The position numbers and the translations under genes are program-made. The notes under the pieces were generated by a model that saw only the letters and a program-made list of their open reading frames with translations, had not been told where the DNA came from and did not search any database. From Furfurilactobacillus milii (GTDB lineage Bacteria > Bacillota > Bacilli > Lactobacillales > Lactobacillaceae), in contig NZ_JAIWJF010000003.1 of the NCBI RefSeq assembly GCF_021654115.1, positions 62,001 to 126,000 of the forward strand: a stretch of DNA of 64,000 bases. Reading direction: 5' to 3'. Shown here in pieces: positions 1 through 64,000 of this stretch. Numbering within the stretch: position 1 is the first letter of the stretch; the number at the start of each line of letters is the position of its first letter.

Positions 1-529
1 AGTGATTATCATGTTTATTACGTGTTTTGGAAAACATGGACTGGGCGAAAAGGGTGTTGTTGATGCATTCGTTAGTGGTTCTTCAAGTCTGGTAGGAGTT
101 TCTTTAATTATTGGTTTGGCACGAGGTATTAACTTAGTACTCAATAATGGATACATTTCCGATACTATCCTGCATGCCTCTACGCAAGCTGTTTCTCATA
201 TGAGTGGTCCGTTATTTATCGTTGTCATGATGTTTGTCTTCTTTGTTCTTGGTTTTATCGTGCCATCTTCATCTGGATTGGCTGTGTTGGCCATGCCAAT
301 TTTGGCACCACTTGCAGATACGGTAAACATTCCACGGTACACGGTGGTAACGGCCTATCAATTTGGACAGTACGCGATGTTATTTCTAGCGCCGACAGGT
401 TTGGTTATGGCGACATTGCAGATGTTGGATATGAAATATTCGCATTGGATTCGCTTTGTTTGGCCTGTCGTAGTGTTCGTACTTGTCTTCGGTGGTGGCT
501 TATTAGTGGCGGAAGTATTGTTGTCCTGA
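1..529 (+). CDS. YfcC-family basic amino acid antiporter, 3' part only
   Basis: The reading frame is already open at the left edge, so only the C-terminal part (about 175 residues) is present. It is almost entirely hydrophobic, with four to five membrane segments, and contains a conserved-looking stretch with PSSSGLAVLAMP near residue 88, typical of the YfcC/DcuC-like (C4-dicarboxylate/arginine-ornithine) transporter family. In lactic acid bacteria proteins of this family are often annotated as ArcD-type arginine/ornithine antiporters. Its position about 1.4 kb upstream of the arginine deiminase operon supports such a role, but the substrate is inferred from context. The GTG at position 2 is not a credible start; the true start lies outside the window. 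Confidence 0.75.
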   Translation, partial: VIIMFITCFGKHGLGEKGVVDAFVSGSSSLVGVSLIIGLARGINLVLNNGYISDTILHASTQAVSHMSGPLFIVVMMFVFFVLGFIVPSSSGLAVLAMPILAPLADTVNIPRYTVVTAYQFGQYAMLFLAPTGLVMATLQMLDMKYSHWIRFVWPVVVFVLVFGGGLLVAEVLLS

Positions 530-641
530 CACTGTGCTACTAATTCGGGATGAATGGCAATTAACGAGCTAAGTGATTCCCTGGTTATGAAGACAGATGA
601 GTACATTCAAGAGAAATCATGCATAAATCGACGCGAGAAGT

Positions 642-1346
642 ATGGACATGTTTTCTGTTAGCCCGGCATTTTGGAAACTGTTCCCGGAGGTTAAGATTGC
701 AATCATCACGGTGCATAACATTAACAATCAGGATAGAACGCAGGTTCCAGATAGCGTGTTACAACATGCAAATGAGATTGCACCTACATTGATTCCAGAT
801 GAACCAATCAGCAACAACGGGATTGTTCGAGCATGGCGTGATGCCTTTAGAAAATTTAAAACGGATAAAGGTGCACGTAGAGCAATTGAAAATCTATTAA
901 AGAGGGCAAAAAATGGCAACCCAGTTCGTTCGATTAACCCTTTGGTGGACATATATAATTCTGTTTCCTTAGAATATGGGTTTCCAGTTGGCTGTTTAGA
1001 CTTAGACAAAGTTAATGGCCAACTTGAGTTAACGGTAGCAAACGGGACTGAACATTTCTCCGCAATTGGGGAAAATGATGACGAAATAGCAGTGCCTGGT
1101 GAGGTGATTTATCGTGACGATACTGATGTAACTAGCCGTCAATGGGCATGGCGTGATAGTTCTCGAACAGAAGTAACTGAGACTACAAAAAATGTTGTAA
1201 TGTACATGGAGTGTTTAAAGCCGGAATGGCAGGTGCAATATAGAAATGCAATTGCTTGTCTTGAAAGACGTCTTAAACACTACTTGAACACGACCTGTAC
1301 TATAACTTTTGTGTCCACAGCAAAATCGAGCACACAGTTTAATTAG
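642..1346 (+). CDS. B3/B4 tRNA-binding-domain protein
   Basis: A 234-residue soluble protein resembling stand-alone B3/B4 domain proteins, the domain that in phenylalanyl-tRNA synthetase beta subunits contributes to editing of mischarged tRNA. Visible family features are the GFPVGCLDLDKV stretch near residue 112 and the acidic GEVIYRDD segment near residue 157 followed by a WAWRDS motif. The physiological substrate is unknown for the stand-alone family. The ribosome binding site is weak (GAGAAG before the ATG at 642; the ATG at 648 is an alternative start). It lies alone between the antiporter gene and the terminator at 1383, so it may be the last gene of an upstream operon. Confidence 0.7.
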   Translation: MDMFSVSPAFWKLFPEVKIAIITVHNINNQDRTQVPDSVLQHANEIAPTLIPDEPISNNGIVRAWRDAFRKFKTDKGARRAIENLLKRAKNGNPVRSINPLVDIYNSVSLEYGFPVGCLDLDKVNGQLELTVANGTEHFSAIGENDDEIAVPGEVIYRDDTDVTSRQWAWRDSSRTEVTETTKNVVMYMECLKPEWQVQYRNAIACLERRLKHYLNTTCTITFVSTAKSSTQFN

Positions 1347-1382
1347 GAATTATGATTTGAAAAACAATTAACAAACTCAACA

Positions 1383-1434
1383 AAAGGTAAGGCATGAGGT
1401 ACTTAGAGTACCATGCTTTGCCTTTTTGTTTTTC
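1383..1434 (+). terminator. Rho-independent terminator after the B3/B4 gene
   Basis: A long imperfect stem: GGCATGAGGTACT pairs with AGTACCATGC, flanked by AAGG/CCTT pairing, followed by a T-rich run. It closes the upstream transcription unit before the ADI operon. Confidence 0.8.
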
Positions 1435-1765
1435 CGGCGTAAATGCGAAGTGAGCAGCGTTTTTAAAGTTGGTCGGGAAAATAATTAACGGTCAAGGATG
1501 GATGATTGCAATAAAAATGTGATTTGACTTGAAAGAATATGCAGTCAGTGGGGACGAACTAATTAGACCATCAAATAATTAACCTTGTTTGCAAACCCAG
1601 TGTAATTAATTATTATCGTTTGACTTTGAAATGGTGGGGATGCATGTGAGGTGCCCAGATCTAGTATGTGGAAACTAATAAATTTTCAAAATGGTGTAAC
1701 AGCTTTGTAATATTTTGATTATTTTCATAAGTTTTCAGTTTTTCTTTATAAATCGCAGTCCAAAA

Positions 1766-1779
1766 TGTATACGCTTTCA
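1766..1779 (+). promoter_or_regulatory. cre-like CcpA box upstream of arcA
   Basis: TGTATACGCTTTCA matches the consensus TGWAANCGNTNWCA at 13 of 14 positions. ADI operons of lactobacilli are known to be under carbon catabolite repression. Confidence 0.6.
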
Positions 1780-1800
1780 AACCTTGCATATTTTATATAC

Positions 1801-1820
1801 AATGCGAACTATTTCGCATT
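1801..1820. promoter_or_regulatory. Perfect inverted repeat, candidate operator
   Basis: AATGCGAA and TTCGCATT form perfect 8-bp arms around a 4-base spacer. It lies between the two cre boxes in front of arcA and could bind ArcR or ArgR, both encoded at the end of this operon. The binding protein is not known. Confidence 0.45.
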
Positions 1821-1844
1821 TTTGATGATAAATAGGCAAAACTT

Positions 1845-1858
1845 TGAAACCGCTTTCA
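1845..1858 (+). promoter_or_regulatory. cre box (CcpA) upstream of arcA
   Basis: TGAAACCGCTTTCA is a full 14/14 match to TGWAANCGNTNWCA, 47 bases before the arcA start, a position that suits repression by CcpA in the presence of preferred sugars. Confidence 0.75.
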
Positions 1859-1904
1859 GCAATACACTTCATGTGTAATAAAAAACAAACAGGAGGCTAC
1901 AAAG

Positions 1905-3137
1905 ATGACATCACCAATTCATGTTCGTTCTGAGATTGGCAAGTTGAAGACTGTTTTGCTAAAACGACCTGGCGAGGAAATTGAAAATTTTACGCCAGAT
2001 ATGATGGAACGTTTGTTGTTTGATGACATTCCGTACTTACCAATTGCTCAAAAGGAACACGACAACTTTGCTCATGTTCTTGAGGAAAATGGTGCTGAGG
2101 TTTTATACCTCGAAAAACTGTCAGCAGAAGCAATTGATGCTGGAGATGTAAAGAAGCCGTTTCTTGAACAAATGTTGGCTGAATCTGGATATGCTGCCGG
2201 TTCAACTCATGATGCACTTTATGAATATTTGTTCAGTATGAGCACGCAACAAATGGTTGACAAAATTATGGCTGGAATCAGAAAAAATGAGATTGATTTT
2301 AAACCAACCGATCTTGTCAGTGCAGCCGAGGATTCAACGTATCCATTTTATATGGACCCAATGCCAAACTTGTACTTTACTCGTGATCCAGCGGCTTCAA
2401 TCGGTGATGGATTAAGTATCAACCATATGACTTTTACCGCACGCAGACGTGAGTCTCTGTTCATGGAAACGATTATTAAATATCATCCACGTTTTGCTAA
2501 CCAAGGCGTTCATGTATGGCGTGATCGCAATCACGATACGCGGATTGAAGGTGGGGATGAACTGATCCTGAACAATCACGTTATGGCCATCGGTGTTTCT
2601 CAACGGACATCGGCCGATGCTATCCAAGACATTGCCCGCAACTTATTTACAGAGGACAGTGGCTTCGACACGATTATTGCCATTCATATTCCGCATAACC
2701 ACGCAATGATGCACTTAGATACTGTGTTCACCATGATTAACAAAGATCAGTTTACCGTTCATCCAGGAATTTTGGGTGATGGTGGAAAAATTGATACTTG
2801 GACGTTGCACCCATCAGATAACGAAGATGGTTTCACCATTGAACACAATCAAGATTTACAGGCCGTGTTGAAAAAAGAACTCAAGCTATCTGAACTTGAT
2901 TTAATTCCAACCGGTAACGGTGATCCAATCATTGCAGGCCGTGAACAATGGAACGATGGTTCGAATACATTGGCAATCGCCCCAGGTGTTGTTGTGACGT
3001 ATAACCGTAACTACGTTTCAAATGAATTGTTGCGTAAGCACGGTTTGAAAGTTATTGACATTCTCTCAAGTGAACTATCAAGAGGCCGTGGGGGTCCACG
3101 TTGCATGAGTATGCCATTAGTTCGTGAGGATCTGTAG
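1905..3137 (+). CDS. arcA: Arginine deiminase
   Basis: A cytoplasmic enzyme hydrolysing arginine to citrulline and ammonia, the first step of the ADI pathway. The 410-residue length is normal for the family. The guanidino-modifying active-site elements are visible: FTRDP at residues 158-162, HLDTVF with His270 and Asp272, and the catalytic cysteine Cys400 in the C-terminal GGPRCMSMP motif. The start at 1905 is set by an AGGAGG ribosome binding site. It is the first gene of a co-oriented arc operon; arcB follows after 31 bases. Two cre boxes and a palindrome lie upstream, so catabolite and arginine-responsive control are expected. Confidence 0.97.
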
Positions 3138-3168
3138 ATCATAAATAGAGATAGGGAAGGTTTTAAAA

Positions 3169-4206
3169 ATGACAGAAAAAGATCAATTTGATGTGTCTGA
3201 ATTACAAGGACGTAGTTATTTAGCTGATAAGGACTTTACACCAGCAGAGGTTCAGTACCTGGTTGACTTTGCGCTCCACTTGAAGCACTTAAAGAAACGG
3301 AATATTCCACATCACTATTTGGAAGGTAAGAATATTGCTTTGCTTTTTGAAAAAACTTCGACACGAACAAGGTCCGCATTTACCACTGCTGCAATTGATT
3401 TAGGTGCTCACCCAGAATTTATGGGTGCTGGTGACATTCAATTGGGCAAGAAAGAATCAATTGAGGATACCGCTAAGGTGCTCGGCAGTATGTTTGATGG
3501 AATCGAATTCCGTGGTTTTGCTCATAAGGATGTTGAGGAACTTGCTAAATATGCAGGCGTGCCAGTTTGGAATGGCTTAACGGATGAATGGCACCCAACT
3601 CAGATGATCGCTGACTTTATGACGGTTAAGGAAAACTTTGGCCATCTGAAAGGCCTAACGTTGACATTTGTCGGAGACGGCAGAAATAACATGGCTAACA
3701 GTTTGTTAGTTGCAGGTGCAATGCTTGGCGTTAACATTCATATTCTGGCACCTAAAGAGTTACATCCAGCTCAAGATGTTGTTAACATTGCCCAAAAGTT
3801 TGCCAATGAGAGTGGCGCAAAACTACTAATCACTGACGACATCGACGAAGGTGTTAAGGGATCGAACGTTATTTACACTGATGTCTGGGTTTCAATGGGC
3901 GAAACTAACTGGGAAGAACGGGTTAAGTTGCTAACACCTTATCAAGTCAACATGGACATGATGAAAAAGACGGGAACACCTGATGATCAATTGATCTTTA
4001 TGCACTGTCTGCCAGCCTTCCATGACACCAAGACATCATATGGACAAGATGTTGCGAAGAAATACGGCATTACTGAAATGGAAGTTACTGACGAAGTATT
4101 CCGTTCTAAGTACGCGCGTCAATTTGAAGAAGCGGAAAATCGTATGCACTCCATTAAAGCAATGATGGCAGCTACACTTGGTGACTTGTTCATTCCAAAG
4201 ATGTAA
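3169..4206 (+). CDS. arcB: Catabolic ornithine carbamoyltransferase
   Basis: It converts citrulline and phosphate to ornithine and carbamoyl phosphate (catabolic direction), the second ADI step. At 345 residues it has the carbamoyl-phosphate binding STRTR motif at residues 64-68 and the HCLP motif at 279-282, typical of ornithine transcarbamylases. It lacks the YGLYESE stretch that marks the putrescine carbamoyltransferase encoded at 21870, so the two paralogues can be told apart. A terminator-like hairpin follows directly, which may reduce transcription into arcD. Confidence 0.96.
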
Positions 4207-4219
4207 CTGATGCTGCATG

Positions 4220-4258
4220 ACGAGTGTATAGATTGAGTTCTATACGCTCGTTTTTATT
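4220..4258 (+). terminator. Hairpin with T-tract between arcB and arcD
   Basis: CGAGTGTATAG and CTATACGCTCG form an 11-bp stem (one G-U pair) followed by TTTTTATTTT. It sits inside the arc operon, so it likely works as a partial terminator that sets arcAB above arcDTC expression. Confidence 0.8.
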
Positions 4259-4277
4259 TTAAATGGAGGTCGAAAAA

Positions 4278-5702
4278 ATGGAACCTGAAAAAAAGGGGAT
4301 TGGCCTACCAGCCTTAGTTGCGCTGGTTGTAAGTTCTTCCATTGGGGCAGGAATCTTTGCTCTGACATCAAACTTGTCGAGCGGCGCGGCCGCCGGCCCA
4401 GCTCTGATCGCCTGGGTAATCGTTGGCTTTGGCATTTTAATGCTTGCGCTATCACTTAGCAACCTAGGCAACAAACGTCCTGATTTGGAAGGAATATTTA
4501 CGTACGCCGAGGATGGTTTTGGTCACTTTGCTGGCTTTGTCAGTGGATGGGGCTATTGGTTATCTGCTTGGCTAGGGAATGTTGCTTTTGCCACCGTTTT
4601 AATGAGTTCGCTGGGCTACTTCTTTCCAGCGTTTAAAGGTGGACAGAATGTACCCTCTATCATTGTCGCCAGTATTGTGTCCTGGATTTTAACGTGGGTT
4701 GTTAATCGCGGAGTTGAGAGTGCTGCTGCTATTAATGCGATCGTGACAATTTGCAAGATCATCCCATTATTTGCGTTTATCGTTGTTGGAATAGTTTTGT
4801 TTAAGGGACACATTTTTACCACAGATTTCTGGACGAATGTGGCCAGCCACGCAGGTCGTACTGATAGTATTTGGACCCAAGTCAAAAGTACTATTTTAGT
4901 TCTTATGTGGGTATTCGTCGGTGTTGAAGGCGCCACTATGATGTCGTCACGAGCGCGTAAAAAGTCCGATGCCAGCAAGGCAACGATTATTGGTTTGATT
5001 TCACTATTAATTATTTATGTTCTTGGATCAATGCTGCCGTATGGCTATATGAGCCAAGAAAAACTAGCAACAATTCAGCAACCGGCTATGGTTTATATCT
5101 TCAAGGATATGTTGGGAACTTGGGGCGGTGCGTTCATTAGTGTTGGACTTATTATTTCCATTTTAGGTTCATGGCTTTCTTGGACGATGTTACCGGCAGA
5201 GACCATGTTGCTCATGAAGAAGAGTAAATTGTTGCCACCAATCTTTGGACGTGAGAACAAACATAATGCACCCACGTTCTCGTTAATTATGACGGGTGTA
5301 CTAATTCAGTTGTTCTTGTTGTCACTGTTGTTTGCTAAAAATGCCTATACTTTTGCGCTGTCACTTTGTACGGCAGCAATTGTTATCTGCTACATCTTCG
5401 TCGGAATGTATCAAGTTAAGTATTCGTGGCAACATCGCAGTGAAAAAGGTTCGATGGGTCAGATGTGGATTGGTGTATTTGCCACTGCATTTCAGGTTTT
5501 TGGTATCTTGATGGCTGGCTGGCAGTACTTACTACTATGCCTAATCGTTTATGTGCCAGGAATTTTCTTCTACGCCAAGGCCAATAAAGACAATGGGGCA
5601 GGTCACTATCTATCGAAGATGGAATGGGTTGCTTCAATAGTAATCACAATTGCGGCCATTGTCGGAATTGTATTGCTGAGTAAAGGATTGATCGCCGTTT
5701 AA
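4278..5702 (+). CDS. arcD: Arginine/ornithine antiporter (APC superfamily)
   Basis: A 474-residue membrane protein of the APC basic amino acid/polyamine antiporter family with about 12 hydrophobic segments. The N-terminal SSSIGAGIF motif is the family substrate-binding helix 1. It is expected to import arginine in exchange for ornithine, driving the ADI pathway. The start at 4278 is chosen because the GGAGGT ribosome binding site at 4264-4269 overlaps an earlier ATG at 4263, which cannot be used with it. It sits between arcB and arcT, as in ADI operons of other lactobacilli. Function is assigned from family plus context. Confidence 0.88.
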   Translation: MEPEKKGIGLPALVALVVSSSIGAGIFALTSNLSSGAAAGPALIAWVIVGFGILMLALSLSNLGNKRPDLEGIFTYAEDGFGHFAGFVSGWGYWLSAWLGNVAFATVLMSSLGYFFPAFKGGQNVPSIIVASIVSWILTWVVNRGVESAAAINAIVTICKIIPLFAFIVVGIVLFKGHIFTTDFWTNVASHAGRTDSIWTQVKSTILVLMWVFVGVEGATMMSSRARKKSDASKATIIGLISLLIIYVLGSMLPYGYMSQEKLATIQQPAMVYIFKDMLGTWGGAFISVGLIISILGSWLSWTMLPAETMLLMKKSKLLPPIFGRENKHNAPTFSLIMTGVLIQLFLLSLLFAKNAYTFALSLCTAAIVICYIFVGMYQVKYSWQHRSEKGSMGQMWIGVFATAFQVFGILMAGWQYLLLCLIVYVPGIFFYAKANKDNGAGHYLSKMEWVASIVITIAAIVGIVLLSKGLIAV

Positions 5703-5714
5703 GTGGAGGCAGAT

Positions 5715-6845
5715 ATGAAGATCGCAGGATTCGGTGTTGAAGAATGGCTGAATAAGTGGGAAAAATCTGCTACTTACGATATCTCACAAAGTACGATTTC
5801 ATCCATGACTATGGCTGAATTGTTGAGCTTGGACGGTGTGAATGGCCAGACATTTTACGCATCGTTAAACAGAGAAAAAATGAATTACGGATGGATTGAA
5901 GGATCACCTGAATTTAAAAAAGAGGCAGCAAAATTATATCAACATGTACCTGCCGAAAATATTTTACAGACAAATGGAGCTACTGGTGCTAATCATCTGG
6001 CTTTGTATTCCCTGATTGAGCCCGGAGATCATGTCATTGCGGAATATCCAAGTTATCAGCAACTGTACGATATTCCTAAGTCTTTGGGAGCAATAGTAGA
6101 TTACTGGCACATTCGTGAAGACAATAATTGGAATCCAGACATTGAAGAGCTGAAGCAGTTAATTAAACCAAACACAAAAATGATTTGTTTGAATAACGCC
6201 AATAATCCGACAGGAACCATTTTAGATCGTAATTTACTTCAACAGATTGTTGAACTGGCCAAAGAGGTTGGCGCTTATGTTTTGGTGGATGAGGTTTACC
6301 TGCCGCTTGACGATCCAGACAGTTTTGTTTCAATTGCCGATTTGTATGACAAAGGCATTGCGACCAACTCGTTATCAAAGACATATTCTGTCCCGGGAAT
6401 CCGCTTGGGATGGACCGCGTCAAACAAAGAGGTCGCTGATATATTTCGCAAATATAGAGATTACACCATGATTTGCGCAGGGGTTTTCAATGATTTATTG
6501 GGAACTTATGTACTGAAAAATCGTGCACGTGTTTTGACTCGAAATTCTCAAATTGTGTTGCATAACTTGTCCATCTTGAAAGAGTGGGTGGCTCAAGAAC
6601 CTAAAGTTAGCATGATTTTTCCACGCGCAGTATCAACATCCTTTGTGAAGTTAGATATCCAACCTGAACAGACAGAGCAGTTTTGCATTGATCTGCTTAA
6701 AGATGAAGGCGTGTTGTTGGTACCTGGTAACCGTTTTGATATGCCTAGTCATGCACGGCTTGGTTACTGTACTGATACTGCAACGTTACAGGAAGGATTA
6801 AAACGTTTGTCGTCGTTTCTTCACAATAGCAAATACGCAAAGTAA
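5715..6845 (+). CDS. arcT: ADI-operon aminotransferase ArcT
   Basis: A 376-residue fold-type I PLP-dependent aminotransferase. The PLP-binding lysine is Lys222 in [10 protein letters not shown], and NNANNPTG and DEVY, which contact the cofactor, lie upstream. ArcT is a known but poorly defined member of ADI operons (for example in Lactobacillus sakei); its substrate has not been established and none is assigned here. The ATG at 5715 follows GGAGG at the proper distance; the GTG at 5703 overlaps that site and is rejected. The gene starts 12 bases after the arcD stop, indicating co-translation. Confidence 0.88.
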
Positions 6846-6865
6846 TTAAAAAAGAGGTAAATAAA

Positions 6866-7804
6866 ATGGGTAAAAAAATTGTTGTTGCACTGGGAGGCAA
6901 TGCCATTCTGACGGATGATGCGTCTGCAACGGCGCAACAGAAAGCACTGCTTGAAACTGCTGAATATTTGGCAGAGTTCATAATCCAAGGGAATCAGTTA
7001 ATTGTTTCGCACGGTAATGGTCCGCAAGTTGGTAACTTGTTGTTGCAAATGGCCGGTGGATCGACCGATAAGAATCCAGCAATGCCACTAGATACAGATG
7101 TTGCAATGACACAAGGATCGATTGGTTACTGGCTTCAAAATGCTTTGGGGCGTGTCCTGCGTGAAAAAGGCATCGATAGAGATGTCGCAACTGTTGTTAC
7201 CCAAGTACTAGTTGATGCAAATGATCAGGCTTTTAGCAATCCCTCAAAACCGGTCGGACCATTTTATGATGAAGCTGGTATGAAAAAGGCCAAAGCCGCT
7301 AATTCAGATTTCACTTTTGTTGAAGATGCAGGCCGCGGGTATCGTCGAGTGGTTCCGTCACCAAGACCTGTTGGCGTTCAGGAGTATAGAACAATCAATA
7401 CCATGGTAGCGAATGATATTGTGCCGATATCTGTAGGTGGCGGCGGCGTGCCTGTCGTTAAAGACGGCAATCAGTTGGTAGGCCGTGAAGCTGTGATTGA
7501 TAAAGACTTTGCTTCGGAAAAGTTGGCAGAACTCGTTCATGCAGATCAACTTATTATTCTGACAGCGGTTGATAATATTTATGTCAATTTCAATAAGCCG
7601 GATCAGAAAAAATTAGAGCATGTAACTGTTGCTGAATTGAAACGATACATGGACGAAAATCAATTTGCAAAGGGTTCAATGTTACCAAAGGTGCAGGCCG
7701 CTATTGAGTTTGTTGAAAAAAGTGGCGGAACCGCAGTGGTGACATCGTTGCAGAACGTTGCTAATTATTTAAATGATGGCAGCGGAACGATTATTACTAA
7801 ATAA
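6866..7804 (+). CDS. arcC: Carbamate kinase (ADI pathway)
   Basis: It transfers phosphate from carbamoyl phosphate to ADP, giving ATP, CO2 and ammonia, the energy-yielding last step of the ADI pathway. The 312-residue protein begins with the nucleotide-binding [10 protein letters not shown] motif and has [10 protein letters not shown] near residue 50 and [14 protein letters not shown] near residue 153. It is closely similar to the second copy in the agmatine cluster (25489). The gene is preceded by AAAGAGG and lies 20 bases after arcT. Confidence 0.96.
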
Positions 7805-7954
7805 AAAAGTGACATCGACTGAGTGATAGAATTATTCATGCCGTGTACTTTTTATGAACAGTAATTCAAATAATGTTAAAAATGATTAGTGAAAATTAAC
7901 GATGAGCTGATGTCTTAGGTCGTTATTTCAATTTATAAATTTTGGGAGGTGCCT

Positions 7955-8632
7955 ATGGTTCCACACTCTGACTATCCAAAATACATGGCCTTGCTGCAGA
8001 CGAAACCAGAATTTTCTAAATTTACAGAGAATGAAATGCAAATTTTTTCTCAGGATGTTGTGTTTAAAAAATATTCGAAGGGCCAAGCCCTATATGATCA
8101 AGGCGATAAGCGCGACAAATTTTATTTTTTGATTGATGGAATTATCAGAACAGAACGATTTGATGAAAACGGCGAATTTAACTATTACGAATATGTTAAC
8201 AAGAATCACGGGTTTCCATACCGTGGTTTATTCCACGACCGGGAATATTCATACACCGCCCGGGCAATGACAAAAATAACAATCGCAGTGTTCTCGATGT
8301 CGACAATTGAAATTATTCTCAGACAGAATAACGCGATGATGGAACTTGTCATTCAGGAAATGGGTCAAATCATTAGTCAAAATGAAGACCAGTTACAGAA
8401 CATGGTTAACTCATCAGCCAGTGATCGCGTGCGTCATGCGTTAGAAATTTTCGGGTATCGACTTGGACAAAAAGATGAGAACGGGCAAATACATGTAGAT
8501 TATCCCGTGACTTTAATTGAGTTGGCTCAAGTGAGTGCAACAACTCGTGAGACGGCCAGTGCAGTTGTCAGTGAGTTGATAGCAGATCACAAAATTGCGT
8601 ACGTGCACAAAAAAATCACTTTTTTGAACTAA
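7955..8632 (+). CDS. arcR: Crp/Fnr-family regulator of the ADI operon
   Basis: A 225-residue regulator with an N-terminal cyclic-nucleotide-binding-like beta barrel (about residues 20-120) and a C-terminal winged helix containing AQVSATTRETASAVVSEL, the recognition helix region. ArcR proteins of this family activate ADI operons in other Firmicutes. No Fnr-type cysteine cluster is visible, so direct oxygen sensing through an iron-sulphur centre is unlikely. The start at 7955 follows GGGAGG at 7944; the upstream in-frame GTG overlaps that site. It is separated from arcC by 150 bases, so it may have its own promoter. Confidence 0.82.
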   Translation: MVPHSDYPKYMALLQTKPEFSKFTENEMQIFSQDVVFKKYSKGQALYDQGDKRDKFYFLIDGIIRTERFDENGEFNYYEYVNKNHGFPYRGLFHDREYSYTARAMTKITIAVFSMSTIEIILRQNNAMMELVIQEMGQIISQNEDQLQNMVNSSASDRVRHALEIFGYRLGQKDENGQIHVDYPVTLIELAQVSATTRETASAVVSELIADHKIAYVHKKITFLN

Positions 8633-8651
8633 AAATTGAGGATGTTGAGAC

Positions 8652-9104
8652 ATGAAACGTGAAGATCGTCAAACAGAGATTTTAAAGATTATTCGATCAC
8701 AAAAAATAAGCAGCATTACTGAATTACGCGGTGTGCTGGCTGAGCGTGAAATAAACGTAGCAATGGCAACATTGTCACGAGATTTGCAGTCGTTACGAGT
8801 TGGCAAAATTATGGATTCGGAAACAAAAGTGCGATATTTTGCACAACAATCGATAGAAAAGGACCCTAGTGATGAATTACTAGTAGAGGTTCGAGATGAA
8901 GTGACGGATGTGATTGTGAACGATTTTATCGTTGTTATTAGGACCGTACCGTATTGGACTGATTCTATTTCTGATTTAATTGATCGTTCAGATTTTCCTG
9001 AAGTGGTCAGTACTCTAGCTGGCTACGACAATATGTGGGTATTGACTAAAGGAAATCAAGATGCAACTCGGTTTGCTAATCGTATTCGTGCCTTAATGGG
9101 ATAA
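8652..9104 (+). CDS. argR: ArgR-family arginine repressor/regulator
   Basis: A 150-residue protein with an N-terminal winged helix (residues 1-70, including MATLSRDLQSLRVGK) and a C-terminal oligomerisation and arginine-binding domain. The usual AGDDT-like loop is changed to LAGYDN near residue 123, so the effector site may differ from classical ArgR. ArgR/AhrC pairs control arginine biosynthesis and ADI genes in lactobacilli. It follows arcR by 19 bases and probably shares its transcript. Confidence 0.87.
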   Translation: MKREDRQTEILKIIRSQKISSITELRGVLAEREINVAMATLSRDLQSLRVGKIMDSETKVRYFAQQSIEKDPSDELLVEVRDEVTDVIVNDFIVVIRTVPYWTDSISDLIDRSDFPEVVSTLAGYDNMWVLTKGNQDATRFANRIRALMG

Positions 9105-9211
9105 ATGACAACAAATCTGAGAAACTGGTGAAAAGATAAATTATGAATTGCAAGTTGAATCAATTAGTGGAAATCGCACAATATGACATCGATGAGTGAG
9201 GAAGGGTGAGT

Positions 9212-10689
9212 ATGGAAGATCCTGTCGAGGATAACAAAAATAGGATGAAACGTTCGTTAAAGACCCGCCACTTATCGATGATTGCATTAGGTGGCAGCAT
9301 TGGCACTGGATTATTTGTCGCAAGCGGCTCAGCTATCTCAACTGCTGGGCCAGGCGGTGCATTAGTTGCTTACATTGCGATCGGAATTATGGTCTACTTT
9401 TTAATGACAAGTCTAGGTGAAATGGCGACTTATTTACCTGTTTCAGGATCTTTTGCTGCTTATGCAACGCGTTTTGTCGATCCAGCGCTTGGCTTTGCCA
9501 TGGGATGGAATTACTGGTTTAATTGGGCAATCACAGTGGCCGTTGATATCAGTACAGTTTCACTTATCATGCATTTCTGGTTACCGAATGTACCCGGATG
9601 GATATTCAGTATTATTGCGTTAATTCTTATTTTCACTATCAATGCGATATCCGTTTCATCATTTGGGGAAACTGAGTATTGGTTGGCCATTATTAAAGTC
9701 GTAACGGTACTAATCTTTCTAGTGATTGGGCTGATGAGTATTATTGGCATTATGGGCAGACAGGGAACTGGTTTAAAATATTGGAATTATCGAAGTGGAC
9801 CGTTTGTGAATGGCATTCCCGGAATTTTAAGCGTGTTTGTAGTTGCAGGTTTCTCATTTCAGGGTACTGAATTAATCGGTATTACGGCAGGAGAGTCAGC
9901 CACTCCAGAAAAAAGCATTCCGAAAGCAATTCATCAGGTGTTTTGGAGAATTTTAATTTTCTACATTTTTCAATCCTAGTTATTTCACTGATAATTCCTT
10001 ATACCAGTCCGACCTTACTAGGCTCATCTGCAAAGGATATTGCTATTAGTCCATTTACTGTTGTATTTCAACGTGCCGGATTGGCAGGAGCTGCAAGCAT
10101 TATGAATGCTGTGATTCTGACTTCTGTCATTTCAAGCGCTAATTCAGGTATGTATGCGTCTACCAGAATGTTGTATTCAATGTCACTTCAAGGATATGCG
10201 GCTAAGTCGTTTGGGTTAGCTAACAAGCGAGGAATTCCAATTTTTTCGCTATTACTAACAACTTTAATTTCGGCATTAACGTTTTTGACGAGTTTTTTTG
10301 GCCCAAAGCTGTACCTTTTCTTGGTTTCAGCCAGTGGTCTAACAGGTTTTATTGCGTGGATAGGAATTGCTATTTCACACTATCGCTTTCGGCGCGCTTT
10401 TATCAAGCAGGGACATAAGTTATCGGAGTTGCGGTATCATGCTCAGCTGTTTCCTTTCGGACCACTGCTAGCACTTGTACTCTGTATTTTGGTTATTATC
10501 GGACAAAACCTGAAATCTTTTGCAGATTTTGATTGGATGTCAATTGGTGTAACGTATATGAGTATTCCGCTATTTTTGATTTTGTTCTTGTATTACAAAA
10601 TGCGTTATAGAACTACATTAATTCCATTGTCTAAGGTAGATCTAAAGTCGACTATTCGTGACGATGAATTAAAACAAAATAAAGCATGA
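9212..10689 (+). pseudogene. Amino acid permease (LysP/AAT-like), interrupted by a frameshift
   Basis: Two overlapping reading frames together encode one complete permease of about 492 residues. The first ends at the TAG at 9977-9979 after HQVFWRILIFYIF; the second carries on with SILVISLIIPYTSP in the -1 frame. The join falls in a five-T run at 9966-9970: one added T restores a continuous protein. The N-terminus (KTRHLSMIALGGSIGTGLF) and the later NSGMYASTRML motif are typical of the amino acid-polyamine permeases LysP/RocE. Position between argR and argS suggests a cationic amino acid. Start 9212 follows GAGGAAGGG. It is either a pseudogene or a homopolymer sequencing error. Confidence 0.85.
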
Positions 10690-10749
10690 ATTGAATAACG
10701 ATTTGCTTTTCGGAGTTACTGTTTGTTACCATGCAAATGTGATGTTTGA

Positions 10750-10952
10750 TGATAAGAAAGTAGTAGGGTCGATATTGACAACAGCAAATTGGGGATGATG
10801 AGAGCCCAGTGTTGATGCTACCTGAAGGCGTGTTCTTTAGAACGACATTTAAATATTTAAATGAGTGGATTTTATCAATTAGAGTGGTACCGCGGGCAAA
10901 CTCGTCTCTTTTCATGGCTATTAGACATGGAGAAAGACGAGTTTTTTTGAAA
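10750..10952 (+). promoter_or_regulatory. T-box riboswitch leader of argS
   Basis: The T-box sequence AGAGTGGTACCGCGGG lies at 10881-10896, followed by a terminator whose arms AACTCGTCTCTTTTCATG and CATGGAGAAAGACGAG pair before seven Ts (to 10948). Upstream there is an AGTAG element (about 10759), GATGATGAGAGCC (10796-10805) and GAAGGCGTG (10824-10832), which fit stem I. The last holds CGT (Arg), but GGC also overlaps, so I do not claim the specifier from sequence alone. Uncharged tRNA-Arg binding would favour antitermination and argS expression. Confidence 0.88.
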
Positions 10953-10963
10953 GGAAGAAGAAT

Positions 10964-12652
10964 ATGGATTATAAACAACAAATTGCGGAGGCACTGTCGA
11001 AACCATTAACGGATGTGCTGAGTACAGAACAAATAAAGAAATTAATTGAGACGCCGAAAACGTCAACGATGGGTGATTTAGCTTTTCCAACCTTTACATT
11101 GGCCAAATCGATGCATCGCGCGCCTAATGATATTGCTGCAGATGTTTTATCCAAAATTGATCAGAGTAATTTTGAAAAGGTTGTTCAAGCTGGTCCGTAC
11201 ATTAACTTTTTCTTGGACAAAGGTCAATATGCCAATGAAGTACTGGGTACAATCTTGCAGCAAGGTTCTCATTACGGAGACTTTGATGAAGGACACGGTG
11301 GAAATGTGCCAATTGATATGTCATCGCCAAACATTGCGAAGCCGATGTCAATGGGACACTTACGCTCGACTGTGATTGGTAACTCAATTGCCAATTTGCT
11401 GACTAAACGTGGCTATCATCCAATTAAGGATAATCATCTTGGAGACTGGGGAACGCAATTTGGAAAGCTCATTACTGCATATAAAAAATGGGGTAACGAG
11501 GCTGACGTTCGAAAGGATCCTATAACGAATTTGGTTGCTTATTACGTTAAGTTTCACCAAGAAGATGTTGAACATCCCGAGTTAGATGATGAGGCCCGTG
11601 AATGGTTTAAAAAATTAGAAGACGGAGACGAAGAAGCTAATCGCTTATGGAAATGGTTTAGTGAAGTTTCCCTCAAAGAATTCCAAAAAGTCTATGATTT
11701 ACTCGGTGTGAAATTCGATCTTTATAATGGTGAAGCCTTTTATAACGATAAAATGCAGGAAGTCATCGACATTTTAAAAGAAAAAAACTTATTGGTAGAA
11801 TCTCGTGGTGCCGAAATTGTTAACTTGGATGAATATAAGCTTAATCCAGCTTTGATTTTAAAAAGTGATGGCGCGACTCTTTATATTACTCGTGATCTAG
11901 CAACGGCAATTTATCGTGAACGTGAATTTAACTTTGCTCAAAATCTCTACGTTGTTGGTAGTGAACAAACGTATTATTTCAAACAGGTTAAAGCTGTGTT
12001 GTTAAAGATGGGATTTAAGTCGGCCGAGCATATGGAGCACATTCCATTTGGTCTTATCACAGTGAACGGTAAAAAATTGTCGACGCGTTCCGGGCGCATT
12101 ATTTTACTTGAGGAAGTTTTAAACGATTCAATCGCTTTAGCAAAAAAGCAGATTGAGAGCAAAAATCCGGATTTGAAAAATAAGGATGAAGTTGCTCGTC
12201 AGGTCGGTGTTGGTGCCGTTGTCTTTAATGATTTGAAAAATGAACGTATTTTGAACATTGATTTTAATCTGGAAGATGTCTTGAAGTTTGAAGGTGATAC
12301 AGGTCCTTATGTTCAGTACACAAATGCCCGTGCTCAAAGTCTGTTAGCTAAGGCTGGGGTTGAACTTCAACAAGGAAATTATGCTTTGACTGATGAAAAG
12401 GCGTGGAACACCATTAAATTACTCGATGAATTTCCAAATATCGTCAAGGAAGCTAATGATGAGCATGAACCATCAGTAGTTGCTAAGTACACATTGCATT
12501 TGGCACAAGCCTTTAATAAGTATTATGGCAATACTAAGATCCTAGTTAAGGATGGCGATTTAGACAATCGGTTGGCCTTAGTGAAAAGTGTCAGTGTAGT
12601 GTTAACCGAAGCGTTGCGTTTGCTGGGTGTTCAGGCGCCAAGTGAAATGTAG
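10964..12652 (+). CDS. argS: Arginyl-tRNA synthetase
   Basis: A 562-residue class I synthetase charging tRNA-Arg. It has the HIGH-equivalent SMGHLRS (His132), a KLSTRSGR stretch near residue 370 where the KMSK-like signature lies, and the C-terminal DALR-type anticodon-binding domain ending with EALRLLGVQAPSEM. The start follows AAAGGAAG. It is controlled by the T-box leader and lies next to the ADI operon, which competes for the same amino acid. A second argS elsewhere in the genome is possible; this cannot be seen here. Confidence 0.96.
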   Translation: MDYKQQIAEALSKPLTDVLSTEQIKKLIETPKTSTMGDLAFPTFTLAKSMHRAPNDIAADVLSKIDQSNFEKVVQAGPYINFFLDKGQYANEVLGTILQQGSHYGDFDEGHGGNVPIDMSSPNIAKPMSMGHLRSTVIGNSIANLLTKRGYHPIKDNHLGDWGTQFGKLITAYKKWGNEADVRKDPITNLVAYYVKFHQEDVEHPELDDEAREWFKKLEDGDEEANRLWKWFSEVSLKEFQKVYDLLGVKFDLYNGEAFYNDKMQEVIDILKEKNLLVESRGAEIVNLDEYKLNPALILKSDGATLYITRDLATAIYREREFNFAQNLYVVGSEQTYYFKQVKAVLLKMGFKSAEHMEHIPFGLITVNGKKLSTRSGRIILLEEVLNDSIALAKKQIESKNPDLKNKDEVARQVGVGAVVFNDLKNERILNIDFNLEDVLKFEGDTGPYVQYTNARAQSLLAKAGVELQQGNYALTDEKAWNTIKLLDEFPNIVKEANDEHEPSVVAKYTLHLAQAFNKYYGNTKILVKDGDLDNRLALVKSVSVVLTEALRLLGVQAPSEM

Positions 12653-12690
12653 CCTTTTAATAGGTACTTGTGAATACTAAAAGGCTTTTT
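12651..12690 (+). terminator. Terminator after argS
   Basis: AGCCTTTTA pairs with TAAAAGGCT, followed by TTTTT, directly at the argS stop codon. Confidence 0.85.
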
Positions 12691-12849
12691 AACACGGTTG
12701 TAAGCCTGAAACTTTATAAAAAAGCGATGCTAACTTTTTTACAGAGTGATCACAATAATCAGTAAAATTTAAGTTAGATGCGCTTGATCCAGAAGTACGA
12801 AAGTTTGTGAACGTCTTTAAGGCGCGTCAATAAAGCAATGTAGCATTCA

Positions 12850-12900
12850 AAAAGTCGGCTAGGGAAAGTGCTTTTGCATTTTCTATAGTCGATTTTTTGA
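12850..12900 (-). terminator. Terminator after the dicarboxylate transporter
   Basis: A long stem: AAAAAGTCGGCTAGGGAAAGTGC pairs imperfectly with the segment from 12875 to 12898 across a TTTT loop. A/T tracts on both sides make it usable in both directions; it lies just past the stop of the minus-strand gene. Confidence 0.8.
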
Positions 12901-12923
12901 ATAATGATGTGAATTGTACACTT

Positions 12924-14324
12924 TTATTTGATTAGTCCCATTAAGTACCAAACTGGCACCGAAGCAAGCAATCCAATAATGTTAATGACCATGTAACCAA
13001 GTGAAGATTTAGCCATTCCGGCACGAGAAACCATGCTACTATGAACCGCTGCCTGACCGGTAATAACTGGTGCATCCATGTAGTCAAGCATCCAAATATT
13101 AACACTGGTGGTGATGATTAAAATTAATAATGCTGGACTAAAGGGCATGCTTGGGAAGAATGGTAACAAGCAAAGAAGAATTAAAGTACCTGTTGAAATC
13201 ATGGAGACAACAACAAATTTACATAGATAAATAACGATTGGTAAAATAATAACGGTGATCCAAATATTACTAAGAATCGGGCTAATTACTGGCTTCAAAA
13301 CGATATATAACCACTTAGTTAACCCAACCGATTGCATGACATTTCCCAAAGCCATAACAGTTCCAATAAAAATAATAGTATTCCAACTCAAACGGTTTTT
13401 AAAGTCGTCTGGACTAAGCACTTTTGTAGCAACTAGAATGCTGACGCCGATAAGGGCAGTGACGGCCGCTTACAATTTGATAGAAGAGCCAAGAATCCAG
13501 AAGACGATTGCAACTAAAATCACAGCCGCAGTTATCTTTTCATCACGCGACATTGGACCAATTTCGGTCAACTGTTTATTGATGAAATCTTTGCTGACGG
13601 GAGTGTCGTCTTGAGGTTTGAACAGAAATACCAGAAGTAGGTAGCCGAGAATTAAAGCTAAAATAGTCCAAGGTAGCATTAAAATAAACCAATTTCCCCA
13701 AGTCAGGACGTTTTGATATTTTATAGGCAACAACCCTTTGAAGGCATAGTTTTGTGCGGTGGCACTAAGAAAACTTGCTTCCATAACCAAGAATCCCCAA
13801 ATGGCAGCCATGAATAAGCCAGAACTTCCTTTGCCTTTAGGCTTGTATCCTAAGGCATCACTAATTCCCTTAGCAATTGGTGTTCCCATTGCGGTTTTAG
13901 GATGAGCACTTGGAATCATAGGCGAAATAATCGTTCCTGATACTAGTAGCGCCATTGACTGCCCACGAAATGAGGCGGGGAGATAAGACATGACTTTTAG
14001 CGCAATTCGATTAATAAGACCAGTTTTAGTTGCCGCTGCACCAAGTGCTAGACCGCCGATGATAATCCACATGGTTGTGGTTGAGAAAATATTGAATGAC
14101 GTGACAAAATTAACCGCGCCAAGAACTACCCATGAACATAGCATTAACAATCCAGTGGCAAAACTAGGAATTACGTTAAAAATCCAAAAAATATTAGCAG
14201 TAACCAGAGATGCTAATACTACCATTCCGGCATGTGTCAATCCTGTGGGCGTTGGAACAACAAAAGCAATTAAAACACCGAGAATAATGCCTACAATACC
14301 GGCAATCCATTTTGAATGTTTCAT
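12924..14324 (-). pseudogene. DASS-family dicarboxylate transporter split by an in-frame stop
   Basis: Two minus-strand frames (14324-13470 and 13421-12924) lie in the same frame and are separated only by a TAA at 13470-13472 and 16 sense codons, so a single nonsense change divides one transporter of about 466 residues. The protein is hydrophobic throughout, with SAHPKTAMGTPIAKG near residue 140 and SWNTIIFIGTVMALG after the stop, which fit the divalent anion:sodium symporter (SLC13/YflS-like) family. It overlaps the upstream dehydrogenase gene by 4 bases (ATGA), so it was translationally coupled to it. Substrate is probably a di- or hydroxy-carboxylate. The stop falls between two membrane regions. 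Confidence 0.82.
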
Positions 14325-15310
14325 AGTGAGTTTCCTTTCTTAAAAACCTCCGGATTAACAGGAAATTGAGGCATTTTGCCATTTGAAAAATCAATAATGG
14401 CTTGTGCAGCTCCTATCCCTAATGCTTGATTTGCTTCTAGGGTCGTGCCCGCCAGATGGGTAGTTAATAGAGTGTGCTTACTGGAAAAAAGTGGATTATC
14501 AGGCTGTGGTGGTTCGGGACTGAAAGAATCAATGGCTGCGCCGCCTAGCTTGTCATTATTTAATGCAGTTGCAAGGTCCTGTTCGTTAATGATGCCACCG
14601 CGAGCAGAATTAATAATACATGTAGTTGGTTTCATTAGAGCCATTTCTTTAGCGGAAATCATATCCCTGGTTTCACTCGTAAGTGGCATATTAACGGAAA
14701 TAAAGTCAGCCTGTTTGTAAATCTCAGTTAAACTGCCAAGCAGGGGAACCGGTGCAGTTTTCAAATAAGGATCATAGCCAATGACATTCATTCCAAAGGC
14801 TTGTGCAAGTTTCGCAAGTACTTGACCAATGTGTCCTAATCCAAGAATTGCTAGAGTTTTTCCTTTAATCTCATGACCGTTTAAACCATATTCTGTTGAA
14901 AAGCCTGGTAAAGAAAGACCTTTTAATTCATTTTTCTTTTCATGTAACAAATGGTCAGATGTTAGTAGACGTCGACTAAGCAAAAGCATGGTACTAATAA
15001 CGTATTCTGCTACGGCATATGCATTAGCACCATTTACTTTGGCCACTAAAACGTGATTAGCGGTGGCGGCATTAACGTCAACATTATTGATACCTGTCCC
15101 ATTGCGTGAGATTATTTTGAGTTCCTTGCCTGCGTCAATAATATCTTTGGTTAGTGCAGATGATCGCATTATTACTGCATAGGCATCTCTGATTTCCTTT
15201 TTCATGGTCTCAGCATCAGTACTTGGTGATACTGTTACTGTAAATTCGTTGTCTTGAAGTAATTTGATTCCGACATCATCAATCTTTTCGCTTAAAAGTA
15301 CCTTTTTCAT
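14321..15310 (-). CDS. D-isomer-specific 2-hydroxyacid dehydrogenase
   Basis: A 329-residue NAD-dependent dehydrogenase of the SerA/2-hydroxyacid family. The Rossmann motif GLGHIG lies near residue 154, NSARGGIINE carries the substrate-binding arginine, and TTHLAGTTLEA carries the catalytic histidine. SRNGTGINNVDV near residue 75 is also typical. The exact substrate is not readable; coupling with a dicarboxylate transporter suggests a hydroxy- or oxo-acid. The start at 15310 is fixed by an AGGAGGAG ribosome binding site; the longer frame from 15349 is unlikely. Confidence 0.86.
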   Translation of the reverse strand: MKKVLLSEKIDDVGIKLLQDNEFTVTVSPSTDAETMKKEIRDAYAVIMRSSALTKDIIDAGKELKIISRNGTGINNVDVNAATANHVLVAKVNGANAYAVAEYVISTMLLLSRRLLTSDHLLHEKKNELKGLSLPGFSTEYGLNGHEIKGKTLAILGLGHIGQVLAKLAQAFGMNVIGYDPYLKTAPVPLLGSLTEIYKQADFISVNMPLTSETRDMISAKEMALMKPTTCIINSARGGIINEQDLATALNNDKLGGAAIDSFSPEPPQPDNPLFSSKHTLLTTHLAGTTLEANQALGIGAAQAIIDFSNGKMPQFPVNPEVFKKGNSL

Positions 15311-15540
15311 TACGACTCCTCCTAAAATGAATTTCGTTATAACTTTCATTCTTCATTCTAGTGAGTAAAATCACTAAAGCACAGTGCTCATTAGTACATG
15401 AGATGAACCAAAAAGACACATGGATGAAAGCTTACAATATCGGTAAGGAAAACGCTTCCGAAGCGATGTGAGTAAATGAGCTTATTTTTTTGATTTCAAT
15501 TTACAAATGGGCACTTGTGAATTTTATTCTTATTTTTTAT

Positions 15541-15602
15541 TCCCCAAAAATAAATAACCCTTAACACCGTTTCCTCGTAATCTGCAGTGTTGAGGGTTAT
15601 TA
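15541..15602 (-). terminator. Terminator after the LysR gene
   Basis: AATAACCCTTAACAC (15553 onward) pairs with GTGTTGAGGGTTATT, and the minus strand then runs into TTTTTGGGG and further T-rich sequence. It closes the LysR transcript ahead of the dehydrogenase promoter. Confidence 0.75.
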
Positions 15603-15617
15603 AGTTAATACTTAACA

Positions 15618-16520
15618 TTATGAATAATTTTGACGGACTTGTTTTACTAAGCGTAAGAGAAACTTGTTTTTTGTGTTTTTGTCATAGAACAAATTCGAAG
15701 AGTAGTGGTTATTATCAGTTTCCCGTAATGGAATGAAATTGAGCAACGGATTGCGTACTGTTTCAATATCTATAAACGGGCTTGGGTAGAAGCCGATTCC
15801 TTTATTGGCAGCAACATAAGCATCTCGCAGTTCAAGTGATGAGCATCGCTTGATTTGATTTTTGGAAAATAAGTCTGGAAATTTATTGAGAAAGACATCT
15901 TGCATAAAGTCAGAGTCTGATGGTGAATAGTAGAAAACGTTTTGATCTGTTAAATCATTGTTGCTGATGCTTTCTTTATTAGCTAGGCGGCTCAGCTTAC
16001 TGACGCCGACTACTAATTCGCCACGCTTTAAACTGACACGTCCAAGTTTCGTGACTAATGGGTCAGTTAAATCGTAAAAAGGGGAAATAGCAATGTCTAA
16101 GCTACCGGCTGCAACAAGTTTAACCAATCGCCGACCGCTTTCCTGAACAAAGTCTATATTAACTTTCTTGTTTTCTTTGAGTACAGGGAGTAAAAGGGAC
16201 TGTAATTCAATTTCTTGGTTAGCAGATGCAAAGCCAATTCGAATGCGATGGTTAGATTCAAGTTGCTCACTCTGAATGCGGTTAAGCTCGTTATTGTACG
16301 TATTAACAATATCTTGAGCTGCGACGATAAACTTTTTGCCTTCTGTAGTTAATTCAGAACTATTTTTGTTTCGCAAGAATAGTTGAACGCCAAGTTCATT
16401 TTCCAATTGATCCATTTGCTTTGAAACAGCACGTGGAGATAGGAAAAATTCACCGGATCCTGCCTTGAAACTGCCGTACTTGGCCACTGCTAGAAAGGTT
16501 TTGAGATTATTGACTTCCAT
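15618..16520 (-). CDS. LysR-family transcriptional regulator
   Basis: A 300-residue LysR-type regulator with an N-terminal helix-turn-helix (FLAVAKYGSFKAGSGEFF, residues about 6-25) and a C-terminal effector domain. It is divergent from gudD with 135 bases between, the classical arrangement for a LysR protein controlling its neighbour, so it may sense an aldarate or related acid. The ATG at 16520 has GAGGGAG eight bases upstream; the TTG at 16526 would be too close to that site. The sequence after the helix-turn-helix (residues 24-40) is slightly atypical for LysR proteins. Confidence 0.85.
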   Translation of the reverse strand: MEVNNLKTFLAVAKYGSFKAGSGEFFLSPRAVSKQMDQLENELGVQLFLRNKNSSELTTEGKKFIVAAQDIVNTYNNELNRIQSEQLESNHRIRIGFASANQEIELQSLLLPVLKENKKVNIDFVQESGRRLVKLVAAGSLDIAISPFYDLTDPLVTKLGRVSLKRGELVVGVSKLSRLANKESISNNDLTDQNVFYYSPSDSDFMQDVFLNKFPDLFSKNQIKRCSSLELRDAYVAANKGIGFYPSPFIDIETVRNPLLNFIPLRETDNNHYSSNLFYDKNTKNKFLLRLVKQVRQNYS

Positions 16521-16655
16521 TTCCAATACTCCCTCGAATTATTTTAAATGAACATTTTGTTCACCTAGTGACTTATCATGCACTATGATAGCACTTTCAT
16601 AAATTTTACAATGTAACTGAAAGTTAAATTGATCACAAAGAAAGAAGGACTTATG

Positions 16656-17984
16656 ATGAGCGTTCCGAAAATTAAGAAAATGGAAGTTTTTCCTGTTGCT
16701 GGTTATGACAGTATGTTATTGAACTTAAGTGGTGCACATGGTCCATTCTTTACAAGAAACATTGTTGTGTTGACAGCTGACAACGGGGCTGTAGGTGTTG
16801 GTGAAGTCCCAGGTGGGCAAAAAATTACTGATACATTAGAACATTCTAAGATGTTGGTTGAAGGCTCATCTATTGGTGAGTATAAAGCGACTTTGCAAAA
16901 GATTAGGAATAAATTCTCTTACTTGGACAAGGGCGGACGTGGTAATCAAACATTTGATCTGCGGATTATGGTACATGCATTAACTGGCGTTGAGACAGCT
17001 TTATTGGATTTACTCGGCAAATATTTGCACGTACCAGTGGCCGCGCTTCTGGGTGATGGTCAACAACGCGAGCATGTTGGCCTTTTAGGATATTTGTTTT
17101 GGGTTGGTGATACTAGTAAAACGGATCTGCCATATTTGCAGAATGACGACGATACCAGTGAATGGGGACGTCTCCGACGTAAACCTGTAACCGATGTTGA
17201 GTCACTAGTCAGATTAGCAAGAGCATCCTACGATAAATATGGATTTAAAACCTTTAAGTTAAAGGGGGGTGTGTTTGATGGTGAAAAAGAAGTCGCTGCT
17301 ATCAAAGGCCTTCATGAGGCCTTTCCAGATGTCAAACTTGATTTGGATCCAAATGGCGGCTGGTATTTGAAGGACGCCCTGCATTATGCAGACGAATTGA
17401 AACAAGATTTGCACTACATCGAAGATCCTTGTGGTGCAGAGGATGGATTCTCAGGTCGTGAAATTCTGGCAGAGTTTCAGCAATTAACGCACATGCCAGT
17501 TGCGACTAATATGGTTGACACTGATTGGCGGCAAATGTCACATGCATTGGCATTAAACTCGATTTCCATCCCATTGGCTGATCCACATTTTTGGACGATG
17601 GAAGGTGCGGTGCGTGTTGCGCAACTTTGCGATGAGTTCAATCTTAACTGGGGTATTCATTCAAATAATCATTTTGATATTTCCTTAGCCATGATTGCAA
17701 ATACGGCTGCTGCCGCTCCTGGAAATGTGTATGATGTCGATACACACTGGATTTGGCAAGATGGGCAGTATTTGACCAAAAACCCGTATCAGATTAAAAA
17801 TGGTCAGTTAACTGTTCCACGTAACAACGAAGGATTAGGTGTTGAAATTGACATGGAAGCAGTCAAGAAAGCTCATCAGTTGTACGTTGACAATAATCTA
17901 GGTGCTCGCGATGACGCAATCACAATGCAATATTTAATTCCAGGCTGGAAGTTTGACCCTAAGCGTCCTGCTATGGTTCGTTAG
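16656..17984 (+). CDS. gudD: Glucarate dehydratase
   Basis: An enolase-superfamily enzyme dehydrating D-glucarate (or L-idarate) to 5-keto-4-deoxyglucarate. Match to enterobacterial GudD is strong over the whole length: KLKGG with Lys201 and Lys203, [64 protein letters not shown] with His335, and the C-terminal [17 protein letters not shown]. At 442 residues it has normal length. ATG 16656 has AGAAGGA at a better distance than the adjacent ATG 16653. Downstream enzymes of glucarate degradation (KDG aldolase, tartronate semialdehyde reductase) are not in the window. Confidence 0.93.
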
Positions 17985-18027
17985 AATAACTTCCTTTGAA
18001 CGATTAAATTTGAAAATTAAACCTACT

Positions 18028-18079
18028 AGCCACTTTGTCATGATTTCTGTTGAAGGGATCACGATAGAGTGGCTTTTAT
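18028..18079 (+). terminator. Terminator after gudD
   Basis: AGCCACTTTGTC pairs with GATAGAGTGGCT (two G-U pairs), followed by TTTTATGTT. Confidence 0.75.
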
Positions 18080-18180
18080 GTTAGTAAAAGGTAGGCTGTT
18101 AAGCTTAGCGTGAACTTTAGGTTCAGCATGGGAACAGAATGCTTCTATGAATTGTGATTTAGTGAACTTATACTAGCAAA

Positions 18181-18194
18181 TGAAAGCGGTTACC
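18181..18194 (+). promoter_or_regulatory. cre-like box upstream of the second dehydratase
   Basis: TGAAAGCGGTTACC matches the cre consensus at 13 of 14 positions, 35 bases before the start codon. Confidence 0.6.
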
Positions 18195-18228
18195 AGCATT
18201 GCTGCTAATAAAGTGGAGGGTGAACTTA

Positions 18229-19446
18229 ATGAAGATTACTAGTGTTGACGTTATGAAGATACCTAGTGAAGATCCTAGTTTTAGTGGTAACGGGCAAGGG
18301 TCTAAAGAAGATTGGTGTCCTTTGGTTATCAGAATTAACACGGATGAAAAAATTTCCGGATTTGGTGAAGCAGGCTTAGCTTATGGAAAAGGCTGGCGTG
18401 GTGGATTTGGGATGTTACAGGATTTCAGTGAAGTCATTATTGGGGAAGATCCACTTAATAATGAAAAAATTTGGAATAAATTGCTTACATCTACTTATTG
18501 GGGAATTGCTGGTGGCGTGGTTGTAAATGCGGCCATTAGTGCAATTGATATCGCTCTCTGGGATATCAAGGGTAAGTATTACAATACGCCGGTTTATGAA
18601 CTACTCGGAGGAAAAACTAATGATCATCTGCGAGCTTATGCAAGCCAGCTCCAATATAACTGGGGTGAACACATTGATAAGTTGAAGTTGATAACCCCAG
18701 AAGAATACGCCGAGGTTACTCGAAAAATCATGGCGGAAGGATATGATGCACTAAAATTCGATCCAATTATGTTAAGTGATCAGCCAGATGGTGGTGGTGC
18801 TTGGCAAACCAAAGGGGTGGTCACAAAACACATCGTTGACGTTGCATATAATCGGGTTAAAGCAATGCGAGAAGCGGGTGGAGATAATCTTGGTCTCATC
18901 ATTGATATGCATGCTAACTCTGATACAACATCGGCTATTAAGATTGGTCAAGCATTGGAAGACCTAGATATTATGTATTACGAGGAACCAGTTAGCACGC
19001 TCAATCCAGACAACACGTTAGAGGTTGCAAACAAGGTAAATATTCCAATTGCGGCTGGCGAACGTGTCTTCACTCGATTTGGTTTTAGAAAATTCTTCGA
19101 AGATCGGTCCATTAAGGTAGCACAACCGGATCTCTGTCTTGCTGGCGGTATTACAGAAGCAAAAAAGATTTGTGATATGGCCTATACGTATGACATTAAT
19201 GCACAAGTTCATGTGTGCGGTGGACCGATTGCGGTTGCTGCCGCTTTGCAAGTTGAGGCGGTGATTCCTAACTTCTTGATTCACGAAGTTTATCAACGGG
19301 CGCGCAATGCCAAGGATCGTGCAACTTGTAAATTTGATGATTTTCAACCTGTAAATGGGCACATTGATATTCCTGATCGTCCTGGTATTGGGCAAGAGTT
19401 GACGCCAGAAACGATCGATAAATCCCAGCGTGTGACTATTCAGTAA
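18229..19446 (+). CDS. Enolase-superfamily sugar-acid dehydratase (galactonate dehydratase-like)
   Basis: A 405-residue member of the mandelate racemase/muconate lactonizing enzyme family. Visible elements are ALKFDP with Lys176, IIDMHAN, YYEEPV, AAGERVFTRFGF, PDLCLAGGITE and QVHVCGGPIAVAAALQ, which supply the metal ligands and a catalytic His, as in D-galactonate and D-mannonate dehydratase-type enzymes. It belongs to a different subgroup than gudD, so a second sugar acid is likely; the substrate cannot be read. The ATG at 18229 follows GGAGGG; the longer frame from 18199 is rejected. A cre-like box precedes it, and the lactonase gene follows after 34 bases. Confidence 0.8.
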   Translation: MKITSVDVMKIPSEDPSFSGNGQGSKEDWCPLVIRINTDEKISGFGEAGLAYGKGWRGGFGMLQDFSEVIIGEDPLNNEKIWNKLLTSTYWGIAGGVVVNAAISAIDIALWDIKGKYYNTPVYELLGGKTNDHLRAYASQLQYNWGEHIDKLKLITPEEYAEVTRKIMAEGYDALKFDPIMLSDQPDGGGAWQTKGVVTKHIVDVAYNRVKAMREAGGDNLGLIIDMHANSDTTSAIKIGQALEDLDIMYYEEPVSTLNPDNTLEVANKVNIPIAAGERVFTRFGFRKFFEDRSIKVAQPDLCLAGGITEAKKICDMAYTYDINAQVHVCGGPIAVAAALQVEAVIPNFLIHEVYQRARNAKDRATCKFDDFQPVNGHIDIPDRPGIGQELTPETIDKSQRVTIQ

Positions 19447-19480
19447 TATTAAAATTTCAAAATAATGGAGGGAAATTATT

Positions 19481-20623
19481 ATGATTGATAAGTTTTTACT
19501 TGGTGGCTATACGTCAGATAATTACACACCAAATAATCATTCCGAAGGAATTTATGTTGCGAGTTTGGATACTGAAAAGGAACAATTGACCGATATTAAA
19601 TTAATGGTTACTCTAGATGATCCAGCATTTTTTAACTACGGATTGAAAAATCATAAAATTGCGGTGGTAATGACAAAGGATGACAGCACTGGTGGCGTTG
19701 GTATCATTGATGTTAATGCAAAAACGGGCACGGGCCGACTAATAGCCGAAAAGATGCTTGATCAATCAGTCAAAGGCAGCTATGAGGCATATAACTACTT
19801 CAAAAAATTGTATTACTGGAATGAATTGCGTTACACAGTCCCATCATATGTGTATCTAGATGAGAACCGAAAAATGGTGTTTGCCGCTAACTATAATACT
19901 AATGCCATTTATACTTGGAAATTGGATGATAATTATCAGTTTATTACGGAGCATCGTTACCCAATTGAAGGACGAGGGCCTAAAGCGGTTCAAGATGCGG
20001 CACATATTCATTACACACGATTATTACCAGATGGACGCCTGATAGTTTGTTCATTAGGTGCCGACAAAATTATGATTTTTGATGTAAATGATGATGCGAG
20101 TTTAAGTCCGGTATCAGAATTTCACACGAAAGCGGGCTTCGGACCCCGTCAACTAGCATTTAATGAAAACACCAATAATTACATCTACGTTTTGAATGAA
20201 GTGGGTAGTCGTACTGGAGTCGTGAAATATGATCCAGAAACGGGTTTGCTGAGTCAAATTGATGATTACTCAAATATTCCTGAAGGGTACGCCGGACATA
20301 ATCAATCTGCTGGGATTCGGGTATCCGCTGATGGCAAATTTGTTTATGCGTCAAACCGAGGACATGATTCGTTAGCTGTTTATAAAGTTTTAAATGGCGG
20401 TGGACATTTGGAAAAGATTCAGACAATTAAAACGGATGGTGTTTCTCCACGTGATTTTGATCTTAGTAAAAATGGAGATTTCTTGTTGTGCGCTAATCAG
20501 ATGTCAAATGAATTAATTTTATTTAAGCGTGATTCCAAAGAGGGTTATCTCAACATTGTACAGCGTGACATTAAACACGATGCATGTGTTAGGGTCCTTG
20601 AAGCCACAGACTTTTTAAGCTGA
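19481..20623 (+). CDS. Beta-propeller lactonase (YkgB/6-phosphogluconolactonase-like)
   Basis: A 380-residue protein without signal peptide, resembling the seven-bladed propeller lactonase family: repeated short strands such as GGYTSDNY, FGPRQLAFNENTNNYIYVLNE and FVYASNRGHDSLAVYKV. The family includes enzymes that open sugar-acid lactones. Following an enolase-superfamily dehydratase, it may hydrolyse an aldono- or aldarolactone that feeds that enzyme. The AUG at 19481 has GGAGGG upstream. It is probably cotranscribed with the dehydratase. Confidence 0.8.
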   Translation: MIDKFLLGGYTSDNYTPNNHSEGIYVASLDTEKEQLTDIKLMVTLDDPAFFNYGLKNHKIAVVMTKDDSTGGVGIIDVNAKTGTGRLIAEKMLDQSVKGSYEAYNYFKKLYYWNELRYTVPSYVYLDENRKMVFAANYNTNAIYTWKLDDNYQFITEHRYPIEGRGPKAVQDAAHIHYTRLLPDGRLIVCSLGADKIMIFDVNDDASLSPVSEFHTKAGFGPRQLAFNENTNNYIYVLNEVGSRTGVVKYDPETGLLSQIDDYSNIPEGYAGHNQSAGIRVSADGKFVYASNRGHDSLAVYKVLNGGGHLEKIQTIKTDGVSPRDFDLSKNGDFLLCANQMSNELILFKRDSKEGYLNIVQRDIKHDACVRVLEATDFLS

Positions 20624-20647
20624 ACACTTAAAAATAAACAGAATTTA

Positions 20648-20661
20648 AGAAAGCGTTTTCA
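20648..20661 (+). promoter_or_regulatory. cre-like box upstream of the GyrI-like gene
   Basis: AGAAAGCGTTTTCA matches cre at 13 of 14 positions, 44 bases upstream of the next start codon. Confidence 0.55.
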
Positions 20662-20704
20662 TTGCTATCACTAATATGCTACGCTGTTGTTGGGAGTGAT
20701 AATA

Positions 20705-21382
20705 ATGATAAATAAAGAAATTAATTGGCAAGCAGATGATCCGGAAGAATATACCCATGATACCAACAAAGGTTCAATTATTGATTTACCGACCCGTTCC
20801 TATATTGTTTTATCAGGTGTTGGTAAAGCTGATCCGAATAACCGTGATTTCACAGCGAAGGCAGACGCTCTGTACAAAGTAGCTGATTATTTGGCAAACG
20901 CACCTGATAATAACTTGGAGATAGAAGGGTATACACCCTTTAAACGATATCCGTTACAGGCAATGTGGGAACGAGTTACACCTGGTCGTGATGCAGAGTG
21001 GCGTTATCAATTGATGATTCGTCAACCAGCCTTTATCACCAAGGAAATTTTACAAACGGCTGAATTTGACATTACTAACGTTGATCAACAATATTTATGG
21101 GATATCCGAATGCTTCATTTCTCTGAAGGACTTGAAGCCCAGATTGGCAATAATGGGGTACTGACCCGCATTGGGCCAGCAAACATCAAATTGCAAAAAT
21201 TCATTCAAGACGCCGGTTATCGTTCAGTTGCCTCGGAAAGCTGGCATATGGAACTTTATTTGGATGATGTAGTGCGTACGCCCGGGGACCAGTGGCACAC
21301 TATTTTACGGAATGGCATTGAACCGATGGATGTTTCAAAAGTTGTCGAAACAAAGATACCGATTTTCAAGGGTAGCAAATAG
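20705..21382 (+). CDS. GyrI-like small-molecule-binding domain protein
   Basis: A 225-residue cytoplasmic protein resembling GyrI-like/SHS2-type ligand-binding proteins (COG4832 type): PTRSYIVLSGVGKADPN near residue 29, then FTAKADALYKVADYL, and a C-terminal WHMELYLDD strand followed by a PGDQWHTILRN stretch. Such proteins bind or hydrolyse hydrophobic cations, or act as sensor domains; no DNA-binding domain is present here. GGGAG precedes ATG 20705, so the frame's earlier start at 20687 is rejected. Whether it belongs to the sugar-acid set functionally is unknown. Confidence 0.7.
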   Translation: MINKEINWQADDPEEYTHDTNKGSIIDLPTRSYIVLSGVGKADPNNRDFTAKADALYKVADYLANAPDNNLEIEGYTPFKRYPLQAMWERVTPGRDAEWRYQLMIRQPAFITKEILQTAEFDITNVDQQYLWDIRMLHFSEGLEAQIGNNGVLTRIGPANIKLQKFIQDAGYRSVASESWHMELYLDDVVRTPGDQWHTILRNGIEPMDVSKVVETKIPIFKGSK

Positions 21383-21413
21383 GTTATTGAATATTTGAAT
21401 AGAATTTGAAATG

Positions 21414-21439
21414 AAAACTCCACACTAATGGAGTTTTTT
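21414..21439 (+). terminator. Terminator after the GyrI-like gene
   Basis: AAAACTCCA and TGGAGTTTT form the stem, with a TTTTTT tail. Confidence 0.85.
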
Positions 21440-21721
21440 GATTTTAGTGGAGGTTTTGGATTCTCTTAGCTCTTTATGCATTTATCGACCAGATGCCTAT
21501 TCAAAATTTGAACAGCTATATAATCGACTGGCATTTATCTTAGTTCACCATTTGGTACCGACTCAAAACACTGTTTTTTTGGAACCATTAGAGGAGTTCC
21601 TGATGCAATAAAGGTTTATTCAGCTTAAGTTAATGTAACAAGGACTTGTCCAATATCAGAAAATTATCAATCACGTCCAAGTAAAAGTAGGCTCAAGGTG
21701 CAGACTACCACGAATAAAAAA
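21440..21721. other. Non-coding stretch between terminators
   Basis: No credible gene is visible in these roughly 280 bases. A TATAAT hexamer lies at 21519-21524 without a good -35 element, and the stretch ends at the strong hairpin at 21722. A short untranslated RNA is possible but not supported further. Confidence 0.3.
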
Positions 21722-21766
21722 GGGTGTAACATGTTTCGCCAAATGAAACACGTTACACCCTTTTTC
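21720..21766. terminator. Strong bidirectional terminator upstream of ptcA
   Basis: GGGTGTAACATGTTTC pairs with GAAACACGTTACACCC (one mismatch) around a CCAAAT loop, with A-tract before and T-tract after. It lies about 100 bases upstream of ptcA with no gene ending nearby, so it either insulates the agmatine operon or attenuates it. Confidence 0.8.
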
Positions 21767-21869
21767 TGATGCGTTTTGAATATTATGAAAGCGCTTCATT
21801 TTAACTGTGCTGCCCGTTATGCTGTCTTCGTAAGCAAGAAAAATAAATATCAAAAGGGAGCACATCATT

Positions 21870-22907
21870 ATGCAAAAACGTGATTTTATCGACACCAACA
21901 CTTATACCAAAGAAGAAATTCAATACATGATTGATTTGGGCATTAAATTAAAGCAGTCAATCAATGCAGGCTATTATCCGCAAGTATTAAAAAATAAAAC
22001 ATTAGGTATGATCTTTGAGCAATCATCAACACGTACCCGGACCTCAGCTGAAGCTGCAATGACAGAATTGGGTGGACACGCTCAATACTTAGCCCCTGGT
22101 CAAATTCAACTGGGTGGTCATGAGACTATTGAAGATACTTCGCATGTTCTAGGGAACATTGTAGACATCATTGGTGCACGGGTTGAACGTCACAAGACGG
22201 TTGCCGAAGTTGGTAAGTATGCTCAAGTACCAGTTGTTAACTTTATGAGTGACTATAACCATCCAACGCAAGAACTTGGTGACATCATCACAATGAGTGA
22301 GCATCTGCCAGAAGGTAAGAAATTAAGTGACTGCAAGATTGTCTTTGTTGGGGATGCAACACAGGTTTGTGTTTCAACGATGTTTATGGCAACCAAGATG
22401 GGCATGGACTTTGTTCAATTTGGACCAAAAGGATTCCAGATTAAGCCTGAAACGTTAGCGATTGGTAAAAAGAACGCTGAAGTATCTGGTGGTTCAGTTC
22501 TGGTTACTGAAGATGCTGATGAAGCGTTGAAGGATGCCGACTTTATCTATACAGATGTTTGGTACGGCTTGTATGAGTCAGAGTTGCCAAAGGACGAACG
22601 GATGAAGATCTTCTATCCAAAGTACCAAGTAAACGCCGATCTTGTTGCTAAGGCCTCAGATCATGTTAAATTCTTACACTGCCTGCCTGCATCACGTGGT
22701 GAGGAAGTCACAGATGAAGTTATTGATTCTGACTATTCATTAGCATGGGAAGAGGCTGGTAATCGAAAGACAGCCATGCGTGCAATCTTTACTTACTTAT
22801 TAAATCCACGCATCAAACATCCTTCAGATGCCGAAGCTAAAAAGTATCAAAGCGAAATTGACGATTTATTGGCCCACCAAGTGGACACCAACCTTGTCAG
22901 TGACTAA
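21870..22907 (+). CDS. ptcA: Putrescine carbamoyltransferase
   Basis: It converts N-carbamoylputrescine and phosphate to putrescine and carbamoyl phosphate, step 2 of the agmatine deiminase pathway. In 345 residues it has SSTRTRTS (residues 52-58), HCLPASRG at 270-277, and the [14 protein letters not shown] segment beginning at residue 232, plus a C-terminal helical tail. These last two features distinguish putrescine from ornithine carbamoyltransferases. GGGAG precedes the ATG. A palindromic cre-like sequence ATGAAAGCGCTTCAT lies at 21785-21799, suggesting catabolite control. Confidence 0.95.
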
Positions 22908-22952
22908 ATCTATTTCCAAACACTTTTGGTAGTGTCGTGAAAGGAAATTGCG

Positions 22953-24377
22953 ATGAACAAGCAAAAGAAAAAGTTTCGGTTATTTGATGCGGTGCTAATG
23001 GCGGTCGTTGTGGTACTCGTTGTTGAATCAGCAGCACCGGCTGCAGCCATTGGACCATCACAGTTCTTTTGGTGGATTTTTCTACTAATTCTCTTCTTCA
23101 TTCCGTACGGACTCATCTCATCGGAATTAGGGACGACGTACGTTGGCGATGGTGGCTTATATGACTGGGTTAAACAAGCCTTTGGGCGTCGCTGGGGTGG
23201 TCGTTTGGCATGGCTCTATTGGTTAAATTATCCATTATGGATGGCCAGCCTTGGCGTGCTATTCGCGGAAGTTGCTGGACAAATATTCGGAGTTCACTTC
23301 AATACGTTCTGGACTATTATCATCGAACTTGCCTTCGTCTGGACGGTTGTTACATTAGGTAATAAACCAATCAGTGAAAGTAAATGGATTATGAATTTAG
23401 CGGCGTTCGCTAAAATATTTACGATATTGTCGTTGGGTATTATGGGGATTTATTTTGCAGCAACTAAAGGTTTAGCAAATAACTTTAGTGGAACCAATTT
23501 GCTACCGAAACTAAACCTTTCAAGTTTAAGTAACCCTTCGGTAATTATCTTCAATTTCTTGGGCTTTGAAGTAGTCGCAACTATGGCTGACGATATGGAT
23601 AATCCTAAGAAACAAATTCCACAGGCCATTATTTATGGTGGTATATTAATTGCTTTCTTCTATTTATTGGCTGCGTTCGGTATGGGCGCTGCTATTCCTA
23701 CCGATAAGTTGTCAGCGTCTTCTGGTTTGATTGATAGTTTCGTGCTGATGATTGGCCATATGAACTGGTTTGTCGTTATCATTGGCATTATGTTTCTATA
23801 CATTCTCGCATCAGAAATGGTTTCCTGGGCGCTAGGTGTTAATTACGTTGCTAACTATGCTGCTAAGGATCATGCATTACCGGCTATCTTCGGTAAAGAA
23901 GATGCTAAAGGAATGCCTGTGGGTACTGGGTATTTGAATGGGATTATTGCTTCAGTTTTAGTAGTGGCGTCGCCATTTATTCCAAATCAAAATATCTTCT
24001 GGGCATTCTTTGCATTAAATGTAGTGGCACTGCTGTTGTCGTACACGATGATGTTTCCAGCATTTTGGAAGTTACGACGTGATGATGCGCAACGCGAACG
24101 ACCATTTAAAGTACCCGGTGGGAAATTCATGATCAACCTTATGACATGGGTTCCTGAAGTATTACTTATTGCGACAATTTTGTTATCAATTTTACCGTTA
24201 AATGGGTCAGCATCAGAGTTGGCAAACAAAGTTCCGATTCTAATTGGTACCATTTTGGCAGTTATTGTCGGCGAAATCGTTGTTCGAGTTGCGGAACGAC
24301 AAGACGATTCAAGCACGAAAGATGAAAAGGTTTCTCAAAATTCAACTCATTCGGCGAATGTCAGCGGAAAGGACTAA
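22953..24377 (+). CDS. aguD: Agmatine/putrescine antiporter
   Basis: A 474-residue APC-superfamily membrane protein with about 12 membrane segments. The N-terminus has the altered helix-1 motif SAAPAAAIGPSQFFWW typical of AguD-type transporters rather than the GxGIF motif of ArcD. It exchanges extracellular agmatine for putrescine. It lies between ptcA and aguA in the standard AgDI gene order; spacing to aguA is 7 bases. The C-terminal tail is charged and serine-rich. Confidence 0.92.
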   Translation: MNKQKKKFRLFDAVLMAVVVVLVVESAAPAAAIGPSQFFWWIFLLILFFIPYGLISSELGTTYVGDGGLYDWVKQAFGRRWGGRLAWLYWLNYPLWMASLGVLFAEVAGQIFGVHFNTFWTIIIELAFVWTVVTLGNKPISESKWIMNLAAFAKIFTILSLGIMGIYFAATKGLANNFSGTNLLPKLNLSSLSNPSVIIFNFLGFEVVATMADDMDNPKKQIPQAIIYGGILIAFFYLLAAFGMGAAIPTDKLSASSGLIDSFVLMIGHMNWFVVIIGIMFLYILASEMVSWALGVNYVANYAAKDHALPAIFGKEDAKGMPVGTGYLNGIIASVLVVASPFIPNQNIFWAFFALNVVALLLSYTMMFPAFWKLRRDDAQRERPFKVPGGKFMINLMTWVPEVLLIATILLSILPLNGSASELANKVPILIGTILAVIVGEIVVRVAERQDDSSTKDEKVSQNSTHSANVSGKD

Positions 24378-24384
24378 CTAAATA

Positions 24385-25479
24385 ATGAAAACTTTAACGA
24401 GCACACCTCAGCAAGATGGGTACAGAATGCCCGGAGAATTTGAAGAACATCAAGGCGTTTACATTCTATGGTCGCAAAGACCTGATAACTGGCGTAACGG
24501 TGGTAAACCAGCTCAGCATACTTTTGTTAAAGTTGCAGAGGCCATTTCCCAATTCGAACATGTCACAGTTGGTGTCAATGATGATCAGTATGAGAATGCG
24601 CGAACAATGTTACCCGACAATGTTGAAGTCGTGGAAATTTCAAACAATGACTCTTGGGTACGGGATTGTGGTGCAACGTTTGTAAAAAACGATAAGGGCG
24701 GTCTACGTGCTGTGGATTGGACATTCAATTCATGGGGTGGATTAGTTGATGGCTTATATTTTCCATGGGATAAGGATGACCGTGTGGCCCAAAAAATGGC
24801 CGAGATGGAACACGTGGATCGCTACCGATTAGACGATTTCATTCTCGAAGGTGGTTCCATTCATGTGGATGGGGAAGGCACTTTAATTACAACAGAAGAA
24901 TGTCTTCTGTCGAAGGGTCGCAACGCGCAACTTTCAAAAGAACAAATCGAGGAAGTTCTAAAAACACACCTGAATCTCAAAAAGATTATTTGGCTCAAAA
25001 ACGGGATTTATAATGATGAGACTAATGGGCACGTGGATAACATTGCCAACTTTGTAAAGCCAGGGGTTGTCGCCCTGGCCTGGACAGACGATCAAAACGA
25101 CCCGCAATATCAAATTTCGAAAGAAAATCTAGATATTTTGGAACATGCTACCGATGCTAAAGGTCGCCAGATTAAAGTGGTTAAGTTAAATGTGCCAAAG
25201 CCTGTTTTGATTACCAAAGAAGAAAGTGAGGGCGTCGATGCAGTTGATGGAACCTTACCTCGGCAGGCCGGAGATCGTTTAGCTGCAAGTTACGTTAACT
25301 ACTACACGGCAAACGGCGGTATTGTCTACCCAACGTTTGGAGACCCGGCGGATGATAACGCGCAAAAAGTATTAGAACAATTGTATCCAGATCGCAAAGT
25401 AGTCGGGGTACCAGCTAGAGAAATTTTATTGGGCGGCGGCAATATTCACTGCATTACCCAACAGGTACCGAAAGCGTAG
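24385..25479 (+). CDS. aguA: Agmatine deiminase
   Basis: It hydrolyses agmatine to N-carbamoylputrescine and ammonia. The 364-residue protein carries the complete guanidine-modifying active site: WVRDCGATF near residue 92, [14 protein letters not shown] near residue 152, ETNGHVDN with His216, and the catalytic Cys356 in [11 protein letters not shown] near the C-terminus. It should therefore be active, unlike the paralogue at 26672. It follows aguD by 7 bases and overlaps the ribosome binding region of aguC. Confidence 0.95.
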
Positions 25480-25488
25480 GTGAAGAAT

Positions 25489-26457
25489 ATGGCAGGCAGA
25501 AAAATAGTTGTTGCTCTCGGTGGTAACGCAATTTTGACCAACGATGCCAGTGCTAAGGCTCAGCAAAACGCACTGCGCAAAACTGCTGCTTCATTAGTTC
25601 AGTTCGTTGAGCAAGGTGATCAGTTAGTGATTTCTCACGGTAATGGTCCTCAAGTTGGCAACTTGTTACTTCAGCAGGCCGCTGGCGCAACAGAAAAGAA
25701 TCCGGCAATGCCAATCGATTCCGCGGTTTCAATGACGCAAGGGAGTATCGGGTATTGGCTTCAAAATGCGATGGATGAGGCGCTGGCGGAAAAGGGTTTA
25801 GATAAGTCTGTAGCCACGGTTGTGACACAAGTTGAGGTTGATGCAGATGATCAGGCCTTTGCTAATCCTACAAAGCCAATTGGGCCTTTTTATAAGGCCG
25901 ATGAAGTCGCCCAGCAACGACTGGATCATCCAGAGTTTACGTTTGTTGAAGATGCGGGACGCGGTTATCGTCGAGTAGTGCCATCACCAAAGCCAATCGG
26001 CGTGGTTGAAGCCGATGTTATTAATCAGATGGTCGACGCTAATATTATTCCGATTTCTGTTGGTGGCGGCGGTGTTCCGGTTGTTAAAGATGGTTCACGA
26101 TATATTGGTCGTGAGGCCGTCATTGATAAGGACTTTGCTTCAGAAAAATTAGCCGAACTCATTCATGCGGATTTACTGATTATTCTGACCGCGGTTGATA
26201 ACGTTTATGTGAACTTCAATCAGGCAAATCAACAAAAGTTAACTGATGTAACGGTCGAGGAATTGAGCGATTATATCGAAGAAAAGCAATTTGCTCCTGG
26301 TTCGATGCTGCCTAAAATTCAAGCCGCAATGGATTTTGTAAATCACAGTGACCACGGTAAAACAGTAATCACGTCGCTTGACAATGTTGGTGAGTTTCTT
26401 ACCTCTGGCGCAGGTACAACGGTTATGAAGACACGCAATATAGTTCTGAACAAGTAA
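25489..26457 (+). CDS. aguC: Carbamate kinase (agmatine pathway)
   Basis: It makes ATP from the carbamoyl phosphate produced by putrescine carbamoyltransferase. The 322-residue protein matches arcC nearly throughout ([44 protein letters not shown]) but has a slightly longer C-terminus. ATG 25489 has AGGTGA spanning the aguA stop as ribosome binding site, so it is translationally coupled; the in-frame GTG at 25480 overlaps that site and is rejected. Having separate carbamate kinases for ADI and AgDI is usual. Confidence 0.93.
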
Positions 26458-26493
26458 TTTGATTTTTGCATGAACTTAGTTAGGTTTTGTTTC

Positions 26494-26538
26494 AAAAATG
26501 CACTGATTTTCTACGGAATAGGAAATCGGTGCATTTTG
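26494..26538 (+). terminator. Terminator after aguC
   Basis: AAAATGCACTGATTTTC pairs with GAAATCGGTGCATTTT around an 8-10 base loop. It separates ptcA-aguDAC from aguA2-aguR, giving the latter their own promoter. Confidence 0.8.
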
Positions 26539-26570
26539 ATTTTAAATTAAACGTATGGAGACTCAATGCT

Positions 26571-26592
26571 ATTAGTCCACTAGTAAACTAAT
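26571..26592. promoter_or_regulatory. 22-base near-palindrome upstream of the second aguA gene
   Basis: ATTAGT and ACTAAT arms flank a central palindromic ACTAGT, with a two-base spacer on each side. It is a candidate operator for the RpiR-type regulator encoded two genes downstream. Confidence 0.45.
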
Positions 26593-26628
26593 ACCGTCGT
26601 GGCATCATATTGATGACGTAATTACTGT

Positions 26629-26655
26629 ATATTTGTAAAGTGCCATTACAAATAT
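26629..26655. promoter_or_regulatory. Perfect 10-bp inverted repeat before the second aguA gene
   Basis: ATATTTGTAA and TTACAAATAT are perfect complements separated by seven bases and end just before the AGGAGG ribosome binding site. It could be an operator or an mRNA hairpin that affects ribosome access. Confidence 0.55.
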
Positions 26656-26671
26656 ACTCAGGAGGAAATTC

Positions 26672-27778
26672 ATGAAATTAACTACTTTGCCACCAACTAG
26701 TGGTGTCAGGTTTGTTGCTGAATTTGAAAGACAGACAGATGCTTATTTGATTTGGCCTGAAAGACCCGACAATTGGCGAGATGGTGCCAAACCAGCCCAA
26801 CGTGCGTTTACAAAGCTAGCCAACCTGATCGGTAAATATGAGCCAACAACAATGTTGGTTTCCAGCAAACAATATTTAAATGCTAGGCATCTATTAGACG
26901 ATCATATACGTGTTTTAGAGATGAGCAGTAATGACGCGTTTATTAAAGATACAGGCCCGATTTATGTCGAAGCAGACGGTAAACTTCAAGCAATTGATTT
27001 TGGCTTCAATGCATGGGGTGGATTATTGGATGGCTTGTATTTTCCGTGGGATCAAGATCAGCTTATTAGCGGGAAGTTAGCCGAGCTGAACAACATTCCA
27101 TATTATGTAGAACATAATTTAATCGTCGAGGGGTGTTCTATTATCACCGATGGGCAAGGCACCTTGATCACTACTGAGGATGTTTTACTGTCTGAAGGCC
27201 GTAACCCAGGTCAGTCAAAATCGGAAGTAGAAATGATGTTAAAAAGATACCTTGGCATAAAGAAAATTATTTGGTTAAAGCATGGCTTCTTTTTAGATGA
27301 AACGAATGGGGCCATCGATAATATTGTCAATTTCATTGCGCCGGGTGAAGTGGTGATTACTTGGACTGAGGATAAAAAGGATCCAATGTTCCAAACTGTT
27401 CGGCAAATTGAAAGAGCTTTGTTAAAGGCGAAAGATGCGTATAATCGTTCCTTAAAAATTCACCATTTGAATATGCCAAAAGTGCAGACTGTCGGAAAAG
27501 TAGAAAGCGAGTCAATTGATCCAATAAATGGTTTGTTGCCGCGGACTCCAGGACAACGGTTAACGACTAGTTATGTTAATTATGTATTGATTAATGATGC
27601 TGTGATTGTGCCTCAGTTTGGGGATAGCAATGACGCCGTTGCGGTAGACAAATTACAAGGATTGTTTCCTAAGCGACGCGTTTTACCGTTCAATGCACAT
27701 GAAATGATTTTAGGCGGTGGTGGCCTACACACCGTTGTTCACACGCGCCCTGATACATCCTATCCTGGAGGTGAGTAA
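26672..27778 (+). CDS. AguA-like protein lacking the catalytic Cys and His (probable pseudoenzyme)
   Basis: A 368-residue paralogue of agmatine deiminase, clearly homologous over its full length ([42 protein letters not shown]). Key residues are changed: NGHVDN of the active copy reads NGAIDN with Ala214 in place of the catalytic His, and GGGNIHC reads GGGGLHT with Thr354 in place of the catalytic Cys. The frame is intact, so it has not decayed at random. It lies directly upstream of the regulator gene, behind its own terminator-bounded promoter. It may bind agmatine as a sensor or partner, which is an inference. A second aguA-like gene is also known in the Lactobacillus brevis agmatine locus. 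Confidence 0.85.
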   Translation: MKLTTLPPTSGVRFVAEFERQTDAYLIWPERPDNWRDGAKPAQRAFTKLANLIGKYEPTTMLVSSKQYLNARHLLDDHIRVLEMSSNDAFIKDTGPIYVEADGKLQAIDFGFNAWGGLLDGLYFPWDQDQLISGKLAELNNIPYYVEHNLIVEGCSIITDGQGTLITTEDVLLSEGRNPGQSKSEVEMMLKRYLGIKKIIWLKHGFFLDETNGAIDNIVNFIAPGEVVITWTEDKKDPMFQTVRQIERALLKAKDAYNRSLKIHHLNMPKVQTVGKVESESIDPINGLLPRTPGQRLTTSYVNYVLINDAVIVPQFGDSNDAVAVDKLQGLFPKRRVLPFNAHEMILGGGGLHTVVHTRPDTSYPGGE

Positions 27779-27779
27779 C

Positions 27780-28562
27780 ATGAACTTTTTTGAAATTGTC
27801 AGTACTCACTTGCAAAGTTTAACGGATAATGAACGAAAGTTATTTGATTACATTGTTAAAAACATGAGCGACGTTCAGGGAATGTCGATTCGTGAAGTTT
27901 CAGCGACTTGCTTTGTATCAACGGCGACATTTTTAAGATTTGTTAGAAAAATCGGTTTTTCTGGATACAGTGAATTCATCACGGTTTTAAAGTTCACGAC
28001 ACGTGACAATGCCAGTGAGGCGCGGGATCAGGCCAATAATCAATTTGTTGTTAATCAATCTAGCTATCGAGAAGATTATCTTAAGAATATTGAAGAAACA
28101 GTTCATGTGCTTCGACCTGAAGTGCTTCATCAAATCACGGCAAAGTTATCACACACGAGAACGATTTTTATTTTTGCGCGTGGTCTAAGTAAGAGTGCGG
28201 CAAGGTACATTACAAATCTTTACCAATTAGCTGGATTCAACGTTAGTTTTCCTGAAGATCAATTATATAGGCGCGCAGCAATGGACCACATTACTGCGGA
28301 AGACTTAATCCTTATTATCGACTATACGGGTGAGGAGGTTGAGTTCGTTAATCTTATTCAACAGGTTTTTAAAGAGCCCCTAAATCGGCCAATGGTGCTG
28401 TCGATTACAGGAGCTGACAACAACACCATTCAAAACCTGAGCGATATTAATTTGTATACTTTTTTTGACCAAATCAGATCCAAAGAGGGCGTCGAAATCA
28501 GTTCCCGTGTGACCGCAATTGTGATTATGGAATTGATACTCTATCAGTGGCTGGACGAGTAG
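27780..28562 (+). CDS. aguR: RpiR-family regulator of the agmatine cluster
   Basis: A 260-residue regulator with an N-terminal HTH_6 domain (residues about 1-75, including EVSATCFVSTATFLRFVRKIGFSG) and a C-terminal SIS phosphosugar-binding-like domain (about 115-245). AguR of the L. brevis agmatine locus is also RpiR-type, in contrast to the LuxR-type AguR of enterococci and lactococci. ATG 27780 has GGAGGTGA inside the end of the preceding gene; the longer frame from 27717 overlaps that gene and is rejected. The one-base gap to the preceding stop indicates coupled translation with the aguA paralogue. Confidence 0.82.
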   Translation: MNFFEIVSTHLQSLTDNERKLFDYIVKNMSDVQGMSIREVSATCFVSTATFLRFVRKIGFSGYSEFITVLKFTTRDNASEARDQANNQFVVNQSSYREDYLKNIEETVHVLRPEVLHQITAKLSHTRTIFIFARGLSKSAARYITNLYQLAGFNVSFPEDQLYRRAAMDHITAEDLILIIDYTGEEVEFVNLIQQVFKEPLNRPMVLSITGADNNTIQNLSDINLYTFFDQIRSKEGVEISSRVTAIVIMELILYQWLDE

Positions 28563-28631
28563 AAAATTGCTGAAAAAGAGTTCAATATAGCTGTCGGTCA
28601 ATGATTAGCTATGTCATGAACCTTTCCGAAA

Positions 28632-29048
28632 CTAGTCTTGCAGGTCGGAATATGAGACTTTGCCGGATTCACGGACCTTTACTGCAAGTGATGTGAAACG
28701 TAATATTGCGGGATCGATGTAGTTTAATGATTTTTGAAATCCGTTAAGATAATCCGTCCAGGAGGAGTCTAACTCCTGTGGGTTAATGATAAGAAAACGC
28801 CCTTTTAGCATTAGGGATGTATGAGCATCCTCGTTAAAACAATAAATAGCTGCATTGGTTGTGTTGCTCAAATTTTTAACTGTGGCAGAATTGTGCTTTG
28901 TATAGAAAAAGATTGTGTCTAATGATCTGTCCATTTTCAAGGGAGTAAGGGCTGTGATGTTTGGAAAACCAAGTGAGTCTATTGTGGAAACTTGAAACAC
29001 AGTGGCCGATTCAAGCATCTTTTCTGCGACTTTAATGGTTTTTAGCAT
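28632..29048 (-). CDS. PNPOx-fold (general stress protein 26-like) protein
   Basis: A 138-residue split-barrel protein of the pyridoxamine 5'-phosphate oxidase superfamily: STIDSLGFPNITALTPLKM near residue 20 and IFFYTKHNSATVKNL near residue 46. Such proteins bind FMN, F420 or haem and often have oxidoreductase functions; a specific reaction cannot be assigned. GGAGG precedes the ATG. It converges with aguR with about 70 bases between; no clear terminator is visible there. Confidence 0.75.
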   Translation of the reverse strand: MLKTIKVAEKMLESATVFQVSTIDSLGFPNITALTPLKMDRSLDTIFFYTKHNSATVKNLSNTTNAAIYCFNEDAHTSLMLKGRFLIINPQELDSSWTDYLNGFQKSLNYIDPAILRFTSLAVKVRESGKVSYSDLQD

Positions 29049-29458
29049 GGCTATCCTCCAAATATTTTCTTTAAATAAAGGGTATCATAACAATAAGTAA
29101 TTACGAAAAAAACTGATTGGGAAAATCACTTGTGGTGACTAACGTCTGCTTAATATGCTGTTAATTACGCATTCACTGCAAAATGTGAACACTTTAGTTT
29201 AAGTGTAAAAATAAACATGACCATAAAAAATAAATATTTTTTGTATTTATTTTTCAAAGAACATAATTCACAAACGATTTGCACTCAATATTTATAAAAT
29301 GCAATTTTTGAAAAACAAAACCTCATTTTCCTCTTTATTGCTCTTTTTTTGCTCAATAACAGTTTCTTCTTAATGTGAAAATGAAAACAATGTTCTCCAC
29401 AAACGCTGATTCTATAGGAATCCGAAAAATCGTTTTCATGATTTTACGTTAAAATCCC
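29049..29458. other. AT-rich non-coding stretch
   Basis: About 410 bases without a credible gene, very AT-rich between 29200 and 29350. A cre-like sequence AAAAATCGTTTTCA lies at 29425-29438 (12 of 14), shortly upstream of the promoter at 29459. Confidence 0.4.
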
Positions 29459-29487
29459 TTGTTTTCTGAAAGACGTATGCACTACAA
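29459..29487 (+). promoter_or_regulatory. Promoter of the small secreted peptide gene
   Basis: A -35 element TTGTTT (29459-29464) and a -10 element TACAAT (29482-29487) are 17 bases apart, with the ribosome binding site GGGAGAGAG about 15 bases downstream. Confidence 0.65.
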
Positions 29488-29514
29488 TAGGACTTGCATA
29501 AGGGAGAGAGAAAA

Positions 29515-29679
29515 ATGAAAAAACTATTTTTTAGTGCGCTCGTTGTTGTACTAGTTGTCGCAGGTTCTGTCGTTACAGGTTTTGCATCAACTAGCGCTAC
29601 TCGAGCCAACAAAGACAGTCAGTCATTCAATCAATTATATTCTAAGGTTCTTCAGAAGCAGGATCTGCCACTACAGTAA
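29515..29679 (+). CDS. Small secreted peptide precursor, function unknown
   Basis: A 54-residue protein with a clear signal sequence: MKKLFF, then a hydrophobic core ALVVVLVVAGSVVTGFA, then small residues (FAS, SATRA) suited to signal peptidase cleavage around residue 25-32. The mature part of about 25 residues is polar with no cysteines. It has its own good promoter and a terminator, so it is a complete monocistronic unit. I do not recognise a family; a signalling peptide or secreted fragment are both possible. The frame's earlier start at 29494 is rejected in favour of ATG 29515 with GGGAGAG upstream. Confidence 0.55.
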   Translation: MKKLFFSALVVVLVVAGSVVTGFASTSATRANKDSQSFNQLYSKVLQKQDLPLQ

Positions 29680-29713
29680 TTTCATCGGTTCTTATTGGAT
29701 TGCTATTTTTAAC

Positions 29714-29760
29714 AAAAAGCATTACGTCTATCACACATTTGTGGACGCAATGCTTTTTTA
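29714..29760 (+). terminator. Terminator after the small peptide gene
   Basis: AAAAAGCATTACGTC pairs with GACGCAATGCTTTTTT around a loop containing ATCACACATTTGT. Confidence 0.85.
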
Positions 29761-29964
29761 TGTGAATGTCCTTAATTGAAAAAACGAGACTATTTTTTAG
29801 GGCCGTTGACCCCCGAAAAGATGCCTTCAATGCTCATATTAAAATCGGTTTAGTGATGTTTTACATTGGTTTACAAATCATTAAAATTCTGATGGAAATA
29901 TATGCTATGCTTAGGTTTCTAAGCAACTGGGTTTCAAAAAATGAGTGAATAGGAGCTAACGCAG

Positions 29965-30468
29965 ATGACGGAGATAAGGCGAGCAAAAAGAGCAGTAACT
30001 GATCTTAGCAAGATAACTGCGATTTTGAAGGAATCACACATTATTCACACAGCAATCAACACGGAAGACTTTCCCTATGTGGTGCCGACAAATTACGGCT
30101 TTGAAATAACGGACGATGGTAAATTAACGCTGTACATTCATGGTGCGCCGGAAGGTCGGAAAGTTGACTTGATCAAACGAGATAATCGGGTCGGTTTTGA
30201 GATTGACGATGGGGGTTCATTGATGCCGACTGAATCGACAGAGGCCAGTCATAACTCTTGGCTTTATCACAGTATTATCGGCACTGGCGTGGCTCATCAA
30301 GTGACAGACACAGAGGGTAAAGTACACGCATTACAACAAGTACTGATTCACGAAACAGGTCATGCATGGGAAAACATTGATCCTCATGGTGTTGAGTACG
30401 TAAACGTTTATCGAATTGATGTGCAGGAATACAAGGCCAAACAACATGAAGTACCACAGGCTCAATAG
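29965..30468 (+). CDS. NimA-like PNPOx-fold flavoprotein
   Basis: A 167-residue protein of the nitroimidazole-resistance (NimA)/pyridoxamine 5'-phosphate oxidase-like family. Family features are FPYVVPTNYGFEI near residue 37, LYIHGAPEGRKVDLI near residue 55 and VGFEIDDGGSLMP near residue 76. It is a clear paralogue of the protein at 44974. It may be a flavin- or haem-binding reductase, with unknown substrate. AGGAGC precedes the ATG. Confidence 0.8.
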   Translation: MTEIRRAKRAVTDLSKITAILKESHIIHTAINTEDFPYVVPTNYGFEITDDGKLTLYIHGAPEGRKVDLIKRDNRVGFEIDDGGSLMPTESTEASHNSWLYHSIIGTGVAHQVTDTEGKVHALQQVLIHETGHAWENIDPHGVEYVNVYRIDVQEYKAKQHEVPQAQ

Positions 30469-30575
30469 CGACTTGAACGCACCAAAATCAAAATGTACAC
30501 GTTGGCCTTGTTAGTTCAAACTTATTTGAGTCTCACAGACTGAGACACGAATTTAAAAACTTGGGGATAATATAA

Positions 30576-31082
30576 ATGACAAGTGGATTAACCACACACC
30601 TGATTGCTAATGCCGGTCGTGGTAAACGTTTTTTACTTACCAATGAAGACGGTCACGAATTGGGCCGTGTTAAAAATCACGGTTGGACGAATTTGTGGAA
30701 CCAATTTTTGGGCTGGGCTGTGGCAATGCCAATTCATGACGAACTCACCGTGGAAGGAATGACGTTAACGGTCGAGTCGAAGACACATTTATTGAGTGGT
30801 AAATACCGTTTGGAGATCAACCATCAGCCGGTGGCATTAGTGGTAACCCATAATTTTCAAAACGGTTATCTCATTAACGTGAAGAATGAACGCTACCAGT
30901 TGAAGGCCGGGCTTGGTAATGCCAGCTTTCAGATAATTCGTTCAGCTGATCAAACACCGGTAGTTAGTATGCGGCAGCAAATTGATGATCCTGATGCGTT
31001 TTCGGTCACTGTAAATGAATCCTTCGGCCTATTGACCGGTATTGGGTTAGCGATGATCATCATGCGCGAACAGGGGAAGTAA
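30576..31082 (+). CDS. Hypothetical beta-rich protein (LURP-one/tubby-like fold suspected)
   Basis: A 168-residue soluble protein made of short alternating hydrophobic strands (GKYRLEINHQPVALVVTHNF, YQLKAGLGNASFQIIRS) and a C-terminal hydrophobic helix LLTGIGLAMIIMRE. The pattern resembles LURP-one/tubby C-terminal-like proteins found widely in lactobacilli; this is a fold impression only. GGGG precedes ATG 30576. No function can be given. Confidence 0.6.
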   Translation: MTSGLTTHLIANAGRGKRFLLTNEDGHELGRVKNHGWTNLWNQFLGWAVAMPIHDELTVEGMTLTVESKTHLLSGKYRLEINHQPVALVVTHNFQNGYLINVKNERYQLKAGLGNASFQIIRSADQTPVVSMRQQIDDPDAFSVTVNESFGLLTGIGLAMIIMREQGK

Positions 31083-31170
31083 TAAAGAATCGCTACTAAA
31101 GAACAGAAAAATAGCGTGACGATGGGATGTTTTATATACTGGATTCAATTAAGTTTGAGGAGGTTTCAGT

Positions 31171-31587
31171 ATGGCAAAATTGACATCCGAAATGAAGGAT
31201 TTGATTTCACAAGCGTTTCCGTTTATTGCGACCGTTGATGAGGATGGAAATCCACAAATTGGTCCAAAGGGCACGCTAAGAGTCATGGACGATGAACATT
31301 TAATCTATAATGAGGAAACTGGGCGCCAGGCTTGGCACAATTTGCAGGCAAACCATAAGATAGCGGTTGCCGTTCATCCTTATCCAGGTAAGATTGGGTT
31401 GCGAGTTGAAGGGTACGCAACAATCTATAAAGATGGCCCTGTATTTGAGGCGGCTCATCAGTATGCAGTGGACAATCAATTGCCTGATTTAATTGCAGCG
31501 GTTGTCATTTCCGTTGACCGAATTGTGAGTCTTAATGCAGGTCCTGACGCTGGTACAGAAATCGCAAACGAACCAGTTCCAGATTAA
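31171..31587 (+). CDS. PNPOx-family protein
   Basis: A 138-residue split-barrel flavin-reductase-like protein: FPFIATVDEDGNPQIGPKG near residue 16, NEETGRQAWHNLQAN near residue 47, and KIGLRVEGYATIY near residue 74. This pattern fits pyridoxamine 5'-phosphate oxidase-related proteins of unknown substrate. GAGGAGG precedes the ATG. It ends at a bidirectional terminator. It is the third PNPOx-fold gene within 3 kb. Confidence 0.8.
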   Translation: MAKLTSEMKDLISQAFPFIATVDEDGNPQIGPKGTLRVMDDEHLIYNEETGRQAWHNLQANHKIAVAVHPYPGKIGLRVEGYATIYKDGPVFEAAHQYAVDNQLPDLIAAVVISVDRIVSLNAGPDAGTEIANEPVPD

Positions 31588-31610
31588 TTTAAAATTTAAT
31601 CAATAAAGCG

Positions 31611-31643
31611 CAAAAAGCCCAATTCGTCAGAGTTGGGCTTTTA
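31611..31643. terminator. Bidirectional terminator
   Basis: AAAAAGCCCAA pairs with TTGGGCTTTT; A and T tracts on the two sides serve both converging genes. Confidence 0.88.
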
Positions 31644-31670
31644 TAACGCATAAAAATGAAATTGAATTTT

Positions 31671-32417
31671 TTATTGAGCAGTGTAGCCACCGTCGACGAC
31701 AAATTCTGATCCGGTAGCGAACTTAGATTCGTCGGAGGCGAGGTAAACACAGATGTTTGCAATATCATCAGGTTCACCGATGTGACCAACTGGTGTTAAT
31801 TTTGTTTGAGCTTCTTCCATTCCTGGTTGGGCTTCCACTAATGGTGTCTTGATGTACCCAGGGTGCACAGTGTTGACGCGCACGCCGTAACCTTGTTTTG
31901 CGGCATACAACGCTGCAGACTTGCTGAATAAGCGAACGCCACCTTTAGATGCATTGTAAGCAGCCAATAGTGGGTCACCGATGAAACCTTCAATGGAGGA
32001 CATGTTGATAATAGAGCCGCCGTGGTCCTTCATTGCAATCATGCCGTACTTTGTACCATAGAAGACACCATCCAAGTTAATTCCCAGCAATTGGTGCCAT
32101 TCGTCAGCTGTGGTGTGCTCAACATCTTTCGCAATGGCGATGCCGGCATTGTTGACAATGATATCAAGCTTACCAAACTTAGCAACAGTATCATCAATAA
32201 CTTCTTTAAAGCGAGCTTCATCAGAGGCATCTTGTTGCATATAAAGAGCGTTGTCACCGCCGTTAAGACCATCGAGTGCTGTTTGACCGTCATCCTTGTT
32301 GCGTGAGGTGATAACAACTTTAGCACCTTCCCGCAAAAAAGCGGCGGCGGTTGCCAGCCCGATACCCTTGGTTCCACCTGTGATAATTGCAACTTTATCC
32401 GTTAAACGATTTGCCAT
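31671..32417 (-). CDS. (R)-specific secondary alcohol dehydrogenase, SDR family
   Basis: A 248-residue short-chain dehydrogenase/reductase closely matching the NADP-dependent, Mg2+-containing R-alcohol dehydrogenase of Lactobacillus brevis/kefiri. Visible are TGGTKGIG (13-20), NNAG (89-92), Ser at 140-141 and Tyr154/Lys158 in YNASK, and the C-terminal GSEFVVDGGYTAQ whose last Gln binds Mg2+ in that enzyme. It reduces ketones to R-alcohols. ATG 32417 is chosen because GGAGG is too close to the ATG at 32423. It is divergent from the nitroreductase gene. Confidence 0.87.
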   Translation of the reverse strand: MANRLTDKVAIITGGTKGIGLATAAAFLREGAKVVITSRNKDDGQTALDGLNGGDNALYMQQDASDEARFKEVIDDTVAKFGKLDIIVNNAGIAIAKDVEHTTADEWHQLLGINLDGVFYGTKYGMIAMKDHGGSIINMSSIEGFIGDPLLAAYNASKGGVRLFSKSAALYAAKQGYGVRVNTVHPGYIKTPLVEAQPGMEEAQTKLTPVGHIGEPDDIANICVYLASDESKFATGSEFVVDGGYTAQ

Positions 32418-32523
32418 TTTCATAACCTCCATTGGTTTAGGTTGCTGCTACACCGTTATTTTCGCATGTTTGGTAAATAATGTGAAGTAATATACAAAAT
32501 GAAAATAATTGAAAATGTTGTTG

Positions 32524-32538
32524 CTTACTTTTCGTAAG
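32524..32538. promoter_or_regulatory. Inverted repeat in the divergent promoter region
   Basis: CTTACTTTTCGTAAG has 5-bp arms and resembles operators of HxlR/MarR-type thiol-stress regulators (for example the YodB box family). It lies between the alcohol dehydrogenase and nitroreductase genes. No such regulator gene is adjacent. Confidence 0.4.
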
Positions 32539-32595
32539 TGCGATATAGTAAACCCCGTTATAGAAAACAATGACAAAACTTTGGAGGACGATGAC

Positions 32596-33198
32596 ATGGA
32601 AACAGAACTTTTAAGCTTGATGAAGCAACGTCGATCAATTTACAACTTGGGTAAAAAGGTGAATCAGTCGCAAGAAGACATCACTGCGATGCTTAAGGAT
32701 GTAATCAAGGAGTCACCGTCCGCCTTTAATAGTCAAACAACGCGTGTGGTTTTTGCTTTTGGCGACGCTCACGAAAAGGTTTGGGACATTGTGTTAGACG
32801 AACTGAAGAAGGTTGCGCCTGCGGAGGCATTTGAAGGCAGCAAGCAAAAGGTTGAACAGCAGTTTAAGGCTGGATTTGGGACGATTCTGTGGTTTACCGA
32901 CATGGATAAAGTTAAGGAATTGGAAGATGGCTTCCCACTGTATGCTGATAATTTCTACGACTGGTCTGAACAACATATTGGTAACAGTCAGTTTGCAGCA
33001 TGGACTGCGTTAGCTGAGAACAATCTGGGTGCATCCGTTCAACATTACAACCCGCTTATTGACGACAGCATTGCTAAGGCTTTTGACTTGCCAAGTAACT
33101 GGCGCTTACGCAGTGAAATGCCATTTGGGTCAATCGAAAGTGCGGCCGACGACAAAGATTATATGGATGACGAAGATCGTTTTAAAACAATCGATTAG
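32596..33198 (+). CDS. Nitroreductase-family oxidoreductase
   Basis: A 200-residue FMN-dependent nitroreductase-family protein: MKQRRSIYNLGKKVNQS with the FMN-contacting RRS near residue 11, ESPSAFNSQTTRVVF near residue 45, and SQFAAWTALAENNLGASVQHYNP near residue 132. Proteins of this subgroup reduce quinones, nitro compounds or lipid-derived electrophiles. ATG 32596 follows GGAGG by eight bases; the longer frame from 32509 is rejected. Confidence 0.85.
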   Translation: METELLSLMKQRRSIYNLGKKVNQSQEDITAMLKDVIKESPSAFNSQTTRVVFAFGDAHEKVWDIVLDELKKVAPAEAFEGSKQKVEQQFKAGFGTILWFTDMDKVKELEDGFPLYADNFYDWSEQHIGNSQFAAWTALAENNLGASVQHYNPLIDDSIAKAFDLPSNWRLRSEMPFGSIESAADDKDYMDDEDRFKTID

Positions 33199-33501
33199 TA
33201 CAAATGGTTTTAGCAAAACGACGTTTAAAATGATGCGAAAAGCCTATTTGTATATGGGATTCACCAATTTGTAAAGTGTCTTTTCACAATATTGGTATAT
33301 ATCATATTGATAATCGGTAAATTGTTTTACTCACTTAAATAAATGCCCGTATAAGACTATTTATAAGCGATGATAAATAGAACGTACGCAACTTAAATAG
33401 TATATTTTTAATATTTGGTATATCCTTTTTATGAAAAAACGGTTATAATGTCCATATAGCAATTATCAATGGGCATTAACTGTTTCAAAGGAGGGTGTAC
33501 C
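33199..33501. other. Non-coding AT-rich stretch upstream of an orphan gene
   Basis: No gene is visible. The stretch is rich in TTGGTATAT-type repeats (33292, 33415) and ends with a -10-like TATAAT at 33444-33449 that lacks a well spaced -35 element. It probably carries the promoter of the following gene. Confidence 0.4.
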
Positions 33502-34080
33502 ATGGCAAACATTCTATTTATCAATGCGGATCAGCAGAGCACGCAAACGTTGATTTCGGCAATGGCCGCAGCTCAACCTGCGGATCGCTTGCGTTTGACC
33601 ACGATGCATCCCCACAGCTTATCAAAGCAGGTTCGCGCACGTTTTGAAATTCTGGTTGGTGCGGCTGACGATGGCCTATTCATGGCTGAGGCTACTGCCG
33701 GTATCGACGCTGTGTACCTAACTTCAGGGATGGCGACAGTTAAATACTTGCACACCTTGAGTTGGGCACTGACTAATTTCAAACGACCGGTAAAACGGAT
33801 CGTTTTGACGAACAATGCTGCGTCTGATGGTGAAGTGAAGACCGTAACACCGTTTTGTTCGGATCGGTTGGCAGTATTGACGGCATTAGGTGCAACGCAT
33901 GTGGCATTTGTCTTTGTCCAACAGGTTGCTGCCAAAGTTGCTGATCGTGTCTTAATTGAGACAGTTGATGCCCGTAGTCGAGTTTTGCGGCAGGTTATCG
34001 AGTTGCAGCAGTGGAATCAATGGTTGATTACACTGCTGTCAGCAAATGTTGCCAAACCATGGGTCGGTATTGCAAATTAA
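33502..34080 (+). CDS. Hypothetical protein, Rossmann-like N-terminus
   Basis: A 192-residue soluble protein I do not recognise. The first residues MANILFINADQQS and the alternation of hydrophobic strands and helices (IDAVYLTSGMATVKYL, RIVLTNNAASDGEV) suggest a nucleotide- or sugar-binding Rossmann-like fold, possibly a diverged NAD(P)-binding protein lacking a clear glycine motif. GGAGGG precedes ATG 33502. It is a single-gene unit closed by a strong terminator. Confidence 0.6.
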   Translation: MANILFINADQQSTQTLISAMAAAQPADRLRLTTMHPHSLSKQVRARFEILVGAADDGLFMAEATAGIDAVYLTSGMATVKYLHTLSWALTNFKRPVKRIVLTNNAASDGEVKTVTPFCSDRLAVLTALGATHVAFVFVQQVAAKVADRVLIETVDARSRVLRQVIELQQWNQWLITLLSANVAKPWVGIAN

Positions 34081-34103
34081 GCGATTTTATATTTGAAATG
34101 AAG

Positions 34104-34138
34104 AAAGGCGATCACTGAATTTCAGTGATCGCCTTTTT
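34104..34138 (+). terminator. Strong terminator
   Basis: AAAGGCGATCACTGAA pairs with TTCAGTGATCGCC in a near-perfect stem with a TTTTT tail. Confidence 0.9.
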
Positions 34139-34167
34139 GTGGATCGATTAAATTTTAAATTACTGAA

Positions 34168-34353
34168 CTAGTCGTCAATTCGGGCAAATTGCAGGCTCAA
34201 CAGACTGTTGAACAGTGACTGATCAAAACGATGATTTTCTGACCGAACGCTGCTTGGCACGATAACGGTCCGATCTTCTTTTGTCTGTACCTTTGTTTTA
34301 AATAAGCGACGTAGTTTTGATGTAATGATGTTGCGATGTGCTTCAGTTTCCAT
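34168..34353 (-). CDS. Small hypothetical protein
   Basis: A 61-residue charged protein (many Lys, Arg, Glu), no membrane segment and no family recognised. The only support is a good ribosome binding site, GGAGGG, seven bases before ATG 34353, and a position just downstream of a terminator on the opposite strand. A short non-coding stretch with a possible promoter precedes it. Confidence 0.45.
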   Translation of the reverse strand: METEAHRNIITSKLRRLFKTKVQTKEDRTVIVPSSVRSENHRFDQSLFNSLLSLQFARIDD

Positions 34354-34546
34354 CTGCTGTCCCTCCATGCGAGAAATCTAAAAAAATTGACTACTTATAA
34401 ATACCATCTTTTTTAAGATGGGTCAATAGAAATGCTCGATAAAAGTCAGAAAAGGTCAAACTTTTTACAAAAGCAAATGAAAACGTCATCATTGGTCCTT
34501 AAAGTGATTGTTTTTTAACGCACTTGGGGTAAAAAACTAAGCAACA

Positions 34547-34678
34547 TTAAAAGTTCACCGTGAGGATTGATTCGATAAGATACTGACAAATTTTGGATAG
34601 CGACAGAGGCATGTTAAAGATGGTCGCGGCGATCCACCAGCACAGTAGACCAACGGTTAAAGTAGTTAAATGTTTCAT
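34547..34678 (-). CDS. Small membrane peptide
   Basis: A 43-residue peptide with one predicted membrane helix (LTVGLLCWWIAATIFNM). It follows the DUF2922 gene after a terminator and has a very strong GGAGGAG ribosome binding site before ATG 34678. Short hydrophobic peptides commonly accompany DUF1659/DUF2922 genes in Firmicutes. The longer frame that contains it overlaps the neighbour and is not used. Confidence 0.55.
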   Translation of the reverse strand: MKHLTTLTVGLLCWWIAATIFNMPLSLSKICQYLIESILTVNF

Positions 34679-34724
34679 GTAATCTCCTCCAGAAACAGTA
34701 TTAGAATTTAACGCTACGTTTACA

Positions 34725-34762
34725 TAAAAAGAGGCACGCCTCCAGAAGTGGACAGGCGTGCC
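34725..34762 (-). terminator. Terminator after the DUF2922 gene
   Basis: GGCACGCCT pairs with AGGCGTGCC; reading the minus strand, the stem is followed by CTTTTTATG. Confidence 0.8.
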
Positions 34763-34784
34763 AATGTTTGCTAGAACTTGACGG

Positions 34785-35081
34785 TTAAACTTGTGGTTGT
34801 GCAGTGGTGCTTGGGGCAGATGATGCAGGCGGTGTTGGAACATGAGGTTTCTTGGTCGGTTCATCGTCAAAGATCACCGTATTTACAGTGTCGATATACT
34901 GAGCCGAAACGGGGGTTACGTATGTCAGGTGGTTATCTTTATCAACCACCACGTTTGATTCTGCGATGGTCTTCATTGCGGCACGGACTGCGGATTCAGT
35001 TAAGTCTTCACTAACGTATCGTAGTTTTAGGTGGCTGGCCTTGCCGTCACCGTTTTTGAATTTTAAACTGAGCTCTTTCAT
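34785..35081 (-). CDS. DUF2922-family protein
   Basis: A 98-residue protein matching DUF2922: KELSLKFKNGDGKASHLKL at the start, AVRAAMKTIAES in the middle, then a Pro/Thr/Ser-rich C-terminal tail (about residues 76-98) that is unusual for this short family. Function is unknown. It follows the DUF1659 gene by 25 bases, the typical pairing in Firmicutes. Confidence 0.75.
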   Translation of the reverse strand: MKELSLKFKNGDGKASHLKLRYVSEDLTESAVRAAMKTIAESNVVVDKDNHLTYVTPVSAQYIDTVNTVIFDDEPTKKPHVPTPPASSAPSTTAQPQV

Positions 35082-35106
35082 AGACTAATTCTCCTTTGAG
35101 TGTGAG

Positions 35107-35310
35107 TTAGGCGTTCGCTTCTTGCTTTGTGGTAACAAAGATGTCGTTAACACTGTCGTTTGACAGACTTGCAATTGCTGCGCCAAACTTGTTCAGTTGA
35201 TCATCAGTGACGTTTTGAGCAACGGTATTATAGTTCCGTTTGATTGGCGTACTGTGACCTTCACCTGAAATAAGATATTGAACGCTCGTTTTAAGCCATT
35301 TTTGTGACAT
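35107..35310 (-). CDS. DUF1659-family protein
   Basis: A 67-residue protein resembling DUF1659: hydrophobic start, YNTVAQNVTDDQLNKFGAAIASLS in the middle. Its function is unknown; it is paired with DUF2922. AAGGAG precedes the ATG. Confidence 0.7.
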   Translation of the reverse strand: MSQKWLKTSVQYLISGEGHSTPIKRNYNTVAQNVTDDQLNKFGAAIASLSNDSVNDIFVTTKQEANA

Positions 35311-35454
35311 GTGTTTCTCTCCTTAAATGTTGAGGTATTTGTATATCGTGGCCACGACTACATCATTAGTAACGAAATGACGAGCGCACTTTGTAAAGGT
35401 AATTTTTATGGCGTAGTAAGTCTACAAAGGCTTCGTGCCAGTACATTTCGGCGC

Positions 35455-35505
35455 AAAAAAAACTTTGCCAATCCTTGGTAAAAAAGTACCAAGGTGACAA
35501 AGTTT
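35455..35505 (-). terminator. Terminator after the 346-residue hypothetical gene
   Basis: AAACTTTGCCAATCCTTGG pairs imperfectly with CCAAGGTGACAAAGTTT; on the minus strand the stem is followed by an eight-T run. Confidence 0.85.
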
Positions 35506-35523
35506 ATGGTGTTCTATATTTAA

Positions 35524-36564
35524 TTAACGCTGTTGAACGGCTGCATCGTATTGTTGCTGAAGTAGGGAAATGGCGCGTGGCTCTGCCCGTGGACTAGTGT
35601 ATGGTTTCATCGCTAACCGACGAACCATCGGGTCATTCTCGCCATAGTTTACGTCAAACAAAGCGTGGCGACTTTCAGGTTGACCATAATCGTTTGAGTC
35701 AGCATAATTGAAAGATGCCCCGTTAACTAGGGCGTTGCGTTCTTCTAAGGTTAGACCGCGGACGTATGCTGGCACATCATTTACATTAGCAATTTGTCCC
35801 AGTGGCACAATGATGAATGTCGGTTCGGGAACGGGGGCAATCACAAATTCACTATGAAAATCGACTAGTCGTTTGAAATTAGCGGTTGGGAGTGCCGGCA
35901 ACACGCCGCGTGCTAAAGCCTCTGGCTGCTTGTTATGCATACGGGAAGAGTCTGCTTTACTGGCAATATTGCCGTGAGCGATGGCGTCTTTGTCAAATGC
36001 AATGAGCGCTTCGAGATCGTTTTCTCCGTTGAGTTCAAATGAACGCCGCACAAATGCGACGTTATGTGCATCGATTAAGTACCGTAACTGATGAACCATG
36101 CGTACCGTTGCGTCATCTTGAGCCAGTCCGTTTGGAAAAGCTGCCTGAACAGTATGAGCAAGTTCGCGCCAGAAGGGGTCGCTGGGACCGGCTTCACGGG
36201 CGAATTCATGATCCGCCACTAAATCGCCGGTGTTGCTGTTGAGATGAGCACCCAGGATTGAAAGTAATTGTCGCATTTTGTCCAGCGGCGCCATCGAACT
36301 GGCGGCAAATAAAGTGGTAAATGCTGAACTGCCTACGGTGGCACTGGATGCTTGCCAGTTACTAAACTGGGTCTTTAAATTAGCATCGTTAACTGTTGAC
36401 GCGATTTTTTTAGTTAAAGCTGTTAAAGCTGCTTCGTCCCATTGCTGGTGATCTGCCAACCGTACCAGCAAATCGTAGGTTCCTTCGACATAGGCTGACA
36501 TGTTACTGTCGGACAAACTGACAGGTGGTTCAATTAGCGAAATAAGTCTTTGATGTTGCGCCAT
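35524..36564 (-). CDS. Hypothetical protein, DUF3114-like
   Basis: A 346-residue soluble protein without membrane segments. A central stretch RMVHQLRYLIDAHNVAFVRRSF near residue 170 (two parts) and a conserved-looking C-terminus (RGLTLEERNALVNGASFNYAD, HALFDVNYGENDPMV) suggest a defined domain, possibly DUF3114, but I hold that loosely. GAGGAGG lies six bases before ATG 36564, so the long N-terminal extension to 36645 is rejected. It is monocistronic, closed by a strong terminator. Confidence 0.6.
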   Translation of the reverse strand: MAQHQRLISLIEPPVSLSDSNMSAYVEGTYDLLVRLADHQQWDEAALTALTKKIASTVNDANLKTQFSNWQASSATVGSSAFTTLFAASSMAPLDKMRQLLSILGAHLNSNTGDLVADHEFAREAGPSDPFWRELAHTVQAAFPNGLAQDDATVRMVHQLRYLIDAHNVAFVRRSFELNGENDLEALIAFDKDAIAHGNIASKADSSRMHNKQPEALARGVLPALPTANFKRLVDFHSEFVIAPVPEPTFIIVPLGQIANVNDVPAYVRGLTLEERNALVNGASFNYADSNDYGQPESRHALFDVNYGENDPMVRRLAMKPYTSPRAEPRAISLLQQQYDAAVQQR

Positions 36565-36763
36565 AATGCGCCTCCTCGTTCTTCTTAGCGTAAGGGTAAC
36601 ACATTGCGACGGGGAAAAAGAAATGTTTGAATGAAAATTATCCATTTGATTAGCAAATGGGATTTACGAAAGCTGATCTACATGAACAGTGGTAAATTGA
36701 AAGAAAGTTATTAAATAGCCGAACTCGATTTTTATTTCAGGGGAAAGGGTCGTTAATTATTCA

Positions 36764-37615
36764 ATGGAAAAGCAAGCGAGCAATGTTTTAAGCACACTCA
36801 TTATTCAAGATTTTACTGCTCTTGGACAGATGTCCATGACATCTGCATTAACGGTAAGCCAATCGATGAATATTTTGACAGCGTCTTTGCCAGTTCAAAT
36901 GTTGTCAACGCAAACAGAGGGGTTTGGTCAACCTCACAGGGAAACAATGGCTGACTGGATGGAACAAGTTTGGCAACATTGGGATACCATTGATATCAAG
37001 CCGTTTACCTCAACGCTTATTGGATACTTAGGAACAAATGAACTGGCTCAACTAGTGAATATGGAAATTAGGCAGCATCGCAATCCAAACCTTATTGTTG
37101 ATCCAGCCATGGCTGATCAGGGCAGACTCTATCCATCTCTGACGAAAAGTTACGTTGAGGAAATGAGACGGTTAATGAGTGGTGCGCAAATTGCTTTGCC
37201 TAACGTTACCGAACTGGGGCTGTTGTCAGAAAGCGATTTAGAAATGACCCCGTCGGATGACAAATTACGGCAGGCGCTGAAACGGTGTCAAAGTTTTGCT
37301 CCTGACTGTCAGATTATTGTAACGGGAGTCAAAAAGGGCAGCGCGCTTGGTTGCGCTTGGCTCCGTGGTAATGAAATTGGGTGGGTTGGTAAAAACATGA
37401 TCAAAGGGCACTTTTTTGGTACCGGTGATTTGTTTAGTGCCACGTTTAATGTATTGAAACTTAGATCACCAAAGCTTGACGTGGACCAGCTGGTTTCAGA
37501 AGCGATGGCTGTTGTTTACGCAGCAATCCAAGAAACAGCAGCTCTTCCAGCAGCTCAATGGAAGTTAGGCCTTCGGCTTAAAGATGCAATTTCGCTATTA
37601 ATGACTTTTGCATAA
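36764..37615 (+). CDS. Pyridoxamine/pyridoxal kinase (PdxY-like)
   Basis: A 283-residue ribokinase-superfamily kinase. Visible features are DFTALGQMSMTSALTVSQ near residue 16, DPAMADQGRLY near residue 112, NVTELGLL near residue 146 and the anion-hole GTGDLFSA near residue 221 with the catalytic Asp. This pattern fits pyridoxamine/pyridoxal kinases, which make PLP/PMP from salvaged vitamin B6. It lies upstream of the LacI regulator and the ornithine decarboxylase gene, which needs PLP. The ribosome binding site is weak and distant. Confidence 0.8.
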   Translation: MEKQASNVLSTLIIQDFTALGQMSMTSALTVSQSMNILTASLPVQMLSTQTEGFGQPHRETMADWMEQVWQHWDTIDIKPFTSTLIGYLGTNELAQLVNMEIRQHRNPNLIVDPAMADQGRLYPSLTKSYVEEMRRLMSGAQIALPNVTELGLLSESDLEMTPSDDKLRQALKRCQSFAPDCQIIVTGVKKGSALGCAWLRGNEIGWVGKNMIKGHFFGTGDLFSATFNVLKLRSPKLDVDQLVSEAMAVVYAAIQETAALPAAQWKLGLRLKDAISLLMTFA

Positions 37616-37765
37616 AATCTTTTAGTTAAAAGAATGAGGGTGAGTACAAAAAGCTGAGCGGGTCCCTATTAAAGGGCTTACATTTCACTATGCTTTTATT
37701 GCCACTTGGCTTATGCTATGTAAAGTGACGAATAAAAGAGTTATTTATGAAGAGTAGGGTAAATT

Positions 37766-38767
37766 ATGTCTAAAAAAACGACGATAACTGATATTGCAAA
37801 TGAGGCAGGCATTTCGCCAACAACGGTTTCACAGATTCTTAATGGCAAAGGCGAGCGCTTTAGCGCCACGACACGGCAAAAAGTGCTCGGTCTGCAAAAA
37901 AAGATGGGCTATCACAATACAGGGAACGATAAGCCGTTTGAATCAAAAGTTACGGTTGGAATGATCGTGCCGAGCCTGGACAATCCGTATTACCGTGAAT
38001 TGATTCACGGGGTCCAGGACGGCTTGGTGTCACAGTTCGCAGAACTGTCGGTGGAATTTTCAGAAAATTCTGAGGGCATTGGTTATCATATTCATGAATT
38101 AAGTGAGCGACCAGTAGATGCAATTATCGTTGCAGGAGATAATATGGATCTTGCTTTTGTGCAAACGCTGCTGGCCAATACTGGTCTGCCTAGCATCATC
38201 ATGGATCCGCAACAGGACAACGAGTCTTCTGTGGCTATTAATGAACTTGAGGCTGGCAGTAAATCGGCAGAATATTTACTTGATAATGGACACAGAAAAA
38301 TTGCCCTGCTGATGAAGACGGGGAATAGTGAAAGTAAACTACATCGAATCACAGGTTTTTCAAATGGCTTGAAAGAATATCATTTGGATTTAGATCCAAC
38401 ATTATTTTTTGAACAGCCCGATGATTCTAAAGTAAGTGGTTTTAATTCGGCCAAACAGGTTATTGATAGCGGCGCAACCGCAGTTTTTGCTTTCTCTGAT
38501 GAGCTCGCTGTCGGATTGAATCGTGGTCTCCTTGCTCACGGAAAACGTGTGCCGGAGGATATTTCTATTCTTGGCTTCGATGATATTGAAATTACGCGCT
38601 ATGTCCAACCAGAATTGTCAACGGTTCATCAGCCAATTCAAGAGATGGGTGAGAAGCTAGTTAAAATATTATTCGCCAAAAAAAGTGACGATGAATTTAA
38701 ACCGGATTCAGATGAAAGACTCTTTTCAGTTGTTCTGAAAAAACGCGGAAGCATTAAGCACATCTAA
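37766..38767 (+). CDS. LacI-family transcriptional regulator
   Basis: A 333-residue regulator: N-terminal LacI helix-turn-helix TITDIANEAGISPTTVSQIL (residues 6-25) with hinge helix, and a periplasmic-binding-like effector domain with GMIVPSLDNPYYRELIHGV and GFDDIEITRYVQPELSTV. It lies 300 bases upstream of the ornithine decarboxylase gene and could bind the GAAAACGTTTAC element there. Its effector is unknown; LacI proteins normally sense sugars or nucleosides. A terminator closes the gene. Confidence 0.86.
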   Translation: MSKKTTITDIANEAGISPTTVSQILNGKGERFSATTRQKVLGLQKKMGYHNTGNDKPFESKVTVGMIVPSLDNPYYRELIHGVQDGLVSQFAELSVEFSENSEGIGYHIHELSERPVDAIIVAGDNMDLAFVQTLLANTGLPSIIMDPQQDNESSVAINELEAGSKSAEYLLDNGHRKIALLMKTGNSESKLHRITGFSNGLKEYHLDLDPTLFFEQPDDSKVSGFNSAKQVIDSGATAVFAFSDELAVGLNRGLLAHGKRVPEDISILGFDDIEITRYVQPELSTVHQPIQEMGEKLVKILFAKKSDDEFKPDSDERLFSVVLKKRGSIKHI

Positions 38768-38793
38768 TTGAATCCATTAAAAAGATAAGACAA

Positions 38794-38828
38794 GACAATC
38801 AATTGTGATAATTGATTGTCTTTTTTTG
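38794..38828 (+). terminator. Terminator after the LacI gene
   Basis: GACAATCAATT and AATTGATTGTC are perfect arms around GTGAT, followed by seven Ts. Confidence 0.92.
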
Positions 38829-38843
38829 TGTCCATTTGGCCAG

Positions 38844-38960
38844 GTAAAAAAAACGTAAAATTATAAAATGCTAAGAAAATCGCAAAAAAGATGCGAATTA
38901 GTAGGCGTAATAGGGGTGCTAAACTAGACAAAAAATGAGCAATGTAAAAAAAACGTAAAA
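38844..38960. repeat. 17-base direct repeat, two copies exactly 100 bases apart
   Basis: GTAAAAAAAACGTAAAA occurs at 38844-38860 and again at 38944-38960, both in the promoter region of the ornithine decarboxylase gene. The second copy runs directly into a cre/LacI-type palindrome. Confidence 0.7.
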
Positions 38961-38973
38961 GAAAACGTTTACA
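38960..38973 (+). promoter_or_regulatory. cre/LacI-type operator upstream of odc
   Basis: AGAAAACGTTTACA matches cre at 13 of 14 positions and has the symmetric AAACGTTT core. It may serve CcpA, the adjacent LacI-family regulator, or both. Confidence 0.6.
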
Positions 38974-39067
38974 AATTCGCATTGTAAATGCAAAAAACGG
39001 GTAGTAAAAATATAGCCGTGGCAAGTTTTACTTGTTCTTTACCAACAATATTTTTAGGAGGTACGAC

Positions 39068-41245
39068 ATGGATAAGCTCAAAATTGCGTCAACGGAAAAG
39101 GCCATGAACTTTTTTGAAACAGACCGTGAAATTGTGTCTGCAACAGAAACTGACTTTGTTGACGTCGCGGCTGTAGTGGTTATGGATGAAGACACATCCG
39201 TTGTTGAAGCAGCGAATGCAACAAAATTTGGGATTCCCGTTTTTGTCATTTCTGACGACAGTTCCAAGATTGACGGTTCCACGATGGAAAAGATTTATCA
39301 CATTTTGGATCTCAAAAATCAATATGACCATCAGTTGTATAACCGTGAAATTGAGGCAGCGGCCTCAAAATATGAAGACGGCGTTTTGCCACCGTTCTTC
39401 AAGGAATTAAAGGCTTACGTTGAACGCGGAAACATTCAATTTGATTGTCCTGGACATCAAGGGGGGCAATATTTCCGTAAGCATCCAGCAGGTCGTCAAT
39501 TCTATGATTTCTTTGGCGAAAATGTCTTTCGATCAGATATTTGTAACGCCGATGTTGATCTAGGTGATTTGCTAATTCATGAGGGTCCTGCGATGGACGC
39601 CGAAAAGCATGCAGCACAAGTATTCAATGCTGATAAAACATACTTCGTTATGAACGGGACGACGACATCAAATAATATTGCCATTACCGCTGCCGTTGCG
39701 CCGGATGATTTAGTCTTATTTGATCGTAATAACCATAAATCTGTTTACAATGCGGCATTAGTTAAAGACGGTGGCCGTCCAGTTTACCTCGAAACTTCAC
39801 GTGACCCATACGGCTTTATCGGTGGTATTTATTCACGCGATTTTGATGAAGATTATATTCGTAAACAAGCCGCTAAGGTGGACCCAGAAAAGGCTAAGCA
39901 AAAACGGCCATTCCGTTTAGCCGTTATTCAGTTAGGTACTTATGACGGCACCATTTATAATGCCAAACAAGTTGTTGAACGCATTGGTCACTTGTGTGAC
40001 TACATTCTTTTTGACTCTGCATGGGTCGGTTACGAGCAATTTATTCCAATGATGCGTGATTCTTCACCATTGTTACTTGATCTGGGACCTGAAGATCCGG
40101 GTATTTTGGTTACTCAATCAACGCATAAGCAACAAGCTGGTTTTTCTCAAGCATCACAAATTCATAAAAAAGATGCTCACATTAAGGGGCAAAAGCGGTA
40201 CATCGATCACAAACGATTTAACAACGCTTATATGCAATATGCTTCAACATCCCCGTTCTACCCACTTTTTGCAACTTTGGATGTTAACGCCAAGATGCAA
40301 GAAGGCGAAGCTGGTAAAAAGTTATGGCGTGATGCTTTAATCACTTCAGTAAATGCACGTAAAAACTTGATGAAGAATGCCACAATGATTCGTCCGTTTG
40401 TGCCACCAGTTGTAAATGGTAAAAACTGGGAAGATGCTGACACTGAAGAAATTGTCAGCAACATTGATTACTGGCGCTTTGAAAAGGGTGCAAAATGGCA
40501 TGCTTTTGATGGCTATGAGGATGATCAATACTTTGTTGATCCAAACAAATTTATGTTAACAACGCCTGGTATTAATGTTCAGACGGGTGAATATGAAGAC
40601 TTTGGTATTCCGGCAACTATCTTAGCTAACTATTTGCGTGAACACGGGATTATTCCTGAAAAGAACGATTTGAATTCTATTTTGTTCTTGATGACGCCAG
40701 CAGAGACACCAGCTAAGATGAATAACCTAGTATCACAAATCGTTAAGTTTGAATCACTTGTTAAGGCTGATGCACCACTGGAAGATGTACTTCCAAACCT
40801 GTATGCACAACATAAGGATCGTTATGCAGGTTACACGATTCGTCAACTGTGCCAAGAGTTACATGACTTCTATAAGGGAAACAATGCTAAGGAATATCAA
40901 AAAGAAATGTTCTTGGCCGATTACTTCCCTGAACAAGCAATGACGCCATACGAAGCTAACGTTGAGTTATTGCATAACAACGCCAAGCTTGTACCACTGA
41001 AAGATATTGAAGGTGAAGTTGCCTTAGAAGGTGCACTTCCATACCCACCTGGTATTTTCTGTGTTGTTCCAGGTGAAAAATGGAGCAAGGTTGCTCAAAC
41101 CTACTTCTTAATCTTGGAAGAAGGAATTAACCGTTTCCCAGGGTTTGCGCCTGAAATTCAAGGTGTCTATTTCGAAAATGAAAATGGACAGACTACTGCA
41201 TACGGGTATGTCTACGATCCTAAGTCAGAAAACAAGGGTGAGTAG
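39068..41245 (+). CDS. odc: Ornithine decarboxylase (Orn/Lys/Arg decarboxylase class I), module 1
   Basis: A 725-residue PLP enzyme of the group that includes Lactobacillus 30a ornithine decarboxylase (about 730 residues), converting ornithine to putrescine and consuming a proton. It has an N-terminal wing domain (1-105), the PLP domain with FDCPGHQGG, NGTTTSNN, DRNNHKS and the Schiff-base lysine Lys354 in QSTHKQQAG, and a C-terminal specificity domain. Lysine as substrate cannot be excluded from sequence, but the downstream PotE supports ornithine. ATG 39068 follows AGGAGG; the frame's earlier start is rejected. A hairpin separates it from potE. Confidence 0.92.
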   Translation: MDKLKIASTEKAMNFFETDREIVSATETDFVDVAAVVVMDEDTSVVEAANATKFGIPVFVISDDSSKIDGSTMEKIYHILDLKNQYDHQLYNREIEAAASKYEDGVLPPFFKELKAYVERGNIQFDCPGHQGGQYFRKHPAGRQFYDFFGENVFRSDICNADVDLGDLLIHEGPAMDAEKHAAQVFNADKTYFVMNGTTTSNNIAITAAVAPDDLVLFDRNNHKSVYNAALVKDGGRPVYLETSRDPYGFIGGIYSRDFDEDYIRKQAAKVDPEKAKQKRPFRLAVIQLGTYDGTIYNAKQVVERIGHLCDYILFDSAWVGYEQFIPMMRDSSPLLLDLGPEDPGILVTQSTHKQQAGFSQASQIHKKDAHIKGQKRYIDHKRFNNAYMQYASTSPFYPLFATLDVNAKMQEGEAGKKLWRDALITSVNARKNLMKNATMIRPFVPPVVNGKNWEDADTEEIVSNIDYWRFEKGAKWHAFDGYEDDQYFVDPNKFMLTTPGINVQTGEYEDFGIPATILANYLREHGIIPEKNDLNSILFLMTPAETPAKMNNLVSQIVKFESLVKADAPLEDVLPNLYAQHKDRYAGYTIRQLCQELHDFYKGNNAKEYQKEMFLADYFPEQAMTPYEANVELLHNNAKLVPLKDIEGEVALEGALPYPPGIFCVVPGEKWSKVAQTYFLILEEGINRFPGFAPEIQGVYFENENGQTTAYGYVYDPKSENKGE

Positions 41246-41255
41246 TTCCATTCAA

Positions 41256-41288
41256 CGTGGTGGACGTCATGTCTACCACGTTTTTTTA
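41256..41288 (+). terminator. Hairpin between odc and potE
   Basis: CGTGGTGGAC pairs with GTCTACCACG (one G-U pair), followed by seven Ts. As in ADI operons it probably permits partial read-through to the antiporter gene. Confidence 0.85.
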
Positions 41289-41320
41289 TAAATTTTAGAA
41301 AAACGGATAGAGGTAAAATC

Positions 41321-42634
41321 ATGGCCCAGGAAAAGAAAAAGATGAGTGTGGTTCAGCTCACGATTATTACGGCCATTAACATGATGGGTTCAGGAATTAT
41401 CATGCTGCCAACCAATTTAGCGCAGGTTGGTACGATGTCGATATTATCTTGGATTGTCACAGCTGGTGGTGCAATGTGTTTAGCCTATGCTTTCTCGAGA
41501 GCTGGGATGTATACCAGAAACTCTGGTGGTATGGGCGGTTATGCTCAGTATTCTTACGGTAAAGCAGGATCGTTCATGGCTAACTATACGTACGGTGTTT
41601 CACTTGTGATTGCTAATGCAGCGATTGCAATTTCTGCGGTTGGTTACTTTGATGTCTTATTCCATTTACACATGTCACCAGTTGGCGTTGCTTTGGCCAC
41701 AATTTTTACGCTTTGGTTGGCTACGGTTATGAACTTCGGTGGTGCAAGAATTACTGGACAAATCAGTACCTTCACTGTTTGGGGCGTTATCATTCCGGTT
41801 GTCGTTATTTCACTAGCAGGCTGGTTCTTCTTTAGTGGTCACCTTTACGCAGCATCTTGGAATCCTCACAATATGGGATTCTTTAAGGGGATTAGTAATT
41901 CAATTTCGATTACATTGTGGGCATTTTTAGGCCTGGAATCAGCTTCGGCAAATATGGATTCTGTTGAAAATCCTAAGAAAAATGTTCCCATTGCTGTTTT
42001 AGGTGGAACCATTGGGGCAGCCGTAATGTATATCGTTTCGACAAACGTTATGCAGGGTATTGTGCCTAACGCTAAGTTAGCCGCATCAAATGCACCGTTT
42101 GGGGTAGCATTCAGTCAGATGTTTACACCGATGGTCGGGAACATTGTTATGGGATTGATGATTATTTCATGTTTTGGATCATTATTGGGTTGGCAATTTA
42201 CTATCGCTGAAGTCTTTCGTAGTTCCGCACATGAAGGGTATTTCCCGAAAATATTTGGGAAAACAATTGCCAATGGTACACCTATTATTGGTATGATTAT
42301 TATTACTGTTTTACAGTCTTTATTGGCTCTTATGACGATCAGCCCATCCCTGTCAAAACAGTTCACAATTCTAGTAAATTTGGCGGTGGTGACAAATGTT
42401 ATTCCATACTTGCTATCAATGGGTGCGCTTAAAACAATGCAACTCGATGCCAAGGTATCGGCATCTGCACGACGCACGACAAATATCATTGCTACGATTG
42501 CATCGCTCTACAGTCTCTATGCACTGTACGCAGTCGGCTTTGAAGAACTTGCATATGGTGCACTTGTGACGTTTGCGGGTTGGACCCTGTACGGATTTGT
42601 GTCACACAAATTTGATTTGTCCAAGACGAATTAA
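41321..42634 (+). CDS. potE: Putrescine/ornithine antiporter PotE
   Basis: A 437-residue APC-family antiporter with 12 membrane segments. Similarity to E. coli PotE is strong over the whole length: NMMGSGIIMLPTNLA near residue 20, GGMGGYAQYSYGKAGSFMAN near residue 68, NFGGARITGQIS near residue 138, WAFLGLESASAN near residue 202, and SCFGSLLGWQFTIAEVF. It exchanges extracellular ornithine for putrescine, generating proton motive force together with the decarboxylase. Confidence 0.93.
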   Translation: MAQEKKKMSVVQLTIITAINMMGSGIIMLPTNLAQVGTMSILSWIVTAGGAMCLAYAFSRAGMYTRNSGGMGGYAQYSYGKAGSFMANYTYGVSLVIANAAIAISAVGYFDVLFHLHMSPVGVALATIFTLWLATVMNFGGARITGQISTFTVWGVIIPVVVISLAGWFFFSGHLYAASWNPHNMGFFKGISNSISITLWAFLGLESASANMDSVENPKKNVPIAVLGGTIGAAVMYIVSTNVMQGIVPNAKLAASNAPFGVAFSQMFTPMVGNIVMGLMIISCFGSLLGWQFTIAEVFRSSAHEGYFPKIFGKTIANGTPIIGMIIITVLQSLLALMTISPSLSKQFTILVNLAVVTNVIPYLLSMGALKTMQLDAKVSASARRTTNIIATIASLYSLYALYAVGFEELAYGALVTFAGWTLYGFVSHKFDLSKTN

Positions 42635-42731
42635 TGACGCATCCTCGATTGAATAAAGTAACGCGAAAAAAGCAATTCGCGCTTTGGTTCTTCGGCAAAA
42701 AACTAAGTTGAGGCTGAATGAGGGTGAGTAA

Positions 42732-43529
42732 ATGGATGAAAGCATACCGTTGGCTTTAACTGTAAACGGGCTATATTCAATGGGCAATCGTTATTTACAA
42801 GCGGACTTAAACACCTTTTCAGTGAAACGTGTTTATGGCGTCACAGTTCTGACCTCGATTTTTAGCGATGGTGAAATGTCATCGAAAGATGGCATTGTGT
42901 TGTCGGCAACTTCAGTTGATCGTCAATTTGGTTCGATTTTAAATGGTCTGCATATCTCTAGCTGCAAAGTTGGATATTTGCCTAATTTGGACTTAATTAC
43001 GGCAGTTGAACAAGCATGTCGGAATCAAAGTGTCGGTCCGGTTGTTTTAGATCCAATATTGTTTGATGAAACTGGTGCACCTATTTTGGACGACAGAGCT
43101 TTCTCAAAGTATGTGAGTGATTTGATTCCCTTAGCCAATGTTATTACGCCAACAATTGAAGAAGCCGAAAAGATAGTTGGTTTTGAAATTACATCAGATG
43201 ATGATGTGATTCACGCAGCGAATGAACTTCGCGGTATAGGTGTTCAGAATGTTCTCATTAAGGGGAGTAACGAACATCAAGGTCTAGATAACATTCGTGA
43301 TTATGTATTGCTTGAAGATGGCGATGATTTTTGGCTAACAGATAAACACGCACCTTTTTCACAACCGTCTGGTAAGGATGATGCTTTGTCTGCATGCATT
43401 ACGGCAGAACTAGCAAACGGACAGAAAACGGAGAATGCAATTCGGACGGCTAAGGAATTTATCACTGACGCAACCCGAAATGTTCTACAAGTTGGAGATT
43501 CGATTGAATCGATTAATTTTTGGCTATAG
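42732..43529 (+). CDS. ThiD/PdxK-like kinase
   Basis: A 265-residue kinase of the hydroxymethylpyrimidine/pyridoxine kinase family: SMGNRYLQADLNTFSVKRVYG (two parts, near residue 16), GPVVLDPILFDETGAPILD near residue 101, ITPTIEEAEKIVGFEI near residue 138, and the anion-hole region PSGKDDALSAC near residue 214, which differs from the usual GTGDALSA by a Lys insertion-like change. Substrate may be pyridoxine/pyridoxal or HMP. Placed after potE, it could supply PLP to the decarboxylase. GAGGGTGAG precedes the ATG. Confidence 0.72.
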   Translation: MDESIPLALTVNGLYSMGNRYLQADLNTFSVKRVYGVTVLTSIFSDGEMSSKDGIVLSATSVDRQFGSILNGLHISSCKVGYLPNLDLITAVEQACRNQSVGPVVLDPILFDETGAPILDDRAFSKYVSDLIPLANVITPTIEEAEKIVGFEITSDDDVIHAANELRGIGVQNVLIKGSNEHQGLDNIRDYVLLEDGDDFWLTDKHAPFSQPSGKDDALSACITAELANGQKTENAIRTAKEFITDATRNVLQVGDSIESINFWL

Positions 43530-43584
43530 CTTTGTTGAAGCAGCTGTGGCATTGAGTCCGATTTGAGAACGAGCATTAACGTCG

Positions 43585-43625
43585 AACTGACCTATTCTCG
43601 AACTTGGGGAATGGGTCAGTTTTGG
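43585..43625 (+). terminator. Terminator after the kinase gene
   Basis: AACTGACCTATTC pairs with GAATGGGTCAGTTTT (one G-U pair), T-rich tail. Confidence 0.75.
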
Positions 43626-43793
43626 GTTAAGCGGAATTCTCAGGACTTTGGAGCGCGCTATTGCTCACGTTATTCGTCCCAAATAAACTTTTATCACAAC
43701 CGCTTGTGTAATTCGTGCTTAAAGTTCCGCAATTGATTTTGGTAATATGGACGTGTAGCGATAGATTTTGAAGATAGTTGAGGAGTGGATAAA

Positions 43794-44963
43794 TTGGCGA
43801 CCAAGTTACAGATCAATCGTATTATGATAATGGCATTCTTAGTGAACGCTATTTATAGCATGATCTGGCCGGTCAGCACCTTATACATGCATGATGCCTT
43901 TGGTTTATCCTTGCCATTAATAGGTGTCGTGCTAATGTGCTACTCCTTGGCTAATGCAGCCGGCAGCGTAATTTCAGGATACTTATTTGATCGGATGTCG
44001 CATCAAAGGATTTTGATGAGTGGTTTTTATTTATTGCTGACTGTATCTTTTATTGGAATGTTTGGTGATAGGCTAATTGCCTTTATATTATTTTTGGTGC
44101 CATTTGGGTTTATTACAGGATGGTGTTTAACGGTTCAATATGCTTTAGTTAGTGATTTACAAGTGCCTAATCTGGAAAATGATTCGAGAAAGAACTTTAA
44201 TTTGCTTTATTTGGCCGTCAATTTGGGGCTAGTAGCCGGATCTGGATCATTAGGATTACTGTATCGGCATAATGAAGTTAAAACGTTGATGGCAACTGTA
44301 ACGGTGATTGCATTAATTGTGACGCTAATTGGACTAGGTACAGGTCAACACAATGTCGTAGAAAATGTCAGTCGGGTAAGTGTTCAGGAGCCTAACAGTC
44401 AAGTCGGAACGGTCCTCAAAAGAGATTTAATCATCCGTATTTTTATCACCTTATTTTTATTTTGGGTCGTGTATGTGCAGTGGATGACCAACTTTTCCGT
44501 CTATTTTACAAGTTTGGGCTATTCTGCCGGGTTTTATAGTCACGTTTGGGTGATTAATGGCATCGGAATCACGCTTATTCAAGTGTTTTTACTTCGATTC
44601 GCGCACTTTTTTAAAACATCAATTGTGCAGTCCAGATTTGGTATTTTCTTCTTGGTGCTTTCGTTTGGTTGTTTAATTGCTAGTACCAATAAAATATGTC
44701 TATTAGTGGCGGCCGTATTTTTAACGATTGGTGAAGCACTTTTTGTGCCAGCTGCGCCAGTTGTTGTAGACCAAAATTCGCCAGTGAAAGTTAAGGGACG
44801 CAATCAGGGACTAGTGAATGTATTTTCATCGACTGGAAAAGCAGTTGGTCCAGGTATAGGCGGTGTGGTCATTGTTAATAGTGGCTACCAAATGCTGTTT
44901 TTGATGGCAATATTGTTATTACTGGTTTCAGAGATTTTGCTTTTGAATTTTAAAAGGAAATAA
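43794..44963 (+). CDS. MFS-family transporter
   Basis: A 389-residue major facilitator superfamily protein with 12 membrane segments; GYLFDRMSHQRILMSG near residue 62 matches the loop 2-3 signature. It resembles drug or metabolite efflux proteins; substrate unknown. AGGAG at 43781-43785 fits the TTG at 43794 (eight-base spacing) better than the GTG at 43785, which overlaps it, so a TTG start is chosen. The NimA-like gene follows after 10 bases, so the two form an operon. Confidence 0.8.
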   Translation: MATKLQINRIMIMAFLVNAIYSMIWPVSTLYMHDAFGLSLPLIGVVLMCYSLANAAGSVISGYLFDRMSHQRILMSGFYLLLTVSFIGMFGDRLIAFILFLVPFGFITGWCLTVQYALVSDLQVPNLENDSRKNFNLLYLAVNLGLVAGSGSLGLLYRHNEVKTLMATVTVIALIVTLIGLGTGQHNVVENVSRVSVQEPNSQVGTVLKRDLIIRIFITLFLFWVVYVQWMTNFSVYFTSLGYSAGFYSHVWVINGIGITLIQVFLLRFAHFFKTSIVQSRFGIFFLVLSFGCLIASTNKICLLVAAVFLTIGEALFVPAAPVVVDQNSPVKVKGRNQGLVNVFSSTGKAVGPGIGGVVIVNSGYQMLFLMAILLLLVSEILLLNFKRK

Positions 44964-44973
44964 GGAGGACACT

Positions 44974-45465
44974 ATGCGGTTACAAGATCGACAAATTGTG
45001 GATCAAGGGTTAATAGATTCAATTTTAAAAGACAGTCACGTTTTACACTTGGCACTAAACGATGGTGATTTTCCATACGTGGTACCCACAAATTATGGTT
45101 ACAAGCTGAATGAAGATGGCAAACTTAGCGTGTTCTTTCACGGTGCACCGCAGGGGAAAAAGTTTGATTTATTAAAAGTCAACGACAAGGTTGCCTTTGA
45201 AATAGATGATGGCGGCGCTCTGATGCCAAGCACAAGTTCAGAAGCTAGTGATAATTCTTACTGGTATAGAAGTATTATTGGGCATGGACAGGCTGTTCAA
45301 TTAGTAACGCGTGACGAAAAAATGATGGCCTTACAAACGCTGCTAGTTCATGAAACCGGTCATGAATGGTCACAAATTGATAGACAAACTTTGGATTTTG
45401 TCAGTGTCTTTAGAATTGTTGTTGAAAACTACACAGCAAAGGGACATATTGAACCCAAGCTGTAG
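44974..45465 (+). CDS. NimA-like PNPOx-fold flavoprotein, second copy
   Basis: A 163-residue paralogue of the protein at 29965, with the same landmarks: DFPYVVPTNYGYKL, FFHGAPQGKKFDLL, VAFEIDDGGALMP, and ETGHEWS near the C-terminus. Probably a flavin-, F420-less or haem-binding reductase of the NimA group; substrate unknown. AAGGAGG precedes the ATG, 10 bases after the MFS gene and 39 bases before the YwlG-like gene, indicating cotranscription. Confidence 0.78.
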   Translation: MRLQDRQIVDQGLIDSILKDSHVLHLALNDGDFPYVVPTNYGYKLNEDGKLSVFFHGAPQGKKFDLLKVNDKVAFEIDDGGALMPSTSSEASDNSYWYRSIIGHGQAVQLVTRDEKMMALQTLLVHETGHEWSQIDRQTLDFVSVFRIVVENYTAKGHIEPKL

Positions 45466-45504
45466 ATAATACTTAAGATGCCATGCCAAACAAGGAGTTA
45501 AAAG

Positions 45505-46077
45505 ATGACTAGAGAAACTATTAAAAATGACCTCAATGAGCTTTTGACTGAATATTTTGAAAAAGTTGTATTGCCAGAAAATAGCATTTTTGTCGTTGGC
45601 TGTAGTACTAGTGAAATTTTGGGTAAGTGGAAGGGGACAGATTCGAGTTTAGACGTTGGTAAAATTGTCGTAGAAACGGTTCAATCATTTCTTAAGCCCC
45701 GTCATCTGAACCTAGCTGTTCAAGGATGTGAACACATCAACCGGGCACTAGTTCTTGAACGCACGGTAGCTGAACGTCATGGATTCGAGATAGTTTCAGT
45801 CAAGCCGGCCATTCATGCTGGCGGTGGCACACAAGTGGCAGCCTACCAGCAGTTTGACGATCCAGTAGAAGTGGAACATATCGTTGCAGATGGCGGCATA
45901 GATATTGGTGGCACGGAAATCGGGATGCACGTGAAGTTTGTGCAGATTCCGGTTCGCTTGGCACACCGTGACGTGGGTGAAGCGCGTGTTGTAGGCCTGT
46001 CATCACGGCCTAAACTGATCGGTGGGGAACGGGCTCGGTACACGTTTACTGAAGATAATTTGAAGGATATTCGGTGA
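45505..46077 (+). CDS. YwlG/TIGR01440-family protein, copy A
   Basis: A 190-residue protein of the TIGR01440/DUF436 family (B. subtilis YwlG), which has no established function. It contains VVGCSTSEILGKWKG near residue 30, LAVQGCEHINRALVLE near residue 69 and a glycine-rich DGGIDIGGTEIGMH near residue 128; two conserved cysteines (CST and GCEH) suggest metal binding or catalysis. About 95% identical (181/190 by hand count) to copy B at 54616. It is followed after 7 bases by an ECF S component gene, as is copy B. Confidence 0.85.
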   Translation: MTRETIKNDLNELLTEYFEKVVLPENSIFVVGCSTSEILGKWKGTDSSLDVGKIVVETVQSFLKPRHLNLAVQGCEHINRALVLERTVAERHGFEIVSVKPAIHAGGGTQVAAYQQFDDPVEVEHIVADGGIDIGGTEIGMHVKFVQIPVRLAHRDVGEARVVGLSSRPKLIGGERARYTFTEDNLKDIR

Positions 46078-46084
46078 TTGTATA

Positions 46085-46591
46085 ATGAACGATTCGTTTA
46101 TGTCGCACCAAAAGCTACGACGTTTGACATTGACCATGATGTTGGTGGCAGTCACTGTGGTTATTAGTAGAATCTTTCTCATTCCCATCCCGCTAACGCG
46201 CGGAAACGTAAATCTATGTGATGCTGGAATATTTTTAACAGCGTTGAGTCTTGGACCTCGAGAAGGGGCCACGGTAGGTGCACTAACGGGTTTTATATTA
46301 GATTTGCTGTCCGGTTACGCCCAATATATGTTTTTTTCTTTGGCAATTCATGGAATAGAAGGACTCGTTGTTGGCCTGCTGGCCGCTAAGCTTTTAGGAA
46401 AAGCAGGTCAAGTATTAGTTCTATGTATTGGAACGCTGATTATGGTTAGTGGGTATTTTGGGTCGGACAGTTTATTGTATGGAATTTCAATGGGACTAAT
46501 TGGAATTCCTGCCAATTTAATTCAAGGCATGGTTGGGGCGATTGTTGCCTTTTTTCTGAATGATAAAATTGGTGGCTTGTTACGGCGATAA
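46085..46591 (+). CDS. ECF transporter S component, copy A
   Basis: A 168-residue membrane protein with about six segments resembling S components of energy-coupling factor vitamin transporters of the HmpT/PdxU-type group: the TVVISRIFLIPIPLTRGNVN N-terminus and LGPREGATVGALTGFILDLL loop are typical. It confers substrate specificity on the shared EcfAA'T module encoded elsewhere. A B6- or thiamine-precursor substrate is plausible given the neighbouring PLP enzymes and ThiD/PdxK-like kinase, but this is inferred. About 57% identical to copy B by hand count. Confidence 0.82.
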   Translation: MNDSFMSHQKLRRLTLTMMLVAVTVVISRIFLIPIPLTRGNVNLCDAGIFLTALSLGPREGATVGALTGFILDLLSGYAQYMFFSLAIHGIEGLVVGLLAAKLLGKAGQVLVLCIGTLIMVSGYFGSDSLLYGISMGLIGIPANLIQGMVGAIVAFFLNDKIGGLLRR

Positions 46592-46649
46592 TGATTCCTT
46601 AAAAATGAGAAGGCGTAAGTATTGACTTTACAAAAAATAGTTATACGAT

Positions 46650-46945
46650 GATGTCAGAGGTTATGAGTAGAGCAAAAGCTTCATTGTAAGTATTAGAGAT
46701 CCAACGGCGGTGAAAGTTGGCGTTTGAGGTGAAACACATCTACGAACCAAATTTGCGAAGACAATTAGCATTCGAGTAGCAAGTTTCGCGTGATTGCGTT
46801 AACAATCTTGAGTCTTGGAGCTCGCGATCTGAGACTCACTGAGGTAACAGTTGTGAGACTGTTATGAATTTGAGGTGGAACAGCGTTTTGACGCCCTCCA
46901 AAGTTACATTATGTAACTTTGGAGGGCGTATTTCTTTTTATACAG
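46650..46945 (+). promoter_or_regulatory. T-box riboswitch leader of hisS
   Basis: GAGGTGGAACAGCG at 46871-46884 is a T-box sequence with one departure from the usual GGTGGNACCGCG (A in place of C). It is followed by a terminator with arms GACGCCCTCCAAAGTTAC and GTAACTTTGGAGGGCGT plus a T-rich tail (46899-46940). In the upstream stem I region, GAAACACATC (46731-46740) offers CAC, a histidine codon, as specifier; the AGAGATCCAAC...GTTGG hairpin fits the distal stem. Uncharged tRNA-His should promote hisS transcription. Confidence 0.85.
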
Positions 46946-46961
46946 AAAAGGGGACATTTAT

Positions 46962-48248
46962 ATGACTGAATATGATTATCAAAGACCAAAAGGTACAGCA
47001 GATATTTTACCAGGTGAAATTGAAACTTGGCAGAAACTTGAAGGTGTTGTCAGGGATCTCTTTCCGAAGTATGGATATCGGGGCATTCGAACCCCGATGT
47101 TTGAAGACTACAATGTTTTTGCTCGAAACGTTGGCGATACTTCAGATATTGTTGAGAAACAAATGTATGATTTTGAGGACAAAGGTGGTCGAAGAATTGC
47201 ATTACGACCAGAAGGCACTGCTGGTACAGTTCGTGCATATGTGCAGAATAAGTTGTTTGGTCCTGAATATCCTAAACCATACAAAGTGTATTACATGGGG
47301 CCAATGTTTAGATATGAACGACCTCAATCAGGGCGTCAACGGCAGTTTAACCAGATTGGGTGTGAAGCTTTAAATAGCGAATCTCCGCAAATTGATGTTG
47401 AGGTTATTGCCATGGCATTGCAGTTCTTTAAGAAACTTGGGGTAAGTGACTTAAAACTGGTAATCAATTCTCTGGGCGATCAGGAAACTCGTGACAATTA
47501 TCGTGCGTCGTTGATTAATTACTTGAAGCCATTTTATGATCAACTAAGTGATGATTCAAAGACGCGTCTGTACAAAAATCCGTTGAGGGTCTTGGACAGC
47601 AAGGACGAGGCTGATCAAAAGATTGTTGCAAATGCACCGTCAATCTTAGATTCTTTGAGTGACTATTCAAGAAATTATTTTGAGCAGGTCAAGAGTCTTC
47701 TGGATGAACTAAACATTGATTATGAGATTGACTCGGATATGGTGCGAGGCTTGGACTATTACACACAGACCATCTTTGAAATTATGTCAGATGCCAAGGT
47801 ATTTGGTGGTGGTTTTGTCACAGTTTGTGGTGGTGGTCGTTATGATGGGCTGATTTCGCAATTAGGTGGTCCTAAAGAGGGCGGAATTGGCTTCGGAATG
47901 GGAGTAGAACGTTTGCTACTGTTGCTGAAAGCTGAGAATCCCAACTTTGCTCCCCAACCACAAGCTGATATTTTCTTTGCATCGGCGGATGAGGATGGCG
48001 ACAATCTCGCGTTTAAGTTACTGAACGCTATGAGGCAGAAAGGTTTAGCGGCCGATAAAGATTATCAAGGCATTAAGGTTGGTTCACAAATTAAGGAAGC
48101 AATTCGGAAGAATGCCCGTTATTATGCTGTTGTTGGACAACGTGAAGTTACAGATAGAAAAATAGAATTGGTAAAGGCTGATTCAAACGTGAAACAAGTG
48201 GTTGATATTGATGACTTATTAACAGACCCAATAACATATTTAAAATAG
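46962..48248 (+). CDS. hisS: Histidyl-tRNA synthetase
   Basis: A 428-residue class II synthetase: RPKGTADILPGE at the start, motif 2 with YYMGPMFRYERPQSGRQRQFNQ (two parts, near residue 104), the histidine-specific RGLDYYTQTIFE near residue 259 and the GGGRYDGLISQLGG region, then the anticodon-binding domain. No aspS follows, unlike the common hisS-aspS pair in lactobacilli. AAGGGG precedes the ATG. Confidence 0.96.
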   Translation: MTEYDYQRPKGTADILPGEIETWQKLEGVVRDLFPKYGYRGIRTPMFEDYNVFARNVGDTSDIVEKQMYDFEDKGGRRIALRPEGTAGTVRAYVQNKLFGPEYPKPYKVYYMGPMFRYERPQSGRQRQFNQIGCEALNSESPQIDVEVIAMALQFFKKLGVSDLKLVINSLGDQETRDNYRASLINYLKPFYDQLSDDSKTRLYKNPLRVLDSKDEADQKIVANAPSILDSLSDYSRNYFEQVKSLLDELNIDYEIDSDMVRGLDYYTQTIFEIMSDAKVFGGGFVTVCGGGRYDGLISQLGGPKEGGIGFGMGVERLLLLLKAENPNFAPQPQADIFFASADEDGDNLAFKLLNAMRQKGLAADKDYQGIKVGSQIKEAIRKNARYYAVVGQREVTDRKIELVKADSNVKQVVDIDDLLTDPITYLK

Positions 48249-48287
48249 ATAAATGATTAACGTTGATCTTAAATAAACAATACAAAA

Positions 48288-48331
48288 GACGACATTGCTG
48301 GGGGCTAAAAATTCAGCAGTGTCGTTTTTAT
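48288..48331 (+). terminator. Terminator after hisS
   Basis: ACGACATTGCTG pairs with CAGCAGTGTCGT (one G-U pair), followed by TTTTTA. Confidence 0.85.
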
Positions 48332-48337
48332 ATGAAA

Positions 48338-48370
48338 CAAAAAAGAAGACATCAGTACGATGTCTTCTTT
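48338..48370 (-). terminator. Terminator after the second decarboxylase gene
   Basis: GAAGACATC and GATGTCTTC are perfect arms; on the minus strand the stem is followed by TTTTTTGTTT. It lies just past the decarboxylase stop. Confidence 0.85.
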
Positions 48371-48395
48371 GAAAATATTGAGAGAAATTAGTGAA

Positions 48396-50573
48396 CTAAT
48401 CTTTAGCTGCATCGGGATCGTAAACATATCCGTAGGCAACTTCCTGACCGTTTTCTTCCTTATAGTACATTCCTTGAACCTCAGTACTGAATCCAGGGAA
48501 CTTATTCGTAGATTCTTCAAGCACTTTAAAGTAGTTCAAAATCGTTTGAGTCCAACGTTCGCCAGGGGCGATGGCAAAAATACCAGGTGGATAAGGTATG
48601 ATTCCTTCCACGGCTATTTTTCCTAGAATGTCATCTAATTTGACGAGCTTAACATTGTTACGCCGATATTCTGTATCAGCTTCTTCCAAAGTCATCGCTC
48701 TTTCTGGCAGATGTTTCTTGGTGAAGATGTCCTTTTGATATTTCTTTGCATTGTGTGATTTGTAGAAATCATGAATTTCTTGGCAAAGTTGACGGATTGT
48801 GTAATTTTTGTATCGATCTTCATACTGTTGGTACAGGTGAGGCAATACTTCCTTAAGTGGCGCATCTTCGTTGATGTATTTTTCCAGCTTAAGGATTTGG
48901 TCAACTAAGTTGTTCATCTTTGCATCATCTTCGGCAGGTGTAATTAAGAACAGCACCGAATTTAAATCATTCTTTTCATTAATAATACCGTGTTCGTGTA
49001 AGTAGTGAGTCACGATTGAACCGGGAACACCAAAGTCTTCATATTTGTCATTTGGAATATCAAGACCAGCAGTGACGAGCATGAGCTTATTTGGATCAAT
49101 GAAATATTGTCCTTTGCTATAACCATCAAAGCCGTGCCAGTTTTCGTCGGGATCAAAAGCCCAGTAGGCTTTGTCGTTGACGATTTCCTGATCATCTGCG
49201 TCTTCCCAAGGCTTTCCATGGACCATAGGTGGAACGAACGGACGAATCATTGTTGCTTCGCGTAATAAGCGTTTACGTGCTCGAACAACCGTTAACATGG
49301 TGTCGTTCCACATCTTTTTACCAGTTTCGCCTTCTTGCATTCTTGCTGAAACATCGATTGAAGCAAAAATACCATAGAATGGGGATGTTGAGGAATACTT
49401 CATGAAAGAGTTGTTGAACTGTTTGTGACTTATATAGCGACGTTGACCCTTGATATGGCTGTCTTTTTTAAGAATTTGTGACGCTTGAGAAATACCAGCC
49501 TGCTGTTTGTGGATTGATTGAACAACGAGTAAACCGGGATCTTCGGGGCCAAGGTTAACTAACAGGGGAGAAGTCTCTTTCATCATTGGAATAAACTGTT
49601 CATAGCCCGCCCAAGCAGAATCGAAAAGAATATAGTCACAAAGATGACCTATTTTATCGACAATTTGTTGTGCGTTTGCCATAGTACCGTCGTATGTGTC
49701 GTGTTCAATGATTGCTAACCGGAATGGTCGCTTTTGATCAGCCTTTTCGGGTGCTACCTTACGAATTTCATCGCGAAGTGTCTTTTCATCGTACCCAGAG
49801 TCCTTGATGCCACCGATTAATCCATACGAATTATGACTTGTTTCCAGATAAATCGGAATACCGCCGTTCATTACGAGTGCATTATTATAAGCCGATTTAT
49901 GGTTATTGCGATCAAAGAGTACTAAATCACCCTTTGTAACAGCTGCGGTGATAGCAATGTTATTTGACGTTGTTGATCCATTTAGTACAAAGTATGCTTT
50001 GTCCGCATTGAATACTTTTGCGGCGTGCTTTTCTGCTTTTAAGGCCGCGCCATCATGAGTTAGAACATCACCAAGTCCATCTTCCGAGATTGAAACATCT
50101 GCTCGGAAGAATCGTTCACCATAAAAGTCGTAGAATTTACGGCCAACGGGGGACTTAAGATAGAATGCGCCTCCTTGATGACCAGCACATTCAAACTGCC
50201 ACGATCCACGGTTAACAACTTTGTTTAATTCTGCAAAGAATGGTGGCATTAAATTCTCTTCATATTCACTAGCAGCGTGCTCAACTTCCCGAGAATAAAT
50301 TTGTTTGTTAAAATCATTGTTTAGATCAATTAGGTGATCAACGGCATCGAGATGCTGATTATTATCAAGTGCATTAGTATCGTGTGTGGCTAAAAAAACG
50401 GGTATTCCAAAAGTCGTTTTTTTGACTGTGTCGGCGATTTCTAGTTCATCATCCGTCAATACAACTGCACCAACGTTGGTCCAGTCTGTAACGGATGTGA
50501 CATCAACGACCTCCCGATCAGATTGTACATAGTCCTCAATTTCGGGAGCCATCGCGACGTTCAATTTTGACAT
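48396..50573 (-). CDS. odc: Ornithine/lysine decarboxylase (class I), module 2
   Basis: A 725-residue PLP decarboxylase, the same length as the module 1 enzyme and similar to it throughout (FECAGHQGG, NGSTTSNN, DRNNHKS, Schiff-base Lys356 in QSIHKQQAG). Proximal differences (FDCPG to FECAG; QLGTYDGT to EHDTYDGT) leave room for a different substrate such as lysine. ATG 50573 with AAGGAAG is the start; the N-terminal extension in the longer frame is rejected because it overlaps the upstream regulator. It may be cotranscribed with the PRD regulator, about 100 bases upstream. Confidence 0.9.
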   Translation of the reverse strand: MSKLNVAMAPEIEDYVQSDREVVDVTSVTDWTNVGAVVLTDDELEIADTVKKTTFGIPVFLATHDTNALDNNQHLDAVDHLIDLNNDFNKQIYSREVEHAASEYEENLMPPFFAELNKVVNRGSWQFECAGHQGGAFYLKSPVGRKFYDFYGERFFRADVSISEDGLGDVLTHDGAALKAEKHAAKVFNADKAYFVLNGSTTSNNIAITAAVTKGDLVLFDRNNHKSAYNNALVMNGGIPIYLETSHNSYGLIGGIKDSGYDEKTLRDEIRKVAPEKADQKRPFRLAIIEHDTYDGTMANAQQIVDKIGHLCDYILFDSAWAGYEQFIPMMKETSPLLVNLGPEDPGLLVVQSIHKQQAGISQASQILKKDSHIKGQRRYISHKQFNNSFMKYSSTSPFYGIFASIDVSARMQEGETGKKMWNDTMLTVVRARKRLLREATMIRPFVPPMVHGKPWEDADDQEIVNDKAYWAFDPDENWHGFDGYSKGQYFIDPNKLMLVTAGLDIPNDKYEDFGVPGSIVTHYLHEHGIINEKNDLNSVLFLITPAEDDAKMNNLVDQILKLEKYINEDAPLKEVLPHLYQQYEDRYKNYTIRQLCQEIHDFYKSHNAKKYQKDIFTKKHLPERAMTLEEADTEYRRNNVKLVKLDDILGKIAVEGIIPYPPGIFAIAPGERWTQTILNYFKVLEESTNKFPGFSTEVQGMYYKEENGQEVAYGYVYDPDAAKD

Positions 50574-50670
50574 TTTTCCTGCTTCCTTTCGATAGATGAA
50601 GTATTGGAAAGCTTTCTTAGATTTAAAGTTAAATATTCGATTGAAACTGGCATGTACTAATTTTGAAAAA

Positions 50671-52164
50671 TTACAAATTGCGCATTGTTTTGAATCTTTT
50701 ACGATATACATCAACAAGTTTCCAGTAAATTGTTGAAATCTCTTCCTCGCGCGGAAGAACTGAAACGTACATCACAGGAATCGTACGATCAACAATAGTT
50801 GTGGTTGAGACTACCAAATCAAATTTTGTCAGGTCTGTTTTGGATAATTCGCTGGGCGCAATGAGTGTCATTTCGTTGTTTGAGGGCAGGTTGTTTTGCA
50901 AGGAAAGTAAAACGAATTGAGAAATTTCTGCCCCTGCGTGACAAACGACAAGAACATGGTTTGAACGTCTATGTCGTTCAGCAGCAACGAGAAAATGCAA
51001 AGACAAGAGAGAGACTTCATCGTCATACAAGTTAATGTGGTAGTGAGTTTCCAACTCGTCAGCACTACGCTTAACGGTTTGAGCAATAACGCGGTGATGT
51101 GCAAAAATTTCAGACTTAAGTGAGTCTGTAATATGCAATCCTAAGTTCAAACGGGCAACCATAGGAATTAAATGATAAATAGTGACTTTTAAAAGTTCAC
51201 TATCAGTATTAAAATCCGTTTCAAGTTCTTGTCCGACACGTTCAATTAAGTGTTTGGCCGCTATAGTGAAATCGTATTTGGATGAAAAGTTGTTTGGATT
51301 GCTGCTAATGCCGTGACCCAAAAGTAAAAGGTTTAAGAAACGAAGATTCTCGTTAGTAAAAGTTACGCCCGCATGTGATTTGCATGTTTCTGCCAAATTT
51401 GAAACAACACGAGATAGGTCGGTATCCTTTTGAAATTCGAATACAATAATTTGATTTTTAGTCCCAGTCAGATGGAGACCGTGCTTAACTCGTTTTAAAA
51501 AAATCAATAATAATTCACGTAAGGAGTCTGGAAGGTACTCATCTTGTACGTGTGCATCTTGAGCCGAATTGTCGTCTACAAAATTTGTGGAAATTTCAAA
51601 AATTGCGGTACCAAAGATGGCAAATAGTTGAGATTGCTTTAAATCAGAATGAGCAAGGTACATATCTAAATATTCTTTAAATGCTTGCTCAATCTTAATT
51701 TCAACCTCAAAGGAGTGAACTAGGCTTGTTTGATCGGGCAGGCTAATCTTTTTGTCTCGTAAAAAAGCGTTGATTTCATCAAAGTCTTTTTTTATCGATT
51801 GTACAGAGACGAAAAAGGACTCGGCATATACCCGATAGCTATTACGATCAGAAAACAATAGCTGTGCGAAAAGATACAATCGTCGATATTGAGGTGTAAA
51901 TTTTGTATCAAGTTGAGTAGCAACTTTTCTACCTAAGATTAGGCGGAGGTGCTGCTTCTTTTCACTTGATCCAGTGATTAAATAGCCTTTTCTTGGCATT
52001 CTTTCCAGGAACAAGCCATGATTATTTAAATATGTTTCTACACCCTTGCTATGGTTGTAGATTGTTTTTTTGGAAACACCCAATGCGTTTGCGTAATAAT
52101 CCGCTGAGCGATAGGAAGTTTCTGCAAGCATTAAATTCAAGAGATTTTGATCGTAATTTGTCAT
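50671..52164 (-). CDS. PRD/EIIB-domain transcriptional regulator
   Basis: A 497-residue multidomain regulator: N-terminal helix-turn-helix (ADYYANALGVSKKTIYNH, residues about 21-38) and a second helical DNA-binding-type region, then a PRD-like region (about 270-390) with conserved-looking histidines (YHLIPMVARLNLG and DDEVSLLSLHFLVAAERH), and a C-terminal EIIB-like domain beginning HVLVVCHAGAE with the phospho-acceptor-type Cys. It probably regulates the adjacent decarboxylase. Start is uncertain: ATG 52164 has GGAG 12 bases upstream; GTG 52173 has it only 3 bases upstream. Confidence 0.82.
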   Translation of the reverse strand: MTNYDQNLLNLMLAETSYRSADYYANALGVSKKTIYNHSKGVETYLNNHGLFLERMPRKGYLITGSSEKKQHLRLILGRKVATQLDTKFTPQYRRLYLFAQLLFSDRNSYRVYAESFFVSVQSIKKDFDEINAFLRDKKISLPDQTSLVHSFEVEIKIEQAFKEYLDMYLAHSDLKQSQLFAIFGTAIFEISTNFVDDNSAQDAHVQDEYLPDSLRELLLIFLKRVKHGLHLTGTKNQIIVFEFQKDTDLSRVVSNLAETCKSHAGVTFTNENLRFLNLLLLGHGISSNPNNFSSKYDFTIAAKHLIERVGQELETDFNTDSELLKVTIYHLIPMVARLNLGLHITDSLKSEIFAHHRVIAQTVKRSADELETHYHINLYDDEVSLLSLHFLVAAERHRRSNHVLVVCHAGAEISQFVLLSLQNNLPSNNEMTLIAPSELSKTDLTKFDLVVSTTTIVDRTIPVMYVSVLPREEEISTIYWKLVDVYRKRFKTMRNL

Positions 52165-53004
52165 ATTGTTCACTTACTCCAAAGTTTACAATCGGCGGAT
52201 TTGCCATTTAGTCATCAGACGGTTTTGAAGACTGATGCTAGGGAACTACTGAAGAAATCTTTAAAAGATAAAAATTAAGTGACATACCACCTGCAAAAGT
52301 AATCGCATACTCGATTTTTAACGACATGTCGTGAGTTGAACAAAGAACGTAAATGAAGCCATTTACGTGACTTATTTAAGTCGAATTAACCAAAGCTAGC
52401 TTATAAACAACACGTAAAACAATTTTTGAGAAAACGCTTTAATGCTGTTCACGTGATTAATGTATCATGCGTACATGCGTGCTTTTTTACCTTTACTTGC
52501 CGCATTTATTTCTACGTAAGTGTATGGTTATTTACCAATAAAATGCGCTAACGGCGTGGCGTCGCTATTGAGGAGGGCTGTAGGTTGCACTCAATTTTGT
52601 TTTTGATTTTGCATATTTTGTGTAAAATCATGAAAGCGTTTTCTCGAAGCTCTATTTATTCAGACTAAATATAATTAATTACTTATTGCATTGATAAATC
52701 ATTTTAAGAAAAAAGTATGCTTAATAAACTTTCAACGCAAAAAATATGATTACAGCCTCTGACTCTGCGTAATTAAAAAATTTGAATTTGAAAAAGGGAG
52801 TTCAGAAACTTCGTTAAAACTATATTAAGAAGGGCGATTTATAGACATCACTTAGTAGCCAATCATCGTTTTATTGAATAGATGGTCTGTTGACTTTTAA
52901 AAAAGTGCATGGTAGTTTGCCAAATGAGAAAACGTTTTTAATTGCTGTCCACAATCTGATTTTTTTACTTAATTGGCCAATCGGCTTTAAGGAGAATTTA
53001 GACT
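52165..53004. promoter_or_regulatory. Long divergent regulatory region of module 2
   Basis: 840 bases without a credible gene between the PRD regulator and the antiporter. It holds three copies of GAGAAAACGYTTT: 52428-52440, 52633-52645 (reverse orientation, within the cre-like TGAAAGCGTTTTCT at 52631-52644, 13 of 14) and 52926-52938. Sequence from 52660 to 52830 is strongly AT-rich. The arrangement suggests a heavily controlled divergent promoter pair. A small RNA cannot be excluded. Confidence 0.6.
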
Positions 53005-54465
53005 ATGGACGAGAGCAATAAAAAAGCCCAAGCGGGTAAGCTGGGTTTTGTTGGCCTAGTTGCACTTACAGTTAGTGCAATGGTCGGATCTGGGGTTTTC
53101 GATTTACCTAAAAACATGTCACAAGTTGCCGGTGTTAATGGGCAGCTTCTAGCATGGATAACGACTGGAATTGGTATCTGGTTCATCGCCGAGACCTTTG
53201 TTATTTTGAGTGATGTTAAACCTGATTTGACCGCAGGCTTGTATAAGTATGGTGAACAAGGTTTTGGAGCGTTCACTGGTTTCTTTACTGCATGGGGTTA
53301 CTTTGTTTGTGAATGTGCTGCTAATGCGGCATATGCTGTTTTAACAATGAGCACACTAGATTATTTCTTCCCAGGACTTTTCACTGGTGGTAACAACTGG
53401 CCTTCAGTTATTGGGGCAACAATTCTTACCTGGGGATTAACTGCATTGGTTTTACGTGGTGTTGAAGTGTCAAGCACGGTTCAAAAGTATGCTACTGCAA
53501 TTATGTTAGCCGTTGTTGTTGTTTTTGTTGTAACTGTTGCTGCACATTTCAATTTGCATACGTTTACGACGAATGCTAATGCAACACAAGCAATTGCTTC
53601 TAGGGGCGATAAGCCAATGGGAAGCATCTGGCATCAACTAATGTCAACGATGATGGTTACATTATGGCTATTTGGTGGCGTCGAAGGTGCTGTTGTTATG
53701 TCCGGTAAGGCACGGGATGTTAAACAAGTGCCTAAGGCAACAATTACCGGTTTTATCATGTGTATGGTTATGTATACCCTTGTAGGGATGTTGTCCTTGG
53801 GTGTCTATTCATATGGTCACTTGGCTAAATTGACATCTCCTTCAACTGCATATATTTTGACTAATTTATGGCACAGTACTATTGGTCGGGATGTCATTAC
53901 AGTTGCACTATTGTTTGCGGTTTTCGCAAGCTGGATTTCATGGATTCAAATGTTGGCAGAATTACCACAGCACGCTGCTGCCGAAGACGGATCTTTCCCG
54001 AAAGCCTTTGCAAAAGTTTCGAAAAATAATGTCCCAAGTTTCTCCGTTATTGTGGCAACATTGGTAATCCAGGTAATTATTGTCATTGCACACTTTGACT
54101 TGAATGCTTACCAAATGTTGTTGACGGTTGTGGGAACAATGACAGTTCCGCCATATTTAATTTCGGAAATGTATCTCATGAAGATAAGTCGTAAAAAAGG
54201 TGAATTCGCTGAGGGTTCCAAACACAGTCCGAAGAAGGCCTTAATTATTGCCGGTTTGGCCTTTGCATACACATTGGTGATGGCAATTGCAGCCGGTCCA
54301 AGATATATTGCTATTGCATTTATTGTGTATGCGTTAGGTATTCCGATTTATATTGTTGCTCGTAAACAACACAATAAGGTTACCTTTACTAAGAAAGAAC
54401 TAGTATTTGCAATTATCATTGTCCTTGTTGCAATCTATGGTGTATACGCTTTGATTGCAGGTTAG
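53005..54465 (+). CDS. Basic amino acid/polyamine antiporter (APC family)
   Basis: A 486-residue APC-superfamily antiporter of the ArcD/LysI-like group rather than the PotE group: SAMVGSGVFDLPKNMSQVAG near residue 27, NAAYAVLTMSTLDYFFPGLF near residue 107, LWLFGGVEGAVVMSGKARD near residue 221. About 12 membrane segments. It likely exchanges a basic amino acid (ornithine, lysine or arginine) for the amine produced by the module 2 decarboxylase, to which it is divergently linked through a regulatory region and regulator gene. AAGGAG precedes the ATG. Confidence 0.85.
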   Translation: MDESNKKAQAGKLGFVGLVALTVSAMVGSGVFDLPKNMSQVAGVNGQLLAWITTGIGIWFIAETFVILSDVKPDLTAGLYKYGEQGFGAFTGFFTAWGYFVCECAANAAYAVLTMSTLDYFFPGLFTGGNNWPSVIGATILTWGLTALVLRGVEVSSTVQKYATAIMLAVVVVFVVTVAAHFNLHTFTTNANATQAIASRGDKPMGSIWHQLMSTMMVTLWLFGGVEGAVVMSGKARDVKQVPKATITGFIMCMVMYTLVGMLSLGVYSYGHLAKLTSPSTAYILTNLWHSTIGRDVITVALLFAVFASWISWIQMLAELPQHAAAEDGSFPKAFAKVSKNNVPSFSVIVATLVIQVIIVIAHFDLNAYQMLLTVVGTMTVPPYLISEMYLMKISRKKGEFAEGSKHSPKKALIIAGLAFAYTLVMAIAAGPRYIAIAFIVYALGIPIYIVARKQHNKVTFTKKELVFAIIIVLVAIYGVYALIAG

Positions 54466-54615
54466 ACAAAAATATTATGTTCTTAATTGCATTGTACATT
54501 TTATAATATTGCATATGCAAAGTTCCTACTAATACAACAAATTAGAAGTGTGGGTCTCCATTATCAATTTTGATTTTGGGGATCTTAGTGTATAGATGAA
54601 AAGAGGAGTTAATAG

Positions 54616-55188
54616 ATGGCTAGAAAAACTATTAAAAATGACCTCAATGAACTTTTAACTGAATATTTTGAAAAAGTTACATTGCCAGAAAATAGCATTT
54701 TTGTCGTTGGCTGTAGTACCAGTGAAATTCTAGGCAAGTGGAAAGGGACAGATTCGAGTTTAGACGTTGGTAGGACTGTTGTTGAAACGGTTCGATCATT
54801 TCTTAAACCCCGTCATCTGAACCTAGCTGTTCAAGGGTGTGAACACATTAACCGGGCACTAGTCCTCGAACGTGCGGTAGCTGAACGTCATGATTTTGAA
54901 ATTGTGTCAGTTAAACCTGCTATTCATGCCGGCGGTGGTACACAAGTAGCTGCTTACCAGCAGTTTGATGATCCAGTAGAAGTGGAGCATATCGTTGCGG
55001 ACGGCGGCATTGATATTGGTGGTACGGAAATTGGCATGCACGTGAAGTTTGTGCAGATTCCGGTTCGCTTGGCACACCGTGACGTGGGTGAAGCGCGTGT
55101 TATAGGTCTGTCATCACGGCCTAAACTGATTGGTGGGGAACGAGCTCGGTATACGTTTACTGAAGATAATTTGAAGGATATTCGTTAA
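54616..55188 (+). CDS. YwlG/TIGR01440-family protein, copy B
   Basis: A 190-residue near-duplicate of the protein at 45505: only nine residues differ, at positions 2, 4, 22, 53, 54, 60, 87, 93 and 163 or close to these. DNA is also near-identical, including a shared stretch of about 65 bases (55036-55101). Similarity stops at the stop codon; the following ECF S component genes are far more diverged. The same two conserved cysteines are present. Family function is unknown. GAGGAG precedes the ATG. Confidence 0.85.
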   Translation: MARKTIKNDLNELLTEYFEKVTLPENSIFVVGCSTSEILGKWKGTDSSLDVGRTVVETVRSFLKPRHLNLAVQGCEHINRALVLERAVAERHDFEIVSVKPAIHAGGGTQVAAYQQFDDPVEVEHIVADGGIDIGGTEIGMHVKFVQIPVRLAHRDVGEARVIGLSSRPKLIGGERARYTFTEDNLKDIR

Positions 55189-55200
55189 AGGTGTGACATT

Positions 55201-55707
55201 ATGAACAATTCTTCAACACAGCACGAGACGCTCCGACGGCTGACTTTGAGCGCCATGCTTATTGCCGTAACCGTTGTCATTAGTCGATTATTTATTATCC
55301 CCGTGCCCATGACCCACGGAAATATCAATCTGTGCGACGCCGGTGTCCTTATTGCAGCCATGTTATTGGGGCCACGTGATGGCGCTAGTGTTGGTGCAAT
55401 TAGTGGTTTTCTACTGGATTTGTTGTCAGGATACGGGCAATATATGTTTTTTTCCTTTATTGTTCATGGCTTAGAGGGTCTGGTCGCAGGTTTAATGTTG
55501 TCGAAAGTAAGTAAGAATGCATCAAAGATAATTAGTTTGGTACTCGCTGTAATTATTATGACAATTGGCTACTTTTTAGCTGATAGTCTTTTGTACAGTG
55601 TTTCGATTGGCCTAATCGGCGTAGCTACAAACCTAATCCAAGGTCTCGTGGGTGTTGTTATTGCGTACGTTGTAGGACCAAAAATTATTCAACTGATCAA
55701 AAAATGA
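55201..55707 (+). CDS. ECF transporter S component, copy B
   Basis: A 168-residue integral membrane S component, paralogous to that at 46085 (95 of 168 residues identical by hand count). Conserved parts are LCDAG near residue 45, LGPRDGASVGAISGF and LDLLSGYGQYMFFS. Differences concentrate in the C-terminal half, so the two may differ in affinity or substrate. It uses the shared EcfAA'T energising module. It follows copy B of the YwlG-like gene by 12 bases. Confidence 0.82.
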   Translation: MNNSSTQHETLRRLTLSAMLIAVTVVISRLFIIPVPMTHGNINLCDAGVLIAAMLLGPRDGASVGAISGFLLDLLSGYGQYMFFSFIVHGLEGLVAGLMLSKVSKNASKIISLVLAVIIMTIGYFLADSLLYSVSIGLIGVATNLIQGLVGVVIAYVVGPKIIQLIKK

Positions 55708-55730
55708 GCATTAAAATAAAACAATTCAGT

Positions 55731-55753
55731 AAACCCCGGCTTGCCGGGGTTTT
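55731..55753 (+). terminator. Terminator after ECF S component B
   Basis: AACCCCGGC pairs with GCCGGGGTT around a TT loop, followed by TT. Confidence 0.88.
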
Positions 55754-55982
55754 GTTGTATAACAACAAGTTAAATGATTGCGTATGCAGCTTCAAGCGTG
55801 GTCTAACAGACATTTCAGCATTGTTGAGACTAAGCACATATCGTTAACGAAAGTATTGGTTTAGACGCTTACATAAGTTACAAAAGGTTTCATTAATTAT
55901 AAAATGTTCATTATTTCACAAATAACAAATACACTAAATCCATTGCTAAATTAAGTTATTTCAATTATTTGGAGGAATTATC

Positions 55983-57062
55983 ATGAGCATTGCGAAGGCC
56001 CTTGAGGCTACGTTCACAAACGTATCGATTATTAGTTCGATAACATCGACCGTTTTTATCATTTTGTTAGGCTTTTATTTACGCAAACGAGGCACCTTTG
56101 GTGAAACATTTGGGAAAATTTTGTCGAAAGTTGTTTTGTCGGTTGCGCTACCAGCTTTAGCGTTCAATTCATTCATGCAGCCAATCAGTCATGAAACTTT
56201 TACACAGGGTCTGAATGTTCTGATTTGGGGTATTTTAATCTATATCATCCTAATTTTCGTAACGCCGTTTTCGTATACGAAGTTTCCTAAGGATAAGCAA
56301 GAAACATTAGCTATTTTAACGACGTTTGGTTCAACAACATTCTTTGGTATTCCAATTGTTGGTGCTGTGTTTGGGGCCAAGGGGATTATGTATAGTTCCA
56401 TTTTTAACATCGGTTACCGAATCTTCTTATACTCCTATGCCTACATCAAAATGTCCGGATTGAAGATGGAAGCAAGCAATATCAAAAAAATGTTTTTAAA
56501 TCCTATCGTTATTGCAACATTTGCTGGCCTGATTTTATGGATGATTCAAGACTTCATGCCAATGGTTGCTGTTAAGCAAGCTGTAAATGGCGTAATTGCA
56601 CCAAATGCACCAACCATCAACGTGGCTTTCTATCGGATTGACCAAACTGCACTTTGGTTGTTCAAACCACTGCAGTACTTGGGTAATTTGGCATCACCAT
56701 TGGCTTGGCTTTCAATTGGTGCAACATTGGGTTCTATTTCCATGAAGGATGCTGCTTCTGACAAGGCCTCATGGTATTACAGTTTTAACAAGGTTATCTT
56801 GGTTCCTTTATTGAACTTAGTGCTGTTATTTATCCTAACGATTACTCACATTTTGCCAGTTAGTTACGTTGCCTTGGCAACCGTTATTATCATGATGGCA
56901 ACGCCGACGGCTTCTGTAGCCTCGGCATACGCGATTAGTTTTGATCGGGATGCTGTATTAGCGTCAAATGCATCGCTGATTTCGACGATTTGTGCCGTTG
57001 TTGCGACGCCTATCTGGATTGCCTTGCTAGAGGTACTGAATCAGGTTGGGATTTTTAAATAA
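55983..57062 (+). CDS. AEC-family transporter (malate permease/auxin efflux carrier type)
   Basis: A 359-residue membrane protein of the auxin efflux carrier family, with ten segments: FIILLGFYLRKRGTFGETF at the start, LSKVVLSVALPALAFNSF near residue 46, TFGSTTFFGIPIVGAVFGAKG near residue 120 (two parts), and LASPLAWLSIGATLGSIS near residue 238. In lactobacilli, members transport malate or other organic acids. Its pairing with a D-2-hydroxyacid dehydrogenase and proximity to a malate-type two-component system support an organic acid, though substrate is not proven. GGAGG precedes the ATG. Confidence 0.82.
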   Translation: MSIAKALEATFTNVSIISSITSTVFIILLGFYLRKRGTFGETFGKILSKVVLSVALPALAFNSFMQPISHETFTQGLNVLIWGILIYIILIFVTPFSYTKFPKDKQETLAILTTFGSTTFFGIPIVGAVFGAKGIMYSSIFNIGYRIFLYSYAYIKMSGLKMEASNIKKMFLNPIVIATFAGLILWMIQDFMPMVAVKQAVNGVIAPNAPTINVAFYRIDQTALWLFKPLQYLGNLASPLAWLSIGATLGSISMKDAASDKASWYYSFNKVILVPLLNLVLLFILTITHILPVSYVALATVIIMMATPTASVASAYAISFDRDAVLASNASLISTICAVVATPIWIALLEVLNQVGIFK

Positions 57063-57093
57063 TGACGTTCTTTGATTAAGGTTGAGGTGGATA

Positions 57094-58095
57094 ATGATGT
57101 TTAAAATTACAGCATATGGTGTTCGTTCAAACGAAGTGTCGTATTTCAACGATTTAAATAAAAATCAGTATGAACTAAACTTAATAGGCGACTTGTTGAC
57201 CCATGAGAATGTCGAAACTGCTAAGGGTTCAGATGCCGTATTATTGCGTGCCAACTGTGTGGCCGATGCCACGAATTTGGCTAAGTTTAATGAATGGGGC
57301 ATTAAATATGTCTTCACTCGGACGGTTGGCTTTAATCACATTGACCTGAAGGCAGCAGCTAGTCATAACATGAAAGTTGCACGAGTCCCAGCGTACTCCC
57401 CATATGCCGTTGCTGAATTAGCGATGACACTGGGGATGATGTCCTTGCGTCACACGACATTGGCAACCAGCCGTGCTAAAGATGGTGACTTTACGGTGGC
57501 CCCAGCACTATTTTCCCGTGAAGTCCACAGCAGTACGGTAGGAATTATTGGTACTGGGAAAATTGGCGCGACGGAAGCGAGTTTATATAAAGGTATGGGT
57601 ACAAGAGTACTGGGCTATGATCCTTACCCTTCGGATTTTGCACGTCAGTTTGTTACCTTTGTTGATCTCGATGAACTTTTGGCGGAATCAGATATTGTCT
57701 CGATTCATGTACCTTATTTCCCAGGCCAAAATGAAAATATGGTTGATGAAGACTTTTTGAAAAAAATGAAGAATGACGCAGTTTTGGTTAATACTGCGCG
57801 TGGTGAGTTGGTGGATCATGGTGCTGTTTTGCAAGCATTACAAACCAACACACTTGGTAGCTTTGCCACTGACGTTTTGCCAGATGAAAAATTGATTTTT
57901 GGTCATCAATTTAGTGGTGAGTTACCAAACAAAATTGTTGAAAGTCTCCGTGAACTTTATCCTCGTGTTTTAATGACACCACATATTGGTTCATATACCA
58001 AACCGGCATTGACGGATATGATTGCTGTTAGCTATCAGAACTTTGAACAAGTATTAGCTAATGGTCATACTGATAATGACGTGAAGTTAGATTAA
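57094..58095 (+). CDS. D-lactate dehydrogenase/D-2-hydroxyisocaproate dehydrogenase-like enzyme
   Basis: A 333-residue NAD-dependent D-2-hydroxyacid dehydrogenase: TRTVGFNHIDLKAAA near residue 84, Rossmann motif GIIGTGKIG near residue 150, NTARGELVD with the substrate arginine, and TPHIGSYT with the catalytic His. It reduces a 2-oxoacid to the D-hydroxyacid. The catalytic Glu in the Asp/Glu pair region (ATDVLPDEKLIF) is arranged as in hydroxyisocaproate-type enzymes, so activity on branched 2-oxoacids is possible. ATG 57094 or 57097 follow GAGG at 57084. Confidence 0.87.
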   Translation: MMFKITAYGVRSNEVSYFNDLNKNQYELNLIGDLLTHENVETAKGSDAVLLRANCVADATNLAKFNEWGIKYVFTRTVGFNHIDLKAAASHNMKVARVPAYSPYAVAELAMTLGMMSLRHTTLATSRAKDGDFTVAPALFSREVHSSTVGIIGTGKIGATEASLYKGMGTRVLGYDPYPSDFARQFVTFVDLDELLAESDIVSIHVPYFPGQNENMVDEDFLKKMKNDAVLVNTARGELVDHGAVLQALQTNTLGSFATDVLPDEKLIFGHQFSGELPNKIVESLRELYPRVLMTPHIGSYTKPALTDMIAVSYQNFEQVLANGHTDNDVKLD

Positions 58096-58108
58096 AAATA
58101 GCATATGC

Positions 58109-58147
58109 GAAAAAGCGGTCACACCAAATTGGTGGGCCGTTTTTTCA
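58109..58147. terminator. Terminator between converging genes
   Basis: AAAAAGCGGTCACACC pairs with GGTGGGCCGTTTTTT with A and T tracts on both sides. Confidence 0.85.
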
Positions 58148-58195
58148 TCGCTAATTGTGACAAAAGGTGGTAAGAAATATTCTTGGAGAAGTTGT

Positions 58196-58882
58196 TCAAT
58201 TGATAAATTCGTAAACTGTTAAGGGTCGTCCTACTGCTAAATATTTAATACTGGACGATAGCTGATGCGTCTCGATTAAATAGTCTAAATATTTTTTGGT
58301 GGAAATTCTTGAAAGTTTTGCTGCTTGTGCGGCGTCTTGAACGGAAAAGGGTGCCTGTAAAGGTTGAATCGCGGTTGTCACGCGTTCCAGTGACAATCGA
58401 GACAATCCCTTGGGTAGCGCTTGCTGCAACTGTGAGGACTGTGGGGCGGTCGGTGTAAATAATTGGTCTAAGTCTTTTTGCGCCAAGGAACCCGCATTTT
58501 TAAGTGATTGATGCATTTGTAAGAATTTGGTCACTGCCTGTTTAAAGCGGTCGAATGTAAAGGGCTTAATTAAGTAGTCGAGGACACCATAGTCGATAGC
58601 TGCCTTAACGTGTTCTGTATCATTTGCGGCCGTTAGCATGATCACTTGGGGATGTATTTCAAGGCGCATTAATTCTGTCAAAACCTCACTTCCGGACAGT
58701 TTCGGCATATAAACGTCCAGCAACATGAGGTCCATAGGCCGTTGTTTTAGAATCGATAATGCGTCCATTCCATTGTCGATCTTAGTGAGACTTAGCTGGG
58801 TCGATGGAATAATTTTTTTTAGGTATTGCTGATTAATCGCACTGACCATGGGATCGTCTTCCACAATTAAAACGTTCATCAT
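58196..58882 (-). CDS. maeR: Response regulator of the CitB/DpiA/MaeR family
   Basis: A 228-residue response regulator: receiver domain with phospho-acceptor Asp56 in LMLLDVYMP and conserved acidic pair VEDD near residue 8, and a C-terminal helix-turn-helix output domain typical of the citrate/malate response regulators (SRISTKKYLDYLIETHQL). Start is uncertain: ATG 58882 is 12 bases from GGAGG; ATG 58891 is 3 bases from it and overlaps the kinase stop. It works with the overlapping kinase, likely controlling organic acid transport or malic enzyme. Confidence 0.85.
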   Translation of the reverse strand: MMNVLIVEDDPMVSAINQQYLKKIIPSTQLSLTKIDNGMDALSILKQRPMDLMLLDVYMPKLSGSEVLTELMRLEIHPQVIMLTAANDTEHVKAAIDYGVLDYLIKPFTFDRFKQAVTKFLQMHQSLKNAGSLAQKDLDQLFTPTAPQSSQLQQALPKGLSRLSLERVTTAIQPLQAPFSVQDAAQAAKLSRISTKKYLDYLIETHQLSSSIKYLAVGRPLTVYEFIN

Positions 58883-58883
58883 A

Positions 58884-60512
58884 TTAGTCATCGCCCTCCG
58901 ATTTTTGATTAGATAGGGGTAATTCAACGTAAAAAGTAGTGCCTTGCGGGCGATTATTAGTCACTGATAGGTAGCCATTACGGGCGTCAACGACCTGTTT
59001 AACGAGTACTAAACCGTAACCGCGATCTCGTCCCTTAGTTGAATAGTGTTGCTCAAACATGTGAGCTTTAACCTCTTTTGAAATTCCGCAGCCATTATCC
59101 GTTACCTCAATGACCAAGATATTACTTTCATCGTCATAATTAATTGACAACGTGATTTCTGATCTAACATTGTCAGCGTTATTAACAGCGTCAATTGCAT
59201 TATCGATGAGGTTTCCCAGGACTTTAATTAGGTCCACACTTAATGCATCTGAGGCAACTTGTTTGGGAAGAAGACTATCTGGTGTGATGGTAAAGGCGAC
59301 TTGCTGTTCATGAGATTGATTTAATTTTCCCATGAGAAATCCGGCTACTGCTGGTGATTGGATATGATTGTTGAGGTTACCGAATTGAGCTTGGTAATCT
59401 GCTGACGTGTTGGTAATGAATCGTTGAACTTCGTCGTATTGATGCAATTCGATTAGACCGGAGACAGCTTGAAGTTTGTTTAGAAATTCGTGTGTTTGTG
59501 CTCGCAGTGCCTGAATATATTGTGTTGTCCCAGCCAACTGGTCTGCCAGTAGTTGATATTCAGAACGATCACGTAATAATGCCATGCTACCTAGACGTTT
59601 GCCAGCAGAAATCAGTGGACTCGTTGACACGATTAATTCTTTAGATTGAACTAATACAGATTCATTAATCGTGCTTTTTGAACCCTTAAACGTCTGCTCA
59701 AATAAAGCCTCAAACAGTTCGTCGTCAAGTGGATCACCAATTGTCAGGGTCGGAAATAGTTCATTCGCGACATCATTTGCTGTGATCAGCCGCCGTTGTT
59801 GATCAATTGCGATAAGCCCCTCGGACATACTGTCATTGATAACGGATAATTCAGTTACCCGCGTAGCGATTTCCTGGGGTTCCATTCCCAGTAACCGGCG
59901 ACGAATATGGGTTCCTAGCAACCAGGCGGCGATGATACCGATAATCAGACCAAGTAGAGATCCGATGACAATGGGCAACTCGGCGGACCGTGTTTCACTA
60001 TTGATCGATTTTTCTGTTAAACCGACACAGACAATACCAATTTGCTGATGCTTAGCATCGTAAACGGGGGTAAAAATTCGGTAACCATTTCCTAGTACGC
60101 CTGTTTCACGGGAAAAATGTGTTTGACCAGTTAGAGACTTGGTGGCATCTTTTGGAGAACTAAAACGATGACCAATGACGCGGGTGTCAGGATGTGAGTA
60201 ACGAATTAAGCGACGGTTCATAACAACAATGAAATCGACATGAGTGGCTTGTTGAATTCGCCTGGTGTATCTCTGGATGTCGCCACGTGCCGATGGCTGT
60301 TTAGTCGTTAAATTGTCTTTAACAATCGAACTTGTGGCAACAATTGTGGCTGTACTGCGGATGTTTTGCTTAATGTTTCGTTGCTGCGTTTGGACAACGT
60401 TATGTAGTACGAGAAGTGCAGCGATGGATAAAGAAGTTGCGACCGTTAATAAAACCACTAAAATGATTGTTGTACGTAGCGACCATTTGCGATGGTCAGA
60501 TTTTTTTTGCAT
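58884..60512 (-). CDS. maeK: Sensor histidine kinase of the CitA/DcuS/MaeK family
   Basis: A 542-residue membrane kinase: membrane helix near residues 15-37, extracytoplasmic PAS-like sensor (about 40-180) with MNRRLIRYSHPD and FTPVYDAKHQQIGIVCVG typical of carboxylate sensors, second membrane helix (about 183-205), cytoplasmic PAS, phospho-acceptor His341 in ALRAQTHEFLNKLQ, and HATPase domain with NLIDNAIDAV, TDNGCGI and GYGLVLVKQ. The family senses citrate, malate or fumarate; the malic enzyme gene at the end of the window and the AEC transporter suggest malate. Confidence 0.88.
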   Translation of the reverse strand: MQKKSDHRKWSLRTTIILVVLLTVATSLSIAALLVLHNVVQTQQRNIKQNIRSTATIVATSSIVKDNLTTKQPSARGDIQRYTRRIQQATHVDFIVVMNRRLIRYSHPDTRVIGHRFSSPKDATKSLTGQTHFSRETGVLGNGYRIFTPVYDAKHQQIGIVCVGLTEKSINSETRSAELPIVIGSLLGLIIGIIAAWLLGTHIRRRLLGMEPQEIATRVTELSVINDSMSEGLIAIDQQRRLITANDVANELFPTLTIGDPLDDELFEALFEQTFKGSKSTINESVLVQSKELIVSTSPLISAGKRLGSMALLRDRSEYQLLADQLAGTTQYIQALRAQTHEFLNKLQAVSGLIELHQYDEVQRFITNTSADYQAQFGNLNNHIQSPAVAGFLMGKLNQSHEQQVAFTITPDSLLPKQVASDALSVDLIKVLGNLIDNAIDAVNNADNVRSEITLSINYDDESNILVIEVTDNGCGISKEVKAHMFEQHYSTKGRDRGYGLVLVKQVVDARNGYLSVTNNRPQGTTFYVELPLSNQKSEGDD

Positions 60513-60635
60513 GATGATTGATTGACTCCATTTAAAATAGGTTGATACTATAATTATACAGGTGTGCTAGCTCGTTAAGTCATCCGAACGGAAAATAATT
60601 GATGGTATTGAGCTTCGCTTCTGAACAAACAATTG

Positions 60636-60663
60636 TTGACTTTTTCGAGAAACACTATAAAAT
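60636..60663 (+). promoter_or_regulatory. Promoter of the thioredoxin gene
   Basis: TTGACT at 60636-60641 and TAAAAT at 60658-60663 are 16 bases apart, about 70 bases before the start codon. Confidence 0.6.
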
Positions 60664-60682
60664 AGTAAGTAACTTTTAAAGA

Positions 60683-60720
60683 AGATCTCGACTTGTTTAA
60701 TAACGACTATGTCGGGATCT
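60683..60720 (+). promoter_or_regulatory. 5'-UTR hairpin before the thioredoxin ribosome binding site
   Basis: AGATCTCGAC pairs with GTCGGGATCT (one G-U pair), ending exactly where AGGAGG begins. It may stabilise the mRNA or influence ribosome access. Confidence 0.5.
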
Positions 60721-60733
60721 AGGAGGTTTTTTA

Positions 60734-61069
60734 ATGACACCAATGACAGATTTAAGTAATGCACAATTAGATGATATTATTAAAAAAGACGGCAAAGTGA
60801 TGTTATTCTTTAGTGCCACTTGGTGCCCTGACTGTGCTTTTATTAAACCAGTGATGCCACAAATTGAATCTAAGTACGATCAATATCAATGGGCTCACGT
60901 GGATCGCGATGCAAATATTGACTTCGCTCAAGAGCTGGGCGTAATGGGCATTCCAAGCTTTGTTGCATTTGAAAATGGTAAGGAAATCGGTCGCTTCGCT
61001 AACGCCGATCGGAAGACTCGTCAAGAAGTTGAAAGCTTTATTGATAAGTTAGAAGGACAGCCTGCATAA
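60734..61069 (+). CDS. Thioredoxin-family protein
   Basis: A 111-residue cytoplasmic thioredoxin-fold protein with a WCPDC active site (Cys31, Cys34) in place of the usual WCGPC and the cis-Pro loop MGIPSF near residue 75. WCPDC is a common variant in thioredoxin-like proteins of lactobacilli and may shift the redox potential. AGGAGG is present. It has its own promoter and probably acts in thiol-stress defence. Confidence 0.88.
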   Translation: MTPMTDLSNAQLDDIIKKDGKVMLFFSATWCPDCAFIKPVMPQIESKYDQYQWAHVDRDANIDFAQELGVMGIPSFVAFENGKEIGRFANADRKTRQEVESFIDKLEGQPA

Positions 61070-61097
61070 GCGTGTCCAGAATTTAACAGTAACGATT

Positions 61098-61134
61098 AAG
61101 GTCAATGCCGTTTGTCGGGATTGGCTTTTTTTAA
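61098..61134 (+). terminator. Weak terminator after the thioredoxin gene
   Basis: AAGGTCAATGCC and GGGATTGGCTT pair imperfectly, followed by TTTTTTT. Confidence 0.5.
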
Positions 61135-61221
61135 TTGTCGAGGGATGATTGATTATTTTAAACGCGGGGATTTAGGGGGATGTGATATGCTAATGACAAT
61201 AAAGGCACTAGGGAGGCAGAC

Positions 61222-62013
61222 ATGATAATAACCACGAGTGATCACGTCAGGTTGGATTATACGGATGAGGGCGAAGGACAGCCGGTTGTTATTTTGACTG
61301 GCCTAGGCGGTGCAAAAGAAATTTGGCACGCCCAGGTTTCAGCGCTAGTTTCAGCTGGCTATCGGGTCATCAATGTGGACGCCCGCAATCAAGGCGCTTC
61401 GCAACATACTGCCAAAGGATTAAGAATTAGCCGCCACGGTATGGATCTTGCGGAAGTGATCGATAAATTGCACCTCGTAAAGCCCATCTTGCTGGGCAAC
61501 TCGATGGGCGCAGCGACTATTTTTGCTTATTTGTCATTATTTGGGGATGCAAACGTCACCGCAGTGATTGATTTAGATCAAAGTCCCAAAATGATCAATG
61601 AGGCGGATTGGAAGTTTGGGTTTAAAGATGTAACTTGGGCTGACTTTCCAGACTTTTTTAGAATGCCGTTGGGACCGTCTACATTTAAGCATATTGACGA
61701 TGATACGTATCAACTTGTAACGGCTGTGGCTGCCACGTACCCATACGATGCAGCACTCAATGAACCATTTTTGTTTGATCATGCTTTTGCAGATTGGCGC
61801 GATGTGATTCGCCAGTTAAACGTGCCATTGTTAGTGATGGCGGGGGGCGAATCACCGTACTTTAACCCTGAATTTGCCGCTGTAACTGCTAAGATGGCTG
61901 CTCATGGTCAGTCAGTTATTATTCCGAGTGCCGGTCATATCTTGATGGCAGAACAAAGTGCGGCAACCAATGCGGCATTGTTGAGTTTTCTGGAAAAGCT
62001 TCCGCATGCGTGA
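61222..62013 (+). CDS. Alpha/beta-hydrolase
   Basis: A 263-residue alpha/beta-hydrolase fold protein. The oxyanion region is LTGLGG at residue 25, the nucleophile Ser94 in LGNSMGAA, the acid probably Asp in the AGGE region near residue 213, and the catalytic His in SAGHILMAEQ near residue 240. It resembles C-C bond hydrolases or esterases; no substrate can be assigned. Monocistronic. Confidence 0.85.
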   Translation: MIITTSDHVRLDYTDEGEGQPVVILTGLGGAKEIWHAQVSALVSAGYRVINVDARNQGASQHTAKGLRISRHGMDLAEVIDKLHLVKPILLGNSMGAATIFAYLSLFGDANVTAVIDLDQSPKMINEADWKFGFKDVTWADFPDFFRMPLGPSTFKHIDDDTYQLVTAVAATYPYDAALNEPFLFDHAFADWRDVIRQLNVPLLVMAGGESPYFNPEFAAVTAKMAAHGQSVIIPSAGHILMAEQSAATNAALLSFLEKLPHA

Positions 62014-62144
62014 TTCTTTGACAAACAAAACCATATGAGTTTCCTTCCGTTGAGCGAGTTATTTGGATAGGCTTGAATTATGTGATATTATGAGCAAGCA
62101 AAAATAGTTCGCATTACATTACTTAAAGAGAGGGCAGGTTAGCA

Positions 62145-62366
62145 ATGGAGAAAACGTTAAATTATGCTGAGCAGGTACTTGCAGAAGCGCCAGATGGGCA
62201 AGATTACGAGTGGAAAACGGAATATACTGGTCATCCCACGATGCTAATGCGTATTCGTCACGTGAACAATTGTGGTTTTGAATTCGAATTATCTCCCGCA
62301 GACTTTGCGGCTGGCAAGCGGTGTTATATTCATTTGCACTGTGGTTGGATTGGTTCGAATTATTAG
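62145..62366 (+). CDS. Small conserved-looking hypothetical protein
   Basis: A 73-residue protein with a C-terminal region of CYIHLHCGWIGS, two cysteines and two histidines that might bind metal, and no membrane segment. GAGAGGGCAGG precedes the ATG. Upstream lies AATAGTTCGCATT, 13 bases shared in reverse complement with the palindrome in front of arcA. No family recognised. Confidence 0.55.
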   Translation: MEKTLNYAEQVLAEAPDGQDYEWKTEYTGHPTMLMRIRHVNNCGFEFELSPADFAAGKRCYIHLHCGWIGSNY

Positions 62367-62414
62367 TTTTAATGGATAGTGAGACTGTTAAATATCGTTT
62401 AATTAGATGGTAGA

Positions 62415-62453
62415 CCAAAAAACCAATCCTCGTGCTTGAGGATTGGTTTTTTT
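62415..62453. terminator. Bidirectional terminator
   Basis: AAAAAACCAATCCTC and GAGGATTGGTTTTTT form a near-perfect stem around GTGCTT. Confidence 0.92.
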
Positions 62454-62484
62454 ATATGGCGTAATACCCGTGTTAATGGCAATT

Positions 62485-62943
62485 TTAGAGAACCGTACTT
62501 GCACCATCGTCCCACGCATCGACAAGCGTGAACGTGACGTTATCGCTGCCACGTACTAATTTTGACACAGGGCAGCGACTTTCGGCGAGATCAAACCACG
62601 CCTGTGCGGTTTTACGGTCCACTTCTGATTCTGGAATGTAGACGTACACATCGACAAAGAATTGAAGACCGTGCGTATCATGAGCTTGATCAACGTCTAC
62701 TCGTACCTTTGTTTGATGCTCGTAACCATCGCGTTTCTCAATGGCCTCAAAAGTGGCGTTCAAACAGGTGGCTAAGGCCATTCCGAGTAGTTGTTCAGGA
62801 TTAGTCCCGTTGGTGTCGTCGTTTGTATTCCGAATCTGTAGATCGACACGGTTCTTACCTTGAGCAAACGTGTGACCAGAAACGCCGTCTTCGTTAACAA
62901 TTGTCGTATGATATGTTGTCCGTGGTCGTGCGTCTTTTTCCAT
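62485..62943 (-). CDS. OsmC/Ohr-family peroxide-reductase-like protein
   Basis: A 152-residue OsmC-family protein with the two conserved cysteines: Cys60 in MALATCLNATFEA and Cys124 in ESRCPVSKLV, which form the reactive pair in hydroperoxide reduction. GGAGGG precedes ATG 62943; the frame's earlier start at 62958 is rejected. It probably detoxifies organic hydroperoxides. Confidence 0.88.
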   Translation of the reverse strand: MEKDARPRTTYHTTIVNEDGVSGHTFAQGKNRVDLQIRNTNDDTNGTNPEQLLGMALATCLNATFEAIEKRDGYEHQTKVRVDVDQAHDTHGLQFFVDVYVYIPESEVDRKTAQAWFDLAESRCPVSKLVRGSDNVTFTLVDAWDDGASTVL

Positions 62944-63068
62944 TTTATAGCCCTCCAAGCGAATTATATTAACAGTTTCATTCTACAGACTGACCAATAA
63001 AACAACAATCAATTAGCCTTACTGTTATTTTTAGGCCTGTTAAAATGTTTTAAAAAAGTCTATCAATT

Positions 63069-63096
63069 TTGATATTTTTTAAAAGCGGTGTATATT
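63069..63096 (+). promoter_or_regulatory. Promoter of the malic enzyme gene
   Basis: TTGATA (63069-63074) and TATATT (63091-63096) are 16 bases apart, 30 bases before the start codon; an ATCAATTTTGAT palindrome overlaps the -35 region and may bind the response regulator. Confidence 0.6.
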
Positions 63097-63125
63097 AGAG
63101 ACAGAATAAACGAAGGAGCGCACAC

Positions 63126-64000
63126 ATGGCGGATCAATTAGATGACGTATTAAAGTTACATGCTTTACATAATGGGGTTCTTGGCATTGAGTCCGAAATG
63201 GCGGTTAAAAATCGATCGGATTTGGGCAAAGCGTACACACCAGGGGTTGCTACAATTTCAAAGATGTTGGCCAAAGACCCAACTTTGCGGGATCACTATA
63301 CGTTAAGCGGTAAGCTGGTAGCCGTGGTTTCCGACGGTTCGGCCGTTTTAGGTCTTGGCAATATTGGTCCGGCAGGTGCACTACCGGTTATTGAAGGTAA
63401 ATCGTTATTATATAAAGACTTAGCGGGTGTTAATGCTTTGCCATTATCAGTTGCTCAGGTATCCACTGACGAATTCGTCAGCACGATTAAAAACATTGCG
63501 GGTAGTTTTGCAGGTATTCATTTAGAGGACATTGCAGCGCCAAGATGTTTTGAGATTGAAGACCGGTTAAGCAAAGAACTCAACATTCCGGTTTATCATG
63601 ATGATCAAGAAGGGACAGCCATTGTAGTAATGGCTGGTCTTTTGAATGCGGCAAAAGTCGTGAATAAACCATTTAACGATTTGCACATTTTGATTAACGG
63701 AGCCGGGGCATCTGGGATTGCGGTTGCTCGATTGTTGTTTGCTGCTGGTGTGAAACATATTACACTGGCTGACATTCATGGTGTCGTTACGCCTGATGAT
63801 GACCGTTATAACAAATTTCAACGTGGTTTGGCGCGAGAATTGGGCACGCAAACAACTGGCACCACATTGCAAGAGGGCATTAAGGGCCAAGACGTGTTTG
63901 TCGGATTATCTGATGCAAACGTGCTCACCGGTGATGATGTACGCAATATGGCCGATCAGCCGATTATTTTTGGTCTGGCCAACCCAGTGCCTGAGATTGA
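63126..64000 (+). CDS. maeE: Malic enzyme (oxaloacetate-decarboxylating), 5' part
   Basis: The frame is open to the right edge (at least 291 residues). It matches NAD-dependent malic enzymes: YTPGVATISKML near residue 38, DGSAVLGLGNIGPAGALPV near residue 74, FAGIHLEDIAAPRCFEIE near residue 127, VYHDDQEGTAIVVMAGLLNA near residue 158 and the Rossmann motif NGAGASGIAVARLL near residue 191. It decarboxylates malate to pyruvate with NADH formation. AAGGAGCG precedes the ATG. In Lactobacillus casei maeE is controlled by a MaeKR pair, consistent with the two-component genes at 58196-60512. Confidence 0.93.
   Translation, partial: MADQLDDVLKLHALHNGVLGIESEMAVKNRSDLGKAYTPGVATISKMLAKDPTLRDHYTLSGKLVAVVSDGSAVLGLGNIGPAGALPVIEGKSLLYKDLAGVNALPLSVAQVSTDEFVSTIKNIAGSFAGIHLEDIAAPRCFEIEDRLSKELNIPVYHDDQEGTAIVVMAGLLNAAKVVNKPFNDLHILINGAGASGIAVARLLFAAGVKHITLADIHGVVTPDDDRYNKFQRGLARELGTQTTGTTLQEGIKGQDVFVGLSDANVLTGDDVRNMADQPIIFGLANPVPEI

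Follow-up and report, generated by a model that had tools for sequence, protein, structure and literature searches.

We conclude that aguA2, the second agmatine deiminase (AgDI) homolog in a 64,000-nucleotide stretch of Furfurilactobacillus milii DNA (the window), encodes a maintained protein that is very probably not an AgDI. The gene is a member of one AguA2 clade present in Listeria, Enterococcus and Lactobacillaceae, and is no private oddity of Furfurilactobacillus. AguA2 probably senses or handles agmatine rather than degrading it. The reading that we favor, with a probability of roughly 45%, is that AguA2 is an agmatine-binding pseudoenzyme that tunes AguR, the RpiR-family regulator encoded directly downstream, through agmatine. 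We infer the following mechanism. AguA2 would be an AgDI fold that has lost catalysis and retained an acidic pocket for both ends of the agmatine molecule, and it would be made together with AguR from their own two-gene transcript. It would bind agmatine without turnover and, whether bound or free, might alter AguR by contact or change how much agmatine reaches AguR. As a result, ptcA-aguDAC would respond to agmatine and would not be shut off by its own enzyme consuming the signal. If true, AguA2 would explain agmatine sensing in RpiR-type agu operons.

Two elements of this picture are already in print, namely the inactivity of Listeria AguA2 and the description of L. brevis aguA1 alone as active. 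Our searches of open-licence literature turned up nothing on residue loss across the family, on the conserved pocket or on AguA2 as a pseudoenzyme, and the titles and opening sections listed included no functional work on AguA2 and AguR as a pair. Many genomes annotate aguA2 as a second agmatine deiminase, so the ability of food bacteria and of Listeria to make putrescine may be misjudged.

The aguA2 gene of the window and its clade

The features considered here are collected in Table 1. The intact frame of aguA2 given in the preliminary description was verified in open reading frame, length and coordinates, and its direct coupling to aguR was confirmed: 1 nt separates the aguA2 stop codon (TAA, 27776-27778) from the aguR ATG, and the gap between aguC and aguA2 is 214 nt. 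The product scores above the cut-offs of TIGR03380 (479.9 bits; cut-off 381.8) and PF04371 (331 bits; cut-off 25) and under that of NF010070 (430 bits; cut-off 483). It is 47% identical to AguA1, encoded upstream, 98% identical to another F. milii copy (locus L156) and 96% identical to a F. rossiae copy (L157).

Table 1. Features of the window and of two distant loci (L222 and L223)
Feature	Position	Strand	Basis or remark
ptcA, putrescine carbamoyltransferase	21870..22907	+	TIGR04384, 566 bits
aguD, candidate agmatine/putrescine antiporter	22953..24377	+	Amino-acid permease family; function from position
aguA1, agmatine deiminase with Gly157, His216 and Cys356	24385..25479	+	Profile match and residue check
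aguC, carbamate kinase	25480..26457	+	TIGR00746, 415 bits
aguA2, catalytically degenerate agmatine deiminase paralog, pseudoenzyme candidate, 368 aa	26672..27778	+	Profiles, AlphaFold2
aguR, RpiR-family regulator (HTH_6 and SIS)	27780..28562	+	SIS loop DYTGEE replacing SxSGxT
Predicted AguR-type operator 5' of ptcA	21717..21765	.	21-nt arms, 7-nt spacer
Terminator-like hairpin, aguC/aguA2 interval	26495..26537	+	
Perfect 12-nt dyad just 5' of aguA2	26627..26657	.	7-nt spacer
Ala214 codon GCC	27311..27313	+	Catalytic His218 position of E. faecalis AgDI
Thr354 codon ACC	27731..27733	+	Nucleophile Cys357 position
Cys155 codon	27134..27136	+	Gly159 position
L222 rpiR and AguA-like pair	L222:9070-10921		
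L223 rpiR and AguA-like pair	rpiR at 6629, AguA-like at 7341		

Aligned with E. faecalis AgDI, whose numbering we use below, the window AguA2 has Cys155 for G159, Ala214 for H218, Gly351 for N354, Thr354 for C357 and Phe90 for W93, and has Trp115 as the equivalent of W119. An AgDI is expected to have the catalytic Cys and His, and the window protein has Thr354 and Ala214 in their places. The exchange of these two residues relative to His216 and Cys356 of the active copy had been described previously and was confirmed by our residue check. The accompanying claim that the substrate-binding tryptophans are kept is true of W119 and not of W93. Two active-site changes come in addition: the second Gly of the Glu-Gly-Gly motif (Gly157 in AguA1) has become Cys155, and the Asn of GGGN has become Gly351. 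Ala and Thr occur in all four Furfurilactobacillus genomes with a full locus, and the residues on the guanidinium side are those most eroded in the AguA2 of this genus (W93F, H218A, C357T and N354G). A sequencing error at both codons, named in the preliminary description as something that would undo its interpretation, is ruled out, as three congeners (L057, L058 and L059) carry the same Ala and Thr.

Among 301 genomes of the family a protein search matched 49, and among 395 of the order it matched 105. We took 100 stretches from genomes with matches, a set that omits weak matches and most single-copy streptococcal-type genomes (family f4, represented by two), and added 80 named loci, the best 80 of 221 obtained through an alignment of 20 AguR sequences. 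Removal of identical AguA1 and RpiR stretches reduced these 180 loci to 129, with 78 full-length AguA2, 116 other AguA and 100 RpiR sequences. We called AguA2 whichever copy lies immediately 5' of rpiR, so that counts of linkage are partly circular and the trees are not. The 78 AguA2 do not include L063 and L091, which have no full-length AguA2, or L096, where an AguA1 lies beside a partial rpiR; L220, with a fragmented AguA2, is outside the residue counts.

In a tree built without the adjacency label, 55 AguA2 rows formed one group that was joined only by the fragmented L220, and a careful tree of 55 rows supported the AguA2 clade at 100/99. The window AguA2 groups with the second copies of Listeria and L. 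brevis. Within the clade Listeria branches first, followed by L135, the enterococci and the Lactobacillaceae. Wherever the sequence suffices, an AguA2 locus has an AguA1 too (74 of 78 are paired), and the remaining four are explained by length or contig-edge filters or by a broken AguA1. AguA2 itself is broken in two loci: in L091 it is split into two open frames, and in L220 it is one of several fragmented genes.

Loss and retention of residues in AguA2

The order of loss on the tree is Gly159, then His218, then Cys357. Gly159 is the only one of the three positions to be replaced in every AguA2, by Cys in 73 proteins and by Ser in the other 5. At position 218, 10 proteins still have His and the other 68 have Asp (62), Ala (4) or Asn (2), and position 357 holds Cys in 35, Thr in 29, Ser in 14 and nothing else, so that 43 are without Cys. 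His and Cys are both gone in 43 proteins, His alone in 25, neither in 10 and Cys alone in none. The fewest changes on the AguA2 tree are 2 at position 159, 4 at 218 and 3 at 357. The ten proteins of the Cys-His-Cys type comprise nine from Listeria-type loci and that of L135. Among the other AguA, 113 of 115 have Gly-His-Cys, the exceptions being L222 and L223. What had been viewed as a targeted loss of catalysis in the window gene is therefore older, stepwise and clade-wide (78, 68 and 43 of 78 at the three positions).

Like the window gene, Listeria monocytogenes aguA2 (lmo0040) encodes a second AgDI homolog and lies 5' of an RpiR gene (lmo0041). The Listeria AguA2 proteins belong to the same clade and have the same Gly159-to-Cys change, but they retain His218 and Cys357, and the window copy is without both of these and without W93. 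According to PMC7698193 and PMC8811131, both citing Cheng 2013, Listeria AguA2 has no AgDI activity. Since the protein is reportedly inactive though His and Cys are present, the Gly159 change, or something else, sufficed by inference to stop the reaction in Listeria-type AguA2. The residue at the Gly159 column was reportedly implicated by Cheng in 2013. Judged by its residues, the window copy would be inactive as well. Levilactobacillus brevis has a second putative AgDI beside aguR in the same operon as the window; only aguA1 was described as an active enzyme there, and AguR as a putative regulator (PMC3499163). The L. brevis AguA2 (L060/L177 and L071/L182) has Cys159, Asp218 and Thr357, in contrast to the window protein with Ala at 218.

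The remainder of the active site has been conserved. D91, D96, E157, E214, D220, R294 and H356 are retained in all 78 AguA2 and W119 in 77, and the W93 position has kept Trp in 61 proteins and has Phe in the other 17. In Medicago AIH, to which AguA2 was matched by alignment and motif position, the equivalents of D91, E214, D96, D220, W93 and W119 line the channel or hold agmatine or an analog, and the equivalent of His218 also touches the guanidinium (PMC6447857). Based on the residue counts and this match, the catalytic residues have been lost while most of the ligand-holding ones stay, with His218 as the exception. An AgDI whose nucleophile is changed to Ser can hold substrate, as indicated by the title of PDB entry 6b2w, which names Campylobacter jejuni C315S agmatine deiminase with substrate bound.

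AguA2 is constrained, but less so than AguA1. For 29 non-independent pairs drawn from 28 loci, with a synonymous distance below 1.5 in all three genes, the median dN/dS was 0.020 for AguA1, 0.055 for AguA2 and 0.023 for RpiR. AguA2 values ranged from 0.023 to 0.124 and were higher than those of AguA1 in 29 of 29 pairs; the window AguA2 compared to two sister species gave 0.124 and 0.059. The preliminary description had suggested dN/dS as a check, and the outcome is strong purifying selection (median 0.055) and no neutral evolution. In the 74 paired loci, 60 of 353 sites are invariant in AguA2 and 168 of 353 in AguA1, and E179, H268 and N289 are conserved more in AguA2 than in AguA1.

This conservation bears on two alternatives. 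One is that AguA2 has become a decaying duplicate without function, as its faster evolution relative to AguA1 and the broken copies of L091 and L220 could suggest; against this, the protein has been retained since the ancestor shared by the copies of Listeria, enterococci and lactobacilli, and it has 60 invariant sites. We regard this explanation as highly improbable and rejected decay on the dN/dS range of all 29 pairs. The other is that AguA2 is still an enzyme, with a different guanidino or amide substrate or a different mechanism, in which residue 357 and Asp218 would form a remodeled site. The limitation of position 357 to Cys, Thr or Ser, the presence of Asp218 in 62 of 78 proteins, the 60 invariant sites and the three positions conserved above AguA1 could all be accommodated in this way. 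However, the window copy has Ala at 218 and Thr354, the Listeria proteins retain His and Cys yet are reported to be without AgDI activity, and we know of no pentein hydrolase that works without Cys and His. An enzymatic role of this kind appears unlikely.

An AlphaFold2 model of the window AguA2, made with 47 AguA2 sequences as input, reached a mean pLDDT of 88.7 and a pTM of 0.90, and a Foldseek search found a pentein fold with E. faecalis AgDI (2JER) as the nearest solved structure (TM 0.92). Two pocket loops, 116-121 and 209-212, have pLDDT below 50, so the shape of the AguA2 pocket is not established by the model. Taken together, the intact frame, the clade-wide catalytic loss, the purifying selection, the predicted fold and the invariant pocket acids support the earlier proposal of a maintained pseudoenzyme.

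The predicted aguA2-aguR unit and AguR operator

The gap between aguA2 and rpiR is -4 to 17 nt in all 78 loci, given script-assigned starts and loci that were chosen by adjacency. Of 73 loci, 40, the window among them, have a terminator-like hairpin in the interval that separates aguA2 from the gene ahead of it, compared to 0.8 expected from mononucleotide shuffles. From these gaps and hairpins, aguA2-aguR is predicted to be a transcription unit separate from the catabolic operon. Expression data in the literature are compatible with such a separate unit without proving it: in L. buchneri expression of the four catabolic genes shifts in concert, and the second AgDI is absent from the list in the cited part of the report (PMC4521753), and in Pediococcus claussenii grown in beer aguD was up 269-fold, aguA1 202-fold, aguB 90-fold and aguC 64-fold (PMC3765258). 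A role of the dyad just 5' of aguA2 as an AguR autoregulatory site is not supported, as it differs from the ptcA motif and is found only in two close species, recurring in the F. milii and F. rossiae loci L057 and L058 and being absent from L059. When up to one mismatch is allowed, 3 of 78 loci have a ptcA-type operator 5' of aguA2, near the 1.7% of shuffled sequences, and the motif is not enriched there.

The layout is relevant to the possibility that AguA2 is a regulatory subunit of AguA1, forming mixed oligomers that would tune its activity or stability. Dead paralogs that regulate a live enzyme are known, as for prozyme (PMC5201418 and PMC6221367). All AguA2 loci with enough sequence have AguA1, and the evolutionary rates of the two proteins covary (0.28, p 0.014). 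In rates along the 75 usable branches no single partner of AguA2 stands out, the values being 0.39 for AguA2-RpiR, 0.34 for AguA2-AguD, 0.33 for PTC-RpiR and 0.28 for AguA2-AguA1. The tight linkage of aguA2 is to aguR and not to aguA1, a terminator-like hairpin sets it apart from the operon in 40 of 73 loci, and AguA1 works alone in lineages lacking AguA2. By analogy with prozyme, a role as AguA1 subunit is conceivable but unlikely. The Trypanosoma prozyme of AdoMetDC resembles AguA2 as a catalytically dead paralog that regulates polyamine metabolism, and differs from it in acting on an enzyme partner without a neighboring transcription factor. The prozyme fold is unrelated to that of AguA2.

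AguR of the window contains the HTH_6 (PF01418, 63.9 bits) and SIS (PF01380, 57.6 bits) domains. A motif TGTTnC-N7-GnAACA is located about 125-165 nt 5' of the ptcA start; in the window its core, TGTTTC-N7-GAAACA, has no mismatch and forms the center of the inverted repeat with 21-nt arms. The motif is present in 68 of 74 aguA2-bearing loci if up to one mismatch is allowed (0.1% in shuffles), and in 74 of 74 if up to two are allowed (11.8% in shuffles). Of the loci without a full-length rpiR, 1 of 19 has the motif with at most one mismatch, namely L220, whose rpiR is fragmented, and two more (L136 and L148) have it with two mismatches. We consider this operator-like dyad 5' of ptcA to be the presumed AguR operator.

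Other elements are also seen in this region. A cre-like sequence, ATGAAAGCGCTTCATT, is seen by eye at 21787-21802, downstream of the presumed AguR operator and ahead of the ptcA start, and similar sequences were noted by eye at this place in many relatives. In many enterococcal and listerial loci, L102, L106, L115, L123 and L130 among them, a hairpin-like element around ACTCGAGT was noted by eye about 50 nt before ptcA. Its outer stem reads GTC/GAC in the enterococcal loci and GGC/GCC in the listerial ones, a pattern suggestive of covariation, and nothing obvious of this type is present at 21830-21860 of the window.

The SIS domain of AguR lacks SxSGxT, which we take to be the phosphosugar loop of this domain. 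Among 78 AguR sequences, the last position of the loop is Asp in 68, Asn in 6 and Glu in 4, and a Glu two residues past the loop is retained in all 78; four distant RpiR loci retain SxSGET. The loop is also altered in Bacillaceae AguR that occur without any aguA2, which indicates that the ligand site of AguR, as judged from this loop, changed before or without AguA2. This speaks for AguR binding a cation itself, with AguA2 as a presumptive added modulator.

Loci with aguR and without aguA2 are instructive in this respect. In Listeria aquatica (L121), L. floridensis (L133), L. valentina (L132), L. kieliensis (L131) and L. grayi (L137), five species in all, rpiR and the operator with 0 or 1 mismatch are present and aguA2 is missing. 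In four of the five loci L209-L213, which come from Neobacillus, Bacillus and Mesobacillus, an AguR with an altered loop stands first in an agu cluster that has only one AguA; the fifth, L212, has rpiR only. The motif precedes aguD, the first catabolic gene of these clusters, in L209 (one mismatch) and L210 (none), and no operator motif was found within 250 nt in L211 and L213. Since aguR occurs without aguA2 in five Listeria and four Bacillaceae loci, aguA2 is no obligate part of AguR action.

The five Listeria species, in which aguA2 was lost while aguR stays, are also what would be expected if AguA2 were unrelated to AguR, for example as a buffer of agmatine or polyamines or as a moonlighting protein, the pairing with aguR being an old operon order. 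We consider this quite unlikely, because the -4 to 17 nt pairing is kept in 78 of 78 loci from three families, in which aguC and aguD vary or move. Tuning of AguR by AguA2 has points against it as well: AguR may bind the amine itself, in which case no co-sensor would be needed, aguA2 carries no ptcA-type operator of its own, the rate covariation of AguA2 with RpiR is of the same kind as that of AguA2-AguD and PTC-RpiR, and AguA2 evolves faster than AguA1, has an eroded guanidinium side in Furfurilactobacillus and is broken in two loci.

Comparable regulators and a possible second case

Previous work has linked RpiR-type regulators to agmatine genes. An RpiR-like AguR co-localized with these genes and its regulon were predicted for Lactobacillaceae (PMC3616900); the regulator is of the same kind as in the window, and the cited part of that study makes no mention of AguA2. 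RpiR genes near AgDI genes were noted in L. sakei, P. claussenii and L. monocytogenes in 2013, in an article according to which functional data on them did not yet exist (PMC3796520). The same source describes AguR of E. faecalis, which regulates the agmatine deiminase operon as we propose for the window AguR and is a different kind of regulator from RpiR.

A pair of similar composition may lie outside the clade. In the gut bacteria Ruminococcaceae bacterium D5 (L222) and Yanshouia hominis (L223), an rpiR gene, whose product is 34% identical to that of the window, is followed directly by an AguA homolog with Cys159, Ser357, Phe93 and Tyr119 and with His218 retained. Neither ptcA nor aguD was found beside the pair in the fetched stretches. 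In a survey of 295 Oscillospirales genomes, 20 had a match, and the 19 besides D5 (G623) retain Gly159, His218 and Cys357; Y. hominis (G624) was found outside this survey. The best tree places L222 and L223 outside AguA2, and a single common clade is not rejected (p-AU 0.33). The pair may represent a second origin of a regulator combined with a dead AgDI.

More broadly, AguA2 could exemplify the conversion of a catabolic enzyme into a ligand-handling partner of the transcription factor of its own pathway, across a large clade of Lactobacillales and Listeria, by duplication, attachment to the regulator, catalytic loss in a fixed order, retention of the pocket and a possible second origin. We put this forward as a tentative generalization and regard it as more doubtful than the tuning of AguR itself. 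If the sensing role is true, AguA2 would provide a graded natural series from enzyme to regulator, with residues present, one lost and two lost, in which ligand binding, activity and transcription control could be measured stage by stage.

Several AguA1 genes in the sample have unusual frames. In Enterococcus lactis (L119, the same locus as L200), aguD and aguA1 are apparently one 847-codon frame, which could be a fusion, a lost stop codon or an assembly error. In Enterococcus crotali (L190) and Lentilactobacillus hilgardii (L203), AguA1 is split into two frames and AguA2 is intact, the splits being either real breaks or draft errors.
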